Source: Pseudomonadota bacterium (GTDB taxonomy: Bacteria > Pseudomonadota > Alphaproteobacteria > Rhizobiales > Hyphomicrobiaceae). Taken from it: a stretch of 64,000 nt of DNA. This document shows, piece after piece, positions 1 to 64,000 of this stretch. Position numbers and translations under genes: made by a program. Each line of letters opens with the position of its first letter. Positions within the stretch are counted from its first letter, which is position 1. The notes beneath the pieces are model-generated. The model was not told the origin of the DNA. It was given only the letters and a program-made list of their open reading frames with translations, and made no database searches. The DNA lies in contig JAFECE010000001.1 of the NCBI GenBank assembly GCA_018242295.1, positions 186,001-250,000 on the forward strand, written 5' to 3'.

Positions 1-754
1 TCAGGGGGCCGTTCGAACCCTTTTTCACTCCTGAGAGTGGAACGGCGAGGGCCGTCGCGACGCCAGCCAATGTGGCGTGAACGCCGGATTTCACGACGCA
101 AAGCCAGATGAAGGCGCCGACCAGTAAATATGGCCATGCACGCATCACGCCGGAGCGATTGAGAAGAATCAGACCGGCAATACCCACTGCTGCAAGGGCC
201 AGCGCCAGGATTGAGAGTTCGGCGGTATAGAAGAAGGCGATGATCAGTATCGCGCCGAGGTCATCGATAATGGCGAGAGCCAGCAAAAAAACCTTGAGCG
301 CTGGCGGCACACGGCCGCCGAGCAACGCCATGACGCCCACGGCGAAAGCGATATCGGTCGCGGTGGGGACGGCCCAGCCGCGGAGCGCGATGCTATTATC
401 CCAGTTAATGCCGGCGTAGATCAGAGCGGGTACAACCATGCCGCCCAAGGCGCCGAAGATCGGGAGCATTGCCGCCCGGGCGTTTGAAAGTGCGCCGACG
501 ATCGCTTCCCGTTTGATCTCCAACCCGACGAGGAAGAAGAAGATGGCCATCAGACCGTCGTTGATCCAGTGAACCACTTCCTTCGTCAGCGTGAAGGGCG
601 CGATCCCGATCTGCACAGGCATTGAGAGCAGGTGCTCATACAATTCGCCAAGTGGCGAGTTGGCGACAATCAGCGCCAACACCGCGGCGGCAAGCAGCGT
701 CAATCCCACGGTCGCTTCGCGCTTTATGCCGGTCGCGCTTGTCTCTGGCTTCAT
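1..754 (-). CDS. nhaA: Na+/H+ antiporter NhaA, C-terminus cut by window edge
   Basis: Inner-membrane antiporter that expels sodium in exchange for protons. I translated the reverse strand from the ATG at 754; 251 codons stay open to the first base of the window, so the C-terminal third lies outside. The first 251 residues show the family landmarks: GLEIKRE near residue 77, TATDIAFA near 131 and AIIDDLGAI near 161. The Asp in TATD and the Asp pair in IIDDL correspond to the ion-binding aspartates of E. coli NhaA. Strongly hydrophobic helices alternate throughout. It lies 66 bp downstream of pdxY on the same strand, so the two may be co-transcribed. Family identity is clear; only the missing end is unknown. 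Confidence 0.93.
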   Translation of the reverse strand, partial: MKPETSATGIKREATVGLTLLAAAVLALIVANSPLGELYEHLLSMPVQIGIAPFTLTKEVVHWINDGLMAIFFFLVGLEIKREAIVGALSNARAAMLPIFGALGGMVVPALIYAGINWDNSIALRGWAVPTATDIAFAVGVMALLGGRVPPALKVFLLALAIIDDLGAILIIAFFYTAELSILALALAAVGIAGLILLNRSGVMRAWPYLLVGAFIWLCVVKSGVHATLAGVATALAVPLSGVKKGSNGPL

Positions 755-820
755 TGCGGCGGAACCCTTCGACACACGATTTCAGGCAGGTATGCAATTC
801 GAAGACGGTTGCAGCAAGCG

Positions 821-1735
821 TTACGAGAAGCTTCGTGCGGACTTGCCGAGCGGAAGCGCCTCGATTGTGACGGGCGATATACCGTTTTTCCAGTCTACCA
901 GGTGCGGCAGCAGATGATCATGGCCGCGACTGACTTCGAGGGCGCGCCGCACGCCTGCGATCGCGTATGCCAGCGCCTGTTCCGCCGAATCCCCGAGCAT
1001 CAGCTTGGCCGTCAGGCAGCCCGCGAAGACGTCGCCGGTGCCATGGGGAACGTCGTTCCATTTCTCGACGGTGCCCATGTAGGCCTGTTTGTTGGTGACG
1101 AGCACCGTTGCCAGCCGCGACGGTCCATCGGGTATCGAGGTACCGGCGACGACAGGTCGGCTAGGTTTTTTGTCTTTCGCGTTTTCTTCACACGAACCGG
1201 TATCCACTTCGCTTGAAAACGCCCTAAGCCGGCAAATGGCTTCGAGGGCGTCCGTCGGCGACCTGACATCGAGGCCCGAAAGCCAGGAGAGCTCGAACCG
1301 GTTCGGCGTCAGCACGTCGGCCAGCGGAACCAGGAGATCGCGGGTCGCGGCTGCCGCCTCTTCGTCGATGTAGTGGCCATTCGGATCATCGCCGAAAATT
1401 GGGTCGCAAACATAGGCGATCGATGGATTGAGCTCGCGCAGGCGCTTCACCGCGGCGGCGACGATTTCGACGTGCTGAGCGGACGGCAGGTAGCCTGAGA
1501 AAATGGCGTTGAACGATCCGAGCCAGCCGTTCTTATCGAGGGCGCCGATCATGCTTTCGAGAAGGGTCGGTTCGAGCCTCATGCCGGCCAAGTGCGGGCG
1601 GATCGGGTGGTTGGAGAGCACAACCGTCGGCAGGCCCACCACCTCGATGCCAGCCTGCTCGAGCGGCGGGATGGCCGCGGCGAGGCCCACCGGATCGCGG
1701 GCGACGTAGGAGGAAATCATCAGGATTTGCTGCAT
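821..1735 (-). CDS. pdxY: Pyridoxal kinase PdxY with an in-frame repeat insertion
   Basis: Phosphorylates pyridoxal in the vitamin B6 salvage pathway, using ATP, in the cytoplasm. The N-terminus (QQILMISSYVARDPVGLAAA) has the PfkB/ribokinase-type first strand of PdxY, CDPIFGD is at 110-116, TPNRFE at 143-148, and the anion-hole/catalytic-base motif HGTGDVFAG at 231-239. The protein is 304 residues, about 20 longer than usual. The excess matches residues 172-192, which are encoded by a palindromic repeat that elsewhere in this window is intergenic (see 1160-1222). Reading frame and C-terminus are intact, so the enzyme may still work. Divergent from the CoA-ester lyase gene with 160 bp between them. 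Function confident; activity of the interrupted protein is not known. Confidence 0.88.
   Translation of the reverse strand: MQQILMISSYVARDPVGLAAAIPPLEQAGIEVVGLPTVVLSNHPIRPHLAGMRLEPTLLESMIGALDKNGWLGSFNAIFSGYLPSAQHVEIVAAAVKRLRELNPSIAYVCDPIFGDDPNGHYIDEEAAAATRDLLVPLADVLTPNRFELSWLSGLDVRSPTDALEAICRLRAFSSEVDTGSCEENAKDKKPSRPVVAGTSIPDGPSRLATVLVTNKQAYMGTVEKWNDVPHGTGDVFAGCLTAKLMLGDSAEQALAYAIAGVRRALEVSRGHDHLLPHLVDWKNGISPVTIEALPLGKSARSFS
1160..1222 (+). repeat. Palindromic element, copy A, inside pdxY
   Basis: About 63 bp nearly identical to 57421-57486. The core at 1179-1222 is bounded by inverted 8-mers GCGTTTTC and GAAAACGC and contains the AACCGGTATCCACTT block. It contributes 21 codons without a stop to pdxY, read on the opposite strand. 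Copies B (57421) and C (7467) are outside genes, so this one most likely entered the gene as an insertion. Confidence 0.85.
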
Positions 1736-1895
1736 GAGCCTGATTTAGCAGGAGTGATGAGAAACGCATAAGAGGGCGGCTAGAGGCTGTGGCGCGCGTC
1801 ACCAGTGACTTATTCGCACGTTTGGTCAGCGGCGATGTTGCAAAGACAGATGGTGCAATGCACAATCAACTAAACCAAATCTCGGAGTCAATGCG

Positions 1896-2795
1896 ATGGT
1901 CATGAGACCGAGACGCAGCGTCCTTTATCTTCCGGGCGACAACGAGCGTGCGCTGGAAAAAGCGCGGACGCTGCCGGCAGACGCCATCATCATTGATCTT
2001 GAAGACTCGGTCGCCCCGGCAAACAAGGAAAAGGCGCGCAAGCAGGCGACGGCCGCCATCCATGAGGCGGGTTTCGGATCGCGAGAGGTTGTCCTGCGCG
2101 TCAACCCCATCGAAACGCCGTGGGGAATGGCGGATCTCCACGCGGCCATCGCGGCGGTGCCGGACGCTATCCTCGTTCCGAAAGTTTCAGCGCCGGGCGA
2201 CATAACGGGCACGGCGAAGGTCGTGAAAGCGGCGGAAGCCGATCCACGCATCAGGCTCTGGGCGATGATCGAAACGCCGATGGGCATCATCAACGCCCGG
2301 GAGATCGCGGCATGCGGCCCAGATCCCGACAACCGGCTCGCCTGCTTCGTGCTCGGCACCAACGACCTGTTGAAGGAAAGCAGGGCGCTCGCCAGCAGCA
2401 ACCGGTTCGCGGTCGTTCCGTGGCTTGCAATGACGCTCGTCGCGGCGCGGGCTTACGGGCTGGATGTCATCGATGGCGTTTACAACGATTTTAAGGATGA
2501 TCTTGGATTTCGGGCGGAATGCGAGCACGGCCGGACGCTCGGGATGGACGGCAAAACGCTGATCCATCCATCACAGGTGGTGCCGTGCAATGAAGTCTTT
2601 TCGCCGACCGGCGACGAGATTGCGTGGGCGCGAAAGATCATCAAGGCTTTCGAAGAGCCGGAGAACGCGCGCAAGGGCGTCATCACGGTCGAAGGGCGCA
2701 TGGTCGAACGGTTACATCTCGTGATGGCGAAGCGGGTAGCGGCGATTGCCGAGGCGATCAACGCCCGCTCCAAGGTCGAAGAGCCCTGGTTCTGA
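1896..2795 (+). CDS. CitE-type CoA-ester lyase / malyl-CoA thioesterase-like
   Basis: Member of the HpcH/HpaI/CitE family, a TIM-barrel that cleaves or hydrolyses 3-hydroxyacyl-CoA esters such as malyl-CoA or beta-methylmalyl-CoA with a divalent metal. The N-terminus (RPRRSVLYLPGDNERALEKA) and LEDSVAP near residue 36 are typical; WAMIETPMGI near 122 carries the metal-binding Glu, and GKTLIHPSQ near 224 is the C-terminal signature. At 299 residues it resembles the shorter Mcl2/CitE-like group ((3S)-malyl-CoA thioesterase) rather than the longer MclA lyase, but I cannot separate the two by eye. The start at 1896 has GGAG nine bases upstream. It is followed 156 bp later by mesaconyl-CoA hydratase, so a role in the ethylmalonyl-CoA pathway or glyoxylate handling is likely. 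Confidence 0.85.
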   Translation: MVMRPRRSVLYLPGDNERALEKARTLPADAIIIDLEDSVAPANKEKARKQATAAIHEAGFGSREVVLRVNPIETPWGMADLHAAIAAVPDAILVPKVSAPGDITGTAKVVKAAEADPRIRLWAMIETPMGIINAREIAACGPDPDNRLACFVLGTNDLLKESRALASSNRFAVVPWLAMTLVAARAYGLDVIDGVYNDFKDDLGFRAECEHGRTLGMDGKTLIHPSQVVPCNEVFSPTGDEIAWARKIIKAFEEPENARKGVITVEGRMVERLHLVMAKRVAAIAEAINARSKVEEPWF

Positions 2796-2907
2796 GCGCT
2801 GGGGCCCCGTCCTTCTGCGGCCCTAGAGCGCGTCTTCAATCGGCGAAAAAAGTTGCGGTTCGGGGTGGACATCCCGAAAAAGACTGGCCGAAAAAGCTGG
2901 AACAGCC

Positions 2908-2928
2908 GAAGCCCAGCTTTTGGGCTTC
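2908..2928 (+). promoter_or_regulatory. Hairpin in the leader of mesaconyl-CoA hydratase
   Basis: Perfect 8-bp stem GAAGCCCA / TGGGCTTC with loop GCTTT, ending 23 bp before the ATG of the hydratase gene. There is no T-run on the + strand after it, so it is more likely an attenuation, processing or mRNA-stability structure than a terminator. Confidence 0.45.
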
Positions 2929-2951
2929 CTGAAAAATTCAAGGCGGGGACG

Positions 2952-4016
2952 ATGGCCGGAACAAAGACAAACGCAGGCAATTTCTTTGAAGATTTCAACT
3001 TCGGCCAAGTCATCCATCACGCGACGCCGCGCACGATCACCGATGGCGATGTCGCGCTCTATACCGCGCTTTACGGGTCGCGTTTCGCCGTTCAATCGGC
3101 CGACACCTTCGCAAAGGCGATCGGGTATCCGAAGGCGCCCCTCGACGACATGCTGACGTTTCACGTCGTCTTCGGAAAGACGACGCCCGATATCTCGCTC
3201 AACGCCATCGCTAACCTCGGCTATGCCGATTGCCGGTTCCTGAAGCCGGTCTATCCTGGCGATACGCTGACTTCGACGTCGGAAGTGATCGGCCTCAAGG
3301 AAAATTCCAACGGCGAGACGGGGACCGTTTATGTGCGCTCGACCGGGCGTAACCAAGACGGGGAAACGGTGCTCGAGTATTGCCGCTGGGTGATGGTGCG
3401 CAAGCGCTCGAAGGGCTCGCCGGCACCGGAAGCCGTGGTTCCGAAGCTTCCCGAACGTGTCGATCCCAATGATCTCGCCGGTGCCGTGCCCGCGCTCGAC
3501 GTCAGCAAATATGATCTCGCCCTTGCCGGATCGCCGCATCGCTGGGAGGACTACGAGCCCGGCGAGAAGATCGACCACGTCGACGGCATGACGCTCGAAG
3601 AAGCCGAGCATCAGACGGCGACGCGCCTCTATCAGAACACGGCCAAGGTGCACTTCAATCAGCATACGGAATCGAAGGGGCGGTTCGGCAAGCGGATCGT
3701 CTATGGCGGCGTCGTGATCTCGCTCGTCCGGGCGCTTTCGTACAACGGTCTCGGCAACGCATTTCACCTGGCTGCCATCAACGGCGGCCGCCATGTGGCC
3801 CCGACCTTCGCCGGGGATACGATCTATGCCTGGTCCGAGGTGCTTGAAAAAGCCGAGATACCGGGCCGGACGGACGTCGGCGCCCTCCGGGTGCGGCTGG
3901 TCGGGGTCAAAAATCAGGATTGTGCGTCACTGCCGCTCAAAACCCCGACGGGCGAGTATGCCGAGGGGGTTGTCCTCGATCTCGATACGTGGCTTGTGCT
4001 GCCTCGCCGGGGTTGA
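2952..4016 (+). CDS. mch: Mesaconyl-CoA hydratase (2-methylfumaryl-CoA hydratase)
   Basis: Hydrates mesaconyl-C1-CoA to beta-methylmalyl-CoA in the ethylmalonyl-CoA pathway of acetyl-CoA assimilation. The product is 354 residues and is built of two MaoC-like hot-dog halves; the first begins at NFFEDFNFGQVIHHATPRTI and the second at HRWEDYEPGEKIDHVDGMTL, each followed by family motifs (PVYPGDTL; VHFNQHTE; YGGVVISLVRAL). The frame is open upstream to 2853, but I chose the ATG at 2952 because GGCGGGGA precedes it and the family starts a few residues before the NxFEDF motif. The upstream malyl-CoA-type enzyme acts on the product of this reaction, supporting the assignment. Note that mch is also used for an unrelated methanopterin enzyme. 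Confidence 0.9.
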   Translation: MAGTKTNAGNFFEDFNFGQVIHHATPRTITDGDVALYTALYGSRFAVQSADTFAKAIGYPKAPLDDMLTFHVVFGKTTPDISLNAIANLGYADCRFLKPVYPGDTLTSTSEVIGLKENSNGETGTVYVRSTGRNQDGETVLEYCRWVMVRKRSKGSPAPEAVVPKLPERVDPNDLAGAVPALDVSKYDLALAGSPHRWEDYEPGEKIDHVDGMTLEEAEHQTATRLYQNTAKVHFNQHTESKGRFGKRIVYGGVVISLVRALSYNGLGNAFHLAAINGGRHVAPTFAGDTIYAWSEVLEKAEIPGRTDVGALRVRLVGVKNQDCASLPLKTPTGEYAEGVVLDLDTWLVLPRRG

Positions 4017-4020
4017 GCGA

Positions 4021-4041
4021 ACCGGCTACCGTGTAGCCGGT
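4021..4041 (+). terminator. Stem-loop after mesaconyl-CoA hydratase
   Basis: Perfect 9-bp stem ACCGGCTAC / GTAGCCGGT with a 3-base loop, starting five bases after the stop codon. No T-run follows, so it may be a weak terminator or a 3' end-protecting structure between this gene and the SodC-like gene. Confidence 0.5.
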
Positions 4042-4083
4042 CCGGGGGCAAGGCCGTCCGGCGGTGCGTAAGGGAGCACTCGC

Positions 4084-4611
4084 ATGAAAATCCAAAAGAC
4101 GGCAGCCGCAGCGGTCGCGATCCTTCTCTTTGCGGCCTCTCACAAGGCGGAAGCCATGGGAGAGACGGCGGTTGCCGAAATCAAGCTCGCCAACGGCACC
4201 AGCGCCGGCACGGTCACGTTGACCGAAATCGCCGCTGGCGTGCTCTTGAAGTTCGATCTCAAAGGACTGACGCCCGGCGCGCACGGCTTGCACCTGCATG
4301 AGGCCGGCAAATGCGAAGGCGACTTTTCGTCGGCGGGTGCAATCTACAATCCACTCGGGGCCAAGCATGGATTCCTCAACGAGGAAGGTCCGATGGCCGG
4401 GGATTTGCCGAATGTCGTGGCGGGCGCCGACGGCTCGGCTCTCGCCGAGGTTCTGAGCCCCTACCTGCACCTCAATAAAGACACTGAAGACACGCTATTC
4501 GATGCCGACGGATCATCGCTCGTATTGTTCGAAAAAGCCGACGATTACCAGACCGATCCGGAGGGGGATGCCGGTTCGAGAGTTGCATGCGGCGTTTTGA
4601 AATCGAAGTAG
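4084..4611 (+). CDS. SodC-like protein lacking key metal ligands
   Basis: 175-residue exported protein of the Cu/Zn superoxide dismutase fold. A signal peptide covers about residues 1-24. The fold signature is clear: HGLHLHEAGKC at 68-77, GDLPN at 106-110 and GSRVACGV at 164-171, with Cys77 and Cys169 placed for the usual disulfide and Arg166 at the active-site arginine. However, only four of the seven metal ligands remain: His70, His72, His95 and Asp107. The bridging His of GGHFNP is Ile87, the zinc His of HxGDLP is Met104 and the copper His of VHEKxDD is Phe149. Dismutase activity is therefore doubtful; it could be a metal-poor structural or copper-handling relative. It lies alone between the hydratase and sdhC. 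Confidence 0.85.
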   Translation: MKIQKTAAAAVAILLFAASHKAEAMGETAVAEIKLANGTSAGTVTLTEIAAGVLLKFDLKGLTPGAHGLHLHEAGKCEGDFSSAGAIYNPLGAKHGFLNEEGPMAGDLPNVVAGADGSALAEVLSPYLHLNKDTEDTLFDADGSSLVLFEKADDYQTDPEGDAGSRVACGVLKSK

Positions 4612-4808
4612 GTGGTTCTCCGGCAGCGGCGCCGGTCGCGTTCGCTGCTGCGGTGTGTCAGTCGGGCCCGACTTCGAAAGCGGTGCGCAGCTTAGACGGG
4701 TAACCGTCAATTCGCTGGCCTCGCCCTAGTCTCTGTGGCATTTGGCGAATTGCCGCGCTCGCTTCGAGCCGCTACACGTTTGCTTCACACGCATCAGAAG
4801 GACGTCCG

Positions 4809-5219
4809 ATGGAAGCCACATCAGGCCGCGGCGTGCGACCCGAGCGGCCGCTCTCGCCTCACCTTCAAATCTATTCTCCGCTCGTCAACATGGTGATGTC
4901 GATCATGCATCGCATCACGGGGGCGGCGCTTTACTTCGGCTCGCTGCTGGTCGCCTGGTGGCTGATCGCGGCTGCCACGGGGCCTGACTATTACAACTAC
5001 GTCTCGAGCTTGTTCGCCACCTGGCCCGGGAAAGTCGTGCTTCTCGGATATACCTGGGTCCTGATGCATCACATGGTGGGCGGGCTCCGCCATTTCATCT
5101 GGGACACGGGTCACGGCTACGGCCTCAAGACGATCGACATTCTTTCGTGGGGAACGCTCGCAGCATCCTTCACGCTAACTGCGATTATCTGGGCGTTCGT
5201 CGCTCTTGGGGGCGCCTGA
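4809..5219 (+). CDS. sdhC: Succinate dehydrogenase cytochrome b556 subunit
   Basis: Membrane anchor of complex II that binds heme b and ubiquinone. The 136-residue protein has the family start RPLSPHLQIYSPLVNMVMSI followed by MHRITGA near residue 33, which is the SdhC signature, then three hydrophobic helices; the heme-ligand region HHMVGGLRHFIWD is near 86-98. First gene of the sdh cluster; its stop overlaps the sdhD start by one base (TGATG), implying coupled translation. The 197 bp upstream, after the SodC-like gene, should carry the operon promoter, which I could not define, and also holds the palindrome AGTCGGGCCCGACT at 4660-4673. Confidence 0.95.
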   Translation: MEATSGRGVRPERPLSPHLQIYSPLVNMVMSIMHRITGAALYFGSLLVAWWLIAAATGPDYYNYVSSLFATWPGKVVLLGYTWVLMHHMVGGLRHFIWDTGHGYGLKTIDILSWGTLAASFTLTAIIWAFVALGGA

Positions 5220-5602
5220 TGAAAACGATGCGAACCCCGCTCAAGAAAGTTCGCTATCTCGGATCGGCGAAGGAAGGCACTGATCACTTCTGGAAGCAGC
5301 GCGTGACGGCGGTCGCCAATGTGTTCCTCGGCGTCTTCCTGGTCTGGCTCATCGCGTCGTTGATCGGCGCCGATTATATCGCCGTCCGCCACAAGCTCGC
5401 GCACCCGCTGATTGCGCTGGCGCTGCTGGCGCTGATCCTGTCGGCCACGATCCATATGCGGCTCGGCATGCAAACCATCATCGAAGACTACGTGCATGCG
5501 GAGGGGCCGAAGCTTGTTGCACTTATGCTGAACACGTTCTTCGCGATCTTCATTGCGCTCTCGAGCGTGTTCGCCGTTTTGAAACTGAGTTTTGGAGCCT
5601 GA
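5219..5602 (+). CDS. sdhD: Succinate dehydrogenase membrane anchor subunit
   Basis: Second membrane subunit of complex II. I use the ATG at 5219, which overlaps the sdhC stop codon; the frame is open further upstream inside sdhC but that extension is not coding-like. The 127-residue protein begins [20 protein letters not shown], typical of alphaproteobacterial SdhD, followed by [15 protein letters not shown] and three membrane segments. The [15 protein letters not shown] block near residue 81 is the conserved heme/quinone-site region. sdhA begins six bases after it. Confidence 0.94.
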
Positions 5603-5607
5603 GCCCG

Positions 5608-7455
5608 ATGCCGGCAGCGAATGGCAAAGCCAATGGTGCGATTGCCGCGCCTTCCCAAACCGGTAAGGCTTACCCCGTCCAGGATCATGTCTACGACGTC
5701 GTTGTTGTCGGCGCCGGTGGCGCGGGACTTCGCGCGACGCTCGGTTGTGCGGAGGCCGGCCTCAAGACCGCTTGCGTGACGAAGGTTTTTCCGACGCGTT
5801 CGCACACCGTCGCGGCGCAGGGTGGCGTTGCCGCCGCGCTCGGCAACATGGGCCGCGACGACTGGCGCTGGCATATGTACGATACGGTCAAGGGCTCCGA
5901 CTGGCTCGGCGATCAGGACGCGATCGAATATCTCTGCCGCAATGCTCCGGCCGCGGTTTACGAGCTCGAGCACTACGGCGTTCCGTTTTCGCGCACGGAA
6001 GACGGCAAAATCTATCAGCGCCCGTTCGGCGGCATGACGACGGATTACGGCGAGGGGCCGCCCGCGCAACGGACGTGCGCCGCTGCCGACCGTACCGGTC
6101 ATGCGATGCTGCATACGCTTTACGGGCAGTCGCTGCGCCAGTCGGCGGAGTTCTTCATCGAGTATTTTGCGCTCGATCTGATCATGGACCGCGACGGCGC
6201 CTGCCGGGGCATCATCGCGCTCAATCTCGACGACGGCACGCTGCATCGTTTCCGCGCGAAGAAGACCATTCTGGCGACGGGCGGATATGGGCGCACCTAT
6301 TTCTCGTGTACTTCGGCGCACACCTGCACCGGCGATGGCAACGCGATGGTGCTGCGCGCCGGGTTGCCGCTTCAGGACATGGAGTTCGTGCAGTTCCACC
6401 CGACCGGCATTTACGGTGCGGGCGTGCTGATCACCGAGGGCGCGCGCGGCGAAGGCGGGTATCTCACGAATTCAAAGGGCGAACGCTTCATGGAGCGTTA
6501 TGCGCCGCACGCCAAGGATCTGGCATCGCGCGATGTCGTCTCGCGCTCGATGACGATCGAGATCCGCGAGGGCCGCGGCGTCGGTCCGGAAGCCGACCAC
6601 ATCTATCTGCATCTCGACCATCTCGATCCGAAAATTCTGGCCGAGCGTTTGCCGGGCATCACGGAAAACGCGAAGGTTTTCGCGGGCGTCGATTTGCGGC
6701 GGCAGGCCATCCCGGTGCTGCCCACGGTCCATTACAACATGGGCGGCATCCCGACGAATTATCACGGCGAGGTTCTGACCAAAAAGAACGGCGATCCCGA
6801 TCACGTGGTGCCGGGCTTAATGGCGATCGGCGAAGCGGCATGCGTTTCGGTGCATGGCGCCAACCGCCTCGGTTCGAATTCGCTCATCGATCTCGTGGTT
6901 TTCGGCCGGGCCGCCGGGCTTCGCTGCGCAGAGACGATCGAATCGGGTGTTGCGCAGCCGGATCTGCCGAAGGATGCGAACGAGCCGACGCTCGCGCGTC
7001 TCGATCGCTTCCGCTACGCCAAGGGTTCGACGCCGACGGCGGCGCTCAGGCTGCGCATGCAGAAGATTATGCAGGCGAACTGCGCCGTGTTCCGCGACGG
7101 GCCGGTGCTGAAGGAAGGCGTCGAGAAGATCCACGCCGTGTGGCGCGACGCCGAGGACATTCAGGTCACCGATCGCTCGCTTGTCTGGAATTCGGATCTC
7201 GTCGAGACTCTCGAATTCGACAACCTGATCGCGCAGGCTGCAGTGACGGTCGTCGGTGCCGAAAACCGCAAGGAAAGCCGCGGCGCGCACGCACGCGAAG
7301 ATTTTCCGAAGCGCGATGATGTCAACTGGATGAAGCACACGCTCACCTGGGCCGATTATGCGACGAAGACCGTCACGATCGATGACAGGCCGGTGCACAC
7401 GCGGACGATGACCAACGAGGTCAAGTACATCGAGCCCAAGGCGCGCGTTTATTGA
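5608..7455 (+). CDS. sdhA: Succinate dehydrogenase flavoprotein subunit
   Basis: Catalytic subunit that oxidises succinate to fumarate with covalently bound FAD, on the cytoplasmic face of the inner membrane. 615 residues, normal length. The dinucleotide-binding motif [13 protein letters not shown] is at 31-43, and His66 in [10 protein letters not shown] is the FAD attachment site. The substrate loop [17 protein letters not shown] is near 371, and [10 protein letters not shown] and the C-terminal ending [10 protein letters not shown] are diagnostic. In most related genomes sdhB follows directly; here a repeat copy and a gene of unknown function intervene. Confidence 0.97.
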
Positions 7456-7466
7456 GCGGTTCTGGC

Positions 7467-7529
7467 TTTTTGTTTGGTCGCGCTTCTTATCGGAAAACCG
7501 GTGCCCACTTTTCCGGAAACGCTCCGGGC
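7467..7529 (+). repeat. Palindromic element, copy C, between sdhA and next gene
   Basis: More divergent copy of the element in pdxY and upstream of rlmN. Shared blocks: TTTTGTTTGGTCGCG at its start, AACCGGTGCCCACTT in the middle, and GGAAACGCTCCGGG at its end. It begins 11 bp after the sdhA stop codon. Confidence 0.75.
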
Positions 7530-7595
7530 GAGTAGAAATAGCGCCGTCACAGGAACTCGCTTAAGGTGCGGCGCTGATCAAGGGGCGCACCAGAT

Positions 7596-8195
7596 TTGAG
7601 CAAAAGTCATAGAGAAGATCTCGACGAAACCGACACCCGGATGTCGCCCGATCCTTTCGCGGCGGTGCTGCCGGCGTTAGCGGCGCTCGGAGCCGTCGCG
7701 TCGATTGCCTCCATAAACTGGTCGGGGGAGGGAAAGCTCGCGACGCGAACGCGGACCAAGCGCAAAGCCGGCGCTGCGCTCCGCGATCTCGAAACGTGCT
7801 GTATCGGGCTCGCCGAGATTTTCCGCCGCTTCCAGCGGCATCCCCGCGTGTTTGCGGGGGAGGGAGGGCAGGCCTCGGCGCCGCTCAAATTCGGGGTGCA
7901 CGGCCAGCGCATCCGGGCCGACGCCCAACGGCTCTATCTGCAACTAATGAACGACATCGCGTCGATGCTCGTTCTGGCCGCCCAGAATGCCTTCGACGTG
8001 ATGACGGCCATCGAGGACGGCGACGTTGACGCGCCCGAGGAGATCTTTTTCGGTTTCGGCGAGCAGCAGGAGCGGCTCAACGAAATCATTCAGTCGCGGG
8101 TGCCGCTCAAGGTTGCCGTCGATACGGGGGCCGATATCGCCGACCAGCTGATCGCGCTCGTCCGGGAGCTTAAAAAGCACCAGAAGGCCGGTTGA
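7596..8195 (+). CDS. Hypothetical protein inside the sdh operon
   Basis: 199-residue protein that I do not recognise. A hydrophobic stretch (FAAVLPALAALGAVASIASI) covers residues 21-40. The rest looks helical and soluble, with a Cys pair (LETCCIGLAEIFRRF) near 65 and a charged C-terminus (IALVRELKKHQKAG). I use the TTG at 7596 because AAGGGG lies about ten bases upstream; the first ATG (7641) has no ribosome-binding site. It sits between sdhA and sdhB on the same strand, so it is probably co-transcribed with complex II. A role in sdh assembly would be pure inference. Confidence 0.7.
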   Translation: MSKSHREDLDETDTRMSPDPFAAVLPALAALGAVASIASINWSGEGKLATRTRTKRKAGAALRDLETCCIGLAEIFRRFQRHPRVFAGEGGQASAPLKFGVHGQRIRADAQRLYLQLMNDIASMLVLAAQNAFDVMTAIEDGDVDAPEEIFFGFGEQQERLNEIIQSRVPLKVAVDTGADIADQLIALVRELKKHQKAG

Positions 8196-8299
8196 GCGAA
8201 AGAACCGCGCGCGGCGGTCCCGCATGTTGACACTGGAGGCTTGTTCAAGCTTCTGTCATCTGAAAGCTCATTTCTCCGCAGACGGGACCCCGAAGTCTC

Positions 8300-9079
8300 A
8301 TGGTTCAGCTCACGCTTCCAAAAAACTCGAAGATTTCCGAGGGCAAGACCTGGAACAGGCCGGACCACGACGGCGACTGGAAGGAATTCCGCATCTATCG
8401 CTGGAACCCGGACGACGCCCGGAACCCGCGGATCGACACCTATCATATCGATCAAAAGCAGTGCGGGCCGATGGTGCTCGACGCGCTCATCAAGATCAAG
8501 AATGAGATCGACCCGACGTTGACGTTCCGCCGGTCGTGCCGCGAGGGTATCTGCGGCTCGTGCTCGATGAACATCGATGGCACCAACACGCTTGCCTGCT
8601 TGAAGAGCATCGATGAGGTCAAGGGCGCGGTAAAGATCTACCCTCTGCCGCACATGCAGGTCGTGAAAGACCTCGTGCCCGATCTCACGAACTTCTACGC
8701 GCAGCACGCCTCGATCGAGCCGTGGCTCAAGACGGATACGCCGACGCCGCCGAAAGAGTGGCGGCAGTCGCGCGGCGATCGCGAGAAGCTCGACGGTCTT
8801 TATGAGTGCATTCTTTGCGCCTGCTGCTCGGCATCGTGCCCGAGCTATTGGTGGAACTCCGACCGGTATCTCGGTCCCGCGATCCTGTTGCAGGCCTATC
8901 GTTGGGTGATCGACAGCCGCGACGAAGCGACGGGCGAACGGCTCGACAATCTGGAAGATCCGTTCCGCCTCTACCGCTGCCATACGATCATGAATTGCGC
9001 GAAGGCCTGCCCGAAGGGGTTGTCGCCTGCGAAGGCCATTGCGGAGTTGAAGAAGCTGATGGTGGAACGCCGCGTCTAA
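8300..9079 (+). CDS. sdhB: Succinate dehydrogenase iron-sulfur subunit
   Basis: Carries electrons from the flavoprotein to ubiquinone through three iron-sulfur clusters. 259 residues, normal length. The [2Fe-2S] ligands are in [15 protein letters not shown] (Cys80, 85, 88), the [4Fe-4S] ligands in [14 protein letters not shown] near residue 170, and the [3Fe-4S] ligands in [14 protein letters not shown] near 226. The C-terminus [16 protein letters not shown] is typical. It is separated from sdhA by 844 bp holding a repeat and an unknown gene, so it may have its own promoter in the 104 bp before its ATG. Confidence 0.96.
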
Positions 9080-9126
9080 GCTCATTCGCGCCGTCGATCA
9101 GATCAGCCAGTCGATAGGAGCACCGC

Positions 9127-9519
9127 GTGCTGGATATTCTTGATCACATCGGCTTTCCGATAACCGACTACAAGCGGTCGCTGAATTTTTACCGACAAGC
9201 GCTGGCGCCGCTCGGCATCGTTCTCCTCAAGGAAGTGAAGTTTTCGGAAGAGGACGAGGACGGCTACGCCGGGTTCGGGCGCGAGCGCCCGCAGTTCTGG
9301 ATCGGCACGGGCACGCCCTTGAAGGGCCGCCTGCACGTGGCTTTTTCCGCGCAAAACCGGGCGGAAGTGCAAGCCTTCTACGATGCGGCGATTGCTGCTG
9401 GCGGCAAGGACAACGGGTCGCCGGGCCTTAGGCCGCACTATCACGCCAACTACTACGGCGGCTTCGTCATCGATCCCGATGGGCACAACATCGAAGCGGT
9501 GACGCATCTTCCGGAATGA
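9127..9519 (+). CDS. VOC-fold (glyoxalase/bleomycin-resistance superfamily) protein
   Basis: 130-residue single-domain member of the vicinal oxygen chelate superfamily. The N-terminus LDILDHIGFPITDYKRSLNF is the usual first beta-alpha unit with a candidate metal His, and the C-terminal GGFVIDPDGHNIEAVTH carries the conserved DPDGHxIE ending. Substrate cannot be read from sequence. The GTG start has AGGAG at good spacing. It lies 47 bp after sdhB and converges on the metallo-beta-lactamase-fold gene. Confidence 0.85.
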   Translation: MLDILDHIGFPITDYKRSLNFYRQALAPLGIVLLKEVKFSEEDEDGYAGFGRERPQFWIGTGTPLKGRLHVAFSAQNRAEVQAFYDAAIAAGGKDNGSPGLRPHYHANYYGGFVIDPDGHNIEAVTHLPE

Positions 9520-9532
9520 TCGCCCGCACGCG

Positions 9533-10564
9533 TCACAGGTTGAGCTGGTAGGAGTGGGCGAGCCAGCGGTAGCTGCCGGGCGCGATCGTCTCCACATACC
9601 CAAGCGACGGGAATGGCATGTGATAGCCGATGACCGGCAAACGATCCGTCGACGCCATATCGAAGATGCGCCGGCGCGTTGCGGCGCTCTGCTCCTTGTC
9701 GAAGTCGAAGACGCAGTGCCATTCGGGATGTGCCAGCGACGCGACTTGATGATGGGCGCAATCTCCCCAGAACAATATCGATTTGCCGCCGCTTTCGATC
9801 ATGTACGCGAGGTGGCCCGGCGTGTGGCCGTGGGCTTCAATGGCGCGAATGCCGCTTACGACATCGTCACCAGGCTTGATGAATGTGTACTTGCCGACGA
9901 TTGGTTTCGAGTTGGCCCGATAGACGCTCGCGAATTTTTCCAGGTCGCCTGAGAATTTGCCTTCCGGCGCCCAGAAGTCGTGCTCGATCGCTCCGATCAC
10001 GTAGCGCGCATTCGGAAAAAGCGGTTTGCCGTTCTCGATGACGCCACCGATGTGATCGGGGTGCCCATGGCTCAAGAGGACGATGTCGATGTCTTCCGGC
10101 TTGAAGCCGGCCGGACCGAGCTGGGCCGCAAGCCAACCGCCGTTCGGACGCGGAACAAAGCCATTCGAGCCGTTTCCGGTATCGATCAGGACGATTTCCT
10201 TCCCCGTGTTGATGAGGGTCGGCGAAAAGCCCGGCTGATATTTTTGTTCCGGTAGGAGGTTGTCGCGCATGAGCTTGCGGACGCTGGCTTCATCGGCGTT
10301 CGCGCCGATGAGCGGGAAGGGTCCGTCGATGAAGACTTCCGAATCGGAGATGGTCGTGATTTCGAAGTCGCCGAGCTTGAACCGGTAAAACTTCGGCTGC
10401 CAGCCGCCGAGCAGCGCGGCCGAAGCTTCCGCACGCGGCGTTGTCGCCAGTGCCAACGCGGGCATCGCAGCGAGACCGAGGCTCGCCGCAAGAAGGCTGC
10501 GGCGGTCGAAGTTCAGAGCGGCGGGCAAGTTGCCTGAGATTTCGTTTGCGGTCGTCTTCGACAT
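9533..10564 (-). CDS. Exported metallo-beta-lactamase-fold hydrolase
   Basis: 343-residue enzyme of the MBL fold with a probable twin-arginine signal: DRRSLLAASLGLAAMPALAL at about residues 20-39 ahead of an Ala-rich cleavage region. Metal-site motifs are complete: SHGHPDHIGG near 164 (HxHxDH), HGHTPGH near 245, the bridging Asp in FWGDCAHH near 267, and a C-terminal His in VIGYHMPFPSLG. Substrate is unknown; lactonases, aryl hydrolases and related periplasmic enzymes share this layout. It is divergent from an AraC-type regulator with only 44 bp between the starts, which suggests that regulator controls it. Confidence 0.85.
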   Translation of the reverse strand: MSKTTANEISGNLPAALNFDRRSLLAASLGLAAMPALALATTPRAEASAALLGGWQPKFYRFKLGDFEITTISDSEVFIDGPFPLIGANADEASVRKLMRDNLLPEQKYQPGFSPTLINTGKEIVLIDTGNGSNGFVPRPNGGWLAAQLGPAGFKPEDIDIVLLSHGHPDHIGGVIENGKPLFPNARYVIGAIEHDFWAPEGKFSGDLEKFASVYRANSKPIVGKYTFIKPGDDVVSGIRAIEAHGHTPGHLAYMIESGGKSILFWGDCAHHQVASLAHPEWHCVFDFDKEQSAATRRRIFDMASTDRLPVIGYHMPFPSLGYVETIAPGSYRWLAHSYQLNL

Positions 10565-10608
10565 TTCGGTGCCCTACGGAGGTGTTAAAGTTTGGGCCAG
10601 GCTAGACT

Positions 10609-11463
10609 GTGGGAGAGGACGCGCGCTTGTACGAACCTGCTGCGGGCCGACATGAAGGCATGAAGCCCTTGTGGCATGTCGGCGATGGGCGGATGCTTTT
10701 CGCCGGTTGTCTGCAGCGGAACGCACTTCACAGTCACAGCGCGCCTGTGTTGCTTGCCGGGCTCTACGATGACTTTCGTTTGAAGCTTCGAGGCGGCGCA
10801 TGGTTCTCCTGCCGTGCGGCGGTCATCCGTGCCGGAGACGCGTATGAATTCGATGCCGAAGGGCGGCCATTGGCGGTCGTCTACGTCGAGCCGACCGAGA
10901 CGCCGGCCGAAGGTCTCGCTGCATTGCTTCGGGAGACGCGTGAAGAACACGGTGCGCTGATCGGCAAGCAATCCGATCTCGCCTCTCTTCGCGCCCTCTA
11001 TGAGGATGCTGCCAGTCTTCGCTGGGCGGATGACGCAATGGCCGACCTCATTGGATTTTCGAAGGCCAAGGTTCGGCAAACGATCGACCGGCGGGTGACG
11101 TGCGCCATCGCATCGATTGCCGAAAGCAGGGCTGCAGAAAGCGATCTGGCGCGGTCCCCAAGTGTTATCAGCGCTGCCAGCGCTGCCGGGCTATCAACGT
11201 CGCGCTTTCAGCATCTCTTCAAGCAGGAGACCGGCGTGACGTATCGCCGGTATGCCGCGTGGGCCAGGATGCGGGCGGCTGTGGCGGAGGTTGTGAAAGG
11301 TAACAACTTCACAAAGGCCGCACATGCGGCAGGTTTTTACGATCAGCCGCACTTTGCGCACGAGTTCCGCAGGATTTTCGGAGCCCCCGCATCGAGAAGC
11401 CTCGCCGGCGTCCGGACTTGGAGGGTCGGGGCCGCTTCCCTCCGGGCCCGTTGCGTGCGATAG
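10609..11463 (+). CDS. AraC-family transcriptional regulator
   Basis: 284-residue DNA-binding protein. Residues 1-100 form a cupin-like N-terminal sensing region with a His-containing segment (HSHSAPVLLAGLYDDF). The C-terminal part has the two helix-turn-helix units: SVISAASAAGLSTSRFQHLF near 186 and FTKAAHAAGFYDQPHFAHEF near 233, the second holding the AraC signature. The start is a GTG close to the divergent MBL-fold gene, leaving a 44-bp shared promoter region. The C-terminus runs to 11463, 30 bp before the next gene. Effector unknown; control of its divergent neighbour is inferred from layout. Confidence 0.85.
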   Translation: MGEDARLYEPAAGRHEGMKPLWHVGDGRMLFAGCLQRNALHSHSAPVLLAGLYDDFRLKLRGGAWFSCRAAVIRAGDAYEFDAEGRPLAVVYVEPTETPAEGLAALLRETREEHGALIGKQSDLASLRALYEDAASLRWADDAMADLIGFSKAKVRQTIDRRVTCAIASIAESRAAESDLARSPSVISAASAAGLSTSRFQHLFKQETGVTYRRYAAWARMRAAVAEVVKGNNFTKAAHAAGFYDQPHFAHEFRRIFGAPASRSLAGVRTWRVGAASLRARCVR

Positions 11464-11492
11464 CGGCTAAGACGCAGCATCAACCGTTCCAG

Positions 11493-12704
11493 ATGACTCA
11501 CCCGCTTTCTTCTCTCACCTCCGGCGCGATCTCTTCCCCGTTCACGCAGCTTCGGAAGCTTCTCGCCGGTATTCCGTCCGGTCATGCGAAGCCGATCGAG
11601 CTGACGATCGGCGAGCCGCGCGAGGCGATGCCGAATTTCATCGCGGCGAAGCTCGACGAGGCGACGGCGCTTTATGGGAAATATCCGCCGATCCGCGGAA
11701 GCGAGAATGCGCGGCTCGCCATCTCGGAGTGGCTATCCAGGCGCTACGCCTTGCCGTCAGCGGTCGATCCCGAGCGGGAAGTGCTGATGCTCAGCGGCTC
11801 GCGGGAAGGGTTGTTCTTCGCGTGCCTTCCGGCTGTCGGGCGCAAAGAGATCAAGGGACGTCCCGCGATCCTGATGTGCAACCCGTATTATTCGGCTTAT
11901 GTCGCGGGCGCTTTGGCGGTCGGGGCCGAGCCCGTGTATCTCAATGCGACGAAGGCGACGGGCTTTCTCCCTGATCTCGACGGGATCGCGCGCGATAAGT
12001 TCCTGCTAGCACGTACCGCGGCGCTCTTCATCAATTCGCCGGCCAATCCGCAGGGTGCCGTCGCGGATCGCCGATACATCCTGAAGGCGCTCGAGCTCGC
12101 CCGCGCGCATGACTTCATGCTGTTTCTCGACGAGTGCTATTCGGAGATTTACACGGAGGCGGCGCCGACGGGCGGTCTCGAGGTCGCCATCCAGACGCCC
12201 GACCGCTTTCGCAATCTCGTCGTTTTCAATTCGTTGTCGAAGCGCTCGAACCTGCCTGGGCTTCGGTCGGGCTTTTGTGCTGGCGATGAGACTTTCCTCG
12301 AGGCCTACGGCGAGGTCCGGAACATGTGTGCTCCGACCGTGCCGTTGCCGGTACAACATGCGTCGGCCGCTATTTGGCGCGACGAGGCTCACGTTGAGGC
12401 TTCTCGAAATGCGTATCGCGAGAAATTTGTTATTGCGGACAATGTGTTAGGTGACCGTTACGGTTACAAGCGGCCTGCGGGCGGCTTTTGCCTCTGGCTT
12501 GATTTGAGCCAATTCGGCGGCGGCGCTCAGGCGGCGGTAACCTTATGGCAACGTGCAGGCGTCAAAGTCATTCCCGGCAGCTTTCTGGCTCAGACGGGAA
12601 GGGACGGCACCAACCCCGGCGTGGACTATGTTCGCGTCGCTATGGTCCAAGACTCCACGACGATCCGGGAAGCGCTCGAACGCACGATTTCCGTGCTGCG
12701 TTAA
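11493..12704 (+). CDS. dapC: PLP aminotransferase, DapC-like (N-succinyldiaminopimelate)
   Basis: Fold-type I class I/II aminotransferase; probably makes N-succinyl-LL-diaminopimelate for lysine and peptidoglycan synthesis. 403 residues from the ATG at 11493; the open frame reaches further up into the AraC gene, but the family begins near HPLSSLTSGA. Motifs: CNPYYSAYVAGALAVGAEPV near 155, INSPANPQG near 197, LDECYSEIY near 228, and the PLP lysine in SLSKRSNLPGLRSGF near 260. That lysine context is the one I associate with DapC. Other lysine-pathway genes (dapF, dapB, asd) are elsewhere in the window. A different substrate is possible because it is not next to dapD or dapE. Confidence 0.8.
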   Translation: MTHPLSSLTSGAISSPFTQLRKLLAGIPSGHAKPIELTIGEPREAMPNFIAAKLDEATALYGKYPPIRGSENARLAISEWLSRRYALPSAVDPEREVLMLSGSREGLFFACLPAVGRKEIKGRPAILMCNPYYSAYVAGALAVGAEPVYLNATKATGFLPDLDGIARDKFLLARTAALFINSPANPQGAVADRRYILKALELARAHDFMLFLDECYSEIYTEAAPTGGLEVAIQTPDRFRNLVVFNSLSKRSNLPGLRSGFCAGDETFLEAYGEVRNMCAPTVPLPVQHASAAIWRDEAHVEASRNAYREKFVIADNVLGDRYGYKRPAGGFCLWLDLSQFGGGAQAAVTLWQRAGVKVIPGSFLAQTGRDGTNPGVDYVRVAMVQDSTTIREALERTISVLR

Positions 12705-12721
12705 AGAGTACGTTCGTCGTC

Positions 12722-15508
12722 ATGTCGCTTGATACGCGTGGATTGGATCCTCAGCGTCTGCTTCCGCAGTCTCTGGAGGACCGGCTGTTAGGCTGGGTCG
12801 GCCGCTTTGGCGGAGCAATTTTGCTCGGCTCGACGGCGCTCATCTGGATCAGTCTTGTGTCGTGGTCGGTGCTCGATCCGAGCCTGACCCACACGACGAC
12901 GGTTGCCGCGCGCAATTTCGCCGGTCCCGTCGGCGCGATCATTTCCGATCTTCTTTTCCAGATGCTGGGCTTCGGCGCGGTTCTCGCGCTCATCGCGCCC
13001 GTCGTCTGGGGAATCGAGATGCTTAAGTCCGAACGCATCACCGACGGCCGCATGCGGCTCGGATTTTATCCGCTGTCCATTCTGGCGCTCGCCGGGGCGA
13101 TCTCGGCGCTACCGATGTTGAGCGGCTGGCCGCTGCGCCATGGGTATGGCGGGCTGCTGGGCGATGGCGTCTATCATCTCATTCTCAAAATCTTTGCGTC
13201 GCTGAACGAAGAGCGGGCGCCGCTCGCGGCGGGCTGCGTGCTTATAGCGGCGGCCGTCCAGACGTCAGGCAAAGCGATCGGCTTCGAGGCCGAGGCGGTT
13301 TTCAAGTCCGTTCTGCGTTCGTTGAGCTCTGGTTTGCGGTTCGCGACGAGCAAGCGCCGCTGGGAAGAGGCAGCTGCTCTCGGTCCGTCTATTGCCGCCG
13401 GCGCCGACCGCGTGCGGCGTGGCTGGTTCAAGAAATCTTCCGCTGCTGCCACCGCCGAGCCGGGCGCAGTTTATTCCTCTCTTGACGCGTTCTCGGGCGA
13501 GACGACGCCGACGCTCGATCTCAATCCGGAGCGCACCGCGCGGTCTCGCCGGGATTTGGGCCGGGACGTGAACCGAGATGCAGCGGAGAATTCCAATTCC
13601 TCGCTCGCCGTTTCCCATCATGAGGACGGGCACGGCCAGCACCATGGCGCCGCGCAGGGTGAACTCGATCTTCCGGCTGCCGAGAGAGCGACCGAACATT
13701 TTTCTCGCGAGCATTCCGCTGACGATCTTCTCGCCCACGACTTCGAGTTCGACGACGCCATCGACAATTCCAGCCGCCAGATCGCTGCGCGTTTCGCGCC
13801 CGCGTCGGCGCTTGCGCGTGATGCGGACCGGCGCGACTTCGTGCGGGATTCCGAGAGGCCGAAGGCTGTCATGCCACCGCCGATTCCGTCAGCGCCGGCC
13901 GCGCAGGCTCCTGCAGCCGCGCCAAGCGCCACGCCGCCGGGCCAGGCGGGGGCGAGCAACGGCATTCTCGCGGGCATTGCGCGCACGCGCATTCAGCCGC
14001 AATGGAAGCGTCCGTCTCTCAACATGCTGAAGCGTCCGGGGGCCCAAAAGCCGCGTCCGGAGCTGTCGCAGACCGTCATGCGCGGCAACGCGCGACTGCT
14101 CGAAGACGTGCTTGGGGACTTCGGCATCAAAGGCGAGATTAAGGATATCCGTCCGGGTCCGGTCGTGACGCTGTACGAACTCGAGCCGTCGCGCGGCACG
14201 AAATCCTCGCGCGTCATTGGGCTCGCGGAAGATATTGCGCGGTCGATGAGCGTGGCGAGCGTTCGCGCCGCCGTCGTCCCCGGCCGCAATGCCATCGGTC
14301 TCGAATTGCCGAACTCGCGGCGCGAAACTGTGCTTCTCCGCGAGATTCTCGAAGCCGATGCGTTCAAGGCTGAAAGCGCTGGCCTGCCGCTCGGTCTCGG
14401 CAAATCGATCAGCGGCGATCCGGTCGTCGCCGATCTTGCGCGCATGCCGCATCTGCTCGTTGCCGGCACGACGGGGTCGGGCAAATCCGTCGGCATCAAC
14501 TCGATGGTGCTGTCGCTTCTCTATCGTCATTCGCCCGACGATTGCCGCGTGCTGATGATCGATCCGAAGATGCTCGAGCTTTCGGTCTACAACGGCATTC
14601 CGCATCTTTTGACGCCCGTCATCACCGATCCGCACAAGGCTGTCGCCGCGCTCAACTGGGCGGTGCGCGAAATGGAAGAGCGCTACAAGCGCATGGCCGG
14701 GCTTTCGGTGCGCAATATCGATGTCTTCAACAACCGGGTGCGCAACGCGAAGAAGCGCGGCGAGTTGCTGTCGCGCACGGTTCAAACGGGCTTCGACAAA
14801 TCCGGGCAGGCGCGGTTCGAAACGCAGAAGATGGATCTCGAGCCGTTGCCGCGCATCGTGATTATCGTAGACGAGTTCGCGGACCTGATGATCGTCGCGG
14901 GGCGTGAGGTCGAGGCTTCGGTGCAGCGTCTGGCGCAGATGGCGCGCGCGGCGGGCATCCATCTCATCATGGCGACGCAGCGGCCGTCAGTCGATATCAT
15001 CACCGGTACGATCAAGGCCAACTTCCCGACGCGCATCTCGTTCAAGGTCACGTCGAAGATCGATAGCCGCACGATTCTCAACGAGCAGGGTGCGGAGCAA
15101 CTTCTCGGTCAGGGCGACATGCTCTATTCAACGGGTGCCGGGCAATTCGTGCGCGTGCACGGTGCGTTCGTCTCCGACGAGGAAGTCGTGGCATTTGCCG
15201 ACGCGCTCCGGCAGGAAGGCTCACCGAAGTACGTCGAAGGCATCACGGACACTCCGCCGCAGTCCGAGGTTGCGGGTGGGGTCAGAGAAGCGAGCGACGA
15301 CGATCTCTACGATCGCGCCGTCGCAATTGTTCTCAGGGACGGCAAGGCTTCGACGAGCTACGTTCAGCGCCGGCTTTCGATCGGCTATAATCGCGCCGCT
15401 GATTTGATCGAGCGTATGGAGCGAGAGGGGCTTATTTCGGCTGCAAATTCGGTCGGAAAGCGCGAAATTCTCGTTCCGCGCGGTGGCGGCACCGACGCTG
15501 CGGCCTAA
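12722..15508 (+). CDS. ftsK: DNA translocase FtsK
   Basis: Septal DNA pump that clears and orients chromosome ends and activates XerCD at dif. 928 residues from the ATG at 12722, 18 bp after the aminotransferase gene; the frame is open upstream but without coding character. Layout: about four membrane helices in the first 180 residues (from RLLGWVGRFGGAILLGSTAL), a Pro/Ala-rich linker to about residue 440, then the motor domain with Walker A AGTTGSGKSVG near 581, Walker B IVIIVDEFADLM near 714, and the C-terminal gamma winged-helix (YVQRRLSIGYNRAADLIERM) that recognises KOPS. It is followed by lolA, a common proteobacterial order. Confidence 0.95.
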   Translation: MSLDTRGLDPQRLLPQSLEDRLLGWVGRFGGAILLGSTALIWISLVSWSVLDPSLTHTTTVAARNFAGPVGAIISDLLFQMLGFGAVLALIAPVVWGIEMLKSERITDGRMRLGFYPLSILALAGAISALPMLSGWPLRHGYGGLLGDGVYHLILKIFASLNEERAPLAAGCVLIAAAVQTSGKAIGFEAEAVFKSVLRSLSSGLRFATSKRRWEEAAALGPSIAAGADRVRRGWFKKSSAAATAEPGAVYSSLDAFSGETTPTLDLNPERTARSRRDLGRDVNRDAAENSNSSLAVSHHEDGHGQHHGAAQGELDLPAAERATEHFSREHSADDLLAHDFEFDDAIDNSSRQIAARFAPASALARDADRRDFVRDSERPKAVMPPPIPSAPAAQAPAAAPSATPPGQAGASNGILAGIARTRIQPQWKRPSLNMLKRPGAQKPRPELSQTVMRGNARLLEDVLGDFGIKGEIKDIRPGPVVTLYELEPSRGTKSSRVIGLAEDIARSMSVASVRAAVVPGRNAIGLELPNSRRETVLLREILEADAFKAESAGLPLGLGKSISGDPVVADLARMPHLLVAGTTGSGKSVGINSMVLSLLYRHSPDDCRVLMIDPKMLELSVYNGIPHLLTPVITDPHKAVAALNWAVREMEERYKRMAGLSVRNIDVFNNRVRNAKKRGELLSRTVQTGFDKSGQARFETQKMDLEPLPRIVIIVDEFADLMIVAGREVEASVQRLAQMARAAGIHLIMATQRPSVDIITGTIKANFPTRISFKVTSKIDSRTILNEQGAEQLLGQGDMLYSTGAGQFVRVHGAFVSDEEVVAFADALRQEGSPKYVEGITDTPPQSEVAGGVREASDDDLYDRAVAIVLRDGKASTSYVQRRLSIGYNRAADLIERMEREGLISAANSVGKREILVPRGGGTDAAA

Positions 15509-15695
15509 AAACTCAACAGGCAGTTGAGGATAATCGCTGCGTCAATTCTCCTGCGGCTTGCCTGTGACATGTCATTGGCCGTACGCAACAAATGCAATAG
15601 CGTTTCTGCCTAGTTCTGGACGCAATCTTTGCCGAAACCGTAATCTGCTTTCAGAGCCCCGCTGACGGGGGCTTTCGGGGCTTTGGGGGGCCACG

Positions 15696-16451
15696 ATGGG
15701 ACGAAGCATGAGCAAAATTTTGCGCGTAGGCGCCATGGCGATGGGTTTTGCCCTCGCATCTATTGGAGCTGCCACGGCACAGGATCCGGACGGTCCAACG
15801 AATACGATTGTCAACCCGCCGGCCAACGCGGACAAGACCGCTGTGAAGGGTTGGACGGGAGAGGTTTCACCTGCGAACAGCCCCGACGGCATCACACTCG
15901 ATGCGCATCAAACCGAGCTGGTTCATAAGGTCAGCGCGTATTTTGGATCGCTGGACAGCCTGAAAGGAACGTTCGTTCAGACCGATGCCGCCAACAAGCG
16001 GATGAAGGGCAAGTTCTTCGTCAAACGGCCCGGGCGTTTCCGCTTCGATTATGCGCTGCCCTCGAAACAAGTGATCGTTTCCGACGGTGAAAACCTCGCC
16101 ATTCAGGATCTCGATCTCAACAACGAGGATCGCGTTTCACTCGATCAGACGCCGTTTCGACTCTTGCTTCGCAAAGATGTCGATCTCATCCGCGATGCGC
16201 GCATCGTCGAGGTGCAGCAGGCCGACGACCTCATTGTCCTCACGATCGAAGACAAAGATCCGAATTCTCCGGGCAAGATAAAGCTCTTCCTCGCGACGAA
16301 GCCGGCGTTGGAATTGAAGGAATGGGTGACTACGGACGCTCAGGGTCAAGACACGCGAATCGAATTATCGCAGCTTGTCAAAAGCGACGATCTCGATGGA
16401 AATTTGTTTAAAATTCAACCTCTTGGCCCCAAAAAGGCGATGCCGCAGTAA
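15696..16451 (+). CDS. lolA: LolA-family outer-membrane lipoprotein carrier
   Basis: Periplasmic chaperone that carries lipoproteins from the inner to the outer membrane. 251 residues with a signal peptide to about residue 28 (GFALASIGAATAQ). An unusually long, Pro/Asn-rich spacer (30-65) precedes the LolA fold, which starts near VHKVSAYFGSLDSLKGTFVQ and includes GKFFVKRPGRFRFDYALPSK and the C-terminal LVKSDDLDGNLFKIQP. I chose the ATG at 15696 because a GGGGGG tract lies six bases upstream; a second ATG at 15708 is possible. Position after ftsK matches other proteobacteria. The 187 bp before it shows no clear gene. Confidence 0.85.
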   Translation: MGRSMSKILRVGAMAMGFALASIGAATAQDPDGPTNTIVNPPANADKTAVKGWTGEVSPANSPDGITLDAHQTELVHKVSAYFGSLDSLKGTFVQTDAANKRMKGKFFVKRPGRFRFDYALPSKQVIVSDGENLAIQDLDLNNEDRVSLDQTPFRLLLRKDVDLIRDARIVEVQQADDLIVLTIEDKDPNSPGKIKLFLATKPALELKEWVTTDAQGQDTRIELSQLVKSDDLDGNLFKIQPLGPKKAMPQ

Positions 16452-16527
16452 GTTTGTCGAAGGAAATCAGGCTGTTGCATTCTGAACCCGATGCAATACC
16501 CAACCTGTGGATAAATCTGGTTAACTG

Positions 16528-16543
16528 ATCACAATTTCGTGAT
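16528..16543. promoter_or_regulatory. Dyad ATCAC-N6-GTGAT, possible operator
   Basis: Five-base inverted repeat with a 6-bp spacer between lolA and the candidate small RNA, about 80-90 bp before the first RNA hairpin. The half-sites are not in the order of the standard CRP box, so no regulator is assigned. Confidence 0.25.
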
Positions 16544-16620
16544 GTGCCCGCGCAGGCACTATTGAATTCTTTCTGCTTGCGCTTAAGTCCAACCATGCAG
16601 GTGGCGTCACCCTGTATTCG

Positions 16621-16737
16621 GTAGTGCCCCCCGTCTAGCCGAAGACGCTACCTCTGGTACCGGCTTCCCTCCCGGTGCCGAGCGCGACAAGCGCATAGCG
16701 CCCAGTTCCTCCCCCCGGGACTGGGCGCACTCTTTTT
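16621..16737 (+). ncRNA. Candidate small RNA with three C-rich unpaired segments
   Basis: Between lolA and the cyclic-nucleotide-binding gene lies a run of three stem-loops with no coding frame. Hairpin 1 (16621-16651) pairs GTAG and CGTCT with AGACG and CTAC and leaves TGCCCCC bulged. Hairpin 2 (16656-16679) is an 8-bp stem GGTACCGG / CCGGTGCC with loop CTTCCCTC. Hairpin 3 (16698-16728) is a 12-bp stem with loop TCCCCCC, followed by TCTTTTT, an intrinsic terminator. C/U-rich unpaired segments that can bind Shine-Dalgarno sequences are the hallmark of several alphaproteobacterial trans-acting sRNAs (for example the suhB/MmgR type). The 5' end is not located; family assignment is inference. 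Confidence 0.55.
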
Positions 16738-16810
16738 CAGCCCCGTTTTAAACCCGGTTTTTCAAAACTCGCATTTCAGAGGGTCGTTATGTCGTGGCAT
16801 GCCACCGGCA

Positions 16811-17335
16811 TCAGGCCGGATGCGCCTCGACGGGCACGTTAGCGCGCATTGGCGGTGACGGTGGGGCAATCGTGGCCGCGCCCATCAGCGTATCAACAGC
16901 TTTCACGTCCTTGGCCAAGAGTTTCAGCCGGGTGACGATGCATGAGGAGAAGTGCTGCGCCAGGTCGGCATCGGCTTCCATCATCTCGTGCATTTTCTGG
17001 CGCGTGAGCCGAAGCGCTTTTACCTGGCCTTGGGCTATCACCGTCGTCGTGTGAACAATTTCGATGAACATTGCCAATTCGGCGATCATGACGCCTTCGG
17101 GGAGCGCTTCGCCGCCCGATTTTTGCGGAGCGTCGCCGTTGTCGTTGATGCGAATGCTGTTCCCCGAAACGATGATGATCGCGGCGTCACTTGCCTCATC
17201 TTCCGCGATGATGACATCGCCGGGTCTATAAATGATGCGCTCCGCGCGCCGAACGATCTCGGTCAATTGCAGCGGAGTGAGGCCTTGAAAGAGGGGTAGG
17301 GCCAAAAGCGGTTTGACGAGGGCGTCGATAGCCAT
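16811..17335 (-). CDS. Cyclic-nucleotide-binding domain protein (no DNA-binding domain)
   Basis: 174 residues from the ATG at 17335, which has GGAG upstream; the frame extends 14 codons further without support. The cNMP-binding beta-barrel runs from about LVKPLLALPLFQGLTPLQLT to residue 140, including YRPGDVIIAEDEASDAAIII and the later hinge helix VKALRLTRQKMHEMMEADAD. A helix-turn-helix does not follow; the C-terminus is a short Pro/Ala tail (TIAPPSPPMRANVP). It therefore looks like a single-domain sensor or partner protein rather than a CRP-type regulator. The response regulator gene lies 200 bp upstream on the same strand. Confidence 0.8.
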   Translation of the reverse strand: MAIDALVKPLLALPLFQGLTPLQLTEIVRRAERIIYRPGDVIIAEDEASDAAIIIVSGNSIRINDNGDAPQKSGGEALPEGVMIAELAMFIEIVHTTTVIAQGQVKALRLTRQKMHEMMEADADLAQHFSSCIVTRLKLLAKDVKAVDTLMGAATIAPPSPPMRANVPVEAHPA

Positions 17336-17534
17336 CGTGTGAGAAACTCCATGCCGACAGGACAAAGCAGAACGCACCGGCGGCGAAGTGTTGCCGCATG
17401 CGAACGCAGTTTAATACATGAGTCCGAGCAGCCTGAAACAACCGCGGCGCCAAACGGCGAAGGCGGCTGTGGACGCATCCATTCTGCAACGGAAATGTCG
17501 CTCGCAAAACGGCGTGAACAGCAGTGGAGCAGAG

Positions 17535-18221
17535 TTAAGGTGCGAGCTTGTACCCACCACTCTCGGTAATCAGCAGCTCGGCGTTCGAAGGATCTTTCTC
17601 GATCTTCTGGCGCAACCGATAGATGTGCGTTTCGAGGGTGTGGGTAGTAACGCCGGCGTTGTAGCCCCAGACCTCGTGCAAGAGGACATCTCTAGAGACG
17701 ACCTTATCGCCGGAACGATAAAGGTACTTCAGAATCGAGGTCTCCTTTTCCGTCAGGCGAATCTTGCTCCCCGTCTGGTCGATCAGAAGCTTCGAAGCCG
17801 GCTTGAAGGTGTAACTGCCGATCGCGAAGACGGCGTCTTCGCTTTGCTCATGCTGGCGGAGTTGAGCACGAATGCGCGCGAGAAGGACCGCGAATTTGAA
17901 CGGTTTCAGAACGTAATCGTTCGCACCGGCATCGAGCCCTAAGATCTGGTCGGCGTCCGACGTATTGCCGGTCAGCATCACGATCGGCGTCTTGAATCCC
18001 GATTTGCGAAGCAGTTTCACCGCCTCGCGGCCGTCCATATCCGGCAGGCCGACGTCGAAAACAACGAGATCGAAACGGCCTGTCTTCGCCGCTTCTATGC
18101 CTTTGCTCGCGGTCGCTGCTTCCGAAACCTCGAATTCATCGTGTAGGACGAGTTGATCTTTCAACGACGTGCGCAGATCTTCATCGTCGTCGACGAGGAG
18201 GACCTTTCGGGCCGTGCTCAT
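17535..18221 (-). CDS. OmpR/PhoB-type response regulator
   Basis: 228-residue two-component DNA-binding regulator, from the ATG at 18221 (MSTARKVLLVDDDEDLRTSL); upstream codons in the same frame look non-coding. The receiver domain has the acidic pair at 11-13, the phospho-acceptor Asp56 in FDVGLPDMDG, and the conserved Lys in NDYVLKPFKF. The C-terminal winged helix includes LTEKETSILKYLYRSG and VWGYNAGVTTHTLETHIYRL, and ends ESGGYKLAP. It closely resembles a regulator conserved in Rhizobiales whose target I cannot name. No histidine kinase is adjacent. The L,D-transpeptidase gene starts 110 bp away on the other strand. Confidence 0.9.
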   Translation of the reverse strand: MSTARKVLLVDDDEDLRTSLKDQLVLHDEFEVSEAATASKGIEAAKTGRFDLVVFDVGLPDMDGREAVKLLRKSGFKTPIVMLTGNTSDADQILGLDAGANDYVLKPFKFAVLLARIRAQLRQHEQSEDAVFAIGSYTFKPASKLLIDQTGSKIRLTEKETSILKYLYRSGDKVVSRDVLLHEVWGYNAGVTTHTLETHIYRLRQKIEKDPSNAELLITESGGYKLAP

Positions 18222-18331
18222 GGACGGGGCTCCAGTTTCTTGGCTGCTTTTAGCGTGGGACACTAGCATCGCGCGCGGCGGCAACATAGGCTCTGAAAGC
18301 AAACAGGCAAGGGGAATGGGTAGTTCCTTGA

Positions 18332-18880
18332 ATGACGGCACGGAAGGCCCGAGGATCGAAGCCGGCTGCGAAGCTGATTGTCAGGGCATTATCCCAGGGC
18401 GCGCGGCAGGGCCGTTTGGAATTCGGCGGCTTCAGCGTGCCGTGCGCATTGGGCCGCTCAGGCATCAAAGCATTAAAACGCGAGGGTGACGGTGCGACGC
18501 CGCGAGGCCGGTTTATCGTCCGCTACGCATTTTACCGGCCGGGAACGCGGCGGCCGCGCACGGCACTCGGACTTCATGCCATCCGCCCTGACGACGGTTG
18601 GTGTGACAGTCCTCTCGACCGAAACTACAACCGTCCGGTGAAGCTTCCCTATCGGGCGAGCGCCGAACATCTCTGGCGTGCCGATGGACTCTACGATGTC
18701 GTGGTGGTGCTCGGCTATAATGACGTGCCGCGCGTGCGCAATCGCGGCAGCGCCGTCTTCATGCATATCGCGCGCGGCGATCTGAAGCCTACGGAAGGAT
18801 GCGTCGCGCTCCGGGCGAAGGATCTCCGGCAGCTCTTGTCGATGCTGCCGCGCGACTGCGAAGTCGTCGTTTCAATTTGA
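18332..18880 (+). CDS. L,D-transpeptidase (YkuD-fold) protein
   Basis: 182-residue protein of the ErfK/YbiS/YcfS/YnhG family, which cross-links peptidoglycan or anchors proteins to it. The catalytic region is FMHIARGDLKPTEGCVALR near residue 143: His, then a Cys in TEGC where the family usually has SHGC or S/TxGC. Upstream it shows GDGATPRGRF and LGLHAIRPDDGWCDSPLDRN, as in the family. No signal peptide or membrane segment is evident at the chosen start (the N-terminus is basic), which is odd for an exported enzyme. Divergent from the response regulator. Confidence 0.8.
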   Translation: MTARKARGSKPAAKLIVRALSQGARQGRLEFGGFSVPCALGRSGIKALKREGDGATPRGRFIVRYAFYRPGTRRPRTALGLHAIRPDDGWCDSPLDRNYNRPVKLPYRASAEHLWRADGLYDVVVVLGYNDVPRVRNRGSAVFMHIARGDLKPTEGCVALRAKDLRQLLSMLPRDCEVVVSI

Positions 18881-18887
18881 AGATATG

Positions 18888-18920
18888 AAAAAGGGCCCGA
18901 CGGCTCGAAACGCCGGGCCC
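18888..18920 (-). terminator. Intrinsic terminator of glnK-amtB
   Basis: On the - strand a 10-bp stem of GGGCCC-type arms with one mismatch (18893-18920) is followed by TTTTTC. It lies 80 bp past the amtB stop and also faces the end of the L,D-transpeptidase gene. Confidence 0.75.
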
Positions 18921-19000
18921 AAGTTTGAGCACGTCTAGGTGGAGACGCGTGCTCGGGAGGAGAGATCCGCGGCCGTATCCGGCCGCGGGTAATGCGTGCC

Positions 19001-20515
19001 TCAGTAGTGGTATGCGCTCTCGCCGTGATCGACGAGATCGAGACCCTCGCGCTCTTTCTCTTCCGACGGGCGAAGACCGATGACGATATCGACCAGCTTG
19101 AAGAGGATGGCGGAGCCGATGCCGCTCCAGAGGAGCGTCAAGCCGACCATCTTCGCTTGGGTGATCACCTGAGCGGCCATGTCGTAGGTGCCAGAAGTCA
19201 TCTCGCCGGGTTTCGAGATGTAGTCGGCGATGCCGGCCCCACCCCAATCCGGATTGACGAGAAGGCCCGTGCCGATAGCGCCGACGATGCCGCCGATGCA
19301 GTGGACGCCGAAGACATCCAAGCTGTCGTCGTAACCGAGCGCGCTCTTTACTGCCGAGCAGAAGAAGAAGCAGATCGGGCTGACGACGAGGCCGAGGATG
19401 ATCGACCCCATGACGCCGGAGAAGCCGCAAGCCGGTGTGATCGCAACTAGACCGGCAACGATGCCCGACGCCATGCCGAGTGCCGAGGGCTTGCCCTTGG
19501 CGATCCACTCAACGAGCGTCCAGGACAGACCTGCAGCGCAGGTCGCGATGAACGTGTTGATGAAGGGGACGCCCGCAAACTGGTTGACTTCGAGGTTCGA
19601 ACCGACGTTGAAGCCGAACCAGCCAACCCACAGAAGAGCGGCGCCGATCATCGTCATCACCAGCGAGTGCGGGGGCATGGCTTCCTTGCCATAGCCGACG
19701 CGTCTGCCGAGGATCAGACAGCCGACGAAGGCCGCGATACCGGAGTTGATGTGAACGACGGTGCCGCCGGCGAAGTCGAGTGCGCCCCACTGGAAGCCGA
19801 TGCCGGCATCCTTCAGTACGCCATCGAGTGCTGCCTGCGCGTGGACCTTGGCGTCGCCCGTTGCGGTCGCGACGGCCTTGGCAGCGTTACCGAATGCATC
19901 CGGACCGCCCCAGTACCAGACCATATGTGCAATCGGGAAGTAGATGAACGTGACCCAGAGGGCCATGAAGACGAGCATCGCCGAGAACTTCAAGCGCTCG
20001 GCAACGGCACCCAGGATGAGGCACGGCGTGATGCACGCGAACGTCATCTGGAAGATGATGTAAGTGTATTCAGGAATGTAGACGCCATTCGAGAAGGTTG
20101 CGGCGAGCGAGTTTGAATCGACGCCCTTCAAGAAGGCTTTCGAGAAGCCACCGACGAAATCGTTGAGACTACCGCCATTGGTGAAGGCCATCGAGTAGCC
20201 GTAGAGCACCCAAAGGATGGCAACGAGGCAGAGCGTTGCGAAGACCTGCATCATCATCGACAGCATGTTCTTCGAGCGGACGAGGCCGCCGTAGAACAGG
20301 GCGAGACCCGGTACCGTCATCAGAAGAACGAGGACTGATGCGATGTACATAAAGGCCGAGTCGCCCTTATTCGGTACCGGAGGTGCGGCCGCGGCGGGAG
20401 CCGCAGGGGCAGCAGCAGTTGCTGCTTCCTGGGCCAACGCCGGGTCGATAATGAGCGCGATGGCACCAAGGGCCCCCAAGACCCCTGCGCACCGCGCTAA
20501 CGTACGAAACTCCAT
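19001..20515 (-). CDS. amtB: Ammonium transporter AmtB
   Basis: Inner-membrane ammonium channel. 504 residues: a signal peptide (to about 28), an Ala/Pro-rich segment, then eleven expected membrane helices starting at SAFMYIASVLVLLMTVPGLA. The pore histidines are in GGTVVHINSGIAAF and FGVHCIGGIVGAIGTG, and MVWYWGGPDAFG contains the conserved external-gate region. The protein ends with a cytoplasmic tail (RPSEEKEREGLDLVDHGESA). It follows glnK by 44 bp; GlnK blocks AmtB directly when nitrogen is plentiful. An NtrC/sigma-54 control region lies upstream of glnK, and a strong terminator lies downstream. Confidence 0.96.
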   Translation of the reverse strand: MEFRTLARCAGVLGALGAIALIIDPALAQEAATAAAPAAPAAAAPPVPNKGDSAFMYIASVLVLLMTVPGLALFYGGLVRSKNMLSMMMQVFATLCLVAILWVLYGYSMAFTNGGSLNDFVGGFSKAFLKGVDSNSLAATFSNGVYIPEYTYIIFQMTFACITPCLILGAVAERLKFSAMLVFMALWVTFIYFPIAHMVWYWGGPDAFGNAAKAVATATGDAKVHAQAALDGVLKDAGIGFQWGALDFAGGTVVHINSGIAAFVGCLILGRRVGYGKEAMPPHSLVMTMIGAALLWVGWFGFNVGSNLEVNQFAGVPFINTFIATCAAGLSWTLVEWIAKGKPSALGMASGIVAGLVAITPACGFSGVMGSIILGLVVSPICFFFCSAVKSALGYDDSLDVFGVHCIGGIVGAIGTGLLVNPDWGGAGIADYISKPGEMTSGTYDMAAQVITQAKMVGLTLLWSGIGSAILFKLVDIVIGLRPSEEKEREGLDLVDHGESAYHY

Positions 20516-20559
20516 GTGGTGTGCTCCCTGATTGACGTTCGAAAAGCGAAATCCTCGGC

Positions 20560-21024
<465 letters not shown>

Positions 21025-21094
21025 TCAACATATTGATTAGACAACGGAAAGTTTGCGGGCGAGCGGAGCGGCCGCCTGCTCAGCACACAAAGTA

Positions 21095-21111
21095 AGCACA
21101 AAAAATGTGCA
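21095..21111. promoter_or_regulatory. NtrC-binding dyad upstream of glnK
   Basis: AGCAC-N7-GTGCA, matching the NtrC enhancer consensus TGCAC-N7-GTGCA with one change. It lies about 90 bp upstream of the -24 element, the usual enhancer distance. Confidence 0.65.
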
Positions 21112-21129
21112 TCTTTGGCTGATTGAATG

Positions 21130-22026
21130 CTATTTGGGCAGGAATGCGGTCTCTCTGGGGCGCATCAGTCCTTCCTGGACTGCAGATGCCACCAATCGCC
21201 CTTCGCGATCGAAGATGGTTCCTCGGCAATAGGCGCGGGCGCCGGAGGCGCTGGGACTATCTTGAACATAGAGCAGCCAGTCGTCGGCGCGGAATGGCCG
21301 GTGGAACCACATGGCGTGGTCGAGGCTTGCAAGCTGCACGTCGGTATCGAACAGGAGCTTGCCGTGGGCGACCAGGGCGGTGTCGAGCAACGTGAAGTCC
21401 GACGCGTAGGCGAGAACGGCCTGATGAATGTAGGCGTTGCTGGTCAAGGGCCCGTTGGATCTCAGCCAGATCGACTGCTCAGGCGGCCGCGGTTCGCGGC
21501 TCGCATAGCGGGACTGGTCGACGATGCGCACGTCGATGGGCCGGTCGCGGCTCAGGTATGCGCGCATGCTTTCGGGCAGATCGGCATTGCCGGCACTCAG
21601 AAGCTCCTGGGTGCTCGGCAAGGCTTCCGGCGGCGGAACGGCGGGCATCTGCGACTGATGCTCGAAACCCGTTTCCGGCTTGTGAAACGAGGCGCTCATC
21701 GAGAAAATGGCGCGGCCGTGCTGGATGGCGCGAACGCGCCGGGTCGTGAAACTGCCGCCGTCCCGGATTCGTTCAACGTCGTAGACGATCTCGCGCTCGG
21801 GATCGCCGGCGAGCAGGAAGTAACCATGCAAGGAGTGGATCGGGCGTTTTTCGTCGACCGTCGATGCGGCTGCAACCAAGGCCTGGCCGAGCACGAGGCC
21901 GCCGTAAACACGTTGCCAGCCTTCGCTCGCCTTTGGTCCCCGGAACAGATTGTCTTCAAGCGGTTCGAGGGTCAGCGTCTGGATAAGCTTATCCAGGGCT
22001 GGGTGCGACGAAAACAAAGCTGTCAT
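21130..22026 (-). CDS. tesB: Acyl-CoA thioesterase II TesB
   Basis: Hydrolyses medium- and long-chain acyl-CoA to free acid and CoA. 298 residues forming two hot-dog domains: the first starts LEPLEDNLFRGPKASEGWQR and contains VYGGLVLGQALVAA; the second contains AYASDFTLLDTALVAHGKLL with the catalytic Asp/Thr region and SLDHAMWFHRPFRADDWLLY. The C-terminal DREGRLVASAVQEGLMR is the TesB signature with the catalytic Gln. Divergent from the UbiH-type gene. Confidence 0.93.
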   Translation of the reverse strand: MTALFSSHPALDKLIQTLTLEPLEDNLFRGPKASEGWQRVYGGLVLGQALVAAASTVDEKRPIHSLHGYFLLAGDPEREIVYDVERIRDGGSFTTRRVRAIQHGRAIFSMSASFHKPETGFEHQSQMPAVPPPEALPSTQELLSAGNADLPESMRAYLSRDRPIDVRIVDQSRYASREPRPPEQSIWLRSNGPLTSNAYIHQAVLAYASDFTLLDTALVAHGKLLFDTDVQLASLDHAMWFHRPFRADDWLLYVQDSPSASGARAYCRGTIFDREGRLVASAVQEGLMRPRETAFLPK

Positions 22027-22139
22027 GGTGGACTTTCGTAGAGAAGTTGTAGTGAGATGAACCTAGAAGACGGCGGGTACATACTTAGGCTGTCATGGGC
22101 GGCACGAAAAGCAAGTTGCGGTAGAGCAGACAGCAATCG

Positions 22140-23378
22140 GTGGTGCGTAAATTGAAGTTCGATGTGGCGATTGCGGGCGGTAGTTTCGCAGGCATGGCGG
22201 TGGCGCGGGGCCTGACGCAGGCGCTTGGCCCCGATATCCGGCTGGCCATCATCGACCGTACCGATCCTGAAACGGCGAAGGCCGCCCCGGACAGTCGGGC
22301 ATTCGCCATTTGGGCGGGGACGAAGACGATCCTTGAAGGGCTCGGCGCGTGGGAGTTGATGAGCGTTGACGCCCAGGCTGTCACTTCGATCGAGATTTCC
22401 GATTCCAATATTGACGACGCCTTCCGGCCCGCGAAGGTGACGTACGACGCGCATACGAAGGATGGCGCGCCCGCCGCCTACATCGTGCCGGCGGCATCGC
22501 TTGCCGCAGCTCTCTACAAGACAATTGCGAGCGATCCGGCCATTACCTGGTTGGCTCCGGCGGAAGTCGATGGGCTGCTGCTCGGTGAATATGCGAGCGA
22601 ACTCACGCTTCGCGACGGACGGGCGATCAGCGCCGCGCTCACCATCGCCGCCGACGGCAAAAATTCGAAGCTCAGGGACGACGCCGGAATCAAGACGATC
22701 GGCTGGGCCTATCCGCAAACCGGCATCGTCGCGCGCGTGAAATTCGAAGAGCCGCATGGCGGGGTTGCGATCCAACATTTTCTGCCGGGCGGTCCCTTCG
22801 CTATCCTGCCGCTGCCGAACAATCGCGCGTGCATTACGTGGAGCGCTGACAGGGACGAAGCGGTGCGCGTCACCGCGCTCGATGACGAAGCTTTTCTCGC
22901 CGAGCTCGACCATCGCATCGGCGGCCGTTTCGGCGCGATCACGCTCGACGGACCGCGGCAGTCCTGGCCGCTCGACGCGCGTTTGGCGCGAACGCTCATC
23001 GCGCCGAGGTTTGCGCTGGTCGGCGATGCGGCGCATGGCGTGCATCCAGTTGCGGGGCAAGGCGTCAATCTGGCGCTTCGCGATGCGGCAGCGCTGATCG
23101 AGGTTTTGGCTGATGCGGGTCGCCTCGGGATCGACTTCGGAAATGGAACGCATCTCGAGCGTTACCAGCGCTGGCGCCGTTTTGATTCCGCGATGTCCGC
23201 GTCGCTTTACGATGGGATCAATCGCGCCTTTGCGATCGACAGCGTCGTGCTCCGTGCCGGTCGTGGCGCTGCGCTGGGCGTTCTGGACAAGCTTCCGACG
23301 CTCAAGGATTACATTATCGCCGAGGCCGCCGGCGTCACCGGAGATTTACCGAAGCTCGCACGCGGATGCCCCGTCTAA
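22140..23378 (+). CDS. UbiH/UbiF/COQ6-family FAD monooxygenase
   Basis: 412-residue flavoprotein hydroxylase, probably acting on the ubiquinone ring. The FAD-binding beta-alpha-beta is FDVAIAGGSFAGMAVARGL near residue 7; the second FAD motif GDAAHGVHPVAGQGVNLALR near 303 is diagnostic of UbiH-type enzymes, and AADGKNSKLRDDAGI is the DG motif. Which ring position it hydroxylates cannot be read from sequence. The GTG start at 22140 is one of two adjacent GTG codons (22140, 22143). Its end overlaps rimM by four bases in convergent orientation. Confidence 0.88.
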   Translation: MVRKLKFDVAIAGGSFAGMAVARGLTQALGPDIRLAIIDRTDPETAKAAPDSRAFAIWAGTKTILEGLGAWELMSVDAQAVTSIEISDSNIDDAFRPAKVTYDAHTKDGAPAAYIVPAASLAAALYKTIASDPAITWLAPAEVDGLLLGEYASELTLRDGRAISAALTIAADGKNSKLRDDAGIKTIGWAYPQTGIVARVKFEEPHGGVAIQHFLPGGPFAILPLPNNRACITWSADRDEAVRVTALDDEAFLAELDHRIGGRFGAITLDGPRQSWPLDARLARTLIAPRFALVGDAAHGVHPVAGQGVNLALRDAAALIEVLADAGRLGIDFGNGTHLERYQRWRRFDSAMSASLYDGINRAFAIDSVVLRAGRGAALGVLDKLPTLKDYIIAEAAGVTGDLPKLARGCPV

Positions 23379-23950
23379 AGGCGGTCGCTCTCTTCGCTGT
23401 CTTCCTCGACATCGCTCACCTCGTCATCCTCGCTGCCGGTCATGTCCGGACGTCTGATGACGATGGTGCGCGACTGAAGATCGATGTTCGGAACATATCG
23501 ATCCTCGAAGGGAATGAACTCGGTCGCCGAGCCGTCGACCGGCTTCAGCTCGAGTAAATCGCCAGCGCCGAAATTCTGCACGGAGACGATTTTGCCGAGC
23601 GCACTGCCGTCCTCCGATACCGCATCGAGGCCGATGAGGTCGGCGTAATAGTACGCTGCGCCTTCCGGCTCCGGCAATCGGTCACGGCTTACGTAGAGCT
23701 TGGTTCCCCGCAATGGCTCTGCGGCGTTGCGATCCTCAATTCCACTGATCCGCGCGACGATCCCTTTGCTCGTGACGCGCACGACGCGAAGTGAAAAACT
23801 TCGCTTTCCGGATTCGTCGGTCAGCGGCCCATACGATGCAATGGCGTCCGGTTTTTCGGTATACGAGCGAACCAGAACGTCGCCACGGATGCCGTGCGCA
23901 CCGGAAATTTCGCCAATGAGAATTCGTTCCGTGTTTTTGCTGTTCGGCAA
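23375..23950 (-). CDS. rimM: Ribosome maturation factor RimM
   Basis: Assists 30S subunit assembly by binding ribosomal protein S19. 191 residues: N-terminal RimM domain (RILIGEISGAHGIRGDVLVR), then the PRC-barrel domain starting near YYYADLIGLDAV with VQNFGAGDLLELKP. The C-terminus is an acidic tail rich in Glu/Asp/Ser. Usually rimM follows rpsP and precedes trmD-rplS; here it is separated from rpsP by a terminator and another gene, and the next gene downstream is the convergent ubiH-type gene, so trmD and rplS are not in this cluster. Confidence 0.92.
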   Translation of the reverse strand: MPNSKNTERILIGEISGAHGIRGDVLVRSYTEKPDAIASYGPLTDESGKRSFSLRVVRVTSKGIVARISGIEDRNAAEPLRGTKLYVSRDRLPEPEGAAYYYADLIGLDAVSEDGSALGKIVSVQNFGAGDLLELKPVDGSATEFIPFEDRYVPNIDLQSRTIVIRRPDMTGSEDDEVSDVEEDSEESDRL

Positions 23951-24145
23951 TGAGGTCTACCGCGGGTCTCAGGTTGAAAGGGATGTCGTGTTTCGGATTG
24001 GGGGAAATCGCAAGTTTCAATTTTGGCTCGGCAGCTCTCACAGAGGCCGCCGGGCCCATGACTATATGGCAATGGCGAAATTCAAATCAATTTGCGCGAA
24101 GCGTATGGTTTCTCGGGCGCCGCGACAATAAACGATCAACTGACG

Positions 24146-24523
24146 TCAATGTTTTGGCAATGGACCGAGATACCTGATCTCTACCTTGATCTCCTTGCCG
24201 CCGATGCGGACAGTTGCGTTTTGAAAGAGCGCGAATGGATCAATCTCACCGCTGATCGGAACTGCGAAGCTTGGTTTGACCGGCGGGGGCCGCGGCGATT
24301 TCTGGTGCAGAGGAATTCGGTAAATTCCACGCAGAGATGTTCGGCGTGGAGCCTTCTTCGGTGGTGCCTTCAGCTCACCCATATAGACCCGGCCACGCGG
24401 ATCTGCGCCGAAGAGCCGGCCCTTGCGGCATATCAAAATGAATCGATCAGATGCATGTGCTGGTTCTGCATCGTGCGCTCGAACGACCTCAAATAGGCCA
24501 TCGACCGCCATTTGGTCTTTCAT
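24146..24523 (-). CDS. Small GrlR-like protein, function unknown
   Basis: 125 residues from the ATG at 24523, chosen because GGGAG lies seven bases upstream. The opening MAVDGLFEVVRAHD, the middle GRLFGADPRGRVYMGEL and the C-terminal FQNATVRIGGKEIKVEIRYL resemble the GrlR fold (a small lipocalin-like beta barrel first known as a type III secretion repressor). Such proteins are widespread in Rhizobiales without secretion systems, so that name should not be taken as function. A Pro/Arg/Lys-rich loop (ELKAPPKKAPRRTSLRGIYR) interrupts the barrel. It lies between rimM and rpsP on their strand, after the rpsP terminator. Confidence 0.65.
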   Translation of the reverse strand: MKDQMAVDGLFEVVRAHDAEPAHASDRFILICRKGRLFGADPRGRVYMGELKAPPKKAPRRTSLRGIYRIPLHQKSPRPPPVKPSFAVPISGEIDPFALFQNATVRIGGKEIKVEIRYLGPLPKH

Positions 24524-24585
24524 CGCTCTTCTCCCACTCACCCGGAGGGGCGTACTCCAAAATTCGGGCCAGTGAGAGCAGCAAC

Positions 24586-24620
24586 AAAAAACCTCCCGAG
24601 TGCGACTCGGGAGGTTTTTT
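24586..24620. terminator. Bidirectional intrinsic terminator after rpsP
   Basis: Perfect 9-bp stem CCTCCCGAG / CTCGGGAGG with a 5-base loop, flanked by six A and six T. It ends the rpsP transcript on the - strand 24 bp after the stop codon. Confidence 0.92.
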
Positions 24621-24643
24621 GAAACGCCGATATCTTGCGCGAC

Positions 24644-25015
24644 TTAGGCCGTTTCGCCCTGCGCGGCTTCGGCTGCCTTGGCGGCCTTCTCGGCTGCGGC
24701 GGCCGCGCGTTCCTGAGCCTTCTTCTTCGGCTTCGCCTTCTCGGGATTGTTGGATGGCGTGCGCTTGGCGAGGCCCTGGCCGTCGAGCAGACGGAGGACG
24801 CGGTCGGTCGGCTGCGCGCCGACGCCGAGCCAATGCTTCACGCGATCCTCGATCAGCTTGACGCGGTTTGGATCGTCCTTCTTCAGCATCGGATCGAAGG
24901 TGCCGATCTGCTCGATGTAGCGGCCGTCGCGCGGGCTCGAGTGGTGGGCAACAACCACATAGTAGTAGGGACGCTTCTTGGCGCCACCGCGCGACAAGCG
25001 AATTTTCACCGACAT
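24644..25015 (-). CDS. rpsP: 30S ribosomal protein S16
   Basis: 123 residues. The ribosomal fold is the first 85 residues ([20 protein letters not shown], ending near DRVLRLLDG). The rest is a Lys/Ala-rich tail ([20 protein letters not shown]), longer than in E. coli but common in alphaproteobacteria. It follows ffh by 51 bp in the same direction and is closed by a strong terminator. Confidence 0.97.
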
Positions 25016-25066
25016 CGTTTTATTCTCCTGTTCAAATCGAATGTGTTCTTGAGTTGGTTTGACGCG

Positions 25067-26659
25067 TCATCTTTTCTTTCCGGGAAGCCCGGGAAACTTC
25101 GGCATTCCGCCACCGAGGCCCGGCAGGCCCTTCGGTAGTCCGCCTCCGAGGCCGGGAAGGCCGCCGCGGCCAAAACCCGGCGGGAGGCTCGGCATTCCGC
25201 CGCCTCCGCCCGTCAGACCTTTGGTGACCTGTTCTTTGAGTTCCTCGGGAAGCTGCTCGAGCGCCTTGGGGTCGAGTTTTGCGAGCTCGGCCTGCATCGA
25301 CTGCAGTTCGGCTTCGGAAGGTCCGCCGCCGGTGCGTCCGAGGAATTTGTTCAACATGCCGCCGTTGCGGCCCATGGTTTTCATCATGTCCGCCATCTGG
25401 CGGTGCATCTTCAGAAGCTTGTTGATCTCTTCGACCTTGGTGCCGGAGCCGGAGGCGATGCGGCGTTTGCGCTTGGCGTCGAGGAGCTTGGGATTGCGAC
25501 GTTCTTTCGGCGTCATCGACGAGATAATCGCGCGCTGATGCACGAGGCTCTTGTCGAGACCGGCTTCGTTGATCTGACCTTTGATCTTGGCGACGCCGGG
25601 CAACATGCCGAGCACGCCGCCCATGCCGCCGAGCTTCTGCATCTGCTGCAATTGATCGGAAAGATCTTCGAGGTCGAACGACCCCTTCTTCATCTTCTCG
25701 GCGATCTTCGTCGCCTTCTCGACGTCGATCGTTTGCGCAGCTTTTTCGACCAGCGAGACGACGTCGCCCATGCCGAGGATGCGCGAGGCGATGCGGCCCG
25801 GGTGGAAATCTTCGAGCGCGTCCCACTTTTCGCCGACGCCGATCAGCTTGATGGGCTTGCCAGTAACGGCGCGCATCGAGAGCGCGGCGCCGCCGCGGCC
25901 GTCGCCGTCGGCGCGGGTCAGGACGATGCCGGTGACGCCGATATGGCCGTCGAAGGCTTTGGCCGTATTGACCGCGTCCTGGCCGGTAAGCGAGTCGGCA
26001 ACGAGAAGAACCTCGTGCGGATGGATCGCGGCTTTGACGTCGCGAACCTCATCCATCAACTCTTCGTCAACGGTGACGCGGCCGGCCGTGTCGTAGATGA
26101 TGACATCGAAACCGCCGAGCTTCGCTGCATCTTCGGCGCGGCGGGCGATTTGCAGCGGCGTCTGGCCGGCGATGATCGGAAGCGTCGCGACGCTCGTCTG
26201 CTCGCCGAGGACGCGCAGCTGTTCCTGTGCTGCCGGCCGCCGCGTGTCGAGCGAGGCCATCAGCACTTTCTTGCGATCGCGGTTCGTCAGGCGGTAGGCG
26301 ATCTTGGCGGTCGTCGTCGTCTTGCCCGAGCCCTGGAGGCCGACCATCAGGATGCCGACGGGCGGCGCCGCGTGGAGATCGATCGGCTGCGCATCCGAGC
26401 CCAGCATCGCCACGAGTTCGTCGTTGACGATCTTGACGACCATCTGGCCGGGCGTGACGGAACGCAGGACTTCGGCGCCGACGGCCTTGGCTTTGACCTT
26501 CTCGGTGAAATCCTTGACGACATCGAGCGCGACGTCGGCTTCGAGCAGGGCGCGGCGAACTTCGCGCATCGCCTCGACGACGTCGCTCTCGGTCAGAGCG
26601 CCGCGTCGTGTCAGCTTATCGAGGACGCCCGAGAGGCGCTCTGTCAGCGATTGAAACAT
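25067..26659 (-). CDS. ffh: Signal recognition particle protein Ffh
   Basis: GTPase that recognises signal sequences on nascent membrane proteins and hands them to FtsY. 530 residues: N domain from MFQSLTERLSGVLDKLTRRG; G domain with GLQGSGKTTTTAKIA near 108, DTRRPAAQEQL, DTAGR near 190 and TRADGDGRGG; then the Met-rich M domain (MTPKERRNPKLLDAKRKRRI near 381). The C-terminus is a Gly/Pro/Leu-rich repeat tail (FGRGGLPGLGGGLPKGLPGL), longer than in E. coli. Its receptor gene ftsY is also in the window. No SRP RNA gene was seen here. Confidence 0.97.
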   Translation of the reverse strand: MFQSLTERLSGVLDKLTRRGALTESDVVEAMREVRRALLEADVALDVVKDFTEKVKAKAVGAEVLRSVTPGQMVVKIVNDELVAMLGSDAQPIDLHAAPPVGILMVGLQGSGKTTTTAKIAYRLTNRDRKKVLMASLDTRRPAAQEQLRVLGEQTSVATLPIIAGQTPLQIARRAEDAAKLGGFDVIIYDTAGRVTVDEELMDEVRDVKAAIHPHEVLLVADSLTGQDAVNTAKAFDGHIGVTGIVLTRADGDGRGGAALSMRAVTGKPIKLIGVGEKWDALEDFHPGRIASRILGMGDVVSLVEKAAQTIDVEKATKIAEKMKKGSFDLEDLSDQLQQMQKLGGMGGVLGMLPGVAKIKGQINEAGLDKSLVHQRAIISSMTPKERRNPKLLDAKRKRRIASGSGTKVEEINKLLKMHRQMADMMKTMGRNGGMLNKFLGRTGGGPSEAELQSMQAELAKLDPKALEQLPEELKEQVTKGLTGGGGGMPSLPPGFGRGGLPGLGGGLPKGLPGLGGGMPKFPGLPGKKR

Positions 26660-27173
26660 CTAGCCTTGCGAACCCATGCTTCCTAACTCGTTTCGGTCGT
26701 CATCCCCGCGGAGGCGGGGATCCGCCCAAGCCTTGAGCCTGGATGGATCCCGGCCTTCGCCGGGATGACGGTTCATGTGGGAGCGCCCGTCCCATGCGCA
26801 AAGCCGCAAAGCACAAACGCACCCGGGAGCGCCACGCGCCGCCGGATGTTAACCCCCCTGCCTCCCGGACGCTTTTCGCGAAAAAAGGCCATGTGCAGGG
26901 CGGCGGCCACTCAAGTCAGGGCCGTCGGAATGGGGTGGGTATGGGGGAACGGGCCCTGAAAGTCAACGATGACTGGCTATCCCCAGAGAATTGGTTCCGG
27001 TTTGGCCTATGCCCTCAATTTCCAGGCGCGAGTCGTGTTGATTCGAGCCGAAAAGGCCCGCCGCGAACGGAGAAATTGCCTTTCATAGAACATTTTAAGA
27101 AATAAATATGTACAAATATAGAACGATAGGTTAAAAGCCGGCTTTGAGCCAGGCGTTTAGAAGGAAGCTCGCG
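26660..27173. other. 514-bp intergenic region between ffh and the DUF2130 gene
   Basis: Divergent promoter region for two genes. It holds the REP-like repeat at 26699-26769. The remainder has short AT-rich stretches near 27090-27130 that could contain the promoter of the DUF2130 gene. Open frames across it (for example 26743-27105) are repeat-derived and not protein-like. Confidence 0.6.
26699..26769. repeat. REP-like palindrome E1
   Basis: Two hairpin units face each other: GTCATCCCCGCGGAGGCGGGG on one side and GGATCCCGGCCTTCGCCGGGATGAC on the other (shown in overlapping parts), with outer arms GTCATCCC / GGGATGAC. A shortened relative is at 36680-36720, another at the right end of the window (63945-63993), and a related one at 58810-58910. 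Confidence 0.75.
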
Positions 27174-28466
27174 TTGACGGACCTTACCATTACGTGCCCG
27201 AACTGCGACCATGAGATCCCGCTGACAGAATCGCTGGCGGCGCCGTTGATTGCGGATACGAAGCGGCAGTTCGAAGCGGCCGCCGCGAAGAAAGATCGCG
27301 AGATGGCGGCGCGCGAGGCCGCCGTCAGGGACCAGGCGAGCGCTCTCGAAAAGGCGAAGTCGTCGATCGAAGCTACCGTCGCGGAAAGGCTCACGACAGA
27401 GCGTCAGCGCATCGCCAGCGAAGAGGCGGCGAAAGCCAAGCAACGCGCCGCGGCGGACGTCGAGGAAAAGGCGAAGGCGCTGGTTGAGCTGCAGGGCGTG
27501 CTGAAGGAACGCGATCAGAAGCTTGCCGAGGCGCAGAAGGCGCAGGCAGAGCTTTTGCGGAAAGAGCGCGAACTGGAAGATGCCAAGCGCGAGATGCAAT
27601 TGACGATTGAGAAGGCGATCAGCGCGGGGCTCGACGGGGAGCGTGCGAAGGCGAAGCTCGAAGCAGAAGAGGCGTTGAAGCTTCGCGTCTCCGAGAAGGA
27701 TCAGATCATCACCTCGATGCAGAAGCAGATCGAGGACCTGAAGCGCAAGGCCGAACAGGGCTCGCAGCAATTGCAGGGCGAAGTTCTAGAGCTTGAGCTC
27801 GAGAGCATGCTGCGCGCCAAGTTTCCGTTCGACAGTATCGAGCCGGTGCCAAAGGGCGAATTCGGCGGTGACCTCGTGCAGCGCGTCATCAGCACATCCG
27901 GTTCGCCGTGTGGCACGATCTTGTGGGAGATGAAGCGTACGAAGAACTGGTCGGACGGCTGGATCGGGAAGCTCAGGGAAGATCAAAGGCGGGCGAGGGC
28001 CGACGTCGCGATCATCGTCTCGGCCGCGTTGCCCAAAGGCGTGCTGACGTTCGATCAGGTGGATGGCGTTTGGGTTGCAGACTTCAAATGTGCTGTTCCG
28101 ATCGCGCTCATGCTTCGCCAGCTTCTTATCGACGTTGCGACGGCGAGGGTCATAGGTGAAGGTCAGCAAAGCAAGATGGAACTTGTTTACGACTATCTGA
28201 CGGGTCCACGATTTCGTCAGCGCGTCGAAGCGATCGTGGAGAAATTCAGCGAAATGCAGAGCGATCTCGATAGAGAACGCAAAGCAATGATGAAGATGTG
28301 GGCGAAGCGGGAAGCACAAATCGACGGTGTGCTGGCTTCAACCGCCGGTATGTACGGCGATCTTCAAGGTATCGCCGGCAAGGCGCTGCGGGAGATCGAA
28401 GGCTTCGAGCTGCCGGGCATCGAAGATAAGCGCGGCGGCAGCGATGAGCCGATCGCGGCGGAATAA
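27174..28466 (+). CDS. DUF2130 coiled-coil protein
   Basis: 430 residues from the TTG at 27174 (AAGGAAG seven bases upstream); an earlier TTG at 27144 has no such site. The N-terminus carries a CPNCDHEIPL zinc-ribbon-like half. Residues about 25-210 are a long Lys/Glu/Ala coiled coil. The C-terminal domain contains ELESMLRAKFPFDSIEPVPK and ILWEMKRTKNWSDGWIGKLR, and DVAIIVSAALPKGV, typical of DUF2130, whose core resembles restriction-endonuclease-like folds (Glu-Lys pair in WEMKRT). Function unknown in the family; RmuC-like DNA handling is a guess. Confidence 0.85.
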   Translation: MTDLTITCPNCDHEIPLTESLAAPLIADTKRQFEAAAAKKDREMAAREAAVRDQASALEKAKSSIEATVAERLTTERQRIASEEAAKAKQRAAADVEEKAKALVELQGVLKERDQKLAEAQKAQAELLRKERELEDAKREMQLTIEKAISAGLDGERAKAKLEAEEALKLRVSEKDQIITSMQKQIEDLKRKAEQGSQQLQGEVLELELESMLRAKFPFDSIEPVPKGEFGGDLVQRVISTSGSPCGTILWEMKRTKNWSDGWIGKLREDQRRARADVAIIVSAALPKGVLTFDQVDGVWVADFKCAVPIALMLRQLLIDVATARVIGEGQQSKMELVYDYLTGPRFRQRVEAIVEKFSEMQSDLDRERKAMMKMWAKREAQIDGVLASTAGMYGDLQGIAGKALREIEGFELPGIEDKRGGSDEPIAAE

Positions 28467-28492
28467 AGGATCATGCGTCGGACGAGTCGGCG

Positions 28493-29053
28493 TTAGAACC
28501 GGTAGCCGTAGCGGAGGCCGATGCGGTCCATGCCTTCGTTGAATTTCTCGGTATAGGCGTTCGACATGTGCTCGAAATAGATCGACACGTCGTTGTGTTC
28601 GTCCAAGTGGTATCCGACTTCCATCGGGATGTGGAACAGCACGCGGGAGCCCAGCCATTTCTTGTCGGGGTCTGAGCCCGGGCCACCAATCTCGCCGTCG
28701 TGGATAGCGGCGCCAAGTCCGAGGCCAAAGAACAGTCCGGACGGGCAGTCGCCCTGCCAGCGGGCGTCGATGTAGCCGTCGCTGGTATCGCCGCGCGTGT
28801 TGATCGAACCGCCAATGACCGGGCGAATGGCGCCCCAGGGTAGTGCCCAGGCGGCCGCAAACTGTGCTTCGATATTGATGTCGGCGGCGTTGTGCTCGAC
28901 CTGGAAGCCGCTCCAGAGGTCCGGCACGTCATGGGCGAGAACGCCGACTTTCAGGGCGTAGAGGAGGCCGTCCGCCGATGCGCTGCCTGCCGCTCCGGCC
29001 GCCATGAGGGCGGCGAGACCGGCTGCCGCGGCGACGCGCGCAAAAACCCTCAT
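28493..29053 (-). CDS. pagL: Lipid A 3-O-deacylase PagL family
   Basis: Outer-membrane beta-barrel esterase that removes the 3-O acyl chain of lipid A. 186 residues with a signal peptide to about 27. The barrel ends with the aromatic C-terminal residue typical of outer-membrane proteins (GLRYGYRF). The catalytic His-Ser is HMSNA (His162, Ser164). The third catalytic residue, usually Glu twelve residues after the Ser, aligns with Asp176 in NEGMDRIGLRY, a conservative change that may lower activity. Lies between the DUF2130 gene (convergent) and the microprotein gene. Confidence 0.82.
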   Translation of the reverse strand: MRVFARVAAAAGLAALMAAGAAGSASADGLLYALKVGVLAHDVPDLWSGFQVEHNAADINIEAQFAAAWALPWGAIRPVIGGSINTRGDTSDGYIDARWQGDCPSGLFFGLGLGAAIHDGEIGGPGSDPDKKWLGSRVLFHIPMEVGYHLDEHNDVSIYFEHMSNAYTEKFNEGMDRIGLRYGYRF

Positions 29054-29192
29054 TCCGAAAGCCCCCGTCTCAAACGACTTAAGGTGGTACTAGTGAGGGA
29101 TTTCGGTATTTGCGGCAAGGAGCGGAACGCACAAACTCGCCAGGGCTTGCGTCCTTGTCACACTGACCAGCCGGCCTAGTTGCTTAACGATC

Positions 29193-29363
29193 TCAAGCCC
29201 GCTGCGGCCGTCTGATCCGCTTGCCCCAGGCGTTCGCCAGCTGGAAGACGCGGCGTTCATAGGCACGTTCGTCGGGGGTGAGGCAAATACAACCGTAGCA
29301 GTAGCAGGGGCGCGCGCGGGCTAGGGCGAGCTTGAAGAGGAGCGGCCTGGAATATTGCGCCAT
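29193..29363 (-). CDS. Cysteine-rich microprotein (CxCxxCxC)
   Basis: I translated a 56-residue frame from the ATG at 29363 to TGA at 29195-29193. It begins MAQYSRPLLFKLALARAR, then CYCYGCIC (Cys20, 22, 25, 27), then LTPDERAYERRVFQLANAWG, ending KRIRRPQRA. Third codon positions are mostly G or C, as in neighbouring genes, and the sequence looks protein-like. The four closely spaced Cys suggest metal or thiol chemistry. The ribosome-binding site is weak (GAG about ten bases upstream). I do not recognise the family. It is divergent from dapF. Confidence 0.45.
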   Translation of the reverse strand: MAQYSRPLLFKLALARARPCYCYGCICLTPDERAYERRVFQLANAWGKRIRRPQRA

Positions 29364-29579
29364 TTAAAATCTCATCGGATCTGAACGACGCACGCTGCAA
29401 TTTGAAACAAAACAAGCGGTTGCGTCGATTAACGAGGCAAGAGGGTGGTTTGTTCCGCCGGGAGGACATGTTCTCTGTCCAACTATGCGATTATAGCAAA
29501 GCTACGCAGGGGGAAGCTACCCGCCGGTGCCATCGCGTTCCGATTGTTATTTTTGGCGCTTCTCGCCATATAGGCTCGC

Positions 29580-30449
29580 ATGAATACCGCATCGACCATT
29601 CCCTTCCTCAAAATGAACGGGCTCGGCAACGAGATCGTCGTTGTCGATTTGCGGAACAGCAGCCGCACGTTCACGCCGGAAGAGGCCGCCGCGGTGGCCG
29701 CCGATCGCATATCGCGGTTCGACCAGATGATGGTTCTGCACGCGCCGAAGACCCAGGGCACGCAATCGTATGTGCGCATTTACAATGCCGACGGATCGGA
29801 AGCCGGTGCGTGCGGCAACGGCATGCGCTGCGTCGGGTGGTTTCTGGCGCAGGGCGGAGCGGGCGATCGCTTTCTGGTCGAAACGCGCGCCGGCGTTCTC
29901 GATACCGTCGTCAAAAACCAGGCGTCGATAACGGTCGATATGGGCGAGCCCAAATTCGACTGGCAGGACATTCCGCTGTCTGAAGAGTTTCGCGATACGC
30001 GCGCCATCGAATTGCAGGTCGGGCCGATCGATGATCCGGTGCTGCATTCGCCATCGGTCGTCAATGTCGGCAATCCGCACGCGATCTTCTGGGTCGAGGA
30101 TCTCGATCTTTACGATCTTGGCCGGTTTGGGCCGTTGCTTGAGAACCACCCGATTTTTCCGGAGCGCGCGAACATCTCGCTGGCGCAGGTGACATCGGCT
30201 CAATCCATTCTGCTCAGAACCTGGGAGCGTGGGGCAGGATTGACGCTGGCATGCGGATCAGCCGCGTGCGCTGCGGCGGTTTCGGCCGTCCGGAAGAAGC
30301 TGACAGGTCGCAGCGTCCAAGTGACGTTGCCCGGCGGCGATCTCAGCATCGAGTGGGCGGCCAATAATCACATCCTGATGACGGGCCCCGTAGAATTCGA
30401 GTACGAGGGCGCGATCGATTTTTCGAAATTGGCAAAGGTGTCGGTTTAG
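29580..30449 (+). CDS. dapF: Diaminopimelate epimerase
   Basis: Converts LL- to meso-diaminopimelate for lysine and peptidoglycan synthesis. 289 residues. The two catalytic cysteines are in [13 protein letters not shown] near residue 79 and [16 protein letters not shown] near 225; the start [17 protein letters not shown] is the family N-terminus. First gene of a dapF-mtaB-ftsY-ispZ run common in Rhizobiales. Confidence 0.96.
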
Positions 30450-30520
30450 TCCGGCATCTCAATCGGACCTCGAGCCTTGCTCTTCGCGGGCGCCTCGCAA
30501 AAGGAACGACGACAGAGCCC

Positions 30521-31783
30521 ATGTCCGAACCCGAAGTGATAACGCTCGGCTGCCGGCTGAATGTTTATGAATCCGAGGTAATGCGGCGTCACGCGCGCGA
30601 GGCGGGGCTTGATAACGCCGTCATCGTCAATACGTGTGCGGTGACCGGCGAGGCCGTGCGGCAGGCGGCGCAAACTGTCCGTAAGCTGCGGCGTTCGCGA
30701 CCGGACGCGCACATCATCGTTACCGGATGCGCGGCGCAGGTCGAGCCCGAACGCTTTGCCGATATGGCGGAAGTCGATCACGTCATCGGCAACGCCGAGA
30801 AGATGAAGGCCGAGACTTTCGCCGGATTGTCGACCGCGACAAGCGAGCGGGTTTTGGTCAACGACATCATGAGCGTGCGCGAGTCGGCGCTGCATATGAT
30901 CGACGGTTTCCATTCGCACACGCGGGCCTACCTGCAGATTCAGAATGGATGCGATCATCGTTGCACGTTTTGCATCATTCCGTTCGGGCGCGGGCCGTCA
31001 CGTTCGGTGCCGGCGGGCGAGGTCGTCAACCAAGTGCGTGCGCTCGTCGAGCGCGGATATTTCGAAGTCGTCTTGACGGGCGTCGACATCACGTCTTATG
31101 GCCGCGATCTGCCGGGAGCCGGGACGCTCGGTCAGCTCGTTCGCCAGGTGTTGAAGCATGTGCCGGAACTCAAGCGTCTCAGACTGTCGTCGATCGATCA
31201 AGTCGAAGCCGATCCCGATCTGATGATCGCGCTCGGCGAAGAGGAGCGGTTGATGCCGCATTTGCATCTGTCGCTTCAGGCTGGCGACGATCTCACTTTG
31301 AAGCGGATGAAGCGGCGGCATTTGCGCGCCGATGCGATTGCCTTTTGCGAGAGGGCGCGGGAGCTCAGGCCCGATGTCGTGTTCGGCGCCGATCTCATCG
31401 CGGGATTCCCAACCGAAACGGATGATATGTTCGAAAATTCTCTGAACATCGTGGATGAATGCGGACTGACCTATCTGCACGTCTTTCCCTTTTCACCGCG
31501 CCGGGGCACGCCGGCGGCGCGTATGCCGCAAGTTCCCGGAAACATCGTCAAGGAGCGCGCTGCGAGACTGCGCGTTAAGGGCGGCGCGGTGCTCAACTCG
31601 TATCTCGAAAGTCAGCGAGGACAGGTGGTCGAGGTGCTGATCGAACGAGATGGCAACGGGCGCACGCCACAATATGCCGAGGTTTTCATGGAAGGGGAAC
31701 GCGTGCACAGCGCCGGGACGATCGTTCGAACACACATCAAGGGCGCCGATGCGCTGCGGCTCGTCGGCGAGGCGGTCTCGTGA
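30521..31783 (+). CDS. mtaB: tRNA-t6A37 methylthiotransferase MtaB (MiaB-like)
   Basis: Radical-SAM enzyme that methylthiolates t6A37 of tRNAs. 420 residues: N-terminal cluster cysteines Cys11 (TLGCRLN), Cys39 (VNTCAVT) and Cys70 (VTGCAAQ); radical-SAM motif NGCDHRCTFCIIPFGRGPSR near 144; C-terminal TRAM region from about residue 360. The RGPSRS stretch after the radical-SAM motif favours MtaB over MiaB. Its last four bases overlap the ftsY start, implying translational coupling. Confidence 0.92.
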   Translation: MSEPEVITLGCRLNVYESEVMRRHAREAGLDNAVIVNTCAVTGEAVRQAAQTVRKLRRSRPDAHIIVTGCAAQVEPERFADMAEVDHVIGNAEKMKAETFAGLSTATSERVLVNDIMSVRESALHMIDGFHSHTRAYLQIQNGCDHRCTFCIIPFGRGPSRSVPAGEVVNQVRALVERGYFEVVLTGVDITSYGRDLPGAGTLGQLVRQVLKHVPELKRLRLSSIDQVEADPDLMIALGEEERLMPHLHLSLQAGDDLTLKRMKRRHLRADAIAFCERARELRPDVVFGADLIAGFPTETDDMFENSLNIVDECGLTYLHVFPFSPRRGTPAARMPQVPGNIVKERAARLRVKGGAVLNSYLESQRGQVVEVLIERDGNGRTPQYAEVFMEGERVHSAGTIVRTHIKGADALRLVGEAVS

Positions 31784-32886
31784 GCGAATCTAAGGAAAAA
31801 GGCAAAGGGATTTTCGGCCGCTTTTTCAAAGGCGCGCAGGAGCCGGTGCAGGCGCCCGAAGCGAAGCCTGCTGAAAAGGGTGCTACGGCCACGGTGCCGG
31901 AACCCGCGGCAGCCGATACGGCCGCGCCGCCGGTTCAGGCCAAAGACCTCACGGTCAAAGCCGAGCCCGTAAAGCAGAGCTGGTTTCAGCGGCTGAAATC
32001 GGGGCTCGGCAAAACCTCGTCGAAGCTGACGTCCGGCATCACGGATCTCTTTTCGAAGCGGAAGCTCGATGCCAACACGATCGACGATCTCGAAGACCTG
32101 TTGATCCAGTCGGATCTCGGTCTTGAAACGACGAGCCGCATCACGAATGCGATCGGTAAGGGGCGCTTCGAAAAGGGTATTTCGGCCGACGAGGTCAGAA
32201 CCATTCTGGCGTCTGAGGTCGAGCGCGTGCTCACGCCTGTCGCAAAACCTCTTGTCATCGAAGCATCGCATAAGCCGCACGTGATCATGATGGTCGGCGT
32301 TAACGGTACCGGCAAGACGACGACGATCGGCAAGCTTGCCAACAAGTTCAAAGCAGAAGGCAAATCGGTTGTGCTCGCCGCGGGTGATACCTTTCGCGCC
32401 GCAGCCATCGACCAGTTGAAGGTCTGGGGCGAGCGTGCGGGCGTGCCTGTTGTCGCGCGCGAAGTTGGCGGCGATTCCTCGGGGCTCGCCTACGACGCCT
32501 TGAAGCAGGCGCAAGCCACTGGCGCGGATGTGCTTTTGCTGGACACGGCCGGGCGTCTGCAAAATAAGCAGGTGCTTATGGAAGAACTCGAAAAAGTCAC
32601 ACGCGTTTTAAAGAAGGTGGACGCAAGCGCGCCGCACGACGTTGTCCTTGTGCTCGATGCGACGACGGGTCAGAACGCCTTGAGTCAGGTTGAAGTCTTT
32701 CGGGAACGCGCCGGAGTAACTGGTTTGATTATGACGAAACTCGACGGGACCGCTCGCGGGGGCATTCTTGTCGCGATTGCAGCCAAGTTCGGCCTGCCTG
32801 TGCATGCCGTCGGCGTCGGAGAAGGGGCAGACGACTTGCAAGCCTTTTCCGCTGCGGATTTCGCGCAAGCCATCGCAGGTAACTGA
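31780..32886 (+). CDS. ftsY: Signal recognition particle receptor FtsY
   Basis: Membrane-associated GTPase that receives SRP-ribosome complexes. 368 residues. A short Lys/Ala/Pro-rich region (1-65) replaces the long acidic A domain of E. coli. The NG domain follows: WFQRLKSGLGKTSSKLTSGI near 68, GVNGTGKTTTIGKLANKF near 173, AAGDTFRAAAIDQL near 199, DTAGRLQNK near 253, TKLDGTARGG near 315. The start overlaps the mtaB end by four bases. Confidence 0.96.
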   Translation: MSESKEKGKGIFGRFFKGAQEPVQAPEAKPAEKGATATVPEPAAADTAAPPVQAKDLTVKAEPVKQSWFQRLKSGLGKTSSKLTSGITDLFSKRKLDANTIDDLEDLLIQSDLGLETTSRITNAIGKGRFEKGISADEVRTILASEVERVLTPVAKPLVIEASHKPHVIMMVGVNGTGKTTTIGKLANKFKAEGKSVVLAAGDTFRAAAIDQLKVWGERAGVPVVAREVGGDSSGLAYDALKQAQATGADVLLLDTAGRLQNKQVLMEELEKVTRVLKKVDASAPHDVVLVLDATTGQNALSQVEVFRERAGVTGLIMTKLDGTARGGILVAIAAKFGLPVHAVGVGEGADDLQAFSAADFAQAIAGN

Positions 32887-32908
32887 CTTTCGGGGAATGG
32901 GACGCCAC

Positions 32909-33577
32909 ATGACGCAAGACGTAAATGCCGGGAATGCTCCACTCATGAAGTCACGGAAGCACTGGTTTCCATTCAACGCAGAGCAGTCGATCAACATTCT
33001 CAGCGAATTCGGGCCATTGGTGACGATGTTCGTCGTCAATGCGTTCTTCGGCATCAATACGGGCACTTGGGCGCTGATCGGCACGACGTTCCTGGCCATC
33101 GCCGTGATGCTCTACATGTTTCACCGGCCGCCAATTTTTCCGCTCATCGCGTCGAGCGTCACCATCGTTTTCGCCGGGCTGACGATCATCACGCACGACC
33201 CGATGTGGGTTCAGATCAAAGTTACGATTTTTAACGCGTTGTTCGGCGTGTTCCTGATCTCGGGGCTTTGGCTCAATCAGAATTTCTTCAAATATGTTTT
33301 CGAAAAGACGTTCCACTATACCGATGAAGGCTGGCACAAGTTTACGTGGAGCTTCGCGCTCTTCTTCTTTTTGACGGCTGCTGCGAACGAATATGTTCGC
33401 CAGACCTTTCAAGAAAACCGTATGTACGAGATCCTAGGCCACGAGATGGATGGCGTAAACGTATGGATCCTATTCAAGGTCGCCATTGTCTTGCCGGTGT
33501 CCGGACTCTATGCGTGGGTGCTGACAAGATTTATGCAAAAATATCGCCTCCCAGATCCGTCTCACGCTGAAGGCTGA
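32909..33577 (+). CDS. IspZ/septation-protein-A-like membrane protein (copy 1)
   Basis: 222 residues with about five membrane helices. Family blocks: LSEFGPLVTMFVVNAFFGIN, QIKVTIFNALFGVFLISGLW, the FKYVFEKTFHYTDEGWHKFT helix and FFFLTAAANEYVRQTF. It is more divergent than copy 2 and has extra residues at the N-terminus and around RMYEILGHEMDGVNVWILFK. I use the ATG at 32909; another ATG at 32897 is possible. Four bases separate it from copy 2. Proposed role of the family: septum formation or envelope integrity. Confidence 0.82.
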   Translation: MTQDVNAGNAPLMKSRKHWFPFNAEQSINILSEFGPLVTMFVVNAFFGINTGTWALIGTTFLAIAVMLYMFHRPPIFPLIASSVTIVFAGLTIITHDPMWVQIKVTIFNALFGVFLISGLWLNQNFFKYVFEKTFHYTDEGWHKFTWSFALFFFLTAAANEYVRQTFQENRMYEILGHEMDGVNVWILFKVAIVLPVSGLYAWVLTRFMQKYRLPDPSHAEG

Positions 33578-33581
33578 AGAG

Positions 33582-34193
33582 ATGCCGGATCAGAACAAGG
33601 TGCCGGGCGCGAGCGAAGAGCCGCAGTTCGACCGCAAGCAGCTGATCAAGCTTGTCGTCGAGCTTGGTCCGCTCATGGTATTTTTTATCGTCAACAGCCG
33701 CTTCGGCATCTTCGCGGGCACGGGCGCGTTCATGGTCGCGACGGTGATTGCGCTCGGGGCTTCTCGGGCGCTTCTCGGGCGCATCGCAACGATGCCGCTC
33801 GTCACTGGCGTTTTCGTCTTGGTGTTTGGCGGCTTAACGCTGTGGCTGCAGGACGATCATTTCATCAAGATCAAACCGACGATTGTGAATGGGATGTTCG
33901 CTGCCATCCTGATCGCGGGCCTCATCTCGGGTCGCCTATTCCTCAAGATCGTGTTCGGCGACGTCATGCGCCTCTCGGAAGAGGGCTGGCGCATCCTGAC
34001 GCTTCGCTGGGCGCTTTTCTTCGTGTTCCTCGCGATCCTCAACGAGGTGATCTGGAGGTTCTTCTCAACCGACACCTGGGTCGCGTTCAAGGTGTTCGGC
34101 ATCATGCCGATCACATTCGTATTCGCGCTCGCGCAGATCGGACTGCTGAAGAAATATGAGCCCGCCGCGAGCGACGGACCGAACGCCTCTTAA
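33582..34193 (+). CDS. ispZ: Septation protein A (IspZ), copy 2
   Basis: 203-residue inner-membrane protein with the canonical IspZ sequence: KLVVELGPLMVFFIVNSRFG, KIKPTIVNGMFAAILIAGLI, MRLSEEGWRILTLRWALFFV and LNEVIWRFFSTDTWVAFKVF. About five helices. It lies immediately behind a paralogue, together forming a tandem pair at the end of the dapF-mtaB-ftsY cluster. Confidence 0.9.
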   Translation: MPDQNKVPGASEEPQFDRKQLIKLVVELGPLMVFFIVNSRFGIFAGTGAFMVATVIALGASRALLGRIATMPLVTGVFVLVFGGLTLWLQDDHFIKIKPTIVNGMFAAILIAGLISGRLFLKIVFGDVMRLSEEGWRILTLRWALFFVFLAILNEVIWRFFSTDTWVAFKVFGIMPITFVFALAQIGLLKKYEPAASDGPNAS

Positions 34194-34409
34194 GACGTGC
34201 ACCACCTTTCCCGGGCCAGTTTAAAATTATCATATTTTTGAACACTGTTTGTCTTTTTGCTGGACGGAGCACACTTGGTCGTGTTTCCTTCCAGGAACTA
34301 CTGACTAAACCGTGGGTTTTATCATTTCGTCTTATCGGCAGACCGGGACTTTCGCCGGGCACGCCGGTCTATCCGGGGAGGAGAGAGACGGAATGCACTG
34401 GGGCATGGA

Positions 34410-34919
34410 ATGGCACGCGATACCGCAATCAACCGCCTCGAGCGGTCGCCTTTGCACCTTCTACACAGAGCCGGACAAGGTGCAGCTGAACTCTTCCAAA
34501 CCGAACTTGGCGATGACGATCTGACACCTCGTCAGTATGCCATTTTGCTGACGGTCGCTCAGAACGAGGGCGTCAGCCAGACGCAGCTCGTGGAGCTGAC
34601 CGGCATTGATCGTTCGACGCTGGCGGACGTCGTCCGTCGCATGCTCAAGAAGGGATTGCTGCAACGGCGGCGTACGCGTGACGATGCGCGCGCCTACGCC
34701 GTCAAGTTGACGGACGATGGCGCAAAAGTTCTCAAAGCCCGCGAGCCACTCGCGCGCAAGGTCGACGAACGCATTCTGTCGGGATTGCCCGCACAGCACA
34801 GAGATCGCTTTCTTCAGGATCTCGGCACGATCATTCAGGCACTCAATCGCCTCAACGATAAAGAGGGCGCCGGCAAATCTGCGGGCACCCCCTCATCAGC
34901 CCTGCGGCGCGGGAATTAA
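34410..34919 (+). CDS. MarR-family transcriptional regulator
   Basis: 169-residue winged-helix repressor. The DNA-binding part is LTPRQYAILLTVAQNEGVSQ followed by TQLVELTGIDRSTLADVVRR and a beta wing LLQRRRTRDDARAYAVKLTD. C-terminal dimerisation helices follow. No target gene is adjacent; the preceding 216 bp is AT-rich and could hold its own operator. The end overlaps asd by four bases in convergent orientation. Confidence 0.88.
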   Translation: MARDTAINRLERSPLHLLHRAGQGAAELFQTELGDDDLTPRQYAILLTVAQNEGVSQTQLVELTGIDRSTLADVVRRMLKKGLLQRRRTRDDARAYAVKLTDDGAKVLKAREPLARKVDERILSGLPAQHRDRFLQDLGTIIQALNRLNDKEGAGKSAGTPSSALRRGN

Positions 34920-35944
34920 GCGGCCTTCGGCACGAGGTGCTGGTTAACGATCGTCTCCGCGATCTGGACGGCGTTGAGTGCAGCGCCTTTCAGAAGGTTG
35001 TCGGAGACGATCCACATCGCAAGTCCGTTTTCGACGGTTGCATCCTCGCGAATGCGCGAGACAAACGTCGGGAATTCGCCTGCGGCCTCGACGGGCGTGA
35101 TGTAGCCGCCCGGCTCGCGCTTATCGATGACGACAACGCCGGGGGAGGCGCGGAGAATCTCGCGGGCTTCCTCGGGGCTGATCGGCTTTTCGAACTCGAT
35201 GTTGACCGCTTCGGAATGGCCGACAAAGACCGGCACGCGCACGCAGGTCGCCGACAGCTTGATCTTGGGATCCAAGATCTTCTTGGTTTCGGCGAGCATC
35301 TTCCATTCCTCTTTCGTGTATCCGTCTTCCATGAAGACGTCGATGTGAGGAATGCAGTTGAACGCGATCTGCTTCGGGAACTTCTTCGGATCGACTTCCT
35401 GACCGGGCACGTACTTGCCTTTGGTCTGCTGCCAGAGCTCGTCCATGGCATCCTTGCCAGCGCCCGAGACGGACTGGTAGGTCGAAACGACAACGCGCTT
35501 GATGGTTGCCGCGTCGTGCAGCGGTTTCAGCGCGACGACGAGCTGCGCGGTCGAGCAGTTCGGATTGGCGATGATGTTCTTCTTCGCGAAGCCGCGCACG
35601 GCGTCGGCATTCACTTCCGGCACCACGAGCGGCACGTCCTGGTCATAACGCCAGCACGACGAGTTATCGATGACGATCGCGCCCTGAGCGCCGATGCGCG
35701 GCGACCATTCCTTCGAAACGGTCGAGCCTGCCGACATCAGGCAGAAGTCGATGCCTGAGAAATCGAACGTCTCCAGGTCCTGGCATTTGATGACGCGATC
35801 GCCGAAGGAGACTTCCGTGCCCAGCGAGCGGCGCGAGGCCAATGCATGAAGCTCGCTGACGGGAAATTTCCGTTCCGCGAGGACCTTCAACATCTCGCGG
35901 CCTACGTTGCCCGTGGCGCCGACGATGGCGACCTTATAGCCCAT
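34916..35944 (-). CDS. asd: Aspartate-semialdehyde dehydrogenase
   Basis: Makes aspartate semialdehyde, the branch point to lysine, threonine and methionine. 342 residues from the ATG at 35944 (MGYKVAIVGATGNVGREMLK); the frame is open 29 codons upstream without support. The NADP site is GATGNVG, the active-site Cys is in NPNCSTAQLV near residue 127, and SVSGAGKDAMDEL is near 166. The ending AETIVNQHLVPKAA is typical. Confidence 0.95.
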   Translation of the reverse strand: MGYKVAIVGATGNVGREMLKVLAERKFPVSELHALASRRSLGTEVSFGDRVIKCQDLETFDFSGIDFCLMSAGSTVSKEWSPRIGAQGAIVIDNSSCWRYDQDVPLVVPEVNADAVRGFAKKNIIANPNCSTAQLVVALKPLHDAATIKRVVVSTYQSVSGAGKDAMDELWQQTKGKYVPGQEVDPKKFPKQIAFNCIPHIDVFMEDGYTKEEWKMLAETKKILDPKIKLSATCVRVPVFVGHSEAVNIEFEKPISPEEAREILRASPGVVVIDKREPGGYITPVEAAGEFPTFVSRIREDATVENGLAMWIVSDNLLKGAALNAVQIAETIVNQHLVPKAA

Positions 35945-36222
35945 GACGTTATGTCCTTGAAAATCTTGGTTTTGTCGACGAGTTCTGCCCGCGCGACGCA
36001 TCTCTTCAGGGGCTTCACATACGCGGCTCACCCATGATTTTCAAGGATTGTCGAGGTTTAGGGCGGTTAGCGCGCCGCCGGCGCCGCTGCACGTGTTTTT
36101 AATGGAACTTCGAATAGGACGAATGACGTGCCGCGCGGATGGTTCGCCGCCGCGAAGCAAACAATTTATACCGTTAGTAGCGGCCGCAACTCGCAATTTG
36201 AGATCGACGACAAGGGGGCGCT

Positions 36223-36675
36223 TTGTATCCGCAGAAAACGCTGGTGATGTTGGCTATCGGAGCGCTCGCGCTGTGCTCTCCGGCACTCGCGCCTTCGACA
36301 TCGGCGATGACCGCCTGGCTGAACGACGAAGAGCTGCAGCGGTTCAGTGATGCGACGCTCGATGGGCGCTACGTGAGCGGGAAGGCGTTCACCGAACACT
36401 ACGGCGCGGACGGCCGGCTCAAGTACGTCGAGCGTGACATGACGCTCACGGGCCATTGGTCGATCACGCAAGGCACGCTCTGCACGATCTATGATTACGA
36501 CGAGACCGGCGGCTGCTATCGCGTCGCCAAAGTCGATACGAACTGCTACGAATTCTATTTCGTATCGCGAACCGAACAGGCGGCGCCTGGACCGAGGGAT
36601 GGCAAGCCGCGGTGGACGGCGCGCGGGGCCATTCAGGGCCAGCCGAGCGCGTGCAAGGACGAACCGTCTGTTTGA
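36223..36675 (+). CDS. Exported hypothetical protein
   Basis: 150 residues with a signal peptide (MLAIGALALCSPALAPSTSA). The mature part contains LNDEELQRFSDATLDGRYVS, MTLTGHWSITQGTLCTIYDY and CYRVAKVDTNCYEFYFVSR, with four to five Cys that could form disulfides. It resembles small periplasmic proteins of unknown function in Rhizobiales. The start is TTG with AGGGGG upstream. No operon partner; divergent from asd. Confidence 0.75.
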   Translation: MYPQKTLVMLAIGALALCSPALAPSTSAMTAWLNDEELQRFSDATLDGRYVSGKAFTEHYGADGRLKYVERDMTLTGHWSITQGTLCTIYDYDETGGCYRVAKVDTNCYEFYFVSRTEQAAPGPRDGKPRWTARGAIQGQPSACKDEPSV

Positions 36676-36793
36676 GGATTGGACTCCTGATCCCGGGGCT
36701 GCGTTTCGGTCGGGATGACGGGGAACATGAAATATTGTCCTCCCGGGCAAGCCCCTGTGAGGTGCCAGCTGCAGCTGGCCGGCTTCGGTGTTG

Positions 36794-36896
36794 AAGTCCC
36801 TCACCTGCCCTCCGGGCATCCTCTCCCGTACCGGGAGAGGAGATCCTTCCTTCTCCCACAGGGAGAAGGTGGCCGAAGGCCGGATGAGGGGCTTTA
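36794..36896. repeat. Intergenic repeat D1
   Basis: About 100 bp with two hairpins: CTCTCCCGTACCGGGAGAG and CTTCTCCCACAGGGAGAAG, bordered by AAGTCCCTCACCTGCC and GGATGAGGGGCTTT. Two more copies are at 45064-45170 and 45192-45340. It abuts the 3' end of leuB, and a short REP-like remnant precedes it at 36680-36720. Confidence 0.8.
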
Positions 36897-36914
36897 TCGA
36901 AAAACAGGAAATTT

Positions 36915-38030
36915 TTACGCAGCGAGTGCCTTCAGCTCGGTTTCGATGGCCTTGCCCATATCGCTCGTGCCGACCTTGGTCATGCCCGGCTGCATGATGT
37001 CGCCGGTGCGGAGGCCCTTGTCGAGAACGCGGGCAATCGCCTGGTCGACGAGATCGGCTTCGTTTCCGAGATCGAACGAATAGCGCAGTGCCATCGCGAA
37101 GGACGCAATCGTCGCGATCGGATTGGCGAGGCCCTTGCCGGCGATATCGGGCGCGGAACCATGCACGGGCTCGTAGAGCGCCTTGCGGCGGCCAGTTTTT
37201 GGATCCGGTGCGCCGAGCGACGCTGACGGCAACATGCCGAGCGAGCCCGTCATCATCGCCGCTTCGTCCGAGAGGACGTCGCCGAACAGATTGTCAGTGA
37301 CGATGACGTCGAACTGCTTCGGATTGCGGATCAGCTGCATCGCGCAGTTGTCGGCGAGGATATGTTCGAGCGTCACGTCCGGCGCATACGATTTGTGGAC
37401 TTCGGTCGTGACTTTCTTCCAGAGCAAGCCGGACCGCATGACGTTGTGCTTTTCCGCCGAGTGGACGAGGTTGCGGCGCTTACGGGCGAGGTCGAAAGCG
37501 ACCTTCGTGATGCGTTCGATTTCATGCGTGGAATAGACCTGCGTATCGACGGCGCGCTGCTCGCCGTTTTCGAGCGTCACGATTTCCTTCGGTTCGCCGA
37601 AGTAGACGCCGCCCGTCAGCTCGCGCACGATCATGATGTCGAGGCCTTCGACCAGCTCACGCTTCAAGCTCGAAGCATCGGCGAGCGCGGGATAGCAGAT
37701 CGCGGGGCGAAGATTGGCGAAGAGCGCAAGATCCTTTCTGAGGCGAAGGAGGCCCGCTTCCGGACGATGCTGATACGGAACATTTGCCCATTTCGGTCCG
37801 CCGACGGCGCCGAAAATCACAGCATCGGCTTTTTCGGCCTTGGCCATCGCTTCGTCGGTGATCGCAACGCCGTACGCGTCATAAGCGGCGCCGCCGACGA
37901 GATCGCGATCGACTTCAAAGCGGACCGTATTGCTCTTGTTGTTGAAGAACGTGATGAGGCGCTCGACCTCTGCGATCGTTTCGACGCCGATACCGTCGCC
38001 AGGGAGCAAAAGGAGGTTGTGCGTCGTCAT
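36915..38030 (-). CDS. leuB: 3-Isopropylmalate dehydrogenase
   Basis: Oxidative decarboxylation of 3-isopropylmalate in leucine synthesis. 371 residues. [20 protein letters not shown] is the N-terminus, [20 protein letters not shown] near 75 and [14 protein letters not shown] near 137 are LeuB signatures, and [20 protein letters not shown] near 246 holds metal-binding Asp residues. The 119 bp before the start is shared with the divergent M23 peptidase gene. Confidence 0.97.
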
Positions 38031-38149
38031 CCGTTAACAATCCTTGGTCAACTGAAGAGGGGAAATCTGTCGGGGGGAGTGCTACCTTTTGGTTCGGCGC
38101 GCGGCAAGCACCCGGCCGCAAAAAACGGCACTTTGGCGCAGAGGGTCCC

Positions 38150-39178
38150 ATGCAGTTTCAACGACGGCGGTCCGCTTCACTGGTGTTAGGGCTTTTGTTG
38201 CCGTGTCTCTTAGTGCACGAGGCGCTCGCCGATGACCGGCCGGTCCTGTCGCTTCCGCTCGTCTGCCAGCCCCACAAGACCTGCTTCATCCAGAATTACG
38301 TCGATATCGACCCTGGCCGCCCGGCAACGGACTACATGTGCGGCCGCGCGACCTACGACAAGCACAGCGGCGTCGATTTCCGTCTTCTCTCGGCGGCCGC
38401 CACGACGCCGCCGGTTCCCGTCCTTGCGTCGGCCGACGGCACGGTGAAGGCCGTGAGGGACGGGGTTCAAGACGTCTTTTTCAAGAAGGCCAAACCGCAG
38501 GACGTCGCGGGACGCGAATGCGGCAACGGGGTTATCCTCGATCACGGGGGCGGTTGGGAAACCCAGTACTGCCACATGCATCAGGGGAGCGTGCGCGTCG
38601 CCAAGGGACAGACCGTCAAACGTGGCGATACCTTGGGCGAAGCCGGGTTTTCCGGAATGGCGGACTTCGCGCAGGTGCACATCAGCGTTCGCCACGACGG
38701 AAAGACCATCGATCCATTTCTTTCTGATGCGGCTGACGGAAAGTGCGATCCCAACGCGCGCGGTCCGGGGCTTTGGGAGCCTCAGGCTGCGGCGGCGTTT
38801 CCCTATAAAAACGGCGAGATGATTGCTGCGGAGTTTGCTGGTGCGCCGCCGACGGTTGAGGCGCTCGAAGTCGACCATCGCAATGTCGTGCCCCTGACGA
38901 CGGCGTCGCCGGCGCTCATCCTCTACGGCCGGTTCATCAATCTGATGAAGGGTGATCAGGTGCATTTCACTGCTTCTGGGCCGGGGAGCGAGATTTTGGA
39001 TGAAAGCGCGGCTCCGCTCGAGCGCGACAAGGCGACGTACGTTGCGTTTGCTGGCAAGCGGCGTCCCGGCGAAACATGGCCGGTCGGCCGCTACAGCGGT
39101 CGCGTCGAGCTTATTCGCGACAAAGGCGTGATCGCGACGAACATCGTCACGTTCGATCTCAACGAGGCGTCACGATAA
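38150..39178 (+). CDS. Exported M23-family (LytM) peptidase
   Basis: 342 residues with a signal peptide to about 26. The zinc-peptidase core contains YDKHSGVDFRLL near residue 69 (HxxxD ligands), YCHMHQGS near 139 and VHISVRHDG near 178; these match LytM His/Asp sites. Extra Cys at CQPHKTCFIQNY and YMCGRATY suggest disulfides. An additional C-terminal beta domain (225-342) is unassigned. Probable peptidoglycan hydrolase or activator. Overlaps the convergent DUF4337 gene by nine bases. Confidence 0.85.
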   Translation: MQFQRRRSASLVLGLLLPCLLVHEALADDRPVLSLPLVCQPHKTCFIQNYVDIDPGRPATDYMCGRATYDKHSGVDFRLLSAAATTPPVPVLASADGTVKAVRDGVQDVFFKKAKPQDVAGRECGNGVILDHGGGWETQYCHMHQGSVRVAKGQTVKRGDTLGEAGFSGMADFAQVHISVRHDGKTIDPFLSDAADGKCDPNARGPGLWEPQAAAAFPYKNGEMIAAEFAGAPPTVEALEVDHRNVVPLTTASPALILYGRFINLMKGDQVHFTASGPGSEILDESAAPLERDKATYVAFAGKRRPGETWPVGRYSGRVELIRDKGVIATNIVTFDLNEASR

Positions 39179-39787
39179 AAAGCCCGGCAACGGAAACGCC
39201 AGCGTGAAGCCGCCGATCGTCAGTAGCGTTCCGAGGCCACCGAGCAGAAAGCTTCCGAAGAGAAGGAAGTTGCCGCCCGAAATGAGCGCGACGGATGCAA
39301 GCACGATGGCGATCTGGAGCAGCGCCTGGCCAAAATCGAAATAGGGGTTGCGCTTCAGCGCTTCGTCGCGGGTCGCTTCGAGGGCCTTGCCCTTCTGGAA
39401 GAGTTCGTCGAGACCTTCACCGCGTTCGGGATCGCTGGTGAGCTGCTTGTCTTGGAGCTTGTAGTCGGCGAGCTTCGCCTCGATCTTTTTGCGGACGTCA
39501 TCAGGCATTGTGGGCGTTGCCGACAGCATCACATCGAATTCGTCGGCGTGGAGTCTCAGTGCCTGGCGACGGGCGTTCTTGGCCTGGAAGAAAGACCAGA
39601 CATTCGAGGCGGCAATGTTCTGGTGGGTCGCGTCCTGCTGAGAGTTACTGTCGCCGAGACTGCAGATTGCCAGAATGACCGCGAGAATGCCGACATAGAC
39701 GCCGATAAGCTTTTCTCGGCTTCGCGTTCCCTCGGTGCTTGCGCCTCCGGCGGCCTTGTCGCTGTCGAGTTCCTCCAACGCCACCAT
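39170..39787 (-). CDS. DUF4337 membrane protein
   Basis: 205 residues: one N-terminal helix (LIGVYVGILAVILAICSLG), a soluble helical stretch with the DUF4337 block ATHQNIAASNVWSFFQAKNA, and two C-terminal helices (FGQALLQIAIVLASVALISG and LLGGLGTLLTIGGFTLAFPL). Function unknown. Lies 26 bp downstream of gpmA on the same strand, so possibly co-transcribed with it. Confidence 0.82.
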   Translation of the reverse strand: MVALEELDSDKAAGGASTEGTRSREKLIGVYVGILAVILAICSLGDSNSQQDATHQNIAASNVWSFFQAKNARRQALRLHADEFDVMLSATPTMPDDVRKKIEAKLADYKLQDKQLTSDPERGEGLDELFQKGKALEATRDEALKRNPYFDFGQALLQIAIVLASVALISGGNFLLFGSFLLGGLGTLLTIGGFTLAFPLPGFLS

Positions 39788-39813
39788 CTTACCCCCCGGT
39801 CGGCTAGCTTCCT

Positions 39814-40488
39814 CTAGACGATACGATCTTCAGGCGGCGCTGCAAGCGAGCGTGCCGGAAGCAGGTCCTTGCGGTCGATTGCCTTGCCGTCTGCGCCCAG
39901 TCTGTAAAGGATCGGAGCACCGGTCGCGAGTTCGCGTTCCAGAATTTCGTCCTTCGACAGATTTTCCAGGATCATCACGAGCGCGCGCAGGGAATTGCCG
40001 TGTGCCGCTATGATGACGTTCTTGCTGGCAGTGATCTGCGGCCAGATGGCTTTATCGTAATAGGGACGAACGCGGGCGAGCGTGTCCTTCAGGCTTTCGC
40101 CATCGGGCGGGGCAATGTCGTAGGAGCGGCGCCAGAGCTGAACCTGCGATTCACCCCACTTCTTGCGCGCTTCATCCTTGTTGAGGCCCGATAGCGCGCC
40201 GTAATCGCGCTCGTTCAGCGCGGCGTCGCGGATGATCGGCACGTCGGTCTGGTTGAGTTCCGATAGGATGATATCGAGCGTTCGTTGCGCGCGCTTCAAG
40301 GCACTGGTGAAGGCGATATCGAACTTCACGCGATGGTCGCGGATCATCCGGCCCGCGACGCGCGCTTCGATCACGCCCTTCTCCGTCAGGTCCGGATTGC
40401 GCCAGCCGGTGAAAAGATTGAGCTTGTTCCACTCGCTCTCGCCGTGGCGCACAAGCACAAGAATGTTATCTGTCAGAGCGTCCGTCAT
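39814..40488 (-). CDS. gpmA: 2,3-Bisphosphoglycerate-dependent phosphoglycerate mutase
   Basis: Interconverts 3- and 2-phosphoglycerate. 224 residues. The phospho-His is in [20 protein letters not shown], and the second catalytic His in [14 protein letters not shown] near 174; [20 protein letters not shown] is the family signature. Located 45 bp after dapB, an order shared with many Rhizobiales. Confidence 0.95.
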
Positions 40489-40533
40489 ATCCTCTTCCCG
40501 GCGTCTCCAGCAGCGTTCGGCTATGGATTTTGA

Positions 40534-41331
40534 TTAGATACCCAGCACATCGGTCATGGCGTAGAGACCGGGTGCGCGGCCTTTTGCCCAGAGGGCAGCC
40601 TTTACAGCGCCGCGGGCGAAAATTCCGCGGTCTCCGGCGCGATGGGTGAGTTCGATCAGCTCGCCGTCGCCGGCAAAAATCACCGAGTGCTCACCGACGA
40701 CGCTGCCGCCGCGCAAGGTGGCAAATCCGATGTCGCCTTGGTGGCGCGGGCCCGTGTGTCCATCGCGGACGCGAACGGAACGATCGGCAAGCGCGATTTT
40801 GCGGCCAGCGGCTGCGGCTTCTCCAAGCATCAATGCGGTTCCCGACGGCGCGTCGACCTTCATCCGGTGATGCATCTCAACAATTTCGATATCGTAGTCG
40901 TTCCCGAGCGCGGCGGCCACTTGGCGCGTCAGCGCTTGCAGCAGGTTGAGGCCGAGGCTCATGTTTCCAGCCTTGACGATGGGCGTCAACTTCGCGGCCT
41001 CCGCGATCGCCGCATTGCTTTCGGCATCGAAGCCGGTCGTGCCGATGATATCGGCTGTTCCGGAACTTGCGGCGAGGCGCGCGAATTCGACGCTCGCTTT
41101 CGGCACGGTAAAATCGACGATGGCGTCGGCGGCCGCGATAACGGCGGCGGCATCACTCGTGACGGCGATGCCGAGAGGCTCGAGGCCCGCGAGTTCCCCG
41201 ATGTCCTTTCCGAGGACAGACGAGCCCGGCGTTTCAAGCGCGCCGCTGACACTGCAGCCCGGTTCAGCGGTGATCGCGCGGATCAGTTCGCGGCCCATTC
41301 GGCCGGCCGCGCCCATTACGGCGATCTTCAT
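40534..41331 (-). CDS. dapB: 4-Hydroxy-tetrahydrodipicolinate reductase
   Basis: NAD(P)H reductase of lysine synthesis. 265 residues from the ATG at 41331 ([20 protein letters not shown]); nine upstream codons in frame are not needed. The catalytic region is [20 protein letters not shown] near 151, the DapB signature. GTTGFD near 97 and [11 protein letters not shown] near 122 are also typical. Confidence 0.96.
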
Positions 41332-41530
41332 GACGTCTCCGGTAGCTTCTCTCGTCACGCCAGCGCAGTCCGCACCTCACAACTTGCCTCGAGGCCCGGT
41401 GCGAGGCGTCAGCGGGACTGCCGTCCAGCCGGGCCGATATAGCAATCCGGTTGCTCAACCGTAAAGGGTAAGGCCGGCGAAATCGCCGGATCGATGCCCT
41501 AAACGGTGAGCAGATGCCGTCTGGGGAGCG

Positions 41531-42064
41531 TTACGCGTGGGCCTTGGCGCGCTCAAGAGCCTGCACAATGAGGGATTTGGCTTCCTCGACATGGCCCCAA
41601 TGATCGATCTTCACCCATTTCCCCGGTTCGAGGTCCTTGTAGTGGGCGAAGAAGTGCTCGATCTGCTCAATGGAGATCTTCGGGAGGTCGGTATAGCTCT
41701 TCACCGACTCGTAGCGCTTCGTCAGTTTGCTCGATGGGACCGCGATGATCTTTTCGTCGCCGCCGCCGTCGTCTTCCATGACGAGAACGCCAACGGGACG
41801 GCAGTTGATGACCGCACCCGGTACAATCGCCCGCGTATTGCAGACGAGAACGTCGATCGGATCGCCGTCGCTTCCCAATGTATGTGGAACGAAGCCGTAA
41901 TTGCCGGGGTAGCGCATCGGCGTGTAGAGGAAGCGATCGACGATGAGCGCTCCGGACGCCTTGTCCATCTCGTACTTGATCGGCTCGCCGCCGACCGGCA
42001 CTTCGATTACGACATTGATATCATCCGGCGGCGTGTTGCCGGGTTTGATGGCGTCGAGACGCAT
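41531..42064 (-). CDS. ppa: Inorganic pyrophosphatase
   Basis: Hydrolyses pyrophosphate to phosphate. 177 residues, the compact bacterial family I form. Metal-binding Asp residues are in [20 protein letters not shown] near 64 and [14 protein letters not shown] near 96. [20 protein letters not shown] near 30 is the usual substrate region. 199 bp upstream of dapB. Confidence 0.96.
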
Positions 42065-42214
42065 GGATGGTCCTCAAATTATAGCGTTCTGGCTTGTGGC
42101 CACGCTTACTTGGAAGAGCGGCCGCGCCACGACCGCTTAGGTCACAGTTTATAAGCGTCCTATGCGGCAAAAGGAGCGTGCAGTCATCTATCGGAGCAGC
42201 CTCACAGGGTGTCC

Positions 42215-42721
42215 TTACCACTCAAAGGCGATCCGGGTGCTCAACGCTTTGCCAAGGCGAACGCATGACCGGCGGGTTGGACGACCGCCGCAGCGGATAT
42301 AGAAAGCGCGGGCCCTGTCATTGCCTTCGAGCGCCCACACGATCAACCGCTCGAGGTCGAGACCGTCGAGCGTAGCGCGGCAGGCTTCGAACATGTGTGC
42401 GCCGATGCCGAGACCTTGGTAAACAGGCGCTAGGTAAAGCTCGTAGATCTCTCCGGTGTTACGGCCGCTGCCGCGGGCACGTCCGCATGTCGCGTAGCCG
42501 GCGATCCGTTCGCCATGAAGGGCGATGAGCAGATTTCGCTCGGTGGAGATAGCGCGACGCCACCAAGTAGCATCACGGCGCATGATTTCGCGATCGAGAT
42601 AGGGCGTTGGCAGAATGCCGGTGTACGCAAGCCGCCAGGAATCGCGGAAAACCTGGGCGATCTCACCGGCGTCGCTCGGACGGGCGTTGCGGACAGAAAC
42701 CTCGAGGCTCTGGTTCAGCAT
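42215..42721 (-). CDS. GNAT-family N-acetyltransferase
   Basis: 168 residues. Acetyl-CoA motif QGLGIGAHMFEACR near 99, preceded by the core strands (EIYELYLAPVY) and followed by VWALEGNDRARAFYIRCGGR, the usual C-terminal half. The opening SVRNARPSDAGEIAQVFRDS is typical of RimI-like enzymes. Substrate unknown. Confidence 0.85.
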   Translation of the reverse strand: MLNQSLEVSVRNARPSDAGEIAQVFRDSWRLAYTGILPTPYLDREIMRRDATWWRRAISTERNLLIALHGERIAGYATCGRARGSGRNTGEIYELYLAPVYQGLGIGAHMFEACRATLDGLDLERLIVWALEGNDRARAFYIRCGGRPTRRSCVRLGKALSTRIAFEW

Positions 42722-42781
42722 GGAGATAGTCTAACGCCAAGCCGCATGGAACGCATCAACGCTTCGGGGAAAGAGGCAAAT

Positions 42782-42809
42782 AAAAAAGACGCGGAACATG
42801 TGTTCCGCG
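42782..42809 (-). terminator. Intrinsic terminator of the phasin gene
   Basis: On the - strand: stem CGCGGAACA / TGTTCCGCG with a 2-base centre, followed by TCTTTTTTA. It lies about 60 bp past the phasin stop codon and ahead of the acetyltransferase gene. Confidence 0.85.
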
Positions 42810-42867
42810 CCTGTTTAGACGTAGTGCCCCACTCGACAGACCTTAAACTCGGCCGCCAAGTTGGCTC

Positions 42868-43344
42868 TTAGCCGACGCTCTTGAACTGCTCGAACGACTT
42901 CGTCGTCGCGGCACCAACCGTTTCGAGAGCCTGCTTCGTAACCTTGTTCGACAGCTCGAAGAGCTCCTTCGACTGGGAACCCGCAACGGCGAACTGCTGC
43001 TGCCAGTAGTTTGCCTGCAGACGTGCGATTTCCGGGAAGGTGCGGGCGCGGGCCATGGCCTGGGCAGCTTCGAAGGCTGCTTCCGTGTTGGCGAGCGTGT
43101 TTGCAACGATCTTCTCGCCGATCGACTTGGCGCCGGCCTGGGTCGTCAACAGGACTTCCTCGGCGACCTTGGCGTTGTCTTTCGCGAGCGAGGTGAACTT
43201 GTGATAGGCGTCGCGCGATTTAGCGATGGCATCTTCGGCGAACGCAGAGATGTTCTCAGGAACCTTGGCGTCTTTGCCAGCAGTGAACATCTCCTGAGCC
43301 TGCTTTGTGAAGTCTTGAACTTGGCGGGTGAAAGCGTCGGTCAT
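42868..43344 (-). CDS. Phasin family protein
   Basis: 158 residues, nearly all helical, coating polyhydroxyalkanoate granules. Phasin features: amphipathic helices without long hydrophobic stretches, AEVLLTTQAGAKSIGEKIVA near 62, EAAFEAAQAMARARTFPEIA near 88 and LQANYWQQQFAVAGSQSKEL near 108. Rich in Ala, Lys, Gln and Glu, with no Cys. Monocistronic: own promoter at 43424-43452 and own terminator at 42782-42809. Implies storage polymer synthesis; PHA synthase genes are not in the window. Confidence 0.88.
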   Translation of the reverse strand: MTDAFTRQVQDFTKQAQEMFTAGKDAKVPENISAFAEDAIAKSRDAYHKFTSLAKDNAKVAEEVLLTTQAGAKSIGEKIVANTLANTEAAFEAAQAMARARTFPEIARLQANYWQQQFAVAGSQSKELFELSNKVTKQALETVGAATTKSFEQFKSVG

Positions 43345-43423
43345 GGGGTGACTCCTAATTTTTCAATAAATTTACGAGTGCCTTGCAAAGAGGTCTGACG
43401 CCCGACGGCGAAACCATGTCCGC

Positions 43424-43452
43424 TATATAGGCAATGCCATTGTGCAATGCAA
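43424..43452 (-). promoter_or_regulatory. Phasin promoter overlapped by two GCAATGC dyads
   Basis: Reading the - strand: TTGCAT (43452-43447), a 17-bp spacer, then TATATA (43429-43424), a good sigma-70 promoter about 80 bp before the ATG. Two near-identical dyads, TGCAATGCA (43443-43451) and GGCAATGCC (43430-43438), cover the -35 box and spacer, and look like an operator. PhaR-type repressors of phasin genes bind TGC-N-GCA dyads, so PhaR is a plausible ligand. Confidence 0.6.
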
Positions 43453-43607
43453 CAAGTTTTTGCTTCGCACTTGGAGAAATGCGATTTTGAGGCTCGAAAG
43501 CGCGTCCATATGCCTCAAATATGTTCATATCCTGACCCGGGTGGGCAGTTATCCCCTATCCTGTTGTTCGCAGGTGCGAAGGAGAAAACGTGTTCAATTC
43601 CGGCTTG

Positions 43608-44903
43608 TCAAAGTTTTGAAAAAACATCGCGATAGCCGACGGCGCTCGGATCGAACATAACGTCGCGGCGCGTGAGCGGACGGGCCAAGGCCAGTCCTTC
43701 GAGGGTGCGGCAACGGGAAAGCGCGACGTAGGTCTGGCCGTGCGCGAACGTCCCGCCGCCAAGATCGACATAGACTTTGTCGAGTGTCAGCCCTTGGGCT
43801 TTATGAATGGTTAAGGCCCAAGCGAGACGCAGCGGGAACTGCTTGAAGGTTCCGGCGATCGTCTCGACGATCTTCTCAGCGGATTGATCGAAGGCATAGC
43901 GCCGGTGCTCCCAGGCGACCTGCTCGACCTCGTATTCCTTGTCTCCGACTTCGACGAATATCTGTTTCTCCGTCAGGCGCGAGACGCGGGCGATCGTGCC
44001 GTTGACCCACCGCCTGTCGGGGTCGTTCCTCAGCATCATCACCTTGGCACCGGGTTTCAGTTCGAGGGCGACGTCGGCGGGCTGCACGTTGGTTGCAAAG
44101 TCGCCGGTGACGTTGGCGTCGAATCTGACCGGCGGCCCTTTGATCGCATCGAGATACGCGGTGTTGATGCGTTTCGCGGCGGCGTTCGTCGGCGTCAGAA
44201 TTACGTAGGGCTCGCCTTCAGCCAAAGTGCGGATGGGGCTGACGCGCTTGTTGATGAAGGCCAGATCCTCATCGCTGACATTGCCGTCGCGCACGGCGTT
44301 GAGCACATGAATCAGAGAGTCGTCGGTTTGACGGAAGATCTGATCGAGTTCCAGGAGCGCCGTTCCGTTTCCTTCGCGCAGCGCCGGAATTGAAAAGAAA
44401 AAAGGGCTTCCGTGCGTGTCGATGAGGTGAGCCAGGACTTCGCGTTCCTGAATAACCGGCGGCAGCTGATGAAGATCGGCAAAGAGTAATATGCGCGCGC
44501 CGCCGAATGGCTCGCGCGGGCGGCCGCGATTGACGCGAAGGGCGCGGTCGATCGCCCACATCATGTCGGAGCGCACCATCGAGGCTTCGTCGATAACGAC
44601 GAAATCGAGCGCGCGCATGACGCGGCCGTTGCGGCTGCGCCGGATATCGGTTTCCTGAATGAGGCGCGGCGGAAAGCCGAAGAAGGAATGAATCGTCTGG
44701 CCGCCGATGTTGATCGCCGCGAGTCCCGTCGGCGCGAGCACGACCATGCGATCCTCGTAGGCGTCGCGTAGCGCTCGGAGCAACGTGGATTTGCCGGTTC
44801 CGGCGCGGCCAGTGACGAAGAGGTTGCCAGCCTCTTCTTCGATGAAGGCAGCGGCGCGCTCGAAGCCCGGCGTCGGCGTTACGCCTTTGGGCCACGCGAT
44901 CAC
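43608..44903 (-). CDS. Pif1/RecD-type AAA helicase
   Basis: 431-residue superfamily 1 helicase. Walker A GRAGTGKSTLLRALRDAY near 36, Walker B VVIDEASMVRSDMMWAIDRA near 102, GARILLFADLHQLPPVI near 133, and motif VI region ALTIHKAQGLTLDKVYVDLG near 365, ending TYVALSRCRTLEGLALA. This is the Pif1-like arrangement without the RecD N-terminal domain. Probable role in replication or recombination. No partner genes are adjacent. Confidence 0.87.
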   Translation of the reverse strand: MIAWPKGVTPTPGFERAAAFIEEEAGNLFVTGRAGTGKSTLLRALRDAYEDRMVVLAPTGLAAINIGGQTIHSFFGFPPRLIQETDIRRSRNGRVMRALDFVVIDEASMVRSDMMWAIDRALRVNRGRPREPFGGARILLFADLHQLPPVIQEREVLAHLIDTHGSPFFFSIPALREGNGTALLELDQIFRQTDDSLIHVLNAVRDGNVSDEDLAFINKRVSPIRTLAEGEPYVILTPTNAAAKRINTAYLDAIKGPPVRFDANVTGDFATNVQPADVALELKPGAKVMMLRNDPDRRWVNGTIARVSRLTEKQIFVEVGDKEYEVEQVAWEHRRYAFDQSAEKIVETIAGTFKQFPLRLAWALTIHKAQGLTLDKVYVDLGGGTFAHGQTYVALSRCRTLEGLALARPLTRRDVMFDPSAVGYRDVFSKL

Positions 44904-45063
44904 GGAATTCTCCGCGCGTTGCGGCTTTCAGCCAGTGTCATTGGAAAAGGGGACATTCTCAGCGTGTTCCGCCAACGGCCATGCACGATGAGAATAGGCC
45001 TGACGAAGACAAATCAAAGGAGGCGCAAGAAGTCAAATTTTCGGAAATCAACGATGAAGACGT

Positions 45064-45170
45064 TAAGTCCTTCACCTGCCCTTCGGGCATCCTCTCCCGT
45101 CCCGGGAGAGGAAAGCTCTTCCTTCTCCCTTGGGGAGAAGGTGCCCCGAAGGGGCGGATGAGGGGCTTTT
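45064..45170. repeat. Intergenic repeat D2
   Basis: Full-length copy of the D family with hairpins CTCTCCCGTCCCGGGAGAG and CTTCTCCCTTGGGGAGAAG and the ending CGGATGAGGGGCTTTT. Lies 22 bp from copy D3 in the same orientation. Confidence 0.85.
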
Positions 45171-45191
45171 GCTGACCCTCTCGTCGCGCAT

Positions 45192-45340
45192 CAAGTCCCT
45201 CACCTGCCTATCTCGCCGAAGGCGAGCCTCCGGCTCAACCTTCAAAAGCGAGCCTCCGGCTCGACGGGCATCCTCTCCCGTTCCGGGAGAGGAAAGCTGA
45301 TCCTTCTCCCAAGGGAGAAGGTGCCCCGCAGGGGCGGATG
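45192..45340. repeat. Intergenic repeat D3, expanded and truncated
   Basis: Same family as D2, but a 50-bp segment is inserted after ACCTGCC and contains two tandem copies of GCGAGCCTCCGGCTC. The 3' end stops at GGGGCGGATG, directly at the typA stop codon, where other copies continue with AGGGGCTTTT. Confidence 0.85.
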
Positions 45341-47179
<1,839 letters not shown>

Positions 47180-47429
47180 TTTAAACCTGAAGTTATGGAG
47201 GTGCGCCGCGGGCCGTGCCACTGCAACGCAATATTGGCTCGCACGTAGCACGGCGACACGGCGCTGGGCTAGGCGGCATTGGGAAATCTAGGGTGCGGCT
47301 TATCAGTATTGAAGCGCAACGGGGCTCAATCTGGCACGGAATTTGTTCGGTATTGCTGCATCTCTGATCGGTGAGCTGGGATTGGGCGCATATTCAACCC
47401 GGTCGCTCAACCACTCCGGATCGGTGAGG

Positions 47430-48209
47430 TTAGCGGACGGCGGTCCCGTCGGCTTTGCCCAGATTTTCTTCTTCGGCCCTGAGCGTTGTCAGAAAACCGT
47501 CAATGTCGGGCCTCGGTGACGGTTCGCGCTTCAGACGCCGACGCTGATTTTCCTCGACGACGAGCGCCGACACGGCGGCGCCGGGGTTCTTCAGGCGGCG
47601 GCTCCCTGGGATCAACAGTGGATGCTGCGGCTCCTCGAGATCGAGTTCTTCAAGGAAGGTTTCGCGGAGCGCGTTGAACGCTTGCAGGATGGCGTCGCGA
47701 ACGAGCGCCTTTTTCTCGTTCGGCACTTCGGGGTTGAGGCGCGGATCGAGTGTCTGCAAAGCGCGGCGCATGTCGTGCAGCGGCGCGTATGGGTAAAGGC
47801 CGATCAGGCCATCGGTTTCGCCGGCATTGCGATAGACGATGCGCATCGTGTCGATCGTTTCGCTGATCCGGTAGTAGGCCGTCAGGTAATCGTCGGTTGC
47901 AAGATAAGGCTTCTCGCATGTCGATAGGAGAACGGATTTCGTGCGCACGATGTTGCGCCATTCCTCTTCGAGGCTTTCGACGAATTTCGAGCGTTTCTGG
48001 AAGACGTTCGACAGATAGGCAACGCCGCCCGTCGCGATGAGCAACGACATGTCGCGCATGAATTCGTAGACGTTGTTGGCGGCGGCGATGACGAAGGGCG
48101 GGAGGCCCGGCATGTCGTCGGCGAACTTCGACGCGAGCAGCAGAAGAAGGACGACGCCGAGAAGCCAGTAGAGCCGCGCCAGCGTACGGTTGACTGAGAC
48201 GCGGGTCAT
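47430..48209 (-). CDS. Membrane-anchored hypothetical protein
   Basis: 259 residues. Two membrane helices: LYWLLGVVLLLLLASKF near 13 and a segment near 48-65 (YEFMRDMSLLIATGGVAYLS). The rest is cytoplasmic and helical: FQKRSKFVESLEEEWRNIVR, then DDYLTAYYRISETIDTMRIV and a charged C-terminus. Family not recognised; it has the look of a small sensor or scaffold protein. Located between typA and the M50 protease, both on the same strand, with gaps of 250 bp and 77 bp. Confidence 0.75.
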   Translation of the reverse strand: MTRVSVNRTLARLYWLLGVVLLLLLASKFADDMPGLPPFVIAAANNVYEFMRDMSLLIATGGVAYLSNVFQKRSKFVESLEEEWRNIVRTKSVLLSTCEKPYLATDDYLTAYYRISETIDTMRIVYRNAGETDGLIGLYPYAPLHDMRRALQTLDPRLNPEVPNEKKALVRDAILQAFNALRETFLEELDLEEPQHPLLIPGSRRLKNPGAAVSALVVEENQRRRLKREPSPRPDIDGFLTTLRAEEENLGKADGTAVR

Positions 48210-48286
48210 GACAAATGGAACTCCGGCACGAGCGCTAAGCCCGAGAGATATGCCCGGAGAAGCCGGACATTTGCAAATGTCGCGTA

Positions 48287-49006
48287 CTAATTATTTTCCC
48301 CATCCCGCGGCGCCTTCAGGATCGACCAGTTGATGATCGCGATTTGAGCGCCGATCAAGAGCATCACGAGGCTGATGCGAAACCCAATATAGGCGCTCCA
48401 CAAACCGACGATGACGCCGAGGAACGCGATCGTCCGGAGGGCCGCCGCCTCGGGCAGCATTGCGCCGAGCATGTCGCGATAGATCCTGCCGCCATCGAGC
48501 GGGAAGGCCGGGAGCAGATTGAAAACGAGCATCGCAAGATTGATGCTGGTCAGTGTCCAGACCGCTTGTAATTTCCACGGGCTGCCTTCGAGCCAGGGCG
48601 CGGGGTCAATCGGGCCGAAGCGGCCGTTGAAGCCGATTTCGGGCCGGCCGAGGGCATTCCAGCACAAAAGAAAAATAAGGCCGTTGGTCAGCGGGCCGGC
48701 GAAGAGGATGATGATGTTCGCAAGTTTGGAGGGCGGCGGCTTTAGCATGCGTGCGTAGCCGTAGAACCCGCCGACGAGAATTTCACCGACGGGAACAGAG
48801 AAAAGCCGGGCGAGCGTCGCGTGTCCGAACTCGTGCAGCAGCACCGAGAGGAATACGCCCGCTACGAGGACCGAAAAAACGAGCGGCGACTGCTCTAAGG
48901 TGCCGAACAGGAATAGCGGCACGAGCGCAAACGTTATGTCGACCTTGACCGGAATTCCGGCGACGCGGAAAATTTCCAGTCTCGGCGTGTCGGCAACATA
49001 ATTCAT
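48287..49006 (-). CDS. Site-2 protease family (M50) zinc metallopeptidase
   Basis: 239-residue intramembrane protease. The zinc motif HExxH is in LLHEFGHATLARLFSV near 57, and the second motif is LLPAFPLDGGRIYRDML near 165 (NPxPxLDGG-type with the Asp ligand). Five to six membrane helices. No CBS or PDZ domain, so it belongs to the short group. Substrate unknown. Confidence 0.87.
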   Translation of the reverse strand: MNYVADTPRLEIFRVAGIPVKVDITFALVPLFLFGTLEQSPLVFSVLVAGVFLSVLLHEFGHATLARLFSVPVGEILVGGFYGYARMLKPPPSKLANIIILFAGPLTNGLIFLLCWNALGRPEIGFNGRFGPIDPAPWLEGSPWKLQAVWTLTSINLAMLVFNLLPAFPLDGGRIYRDMLGAMLPEAAALRTIAFLGVIVGLWSAYIGFRISLVMLLIGAQIAIINWSILKAPRDGENN

Positions 49007-49062
49007 CTCAGCCTGCCAAACCGCCGAGCGGAAAAATCCTTCAGACTCTTATCGCCCGGCTT

Positions 49063-49590
49063 CTACTCGGCTTGCCGGATGGCGAACTTGATCGAGTCCT
49101 TCTTAAGGTTGCTGAACTGGACGGTAAACGGTCCAGCTTCCAAATTAAAGCGAAGTGTCTTTCGGACGCCATCGCAATCGGATTTGCCGCTGTGCGCTGT
49201 TGGCCTCAGCGGCTTGCCGTTCTGGATGACGTCAATCCAGCCGGGGGATTGGAGCGTGACCTGATACAAGCCGGATGCACTGCCCGGACTCTCGAAATCG
49301 ACGATACCACCGTAGACGTCGCCTTGTGGCTTGATCCTGCCGGTCGGCGCAACGGGAAAGACCACGGCGCTCATCGGTTCGAGCGAAAGCGTCATGGCTT
49401 TTGCCGGAGGTGATGGAAGCTTCGCGCTGGACTTCAAGGCTTCGCTGTCGGACGCCTTCAGCCATTGAAGTTCCGTCTTGATCGGCCAGGGAAAGCTATC
49501 GCAGCCCCCGGTTTCGGCAGCAAAACCCGTCGTTGTCGCGGCTAACACAAGGGTGCAGACCGCGACAGGCAACAACACGCATTTTCTCAT
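49063..49590 (-). CDS. Exported hypothetical protein
   Basis: 175 residues with a signal peptide (LLPVAVCTLVLAATTTGFA). Mature region: CDSFPWPIKTELQWLKASDS, ALSLEPMSAVVFP-like segments, YQVTLQSPGWIDVIQNGKPL and CDGVRKTLRFNLEAGPFTVQ; two Cys, probable small beta-sandwich. Not recognised. The end of the downstream molbindin-like gene is 2 bp away, same strand, so these two are probably one transcript. Confidence 0.75.
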   Translation of the reverse strand: MRKCVLLPVAVCTLVLAATTTGFAAETGGCDSFPWPIKTELQWLKASDSEALKSSAKLPSPPAKAMTLSLEPMSAVVFPVAPTGRIKPQGDVYGGIVDFESPGSASGLYQVTLQSPGWIDVIQNGKPLRPTAHSGKSDCDGVRKTLRFNLEAGPFTVQFSNLKKDSIKFAIRQAE

Positions 49591-49592
49591 TA

Positions 49593-49802
49593 TCAGTTCA
49601 CCATCACCATTACGTCGGTCGCTTTGATCACGGCAGACGCTGTCATGCCTTTGACGAGACCGAGATCGTCGACCGCCTCGTTGGTGATAGACGCCGTTAC
49701 GATGGTGCCGTTCCCGACATCGATGCGGACGTGGGACGTCGTCGCGCCCTTGTGGACGTCCACGATCGTTCCCTTAATCACATTTCTTGCGCTGATTTTC
49801 AT
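49593..49802 (-). CDS. Single-domain molbindin (TOBE/Mop) protein
   Basis: 69 residues, one Mop/TOBE domain: MKISARNVIKGTIVDVHKGA, TSHVRIDVGNGTIVTASITN and VKGMTASAVIKATDVMV. Such small proteins bind molybdate or tungstate oxyanions as hexamers, buffering cytoplasmic molybdenum. No molybdate transporter is adjacent. It is upstream of the exported hypothetical by 2 bp. Confidence 0.88.
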   Translation of the reverse strand: MKISARNVIKGTIVDVHKGATTSHVRIDVGNGTIVTASITNEAVDDLGLVKGMTASAVIKATDVMVMVN

Positions 49803-49821
49803 GAAAGCTCCTCTTCATCAG

Positions 49822-49962
49822 AAATCGAACTCTCACGTTAGCAAAGAACCGGCGGCCTGGCTCGGGAAAGCCATCTGCGAACGAATAATTTTCGCCGAGC
49901 AGGTTCGTGCCGCCGATGGTTACGCGGGAATTATCGTTGAAGGCATAATGCCATCGCAGCCG
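49822..49962 (-). pseudogene. C-terminal remnant of a TonB-dependent receptor
   Basis: On the - strand, starting one base after the aguB stop, 47 codons read RLRWHYAFNDNSRVTIGGTN then LLGENYSFADGFPEPGRRFF then ANVRVRF. This is the terminal beta-hairpin and aromatic end of an outer-membrane TonB receptor. The normal stop after the final Phe is displaced by one base (TTT C TGA), so the frame continues into the molbindin gene. No upstream receptor sequence is present. A degraded scrap. Confidence 0.7.
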
Positions 49963-49963
49963 C

Positions 49964-50824
49964 TCAGATGATGCTCTTGGCGTAGAGGTCGGTCCGGCGA
50001 TCGCGGAAGAATCCCCATTCGGCACGATACGTTTCTATGAGGTCGAGATCGAAGGTATGGACGAGAACGCCTTCGTCTTCGGCACCGAATTTCTCGACGA
50101 GTTCGCCGCGGTGATCGCTGATGAAGGAGTGGCCATAGTACTTCTGCTTCACGCCGTCGTTGTCTTCCTCGCCGATGCGATTGGCTGCAACGATCGGCAC
50201 AGAGTTCGAGACGGCATGCCCTTGCATCGCGCGCTGCCATTGCAGGTGCGTGTCGAGCGAGGGATCATATGGCTCCGACCCGATTGCCGTCGGATAGAAC
50301 AATATCTCGGCGCCTTGGAGAACCATGGCGCGCGCGGTTTCCGGATACCATTGATCCCAGCAGATGCCGACGCCGATCCTGCCGTGCTTCGTGCTCCATG
50401 TTCTGAAGCCCGTGTCGCCAGGGCGGAAATAATACTTCTCCTGATAGCCGGGGCCGTCGGGGATATGGCTCTTGCGATAGACGCCGAGGATTTCGCCATC
50501 GGCGTCGGCGATGGCAATGCTGTTGTAATAGCGCGGACCGTCCTTCTCGAAGAACGAGATCGGGATGACGACCTTCAACGACTTCGCGAGGTCACGCAGC
50601 GTTAGCACTGCAGGGTGCTCCATCACCGGATGGGCGGTATGAAACCACTTCGGCTCCTGGCGCGTGCAGAAGTAGATGCCCTCGAAGAGTTCGGACGGTA
50701 GAATGACTTCCGCACCGCGTCCCGCGGCCTCGCGAATGAACGCCTCGGTCTTGGCGATGTTCTCTTTGATGTTGTGGCCGTAGGACGTTTGAATGCTGGC
50801 CACCGTGAGCGAGCGTCGCGCCAT
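49964..50824 (-). CDS. aguB: N-carbamoylputrescine amidase
   Basis: Nitrilase-family enzyme that hydrolyses N-carbamoylputrescine to putrescine, CO2 and ammonia. 286 residues. Catalytic triad regions: ILPSELFEGIYF (Glu), YRKSHIPDGPGYQEKYYFRP (Lys) and IGVGICWDQWYPETARAMVL (Cys). Directly adjacent to the aguA stop with no gap. Second step of the agmatine route to putrescine. Its C-terminus is intact despite the TonB scrap following it. Confidence 0.93.
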   Translation of the reverse strand: MARRSLTVASIQTSYGHNIKENIAKTEAFIREAAGRGAEVILPSELFEGIYFCTRQEPKWFHTAHPVMEHPAVLTLRDLAKSLKVVIPISFFEKDGPRYYNSIAIADADGEILGVYRKSHIPDGPGYQEKYYFRPGDTGFRTWSTKHGRIGVGICWDQWYPETARAMVLQGAEILFYPTAIGSEPYDPSLDTHLQWQRAMQGHAVSNSVPIVAANRIGEEDNDGVKQKYYGHSFISDHRGELVEKFGAEDEGVLVHTFDLDLIETYRAEWGFFRDRRTDLYAKSII

Positions 50825-51850
50825 CTACAGGGGCTCCTGTTGTGTGATGCAATGAAACGATCCGCCGCCGGCCGTTCCGCAGCCAAGCAAGCCACGGGAC
50901 GAAACGCCGACAACCGCGCGGGTCGGAAAAACGGCCTGCAAGGCCTGTAGCGCATCCGCTTCGGTTGCAGTTCCGTAAATCGGCACGACGACAACGTCGT
51001 TGGCGATGATGAAATTCATATGAGATGCGGGCGAGATTTCGCCAAGAGCGTTGCGGTAGAGGCCGACGCCCGGAATGCGCACGACTTCAAGCTTGCGGCC
51101 CGTCGCATCCGTCGCGCTTTCAAGACTCGCCGCAATGGCGTTCAGCGTTTCCGCGTTCGGATCGTCGGGGCCGGCAGGAGCCTGGCAGACGACACGGCCG
51201 GGCGCGATGAAACGCGCAATGTTGTCGACGTGGCCGTCGGTGTGATCGTTCTTCAGGCCTTCATCGATCCAAATGACTTTCTTCGCGCCGAAGGCCTGGC
51301 TAAGCGCCTGCTCGGCGGCTTCCTTCGTCCAGCCATTGCGATTGGGATTGAGCAGCGTCTGACGCGTGGTCAGAATCGTGCCTTCCCCGTCATGGTCGAC
51401 AGCGCCGCCTTCGAGCACAAAATCGAAACGGCGGATGTTCGTTTTCGCGAGCCCAGCGACGTCGTCGCCAACCGTTGCGTCGTCGGGAAGATCGTATTTG
51501 CCGCCCCAGCTGTTCGTCTTGAAGCGCAGGGCGACCGCGTCCTTGCCGGCGCGCGCGAAGATCGGGCCCGTGTCGCGCAGCCAGATGTCGCCGTACTTCG
51601 CCGGAATGACTTCGGCGGTGGTACCAAGCGCGGCAATGGCCGAGTTTCGCGCTTCTTCGCCATTGACGAGAAGGCGGACCTTGTTGCCGGCGATACCGAG
51701 CGCGCGAATGAGCGCCGCCACGTCGCGGCGGGGCGTCTCGAGGTCGCCGCGCCACTCGTCGGGATCGGCCGGCCATGCGGTCCAAATCGCCTTCTGAGGC
51801 GCCCATTCGGCGGGCGTCACCACCGGCGTTCCGTCCGCCGCAACCTTCAT
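50825..51850 (-). CDS. aguA: Agmatine deiminase
   Basis: Converts agmatine to N-carbamoylputrescine and ammonia. 341 residues from the ATG at 51850, chosen because GAGGACC lies five bases upstream; the open frame extends 27 codons beyond. Signatures: TPAEWAPQKAIWTAWPADPD near 16, GDIWLRDTGPIFA near 86, DHTDGHVDNIARFI near 202, and the catalytic Cys in GGGSFHCITQQEP at the C-terminus. Forms an operon with aguB; arginine decarboxylase is not in the window. Confidence 0.94.
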   Translation of the reverse strand: MKVAADGTPVVTPAEWAPQKAIWTAWPADPDEWRGDLETPRRDVAALIRALGIAGNKVRLLVNGEEARNSAIAALGTTAEVIPAKYGDIWLRDTGPIFARAGKDAVALRFKTNSWGGKYDLPDDATVGDDVAGLAKTNIRRFDFVLEGGAVDHDGEGTILTTRQTLLNPNRNGWTKEAAEQALSQAFGAKKVIWIDEGLKNDHTDGHVDNIARFIAPGRVVCQAPAGPDDPNAETLNAIAASLESATDATGRKLEVVRIPGVGLYRNALGEISPASHMNFIIANDVVVVPIYGTATEADALQALQAVFPTRAVVGVSSRGLLGCGTAGGGSFHCITQQEPL

Positions 51851-52291
51851 TCTCTGGTCCTCGCAATTTGCGTTTCTAAACGCATTCATCATCCGAGCAC
51901 GCGATGTCGGGGATCGGGACCCGGTCGTCAAGGCCGGAGATGTATCAGGGCGAAAATTGCTCAGGCCGGGCGGTCATGCAAACGATCATGACACTGGTGC
52001 GACTGCCGAAATGAGAATGAGCCCGGGGACGCGCGGCCGAAAGAGTAAATACGGCCGCGACAGATGCCGCGGGCGGGTCTTAGACGCCGGGCATCGAAGC
52101 TCGAACCAAGACGGGAACGACTGGCCGATAAACGGGCGCGTGCCGAGTTAAACGCCCTGACGCCATCGGGGCGAATCGCTCCCGCAAGAGGCATCATAGC
52201 CCATTATTCTTTAAAGTCGCTTTAAATCATCAGACTACGTCTCATTTCATCCTTCGCGAGGGGCTGTGCGACCCGAGGAAGAGACGGAGAT
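51851..52291. other. 441-bp intergenic region upstream of aguA
   Basis: No convincing gene. An Arg/Ser-rich open frame at 51961-52197 (- strand) lacks protein-like composition. An AT-rich inverted repeat TTTAAAG-TCG-CTTTAAA is at 52210-52226. The aguA promoter should be in its left half but I could not define it. Confidence 0.55.
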
Positions 52292-52510
52292 TTAAACGCG
52301 TTTCCCGAAGATCGTCGCGAACAGTCCGACGATGATCGCCGCCGGTATGACGACGAGGGCGATCGCTCCGATCGTCACGGCGAGGCCGAACATCAGAAAG
52401 GCCATGACGGCGAACAGTAAGACCGCCGCCAGGAAGATAACGATCTTGACGACCCATTCCCGCCAGCCGGTGAGTACTGTCGTCTCGCCGTTTCTCGTGA
52501 TGACGATCAT
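52292..52510 (-). CDS. Small two-helix membrane protein
   Basis: 72 residues: MIVITRNGETTVLTGWREWV leads into helix 1 (VVKIVIFLAAVLLFAVMAFL), then helix 2 (VTIGAIALVVIPAAIIVGLF), with a basic C-terminal end (ATIFGKRV). Not recognised, but the clean hydrophobic helices and the GGAG upstream (in CTGGAGGCACCC) support a real gene. A phased three-copy repeat array lies just upstream and may control it. Confidence 0.72.
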   Translation of the reverse strand: MIVITRNGETTVLTGWREWVVKIVIFLAAVLLFAVMAFLMFGLAVTIGAIALVVIPAAIIVGLFATIFGKRV

Positions 52511-52545
52511 GGGTGCCTCCAGTTCGAGCTTTCGGTTGCAGAATC

Positions 52546-52598
52546 ATCCTTTAATAGTGGACTGCGTTATTAAAGGATGTGACCCTATCCTTTAATAG
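52546..52598. promoter_or_regulatory. Three-copy ATCCTTTAATA array (operator-like)
   Basis: Copies of ATCCTTTAATA at 52546-52556, inverted at 52568-52578, and at 52587-52597, with centres 22 and 19 bp apart, close to two helical turns. The array begins 36 bp upstream of the small membrane protein start. Copies 1 and 3 extend to a 12-mer by a following G. Confidence 0.6.
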
Positions 52599-52742
52599 CG
52601 AAAACCGCGATGACAGGTGAGAAGCACGCTAGCTCCCGCGTGGGGACATTCTCTTCGACGGTGGCCCTTGGCGAGAGGGTAAGGTGCTATGTGCCGTGTC
52701 CGCTGCCTCCAGATCCGCCGCTCGATCTTGCCCGGCAGATAC

Positions 52743-52771
52743 TTGACGAAGGGACAGAGCCCCTTCGTCAA
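52743..52771 (-). terminator. Stem-loop after argG
   Basis: Perfect 11-bp stem TTGACGAAGGG / CCCTTCGTCAA with a 7-base loop, 25 bp past the argG stop. No T-run follows on the - strand, so termination may be weak or Rho-assisted. Confidence 0.55.
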
Positions 52772-52796
52772 TCCGAATAGCCATCACGTACTGTGG

Positions 52797-54032
52797 TCAG
52801 CTTGAGGTTTTGTTTCGCTGTCCAAGGGTGCGCAAGCGCAGAGCGTTGAGCTTGATGAAGCCTTCCGCGTCCTTCTGGTCGTAAGCGCCCTTGTCGTCCT
52901 CGAACGTCACGAGTGTTGGCGAATAGAGCGACTTCGTGCTTTCGCGGCCGACGACGATGACGTTGCCCTTGTAAAGCTCGAGGGTGACTTCGCCTTCGAC
53001 GTTTTCCTGGCTCTTGTCGATCAGCGCCTGCAGCATCTCGCGCTCCGGCGAGAACCAGAAGCCGTTATAGATCAGCTCGGCGTAGCGCGGCATGATCTCG
53101 TCTTTGAGATGAGCGGCGCCGCGGTCGAGTGTCAGGCTTTCGATGGCGCGGTGGGCCGCAAGCAGGATCGTACCGCCGGGGGTCTCGTAGACGCCGCGCG
53201 ATTTCATGCCGACGAAACGGTTCTCGACGAGGTCGATGCGGCCGATGCCGTTGTCGCGTCCGAGATCGTTCAGCGCTTTCAGCAGCGTTGCGGGCGAAAG
53301 TTTCTTGCCGTCGATCGAAACGGGGTCGCCCTTTACGAAGCCGATCTTGATCGTCGTCACCTTGTCGGGCGCGCTCATCGGCGAAATGGTGCGCTGGTAG
53401 ACGACCTCGGGCGGCTTCTTCGCCGGGTCTTCGAGAACTTTGCCTTCGGATGAGGAGTGCAGAAGGTTGGCGTCGACCGAGAACGGGCTCTCGCCTTCCT
53501 TGTCCTTGGCGACGGGAATCTGGTTCCTGCGGGCGAAGTCCAGAAGGTCTTCGCGGCCCTTGAATGTCCACTCGCGCCAGGGGGCGATGATCTTGATGCC
53601 GGGCTCCAGTGAATAATAGCCGAGCTCGAACCTCACCTGGTCATTGCCCTTGCCCGTTGCGCCATGGCAAACCGCGTCGGCACCGACTTTGCGGGCGATC
53701 TCGATCTGCTTCTTCGCGATCAGCGGGCGGGCGATCGACGTGCCGAGCAAATAAACGCCTTCGTAGACGGTGTTGGCGCGAAACATCGGGAAGACGAAAT
53801 CGCGGACGAATTCTTCGCGCAGGTCTTCGATGAAGATGTTTTCTTCCTTGATGCCGAGCATCAGGGCTTTCTTGCGGGCGGGCTCCAGCTCTTCGCCTTG
53901 GCCGAGATCGGCAGTGAACGTCACGACTTCGGCGCCGTAGGTCTCTTGCAGCCACTTGAGGATGATCGAAGTGTCCAATCCGCCGGAATAGGCGAGAACG
54001 ACCTTTTTCACGGACTTCGGCGCGGCGCTCAT
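52797..54032 (-). CDS. argG: Argininosuccinate synthase
   Basis: Condenses citrulline and aspartate in arginine synthesis. 411 residues. ATP pyrophosphatase motif [20 protein letters not shown] near 12, [20 protein letters not shown] near 124 and [20 protein letters not shown] near 261. The ending [14 protein letters not shown] is typical of alphaproteobacterial forms. Confidence 0.96.
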
Positions 54033-54184
54033 GGGAGATCTGGCTTTCGAATTTTGAATGGGTGGAAATCGCGCGGCACTATAGGGTCGGCGGCGCTGCC
54101 TGCAAGTACGGTTGATGCCATATCACGACATGTCGCAATTGGCCTTAACTCTTGTGACGGCAGGCATGACAGCGAGGAAGCGCA

Positions 54185-54793
54185 ATGAAGCCGACTGTCG
54201 TTTTCTGGTACGAGTTCGCATCGACCTACTCCTACTTGAGTGCGATGCGCATCGAGGCGACGGCCGCCGAGGCCGATGTGGTCATCGATTGGAAGCCATT
54301 TCTGCTCGGGCCGATTTTCAAATCGCAGGGTTGGGATACCTCGCCTTTCAACATTTATCCGGCGAAGGGCCGTTATATGGTGCGCGACATCGAACGAACG
54401 GCGTCGGCGCGAGGACTTCCCTTCCGGATGCCGTCGTCGTTTCCCGCCAATGGTTTGAAAGCCGCGCGCCTCGCGATCGCGGCGCGAAGCCAGGGCGCGG
54501 ACGCAGCCTTCAGCCGTGCGGTTTTCGCGGCGGAGTTCGGCAAAGGCTTAGACATTTCCGATGACGCCGTATTGACGGATTGCCTGACGACAGCCGGTCT
54601 CGACGCGGATGACGTTCGCCGGCTCAGCACGGACTTGGCCGTCAAGTCAGAGTTGCGCGCAAATACGGAGGAGGCGCAGGCGCTCGGGGTATTCGGTGCA
54701 CCGAGCTTCAGCACGCAGGACGGCGAACTGTTCTGGGGAGACGATCGGCTGGAGCAGGCTTTGGCGTGGGCGCGAAAGCGAGCGCCCAGTTGA
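54185..54793 (+). CDS. DsbA-like 2-hydroxychromene-2-carboxylate isomerase family
   Basis: 202 residues of the DsbA-like thioredoxin superfamily, glutathione-dependent isomerase type. FWYEFASTYSYLSAMRIEAT replaces the DsbA CxxC with a Ser-containing site; GPIFKSQGWDTSPFNIYPAK and LGVFGAPSFSTQDGELFWGD near 176 are family marks. The substrate need not be a chromene; many genomes carry it without naphthalene genes. Divergent from argG. Confidence 0.83.
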   Translation: MKPTVVFWYEFASTYSYLSAMRIEATAAEADVVIDWKPFLLGPIFKSQGWDTSPFNIYPAKGRYMVRDIERTASARGLPFRMPSSFPANGLKAARLAIAARSQGADAAFSRAVFAAEFGKGLDISDDAVLTDCLTTAGLDADDVRRLSTDLAVKSELRANTEEAQALGVFGAPSFSTQDGELFWGDDRLEQALAWARKRAPS

Positions 54794-55018
54794 AGGCGAG
54801 TGGATTTTCAAAGGCTTCGAAGGCGATCCGCGGCCTGATCCGCGTACACTCTTTTCCGCCATTTGTGGCCCAAATGCCGCGTATTAACCGTATTAACCGT
54901 TTCCGTGCCGCACCAAACTCATGAACATAAAAAAGGCATCGCAGGAGTGTTTGCGGTATTTCGGACCCGCATCAGTTGATACAAGCCTGGGAACTTATCT
55001 CATCGGGGGAGAGCGGCC

Positions 55019-55843
55019 GTGATCAGGTCGATTCGCATCGTCGGGAATCTCGTGTGGTTCGGTTTGCTTGCTGGGGCGCTGGCACTACCGCTCGCGGCTG
55101 AAGAAGTCACGGTCACGATCCCGCCAGACGATCCGCCGGCACAAGCGGAACCCGCGGCCCAGCCAGCTCAGCCCGCTCCTCAACCGGCCGCTTCGGCGCC
55201 GCTTCCCGCATTCACGCCGAAAGCGCAGCTGCAAAAATCAGCCGACAGCAGTACGGATGCGGCTGCGCCGCCGGCGACCGCTCCGGTCAAGCATAAGAAG
55301 AAGGCTGCGGCCGCCGCCGATGCGTCGGCTGCTCCTGCCGCTGAAGCTACAACCGCGACAGCTCCGGCAACTGCCGACGGAGCGGCAAAGCCTGCCGAGA
55401 AGCCGAAGACCGCGAAAGCCGCTTCGCCTTGTCTCAATCTCGATGAGAACGCCTGCGGCGGTAACAGTCTCTGCATCTGGGTCGCAGCCGGGACCAACGA
55501 TGCGGGCAAGACGACGAAGGCCCGGTGCCGTTCGCTCGCCATGCTGAAGAAGGAAGAAGCGAAGGGCAAATCCAAGGCGGCGGCTAAGGGCACGACGCCG
55601 GAAGTTCTGCCTTGGGCGGCCAATGGCGCGACGGCGGCGACGCCGGCTGCTGACGGTGCGGCTGCGGCAAAACCGGCCGCAGATGCAACCAAGCCCGCCA
55701 AGAAGACGAAGACCGCAGCGGTTAAAAAGACGCCGAAGCCGAAGCCTGAGACCGTTGAGGCCACTGCGCCACCGGCTGCGAGTCAGCAGGACGCGGCTCC
55801 CGCACCCGCTTCCGGATCAGCTTCGGAGCCGGATCCGCAATAA
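55019..55843 (+). CDS. Exported Ala/Pro-rich protein with a Cys module
   Basis: 274 residues. Signal peptide (WFGLLAGALALPLAAEEVTV), then an Ala/Pro/Lys-rich unstructured region (56-137), a short four-Cys module CLNLDENACGGNSLCIWVAA with a further Cys near 166, then another Ala/Pro/Lys-rich tail. The GTG start has GGGGGAGAG upstream. Low-complexity sequence resembles surface or envelope-linker proteins; the Cys module resembles small disulfide-bonded domains. No name can be given. Confidence 0.7.
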   Translation: MIRSIRIVGNLVWFGLLAGALALPLAAEEVTVTIPPDDPPAQAEPAAQPAQPAPQPAASAPLPAFTPKAQLQKSADSSTDAAAPPATAPVKHKKKAAAAADASAAPAAEATTATAPATADGAAKPAEKPKTAKAASPCLNLDENACGGNSLCIWVAAGTNDAGKTTKARCRSLAMLKKEEAKGKSKAAAKGTTPEVLPWAANGATAATPAADGAAAAKPAADATKPAKKTKTAAVKKTPKPKPETVEATAPPAASQQDAAPAPASGSASEPDPQ

Positions 55844-55917
55844 GCGGGCGTGAGTGAGCGGGCCGAGGCGCCTTCCAGCTGGAAGGCGCCCGGTTCGATT
55901 GCACTCGTTCGGTAATC

Positions 55918-56496
55918 TCAATGCAGATAGGTCGACCACGGCGGCCGTGGCGCGAAATGACGATCCAACGCGCGGCGTCCTTCGGCGTCTCCAAATACCA
56001 GCCGCCACTGCGTACATGCAGCATCGGCCGCGTCCATTGCTGACGTGCTTGCGCGTGCCGTCGGCGCGGCGACCGCGTAGGGAACGCCGTAGGACAGCAT
56101 CATCGCCATCATGGGACCCTGATAGAGCGCCCACGGCGCCGTGCCCCAGAAGGCCGGAGCGGACGCCGGCCAAAACGCCTCGCCGCCAGGAAAGACGCGG
56201 GATGCGGCAACGGATTGTTGGGCCCCCGGCCAATAGGCGAGCGAAGCGCTCGCCATGGCAAGCCAAGCCTGCATGATTTCCGTTTGGACGGGTGTCGGTG
56301 TCCGAGCCACAGGTGTCCAGTCGCCGAACCAGGCGGGCCACGCCAGAGGCTCGGGAGCGTTTGGTTCGGCAGGCATCATTTCGCTATAGACGCGCTTCTG
56401 GCAGGCCAAGGCTGCCGCGAAAGACGCTTGTCCCATCTCGAACATGGCTTCCGTCGCTTTCTGCAGAAAGCGAAAATGCAGGGCGCAATCGAACAA
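55918..56496 (-). CDS. Hypothetical protein, phasin-like N-terminus
   Basis: 192 residues. The start FRFLQKATEAMFEMGQASFA and ALACQKRVYSEMMPAEPNAP resembles phasin-like helices. The remainder is rich in Trp, Pro, Met and Ala (EAFWPASAPAFWGTAPWALY). A C-terminal DAADAACTQWRLVFGDAEGR segment is less biased. Unrecognised; could be a polymer-granule-associated protein. Convergent with the Ala/Pro-rich gene, 74 bp apart. Confidence 0.65.
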   Translation of the reverse strand: MFDCALHFRFLQKATEAMFEMGQASFAAALACQKRVYSEMMPAEPNAPEPLAWPAWFGDWTPVARTPTPVQTEIMQAWLAMASASLAYWPGAQQSVAASRVFPGGEAFWPASAPAFWGTAPWALYQGPMMAMMLSYGVPYAVAAPTARASTSAMDAADAACTQWRLVFGDAEGRRALDRHFAPRPPWSTYLH

Positions 56497-56646
56497 TTGA
56501 CCTATCCCTAAAGCTCAGCAGAACCGTAGCAGGGATGCTGCATCGCAGCAACGCTGAAGCTCTATTGCCGCAGGTTTGGTTAATCAAAACTTCGCGAGGC
56601 CAAGCGGCACTTGCGGAGGTTTCGGGGGGGGTGTCGAGACTTTGCC

Positions 56647-57327
56647 CTAGCTGTTCCGCGAGTTGTCTTCCGGCATGCCGGCTGGTTCGCGGGGCGCCGG
56701 GTCAGCGGCCGGATCCTGGGTGACGCTTGGCCTTGAGAACTTCAGGCGTTGCAGGAGCGGCTTGCGGAATCGCGCCTGCTCGATCTCAACCGGCGGCCGG
56801 GTGATGACGACTTCGGCGTCGCTCTCCGCTTTGCGTGCCGGTGTTCCTGCCTCGATTGGCACCGGCTCCGCCGCCGCCTCTCCCCAGCCGTACGGCCGGC
56901 CTGCGAACTGGCCGGCGGCGAGCCAATAGAAGAAGCCGCCGAAAAAGCCGATCGTGAGGAATGCCTTGATGGCGTAATTGTTCAAGATCGTCGGCTGGCC
57001 GGCGACTTCGCTTTGATATTGCGCGGTGAAGCCCAGCATAGCGATGGCAACGCCCGCAAAGAGGTAGAACGTCAGCGAGCGGACCGAGAAGACTTCGCTC
57101 AACAGCGCGACGATCAGCACGAAAACGGAGGCGAAAATTCCGAGATGGGTTGCGGCGAGCAACGCGAGATCGAAGGTTTCGCTGGCGGTCTTTGGCAGGC
57201 GCTCAAAGGGCTCGGTGAAAACCTCGACCGGCGTCGTGACGAAGAGAACGGTCACGAGGCCCGCAGCCAAGCTCGCGAGCACGAAGCCGAACAACACCCG
57301 CGCAAGTGTGCTGAGAAACCTTTGCAC
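56647..57327 (-). CDS. Membrane protein of unknown function
   Basis: 226 residues from the GTG at 57327. Four membrane helices: LFGFVLASLAAGLVTVLFVT, LGIFASVFVLIVALLSEVF, SLTFYLFAGVAIAMLGFTA and AFLTIGFFGGFFYWLAAGQF. C-terminal cytoplasmic Glu/Pro/Arg-rich tail. The open frame reaches upstream through repeat B as far as 57522, but residues encoded there match the repeat and are not part of the protein. GGGG precedes the GTG. Located 5' of rlmN's end. Confidence 0.78.
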   Translation of the reverse strand: MQRFLSTLARVLFGFVLASLAAGLVTVLFVTTPVEVFTEPFERLPKTASETFDLALLAATHLGIFASVFVLIVALLSEVFSVRSLTFYLFAGVAIAMLGFTAQYQSEVAGQPTILNNYAIKAFLTIGFFGGFFYWLAAGQFAGRPYGWGEAAAEPVPIEAGTPARKAESDAEVVITRPPVEIEQARFRKPLLQRLKFSRPSVTQDPAADPAPREPAGMPEDNSRNS

Positions 57328-57420
57328 GACGATCCCCGTCCCCAACGTCTCATCCCGCGCGCAATGTATATAAGCGAGGGTCAGCCGCTCAAGCAGGAAT
57401 AATGGCAGGACAACGCGCAG

Positions 57421-57486
57421 GCTAGGGGTTTTGATTTGTCGCGTTTTCTTCACGCGAACCGGCATCCACTTCGCTTGAAAACGCTC
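57421..57486 (+). repeat. Palindromic element, copy B, in the 56647-57327 gene leader
   Basis: Core 57441-57484 with arms GCGTTTTC and GAAAACGC. It is nearly identical to copy A in pdxY. Lies between the rlmN stop codon (57491) and the membrane-protein start. Confidence 0.85.
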
Positions 57487-57490
57487 CGGG

Positions 57491-58684
57491 TCAGCCGCCT
57501 TGCGAAAGGGCGTTTCGCGCACTCGCGGAGAGCTTCAGGCTCTCGGACCTAAGTTGCCCGCAGGCCGCAAGAATATCGCGGCCACGGGGCGTGCGGACGG
57601 GGCTTGCGTAGCCGGCGCGATTTACGACATCCGCAAATCGCTCGATCGTCTCCCAATCGGAACACTCGTAGCGGGTGTTCGGCCAGGGATTGAACGGGAT
57701 TAAGTTGATTTTGGCCGGGATACCAGAGAGGAGCTTCACGAGCGCCCGGGCCTCGGCAAGGCTGTCGTTGACGCCCTTCAGCATGACGTATTCGAACGTG
57801 ATACGGCGCGCGTTCGAAAGCCCCGGATAGTTTCGGCAGGCTTCCATCAGCTCGGCGATCGGATACTTCCGGTTCAACGGAACGAGCTCATCGCGCAGCG
57901 CATCGTTCGTTGCGTGCAGCGAGATGGCGAGCATGGTGTCGGCTTCTTCGCCCCAACGCGGGACTTCGGGCACGACGCCCGAGGTCGAGAGGGTGATGCG
58001 TCGCTTTGAGAGCGACAGGCCATCGCCGTCGGACGCAATCTCCATCGCGGCTTTGACGTTGTCGAAATTGTAAAGCGGCTCGCCCATGCCCATCAGCACG
58101 ACGTTCGTTATCTTGCGCTCGCTTTGCGGAAGGAGGCGGCCATCGTCCGGACCTTTTGCGCCGGGCCAATCGCCGATGCGGTCGCGGGCCAGCATGATCT
58201 GGCCGACGATTTCTTCCGCTTCGAGATTGCGCACGAGCTTCTGAGTGCCGGTGTGGCAGAACGAGCAATTCAGCGTGCAGCCGACCTGGCTCGAGATGCA
58301 GAGCGTGCCGCGGTCGCTTTCGGGGATGTAGACGGTTTCGATTTCGGGCGCGCGGGCTTCGTGGCCGCGTTTGGGAAGCCTGAGGAGCCACTTGCGCGTG
58401 CCGTCGACGGAGATCTGCTCGGAGATGATCTCGGGACGATCCAACGTGTACAGCTCTTCGAGCTGGCGGCGCAGATCCTTCGACACGTCCGTCATGTCTT
58501 CGAAGCGGGTGACGCCGCGCACGTAGATCCAGCTCCAGAGCTGGCCGACGCGCATGCGAAGCTGCTTTTCGGGAACGCCGGCAGCCGCGAGCGCCACTTT
58601 CAAGCGGTCACGCGTCAGGCCCGCGAGCGAGAGCTTCGCGGCGGGCCGGTCGGTGTCGATCTTGAGCAAAGGCGCGGCGGTCAT
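57491..58684 (-). CDS. rlmN: Dual-specificity rRNA/tRNA methyltransferase RlmN
   Basis: Radical-SAM enzyme that makes m2A2503 in 23S rRNA and m2A37 in tRNAs. 397 residues. The radical-SAM cysteines are in [11 protein letters not shown] near 141; [11 protein letters not shown] precedes it. The methyl-carrier and catalytic Cys region lies in [16 protein letters not shown] and near the C-terminus ([22 protein letters not shown]). Normal length. Confidence 0.95.
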
Positions 58685-58809
58685 AGCGAAAACATGTCTT
58701 TCAGTTCGGAAAGGGCTCTTTTACAGGCGTTCGGCCCGGGTGAACAGGTCCCGGATGCCGCGCCAGTTCAAGCCGTCATCCTCGAACGGTCGAGTATCGC
58801 GAGGACGTT

Positions 58810-58910
58810 CGGGGATCCAGCGCAATGAGTGCCGTAGGCTCAATATCGTGTCTTCGACAAGCTTAACGCTGGATCCCCGGTCTTCGCTTCCGCTCGACCG
58901 AGGATGACGA
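58810..58910. repeat. REP-like palindrome E2
   Basis: Inverted 12-mers GGGGATCCAGCG (58810-58821) and CGCTGGATCCCC (58867-58878), then a second unit ending GAGGATGACGAG. It sits between the hslU stop and rlmN start; it may serve as the 3' end structure for hslU. Confidence 0.7.
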
Positions 58911-58913
58911 GAG

Positions 58914-60218
58914 CTAAAGAATAAACCGGCTCAGATCGGCGTTTTTCGAAAGCGAGCCCACGCGTTCGCTGACGTAGGGGCCGTCGATCAGCACGGTTTG
59001 CACGCCGCGGTCGGAGGCTTCGAACGACACGTCGTCGAGTACGCGTTCGAGCACTGTCTGCAGGCGGCGCGCGCCAATGTTCTCGACGGTTGAATTCACC
59101 TCGACGGCGGCGTCGGCAATGGCGTCGATGGCGTCCGGTTTGAATTCGAGCGTGACGCCTTCCGTCTGGAGCAGGGCGACCGATTGCCGGATGAGGCTCA
59201 CCTGCGGCTCGGTCAGGATGCGTTTCATGTCCTCCCGCGTCAAAGCGTTGAGCTCGACGCGGATCGGCAGGCGCCCTTGCAGCTCTGGCAAGAGATCGGA
59301 CGGCTTCGAGACATGGAACGCGCCCGAGGCGATGAACAGGATATGGTCTGTCTTCACAGGCCCGTACTTCGTTGCGACGGTCGTGCCTTCGATCAATGGA
59401 AGAAGATCGCGTTGCACACCTTCGCGCGAGACATCGGCGCCACCGCGCACGCCGTCGCCGCGAGATGAAATCTTGTCGATCTCGTCGAGAAAAACGATGC
59501 CGTTGTTCTCAACCGCGGTGATCGCTTCGCTCGTAATTTGATCGCTGTCGATCAGCTTGTCGCTTTCTTCGGCGATCAGGATATCGAAGCTATCTTTGAC
59601 GGTGACGCGCCGGGGCTTCGTTCGCTGTCCCAGTGCCTTGCCAAGCATCTCGCCGATGTTGATCGTCGCCATCGTGCCGCCCGGCATGTCGAAGGAGGGA
59701 ATGGGCGACGACGTATCGGCGACGAGGATATCGATCTCTTTGTCGTTCAGCTCGTTGTTGCGGAGGCGCCTCCGAAAGCTGTCGCGCGTCGCGGGTGAGG
59801 CGCCGGAGCCGACGAGCGCATCGAGCACGCGCTCTTCCGCTGCTTTCTCTGCCTTTGCGCGCACGCCATGGCGTTTCGCTTCCTTGACGAGAGCGATGCC
59901 GACCTCGACGAGATCGCGAATGATACTGTCGACGTCGCGGCCGACGTAACCGACCTCGGTGAATTTCGTCGCCTCGACTTTCAGGAATGGGGCGCCCGCA
60001 AGCTTCGCCAGGCGCCGCGAGATTTCGGTTTTGCCGACGCCGGTCGGGCCGATCATCAAAATATTCTTCGGCAAGACTTCTTCGCGAAGCTCGCCGGTCA
60101 GCTGCTGACGGCGCCAGCGATTGCGAAGGGCGATGGCGACAGCGCGCTTGGCGTCGCTTTGGCCGACGATGTATCGGTCGAGTTCGGATACGATTTCGCG
60201 CGGTGAAAAATTCGTCAT
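58914..60218 (-). CDS. hslU: ATP-dependent protease ATPase subunit HslU
   Basis: AAA+ unfoldase ring of the HslUV protease. 434 residues. [20 protein letters not shown] at the start, Walker [16 protein letters not shown] near 54, Walker [16 protein letters not shown] near 249, and the C-terminal sensor region [20 protein letters not shown] near 384. Translation is coupled to the preceding membrane-protein gene (four-base overlap). Confidence 0.96.
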
Positions 60219-61306
60219 TGTCTCGATTCAGGAAGATAGGGAGCTAGATGAGTTTTTTGCAGGCCCGGCAGCATGCGGTTTCTGATGGGATGCCAGAAGA
60301 CGCCCAGAAACAGCACAAATGCGCCGACGACGCCGAGCGTCAGCACGAACGACGACGAGCTTCCCTCGCCGCCGGTCAGAGGAATGCCGCCGTTCAGCAG
60401 ATCGTAGACGGCGACCGTGAAATAGAGGAGCGAAGAGACGAGCAGCGCGCGCCGGTCGATGGCGAGTGCGAAAAGGGCGAGGAAGAACACCGTCACCAGG
60501 ATGGCCGCTGAGGTCGCGGCGCCGATCGTCGTGCCTTTGATCAAAAGGATGACCGGTGAGACGATCATCGGGGCCGCAACGAGCTGCAGCCAGAAAGCGC
60601 AATCGGAAAGGCGGGTCTGACGCTTCGGATCGCGGGCATCGTAGGCAAGCGCGACCGCGAGGACGGCGAGGCCGTAGCCCAACGCGACGAACGAGGGGCC
60701 GATACCGGCAATCTGAAGCAAGCTCTTGCTGACGACGGCGTAGCCAAAGAAGGCGATCAAGGCGAGCGCGAAGGGCAAGCGGAAACGCACGTAATAGATG
60801 ATCGCGGCGATGAGGGCGGGCGTTCCGAACGTCAGCGATGGGTTTCGCCAGAACGCGAATTCGGAATCGACGCTCCAGTTCGATGAGCTGAAGCTCGTCC
60901 AGTGCATTTGAACGACGACGGCCGCGGCGGCGAAGGCGACGAACAGCACCGAGAGAACCATTCCGGGGAGCACGGCGCGGAGGCGCGCGACCAGAATTTC
61001 GCTCAAAATCCAGAACGTGACGGCGGCAAGCGCAAGCGTGCCGAACCAGCTCATGCCAAAGGTGCTTGCCGTCGAGCTGGCGATAAGGAACGCGCCGGCA
61101 ACGAGCAGCACGCCGATCGTCAGGAAGACGTCGTTGAAACCGTTCAGGAAGCGGAAGCGCTCTTCATCGGCAATGGCAGGTTCGCCGTCGGGTCCGACGC
61201 CCGCAGCGCCGCGGCGCATGGCTTTCAACTTCTCGGCCTGGGCCGCATCGATGACGCCGGCTTCGACCGCAGCCTTCAGGTCTTCAGGTGATAATGCGCT
61301 TGGCAT
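60215..61306 (-). CDS. DUF2157-like multi-spanning membrane protein between hslV and hslU
   Basis: 363 residues. N-terminal helical segment [20 protein letters not shown] as in DUF2157, then about nine to ten membrane helices (for example [40 protein letters not shown]). The stop overlaps the hslU start by four bases, and its start is 64 bp after hslV's stop, so it is inside the hslVU transcript. Function unknown; the operon position hints at a link with membrane protein quality control, which is inference. Confidence 0.78.
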
Positions 61307-61369
61307 CTGTCAGTCATCCGGCTGTTGGTTTTTCGCTCGGTAAAGAGTCTAGATTTTCCGTGCCTATCG

Positions 61370-61939
61370 TTAGCTCGCCGTATCGATCGTTTCGAGGACG
61401 ATGTTCTTGTTCGTATAGACGCAGATCTCGGCGGCAATGCTCATCGCCTTGCGGGCGATGGCCTCGGCGTCGAGGGGCTGGTCGATAAGCGCGCGGGCGG
61501 CGGCGAGCGCATAATTGCCGCCGGAGCCGATACCTGCGATGGCGCTTTCCGGCTCCAGAACGTCGCCGGTGCCGGTCAGGACGAGGGTGGTCGACGCGTC
61601 CGCGACGATCATCATGGCCTCGAGGCGGCGGAGAAAGCGGTCGGTGCGCCAGTCCTTGGCAAGCTCGACGGCCGCGCGCGTCAGCTGGCCGGGGTACATT
61701 TCGAGCTTGGCTTCGAGGCGTTCGAAAAGGGTGAAGGCGTCGGCCGTCGCGCCGGCAAAGCCCCCGATCACGTCGCCCTTGCCGAGGCGGCGGACCTTCT
61801 TGGCGTTGGCCTTGATGATCGTCTGGCCGAGGCTAACCTGACCATCGCCGGCAACTACAACCCGGCCGCCCTTGCGGACGGTGAGTATTGTGGTGGCGTG
61901 CCACGACGAATCGCCAGCATTTGGGCTCTGTTGGGTCAT
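61370..61939 (-). CDS. hslV: ATP-dependent protease proteolytic subunit HslV
   Basis: Threonine peptidase of HslUV. 189 residues from the ATG at 61939; the frame is open upstream antisense to hisB and should not be included. Mature catalytic Thr16 follows a short pro-sequence ([20 protein letters not shown]). [20 protein letters not shown] near 64 and [12 protein letters not shown] near 148 are family marks. First gene of the hslV-(DUF2157)-hslU unit. Confidence 0.95.
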
Positions 61940-62131
61940 TTGTATCGCGTCAGTTAAGCTTTTGCGGGCAGGATGCAAGGGAAGGCGGCTGCCTGCGGCC
62001 ACGGGACTGGCAAGCCACCCTTGGCCCGGCGGGCTACAAGCTGATAAACGCTCTCGCATGCGTCCGGCAAGCAGGCGCCCGGCAGGTAGATGGACGGCGA
62101 TTAACGATTGGTGGGCGTCGGAGAGATTCAC

Positions 62132-62731
62132 GTGAAGCAACGGCAGGCCTCGATCACGCGCACGACCAAGGAGACGGAAATCTCCGCAACCGTCGACCTC
62201 GACGGGACGGGCGCTTACGACATTGCGACGGGCATCGGCTTTCTCGATCATATGCTGGAGCAACTCGCCCGGCATTCGCTGATCGACATAACGCTCAGGG
62301 CCAAGGGCGATCTTCATATCGACTTCCACCACACGGCCGAGGATACGGGCATCGTCATCGGGCAGGCGATTGCGAAGGCGCTTGGCGACAAGGCGGGTAT
62401 CGTTCGCTACGCCGACGTGCACCTGCCGATGGACGAAACGCTGACGCGCGTCGCACTCGACGTTTCGGGGCGGCCGTTTCTGATCTGGAAGGCGGAGTTC
62501 TCGCGACCGAAGGTCGGCGAAATGGACACCGAGCTGTTTCGCGAGTGGTTTCAAGCCTTTGCTCAGAATGCGGGCATCACGCTGCACGTCGAAAACCTTT
62601 ATGGCGAGAACAATCACCATATCGCCGAGACCTGCTATAAGGGTTTGGCGCGGGCGCTCAGGGCCGCTATTGCTCTCGACCCGCGGCAGGCGGGGCGCAT
62701 CCCGTCGACGAAGGGCATGCTGCAGGGCTGA
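62132..62731 (+). CDS. hisB: Imidazoleglycerol-phosphate dehydratase
   Basis: Histidine biosynthesis enzyme, single-function form. 199 residues from the GTG at 62132 (GGAGAG at proper spacing); an upstream GTG at 62108 is less likely. Metal-binding His clusters: [10 protein letters not shown] near 68 and [17 protein letters not shown] near 161, plus [13 protein letters not shown] near 34. Divergent from hslV, with 192 bp between the starts. Confidence 0.95.
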
Positions 62732-62792
62732 TTTCGCGGCTTCCGGTTTCAAGCCGGTGTTTGAGGATAAGGATCAAGGAGTGTTGAGTTCC

Positions 62793-63272
62793 GTGGCGAC
62801 CTATACCGTGCACGAACCCCCTGTTTCCGACTCCGATCGCGTTGACCGCGCCGTGGAGCTTGCGTTCGTGAAGGACGGTTTTTCCTGGCTGACGGCGATC
62901 TTTCCGCCGCTCGGGTTCATCGCCCACGGGCTCTGGCTGATGGCCGTCGCGTATCTCGCGGGCGTCGGCCTTCTCAGTTACGTGCTTGCTCAGGCCAAAG
63001 TCGATCCTGGCTGGATCAGCTTGATCATTTTTATGATCAACATCTATCTCGGCTTCGAGATTTCGACCTTGCGGCGCTGGATGCTCGATCAAAAGGGCTG
63101 GCAAATGCTCGGCGTCGTCAACGGGCGCTCGATCGCCGAGTGCGAGCGGCGCTTCTTCGAGAGCTGGCTGCCGGGTCAGCCGGTCATTCAAAGCGAAACG
63201 CCGGGCGGAACCGGCAAGCCCGCGGCTGGCTCCGGCGGCAGCCGCTTCTGGCCCTTCGGCGCGGGGGCTTGA
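62793..63272 (+). CDS. DUF2628 membrane protein between hisB and hisH
   Basis: 159 residues from the GTG at 62793, where the family start MATYTVHEPP-type begins; GTG at 62781 is an alternative. Two membrane segments: ITAIFPPLGFIAHGLWLMAV-like and VGLLSYVLAQAKVDPGWISL-like, followed by a soluble tail with LRRWMLDQKGWQMLGVVNGR and SIAECERRFFESWLP. Its position between hisB and hisH is conserved in Rhizobiales. Function unknown. Confidence 0.85.
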   Translation: MATYTVHEPPVSDSDRVDRAVELAFVKDGFSWLTAIFPPLGFIAHGLWLMAVAYLAGVGLLSYVLAQAKVDPGWISLIIFMINIYLGFEISTLRRWMLDQKGWQMLGVVNGRSIAECERRFFESWLPGQPVIQSETPGGTGKPAAGSGGSRFWPFGAGA

Positions 63273-63286
63273 GGCTCTAAGCCCTG

Positions 63287-63940
63287 ATGCAGAACGTCGT
63301 CATTATCGATTACGGGTCGGGAAATCTTCATTCGGCCGCGAAAGCTTTCGAGAGCGCGGCTCGCGGCAGCTCCAATCCGTCGAAAATCATCGTCAGCCCG
63401 CGCCCCGAGGACGTGCTCGCGGCGGATCGCATCGTGCTGCCGGGCGTCGGCGCCTACGGCGATTGCAAGGCCGGTCTCGAGCGTGTTCCGGGACTTATTC
63501 CGGCACTCGAAGAAGCCGTCCGGCAAAAGGGCCGGCCGTTTCTCGGCATTTGCGTCGGCATGCAGCTTTTGAGCGAGCGCGGCCTCGAGTTCGTCGAGAC
63601 GCCGGGGCTCGGCTGGATCAAGGGCGAGGTCCGGGCCATCGAGCCCAAGGATCCGGCGCTCAAAATCCCGCACATGGGCTGGAATACGCTCAACGTCGTG
63701 ACGCCGCACGCACTGCTCGGTGGAATCCGGACGGGGTCCGACGGCTGGCACGCCTACTTCGTGCATTCCTTCGCGATGGTGCCTAAAGAGCGCCGCGTCG
63801 TTGTCGCCGAGACGGACTACGGCGGAGCGATTACGGCGCTCGTGGCGGACGGCAACATCGCCGGTACGCAATTTCACCCCGAGAAAAGCCAGAAGCTCGG
63901 CCTCAAGCTGATTGCGAATTTTCTCGGCTGGAAGCCGTAG
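63287..63940 (+). CDS. hisH: Imidazole glycerol phosphate synthase, glutaminase subunit
   Basis: Supplies ammonia from glutamine to HisF. 217 residues. Class I amidotransferase triad: Cys in LGICVGMQLLSERGLEF near 84, His-Glu in TQFHPEKSQKLGL near 197. YGSGNLHSAAKAFESA starts the domain. Next gene is expected to be hisA beyond the window. Confidence 0.95.
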   Translation: MQNVVIIDYGSGNLHSAAKAFESAARGSSNPSKIIVSPRPEDVLAADRIVLPGVGAYGDCKAGLERVPGLIPALEEAVRQKGRPFLGICVGMQLLSERGLEFVETPGLGWIKGEVRAIEPKDPALKIPHMGWNTLNVVTPHALLGGIRTGSDGWHAYFVHSFAMVPKERRVVVAETDYGGAITALVADGNIAGTQFHPEKSQKLGLKLIANFLGWKP

Positions 63941-63944
63941 CAAC

Positions 63945-63993
63945 CTCCGCCATGCCGACGAAGGCCGGGGCAGGCTCTGCGCCGGAATGACAA
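63945..63993. repeat. REP-like remnant at right end of window
   Basis: Contains GACGAAGGCCGGGGC and GCCGGAATGAC, matching the arms of E1 but without a full second unit. Confidence 0.5.
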
Positions 63994-64000
63994 GCGATTG

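Follow-up and report, generated by a model that had tools for sequence, protein, structure and literature searches.

A palindromic repeat inserted in frame in pdxY of a Hyphomicrobium-like bacterium and distributed against the species tree

The pyridoxal kinase gene pdxY of a Hyphomicrobium-like bacterium carries an in-frame copy of a dispersed palindromic repeat that adds exactly 21 codons to the enzyme (Table 1). The gene lies in a 64,000-nt stretch of the genome G000 (11 contigs, 4.05 Mb), and by the window we mean this whole stretch. The insert is shared with three congeners, G001, G003 and G020 (clade 2), and missing from the closer relatives G014 and G018, in conflict with the species tree. 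Judging from sequence comparison, the repeat likely entered pdxY in a single insertion that was tolerated, and the G000 lineage would have received its copy later from a G020-like donor through a recombination tract of approximately 90 bp. More tentatively, we propose that coding copies of palindromic repeats may spread between species via very short homologous recombination, without new transposition, as illustrated by the pdxY insert and approximately 28 bp of its flank passing from a G020-like donor to G000.

Table 1. Coordinates of the features discussed, given as positions in the window
Feature	Position	Strand	Remarks
pdxY, pyridoxal kinase	821-1735	minus	ORF of 304 aa including the insert; GTGD at residues 232-235
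Insert in pdxY, AFSSEVDTGSCEENAKDKKPS, codons 172-192	1160-1222	minus	Consists of one module of the palindromic repeat family
Hairpin arm GCGTTTTC	1179-1186	plus	Part of the pdxY insert
Hairpin arm GAAAACGC	1215-1222	plus	Part of the pdxY insert
Left border tetranucleotide CTAG	1161-1164		ATAG in G001, ATAA in G003
Right border tetranucleotide CTAA	1224-1227		63 bp from the left border
Flank where G000 resembles G020, not its sister G014	1223-1250		7 sites to 1; together with the insert, the putative recombination tract
Second copy of the repeat family	57421-57487	plus	Just beyond the stop of ORF 57491-58684(-), which we take to be rlmN-like by eye; site empty in G014, G018, G001, G003 and G020
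Diverged relative of the repeat family, 43.8 bits	7464-7525	plus	Present in G000 and G014, absent from G018 and G003

Position and occurrence of the insert in pdxY

The identity of the host gene as a pyridoxal kinase was upheld by profile searches, its product passing the cut-off of the pyridoxal kinase family TIGR00687 (149.5 versus 144.5 bits) and scoring below that of the PdxY-specific NF004398 (184.3 versus 292 bits). This ORF was the sole PdxY match in its own genome at E ≤ 0.001, and the solved structures related to it by sequence are named either pyridoxal kinase (1lhp, 2yxt) or PdxY (5b6a, 5trw).

A sequence-only reading of the window had proposed that residues 172-192 of this protein stem from a 63-bp palindromic element with two hairpin arms, and that the protein would be of normal size, about 283 residues, without it. 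Alignment of six syntenic genomes, in which the gene order around pdxY is kept, confirmed that the insert occupies exactly 63 columns, that is 21 codons, in phase 0, and both arms were found within it. A PdxY search of 60 genomes, G000 included, yielded matches in 55, and 30 loci, again including that of G000, were fetched and aligned. The PdxY frame was open at all 30 loci. At four of them (G000 and its congeners G020, G001 and G003), the 21 residues were present at the same position, flanked by residues that end in RL on one side and by RPVVAGTSIP on the other, while no residues occupied this position at the remaining 26; these congeners aside, no orthologue in the set shares the segment. 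The sister genome G014 (L012, the same locus as L038) encodes a PdxY of 283 aa that lacks exactly the 21 residues, in agreement with the size expected.

The repeat family: copies, context and mobility

Within G000, the pdxY insert matched the copy at 57421-57486 with 89% identity (E 2.8e-17). The match between the two elements is thus real, and only its earlier description as almost base for base was slightly generous, as 59 positions align without gaps at 88% identity. The core of the insert recurs in the rest of the genome as well: BLAST returned seven matches, the insert itself counted, and a covariance model built from seven copies returned 25 at E ≤ 0.1, ten of them at 77-91 bits and 15 weaker ones at 28-44 bits, among which several belong to visibly different subfamilies. 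The same model found matches in 14 of 22 genomes of the genus (E ≤ 0.1). Of 150 genomes sampled across the order, 74 had a match at E ≤ 0.001, and these represent 47 of 89 genera. Eight of 72,556 plasmid records were matched by BLAST, in Bradyrhizobium, Xanthobacter, Sinorhizobium, Asticcacaulis and Bosea; none of their eight best places lay under an annotated gene, in a gene table that is incomplete.

The module measures approximately 59 bp between YTAR-like tetranucleotides and comprises a hairpin and a T-rich tail. Many copies, unlike the single module in pdxY, are preceded by a second hairpin module of approximately 40 bp that starts with TAGAGC and ends with GCTCTA. On the strand read in pdxY, folding was better than in shuffled sequences, with z-scores of -2.8 for the pdxY insert and -3.3 for the 57421 copy, and less clearly so on the opposite strand (-1.2 and -0.8, respectively). 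A two-module composite, made up of the hairpin TAGAGCGTTTCC... plus AGCCTTTTGTTTTGACGC..., occurs in eight closely similar copies in G000 (L086-L091, L093 and L094, on contigs C2, C3, C5 and C11), which suggests that it has spread as a unit. Head-to-tail arrays of modules were observed at G089:C1:3419501-3419692, G125:C2:24202-24390 and G005:C7:106637-106860, with periods of 64, 63 and 54 bp, respectively. An Rfam covariance search at gathering score, covering the 64-kb window and five loci with copies, placed no family on any repeat copy, and the literature searched held no name for the repeat family, short strings of the element matching no paper.

The sole Rfam match in the window was the ffh sRNA (RF01793) at 26812-26864 on the minus strand, upstream of ORF 25067-26659(-), which we take to be Ffh-like by eye. 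Other repeats were also seen there. A 71-nt repeat, CCTGCCCTCCGGGCATCCTCTCCCGTACCGGGAGAGGA..., occupies 36804-36874, 45075-45145 and 45256-45326, the second and third copies sharing 72% and 75% identity with the first. At 52511-52810, G000 has approximately 300 bp in which a ATCCTTTAATAG motif recurs, where G018 has approximately 33 bp between the same flanks and G014, G003, G001 and G020 have approximately 1.83-1.86 kb, making this another patchy segment.

The ORF context was inspected at 70 repeat loci (26 + 27 + 17; those outside G000 being the best matches listed), considering ORFs of at least 90 aa with raised third-position GC, limited to the best two or three at each locus. None but the four pdxY copies lay inside a gene recognized by homology, a count for which the covering ORFs at L088, L091, L093, L100, L065 and L158 were left out of the homology check. 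Covering ORFs at L078, L061, L070, L161, L152, L154 and L164 had no Pfam match. At L076, L083, L150 and L156, the Pfam domain starts after the element, and the actual start may be located beyond it. Opposite-strand ORFs were seen to end at the element border, with the terminal TAG as the would-be stop, at L086, L088, L089, L090, L093, L094, L095, L098, L151, L160 and L165; insertion at stop codons may keep such insertions harmless.

Of the 22 strong copies, 17 leave the frame read in pdxY open, or 13 of 18 when the four pdxY copies are set aside; for the remaining five frames, the number of open copies ranges from 2 to 19. Given a length divisible by three, an open passage through a gene is therefore not improbable.

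Seven aligned sites, pdxY among them, carry the element in some congeners and lack it in others, indicating that the repeat family has been mobile within the genus, actively or passively. The site at 57421 is filled in G000 only, G001:C3:625490 in G001 only, and C3:169909 in both G000 and G014. At G000:C3:161549, the pdxY-type element occurs only in G014, and G003, G001 and G020 have other repeats there. The occupancy of the 7464 site (Table 1) comes from an alignment without G001 and G020; since a model match in G020 (C9:87705) lies at a similar distance from pdxY of that genome, the site may be patchy too. Near G018:C3:357458 (with orthologous sites in L105, L109, L112 and L115), the element is present in G018, G003 and G001 and absent from G000, G014 and G020, again against the species tree. 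It immediately precedes a possible ATG start there.

The tetranucleotides bordering the pdxY insert fit a YTAR target duplication and, by their sequence, may represent one; the empty pdxY alleles have CCCA or CCGA at the target, not YTAR. A general 4-bp YTAR duplication at every insertion was not upheld on the seven sites, with 57421 and G001:C3:625490 showing no plain fit. The element presumably entered by transposition. RAYT-type mobilization was unsupported, as the Y1 transposase (Y1_Tnp, PF01797) was found in none of 10 genus genomes, G000 included, and in five of the 14 genomes of a control set. The DUF4096 transposase (PF13340), which we take to mark the IS427 group, was detected in five of the 10 genus genomes, four of them above cut-off, and was absent from G000 in the same profile search. 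Among seven DUF4096 loci scanned for TAGAGC and GCTCTA, two (L147 and L148) contained both, a link to the repeat being unproven. This search and scan, which were non-exhaustive, did not identify a parent insertion sequence for the family.

History of the insert and its effect on the kinase

In a tree of 13 genomes, based on the protein encoded at 30521-31783 (which we take to be MtaB-like by eye), G000 grouped with G014 (95/93), G018 joined this pair (92/93), and G001, G003 and G020 formed a clade of their own (98/97). At the 230 fixed differences between G014 and G018 on one side and clade 2 on the other in a 4-kb alignment, G000 goes with its own clade at 185, with clade 2 at 25 and with neither at 20. 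Outside the insert, pdxY of G000 differs from that of G020, G001 and G003 at 181, 191 and 199 of 852 sites, and at 109, 119 and 128 of 284 third positions, respectively. The inserts themselves differ at 4, 5 and 7 of 63 sites, compared with approximately 14-17 expected when scaled by clade-2 rates (P 0.0002-0.003 per pair, the pairs being non-independent). Within clade 2, they differ at 5, 7 and 6 of 63 sites, matching the divergence of the gene.

The flank on one side of the insert resembles clade 2 as well. Positions 1223-1250 hold seven states that G000 shares only with G020 and one shared only with G014, versus 33 and 131 elsewhere in the gene, 1090-1159 and 1251-1320 included. Across 3,414 windows of 24 sites, the top excess of G000-G020 over G000-G014 likeness fell in three overlapping windows starting at 1223-1225. 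The same place led when G003 replaced G020, and with G001 seven windows shared the maximum, including a distant one (656-679). An insert closer to clade 2 than expected and a flank like that of G020 together argue for a single insertion with later recombination into G000. Some evidence points the other way: few sites support the tract, only 1225 and 1246 among the 25 clade-2-like fixed sites in G000 adjoining the insert, and the clade-2 inserts differ from each other as much as from that of G000.

According to the history we favor, a repeat copy would have inserted once into pdxY on the stem of the clade of G001, G003 and G020. With a length of 63 bp, and in a frame that family members often leave open, it would have preserved the reading frame, yielding a kinase with 21 additional residues. 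The insert would then have drifted, with the kinase still under purifying selection, and a later transfer would have brought it into the G000 lineage.

The main rival, which we regard as unlikely, places the insertion in the ancestor of all six close relatives, followed by precise, independent loss in G014 and G018, whether the element was excised or replaced through recombination with an allele lacking it. Such losses would account for insert-bearing genomes that form no clade on the species tree, and the site near G018:C3:357458 offers a second distribution of this kind. Against them, the G000 insert is much more similar to clade 2 than the rest of pdxY, and G014 and G018 have GGA CGC at the junction, encoding Gly-Arg as in the uninserted L017, L020, L021 and L035, with no excision remnant. 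Alternatively, the element could have arrived twice at the same nucleotide, for which REPs at about the same site in recB of X. campestris and X. oryzae, described in the available text of PMC3733652, provide a precedent. We consider this very improbable, since the pdxY inserts of G000 and G020 have the tail GTTTTTTGTCT in common, which recurs in slightly altered form in G001 and G003 and is absent from the other nine strong G000 copies; bases of one flank are shared, too.

The comparison of sequences suggests that the 21 residues are probably tolerated, not functional. Outside the insert, dN/dS of pdxY was 0.09-0.19 in all 15 pairs among the six genomes, indicating that the enzyme is maintained. 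Inside it, the six filled pairs showed 3.5-7 nonsynonymous and 0-1.5 synonymous changes each, counts that are small and come from non-independent pairs; no purifying selection was visible on the insert in these pairs, with little power at 63 bp. Recruitment of the segment for a function in PdxY, for example as a loop serving regulation or interaction, would agree with an insert still open in four genomes at a pdxY dS of up to 0.98. The changes counted inside the insert, read with the same low power, and the absence of the segment from close relatives that retain pdxY make such a role improbable.

In the ribokinase-like fold, a turn connects a helix with the strand running to the TS motif of the ATP site. 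We presume that the PdxY insert sits at this helix-to-strand turn, which by analogy with such kinases would place it on the protein surface. An AlphaFold2 run on the PdxY of the window, with L038 as the only other row, reached a mean pLDDT of 44 and a pTM of 0.40, and the model was not used.

Relation to known palindromic repeats

Several alphaproteobacterial repeats, namely Bru-RS, Caulobacter CIR, rhizobial RIME and Br-REP, are intergenic palindromic or mosaic elements, as is most of the family described here. The two-module copies, with their hairpin of approximately 40 bp ahead of the module, resemble Bru-RS (103-105 bp; PMC2267715) in size, and repeats such as Bru-RS and RIME (PMC2573895) may be related to the pdxY repeat family. 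The Br-REP1 and Br-REP2 consensus, as given in the accessible part of PMC5082802, shows no resemblance to the pdxY module by eye. Brucella IS711 is reported, in the available text of PMC2266754, to target YTAR and to favor Bru-RS, which we take as a lead on the kind of target and nothing more. Similarly, the MITEs ERIC/RU-1, YPAL/RU-2 and NEMIS are described in the available text of PMC2229807 as small, structured and mostly intergenic, with occasional in-frame fusions and, in several cases, TA ends. The pdxY repeat shares its small size, structure, mostly intergenic location and in-frame case with them, and differs in that our non-exhaustive search identified no parent insertion sequence.

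Closer parallels come from repeats known inside genes. REPs of the GTAG/CGTC type occur inside ORFs, also in free-living bacteria, where they insert 20-30 residues, and their ends often supply TAG stops (PMC3733652, in its available text). The pdxY element is likewise a palindromic repeat inside an ORF; compared by description, however, REPs are units of 20-40 bp tagged GTAG or CGTC, whereas the module here spans approximately 59 bp between YTAR-like tetranucleotides. Rickettsia palindromic elements (RPEs) are dispersed palindromic repeats found both between genes and in frame within genes for conserved proteins, and one RPE-bearing product, Gmk, is reported to be translated and active with altered substrate affinity (PMC2229807 and PMC10969869, as far as the available text describes them).

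The pdxY repeat presents the same picture outside Rickettsia, being dispersed and mostly intergenic, with one in-frame, stop-free and apparently tolerated copy in a conserved gene. It differs from RPEs, to which it is likened by description, in its length of 63 bp instead of 105-146 bp and in being found in one gene, where RPEs occupy many Rickettsia genes. The earlier proposal of an RPE-like case in another lineage is therefore supported with three qualifications: the insert is shared with three congeners against the species tree, cases beyond Rickettsia have already been reported among REPs (PMC3733652), and the proposed position on the protein surface is presumed from the general kinase fold.

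Because RPEs and intragenic REPs already establish the phenomenon, what is new here is not the type of event but the repeat family, its host lineage and a history that could be resolved. Our findings extend what is known from Rickettsia and REPs to a further repeat family, and indicate that the distribution of an insert inside a gene can run counter to the species tree. The same enzyme with and without a repeat-derived segment of 21 residues, in close relatives with conserved synteny, constitutes a clean natural experiment, in which the cost, tolerance and fate of a coding palindromic insert of the kind seen in RPEs and REPs become directly measurable.
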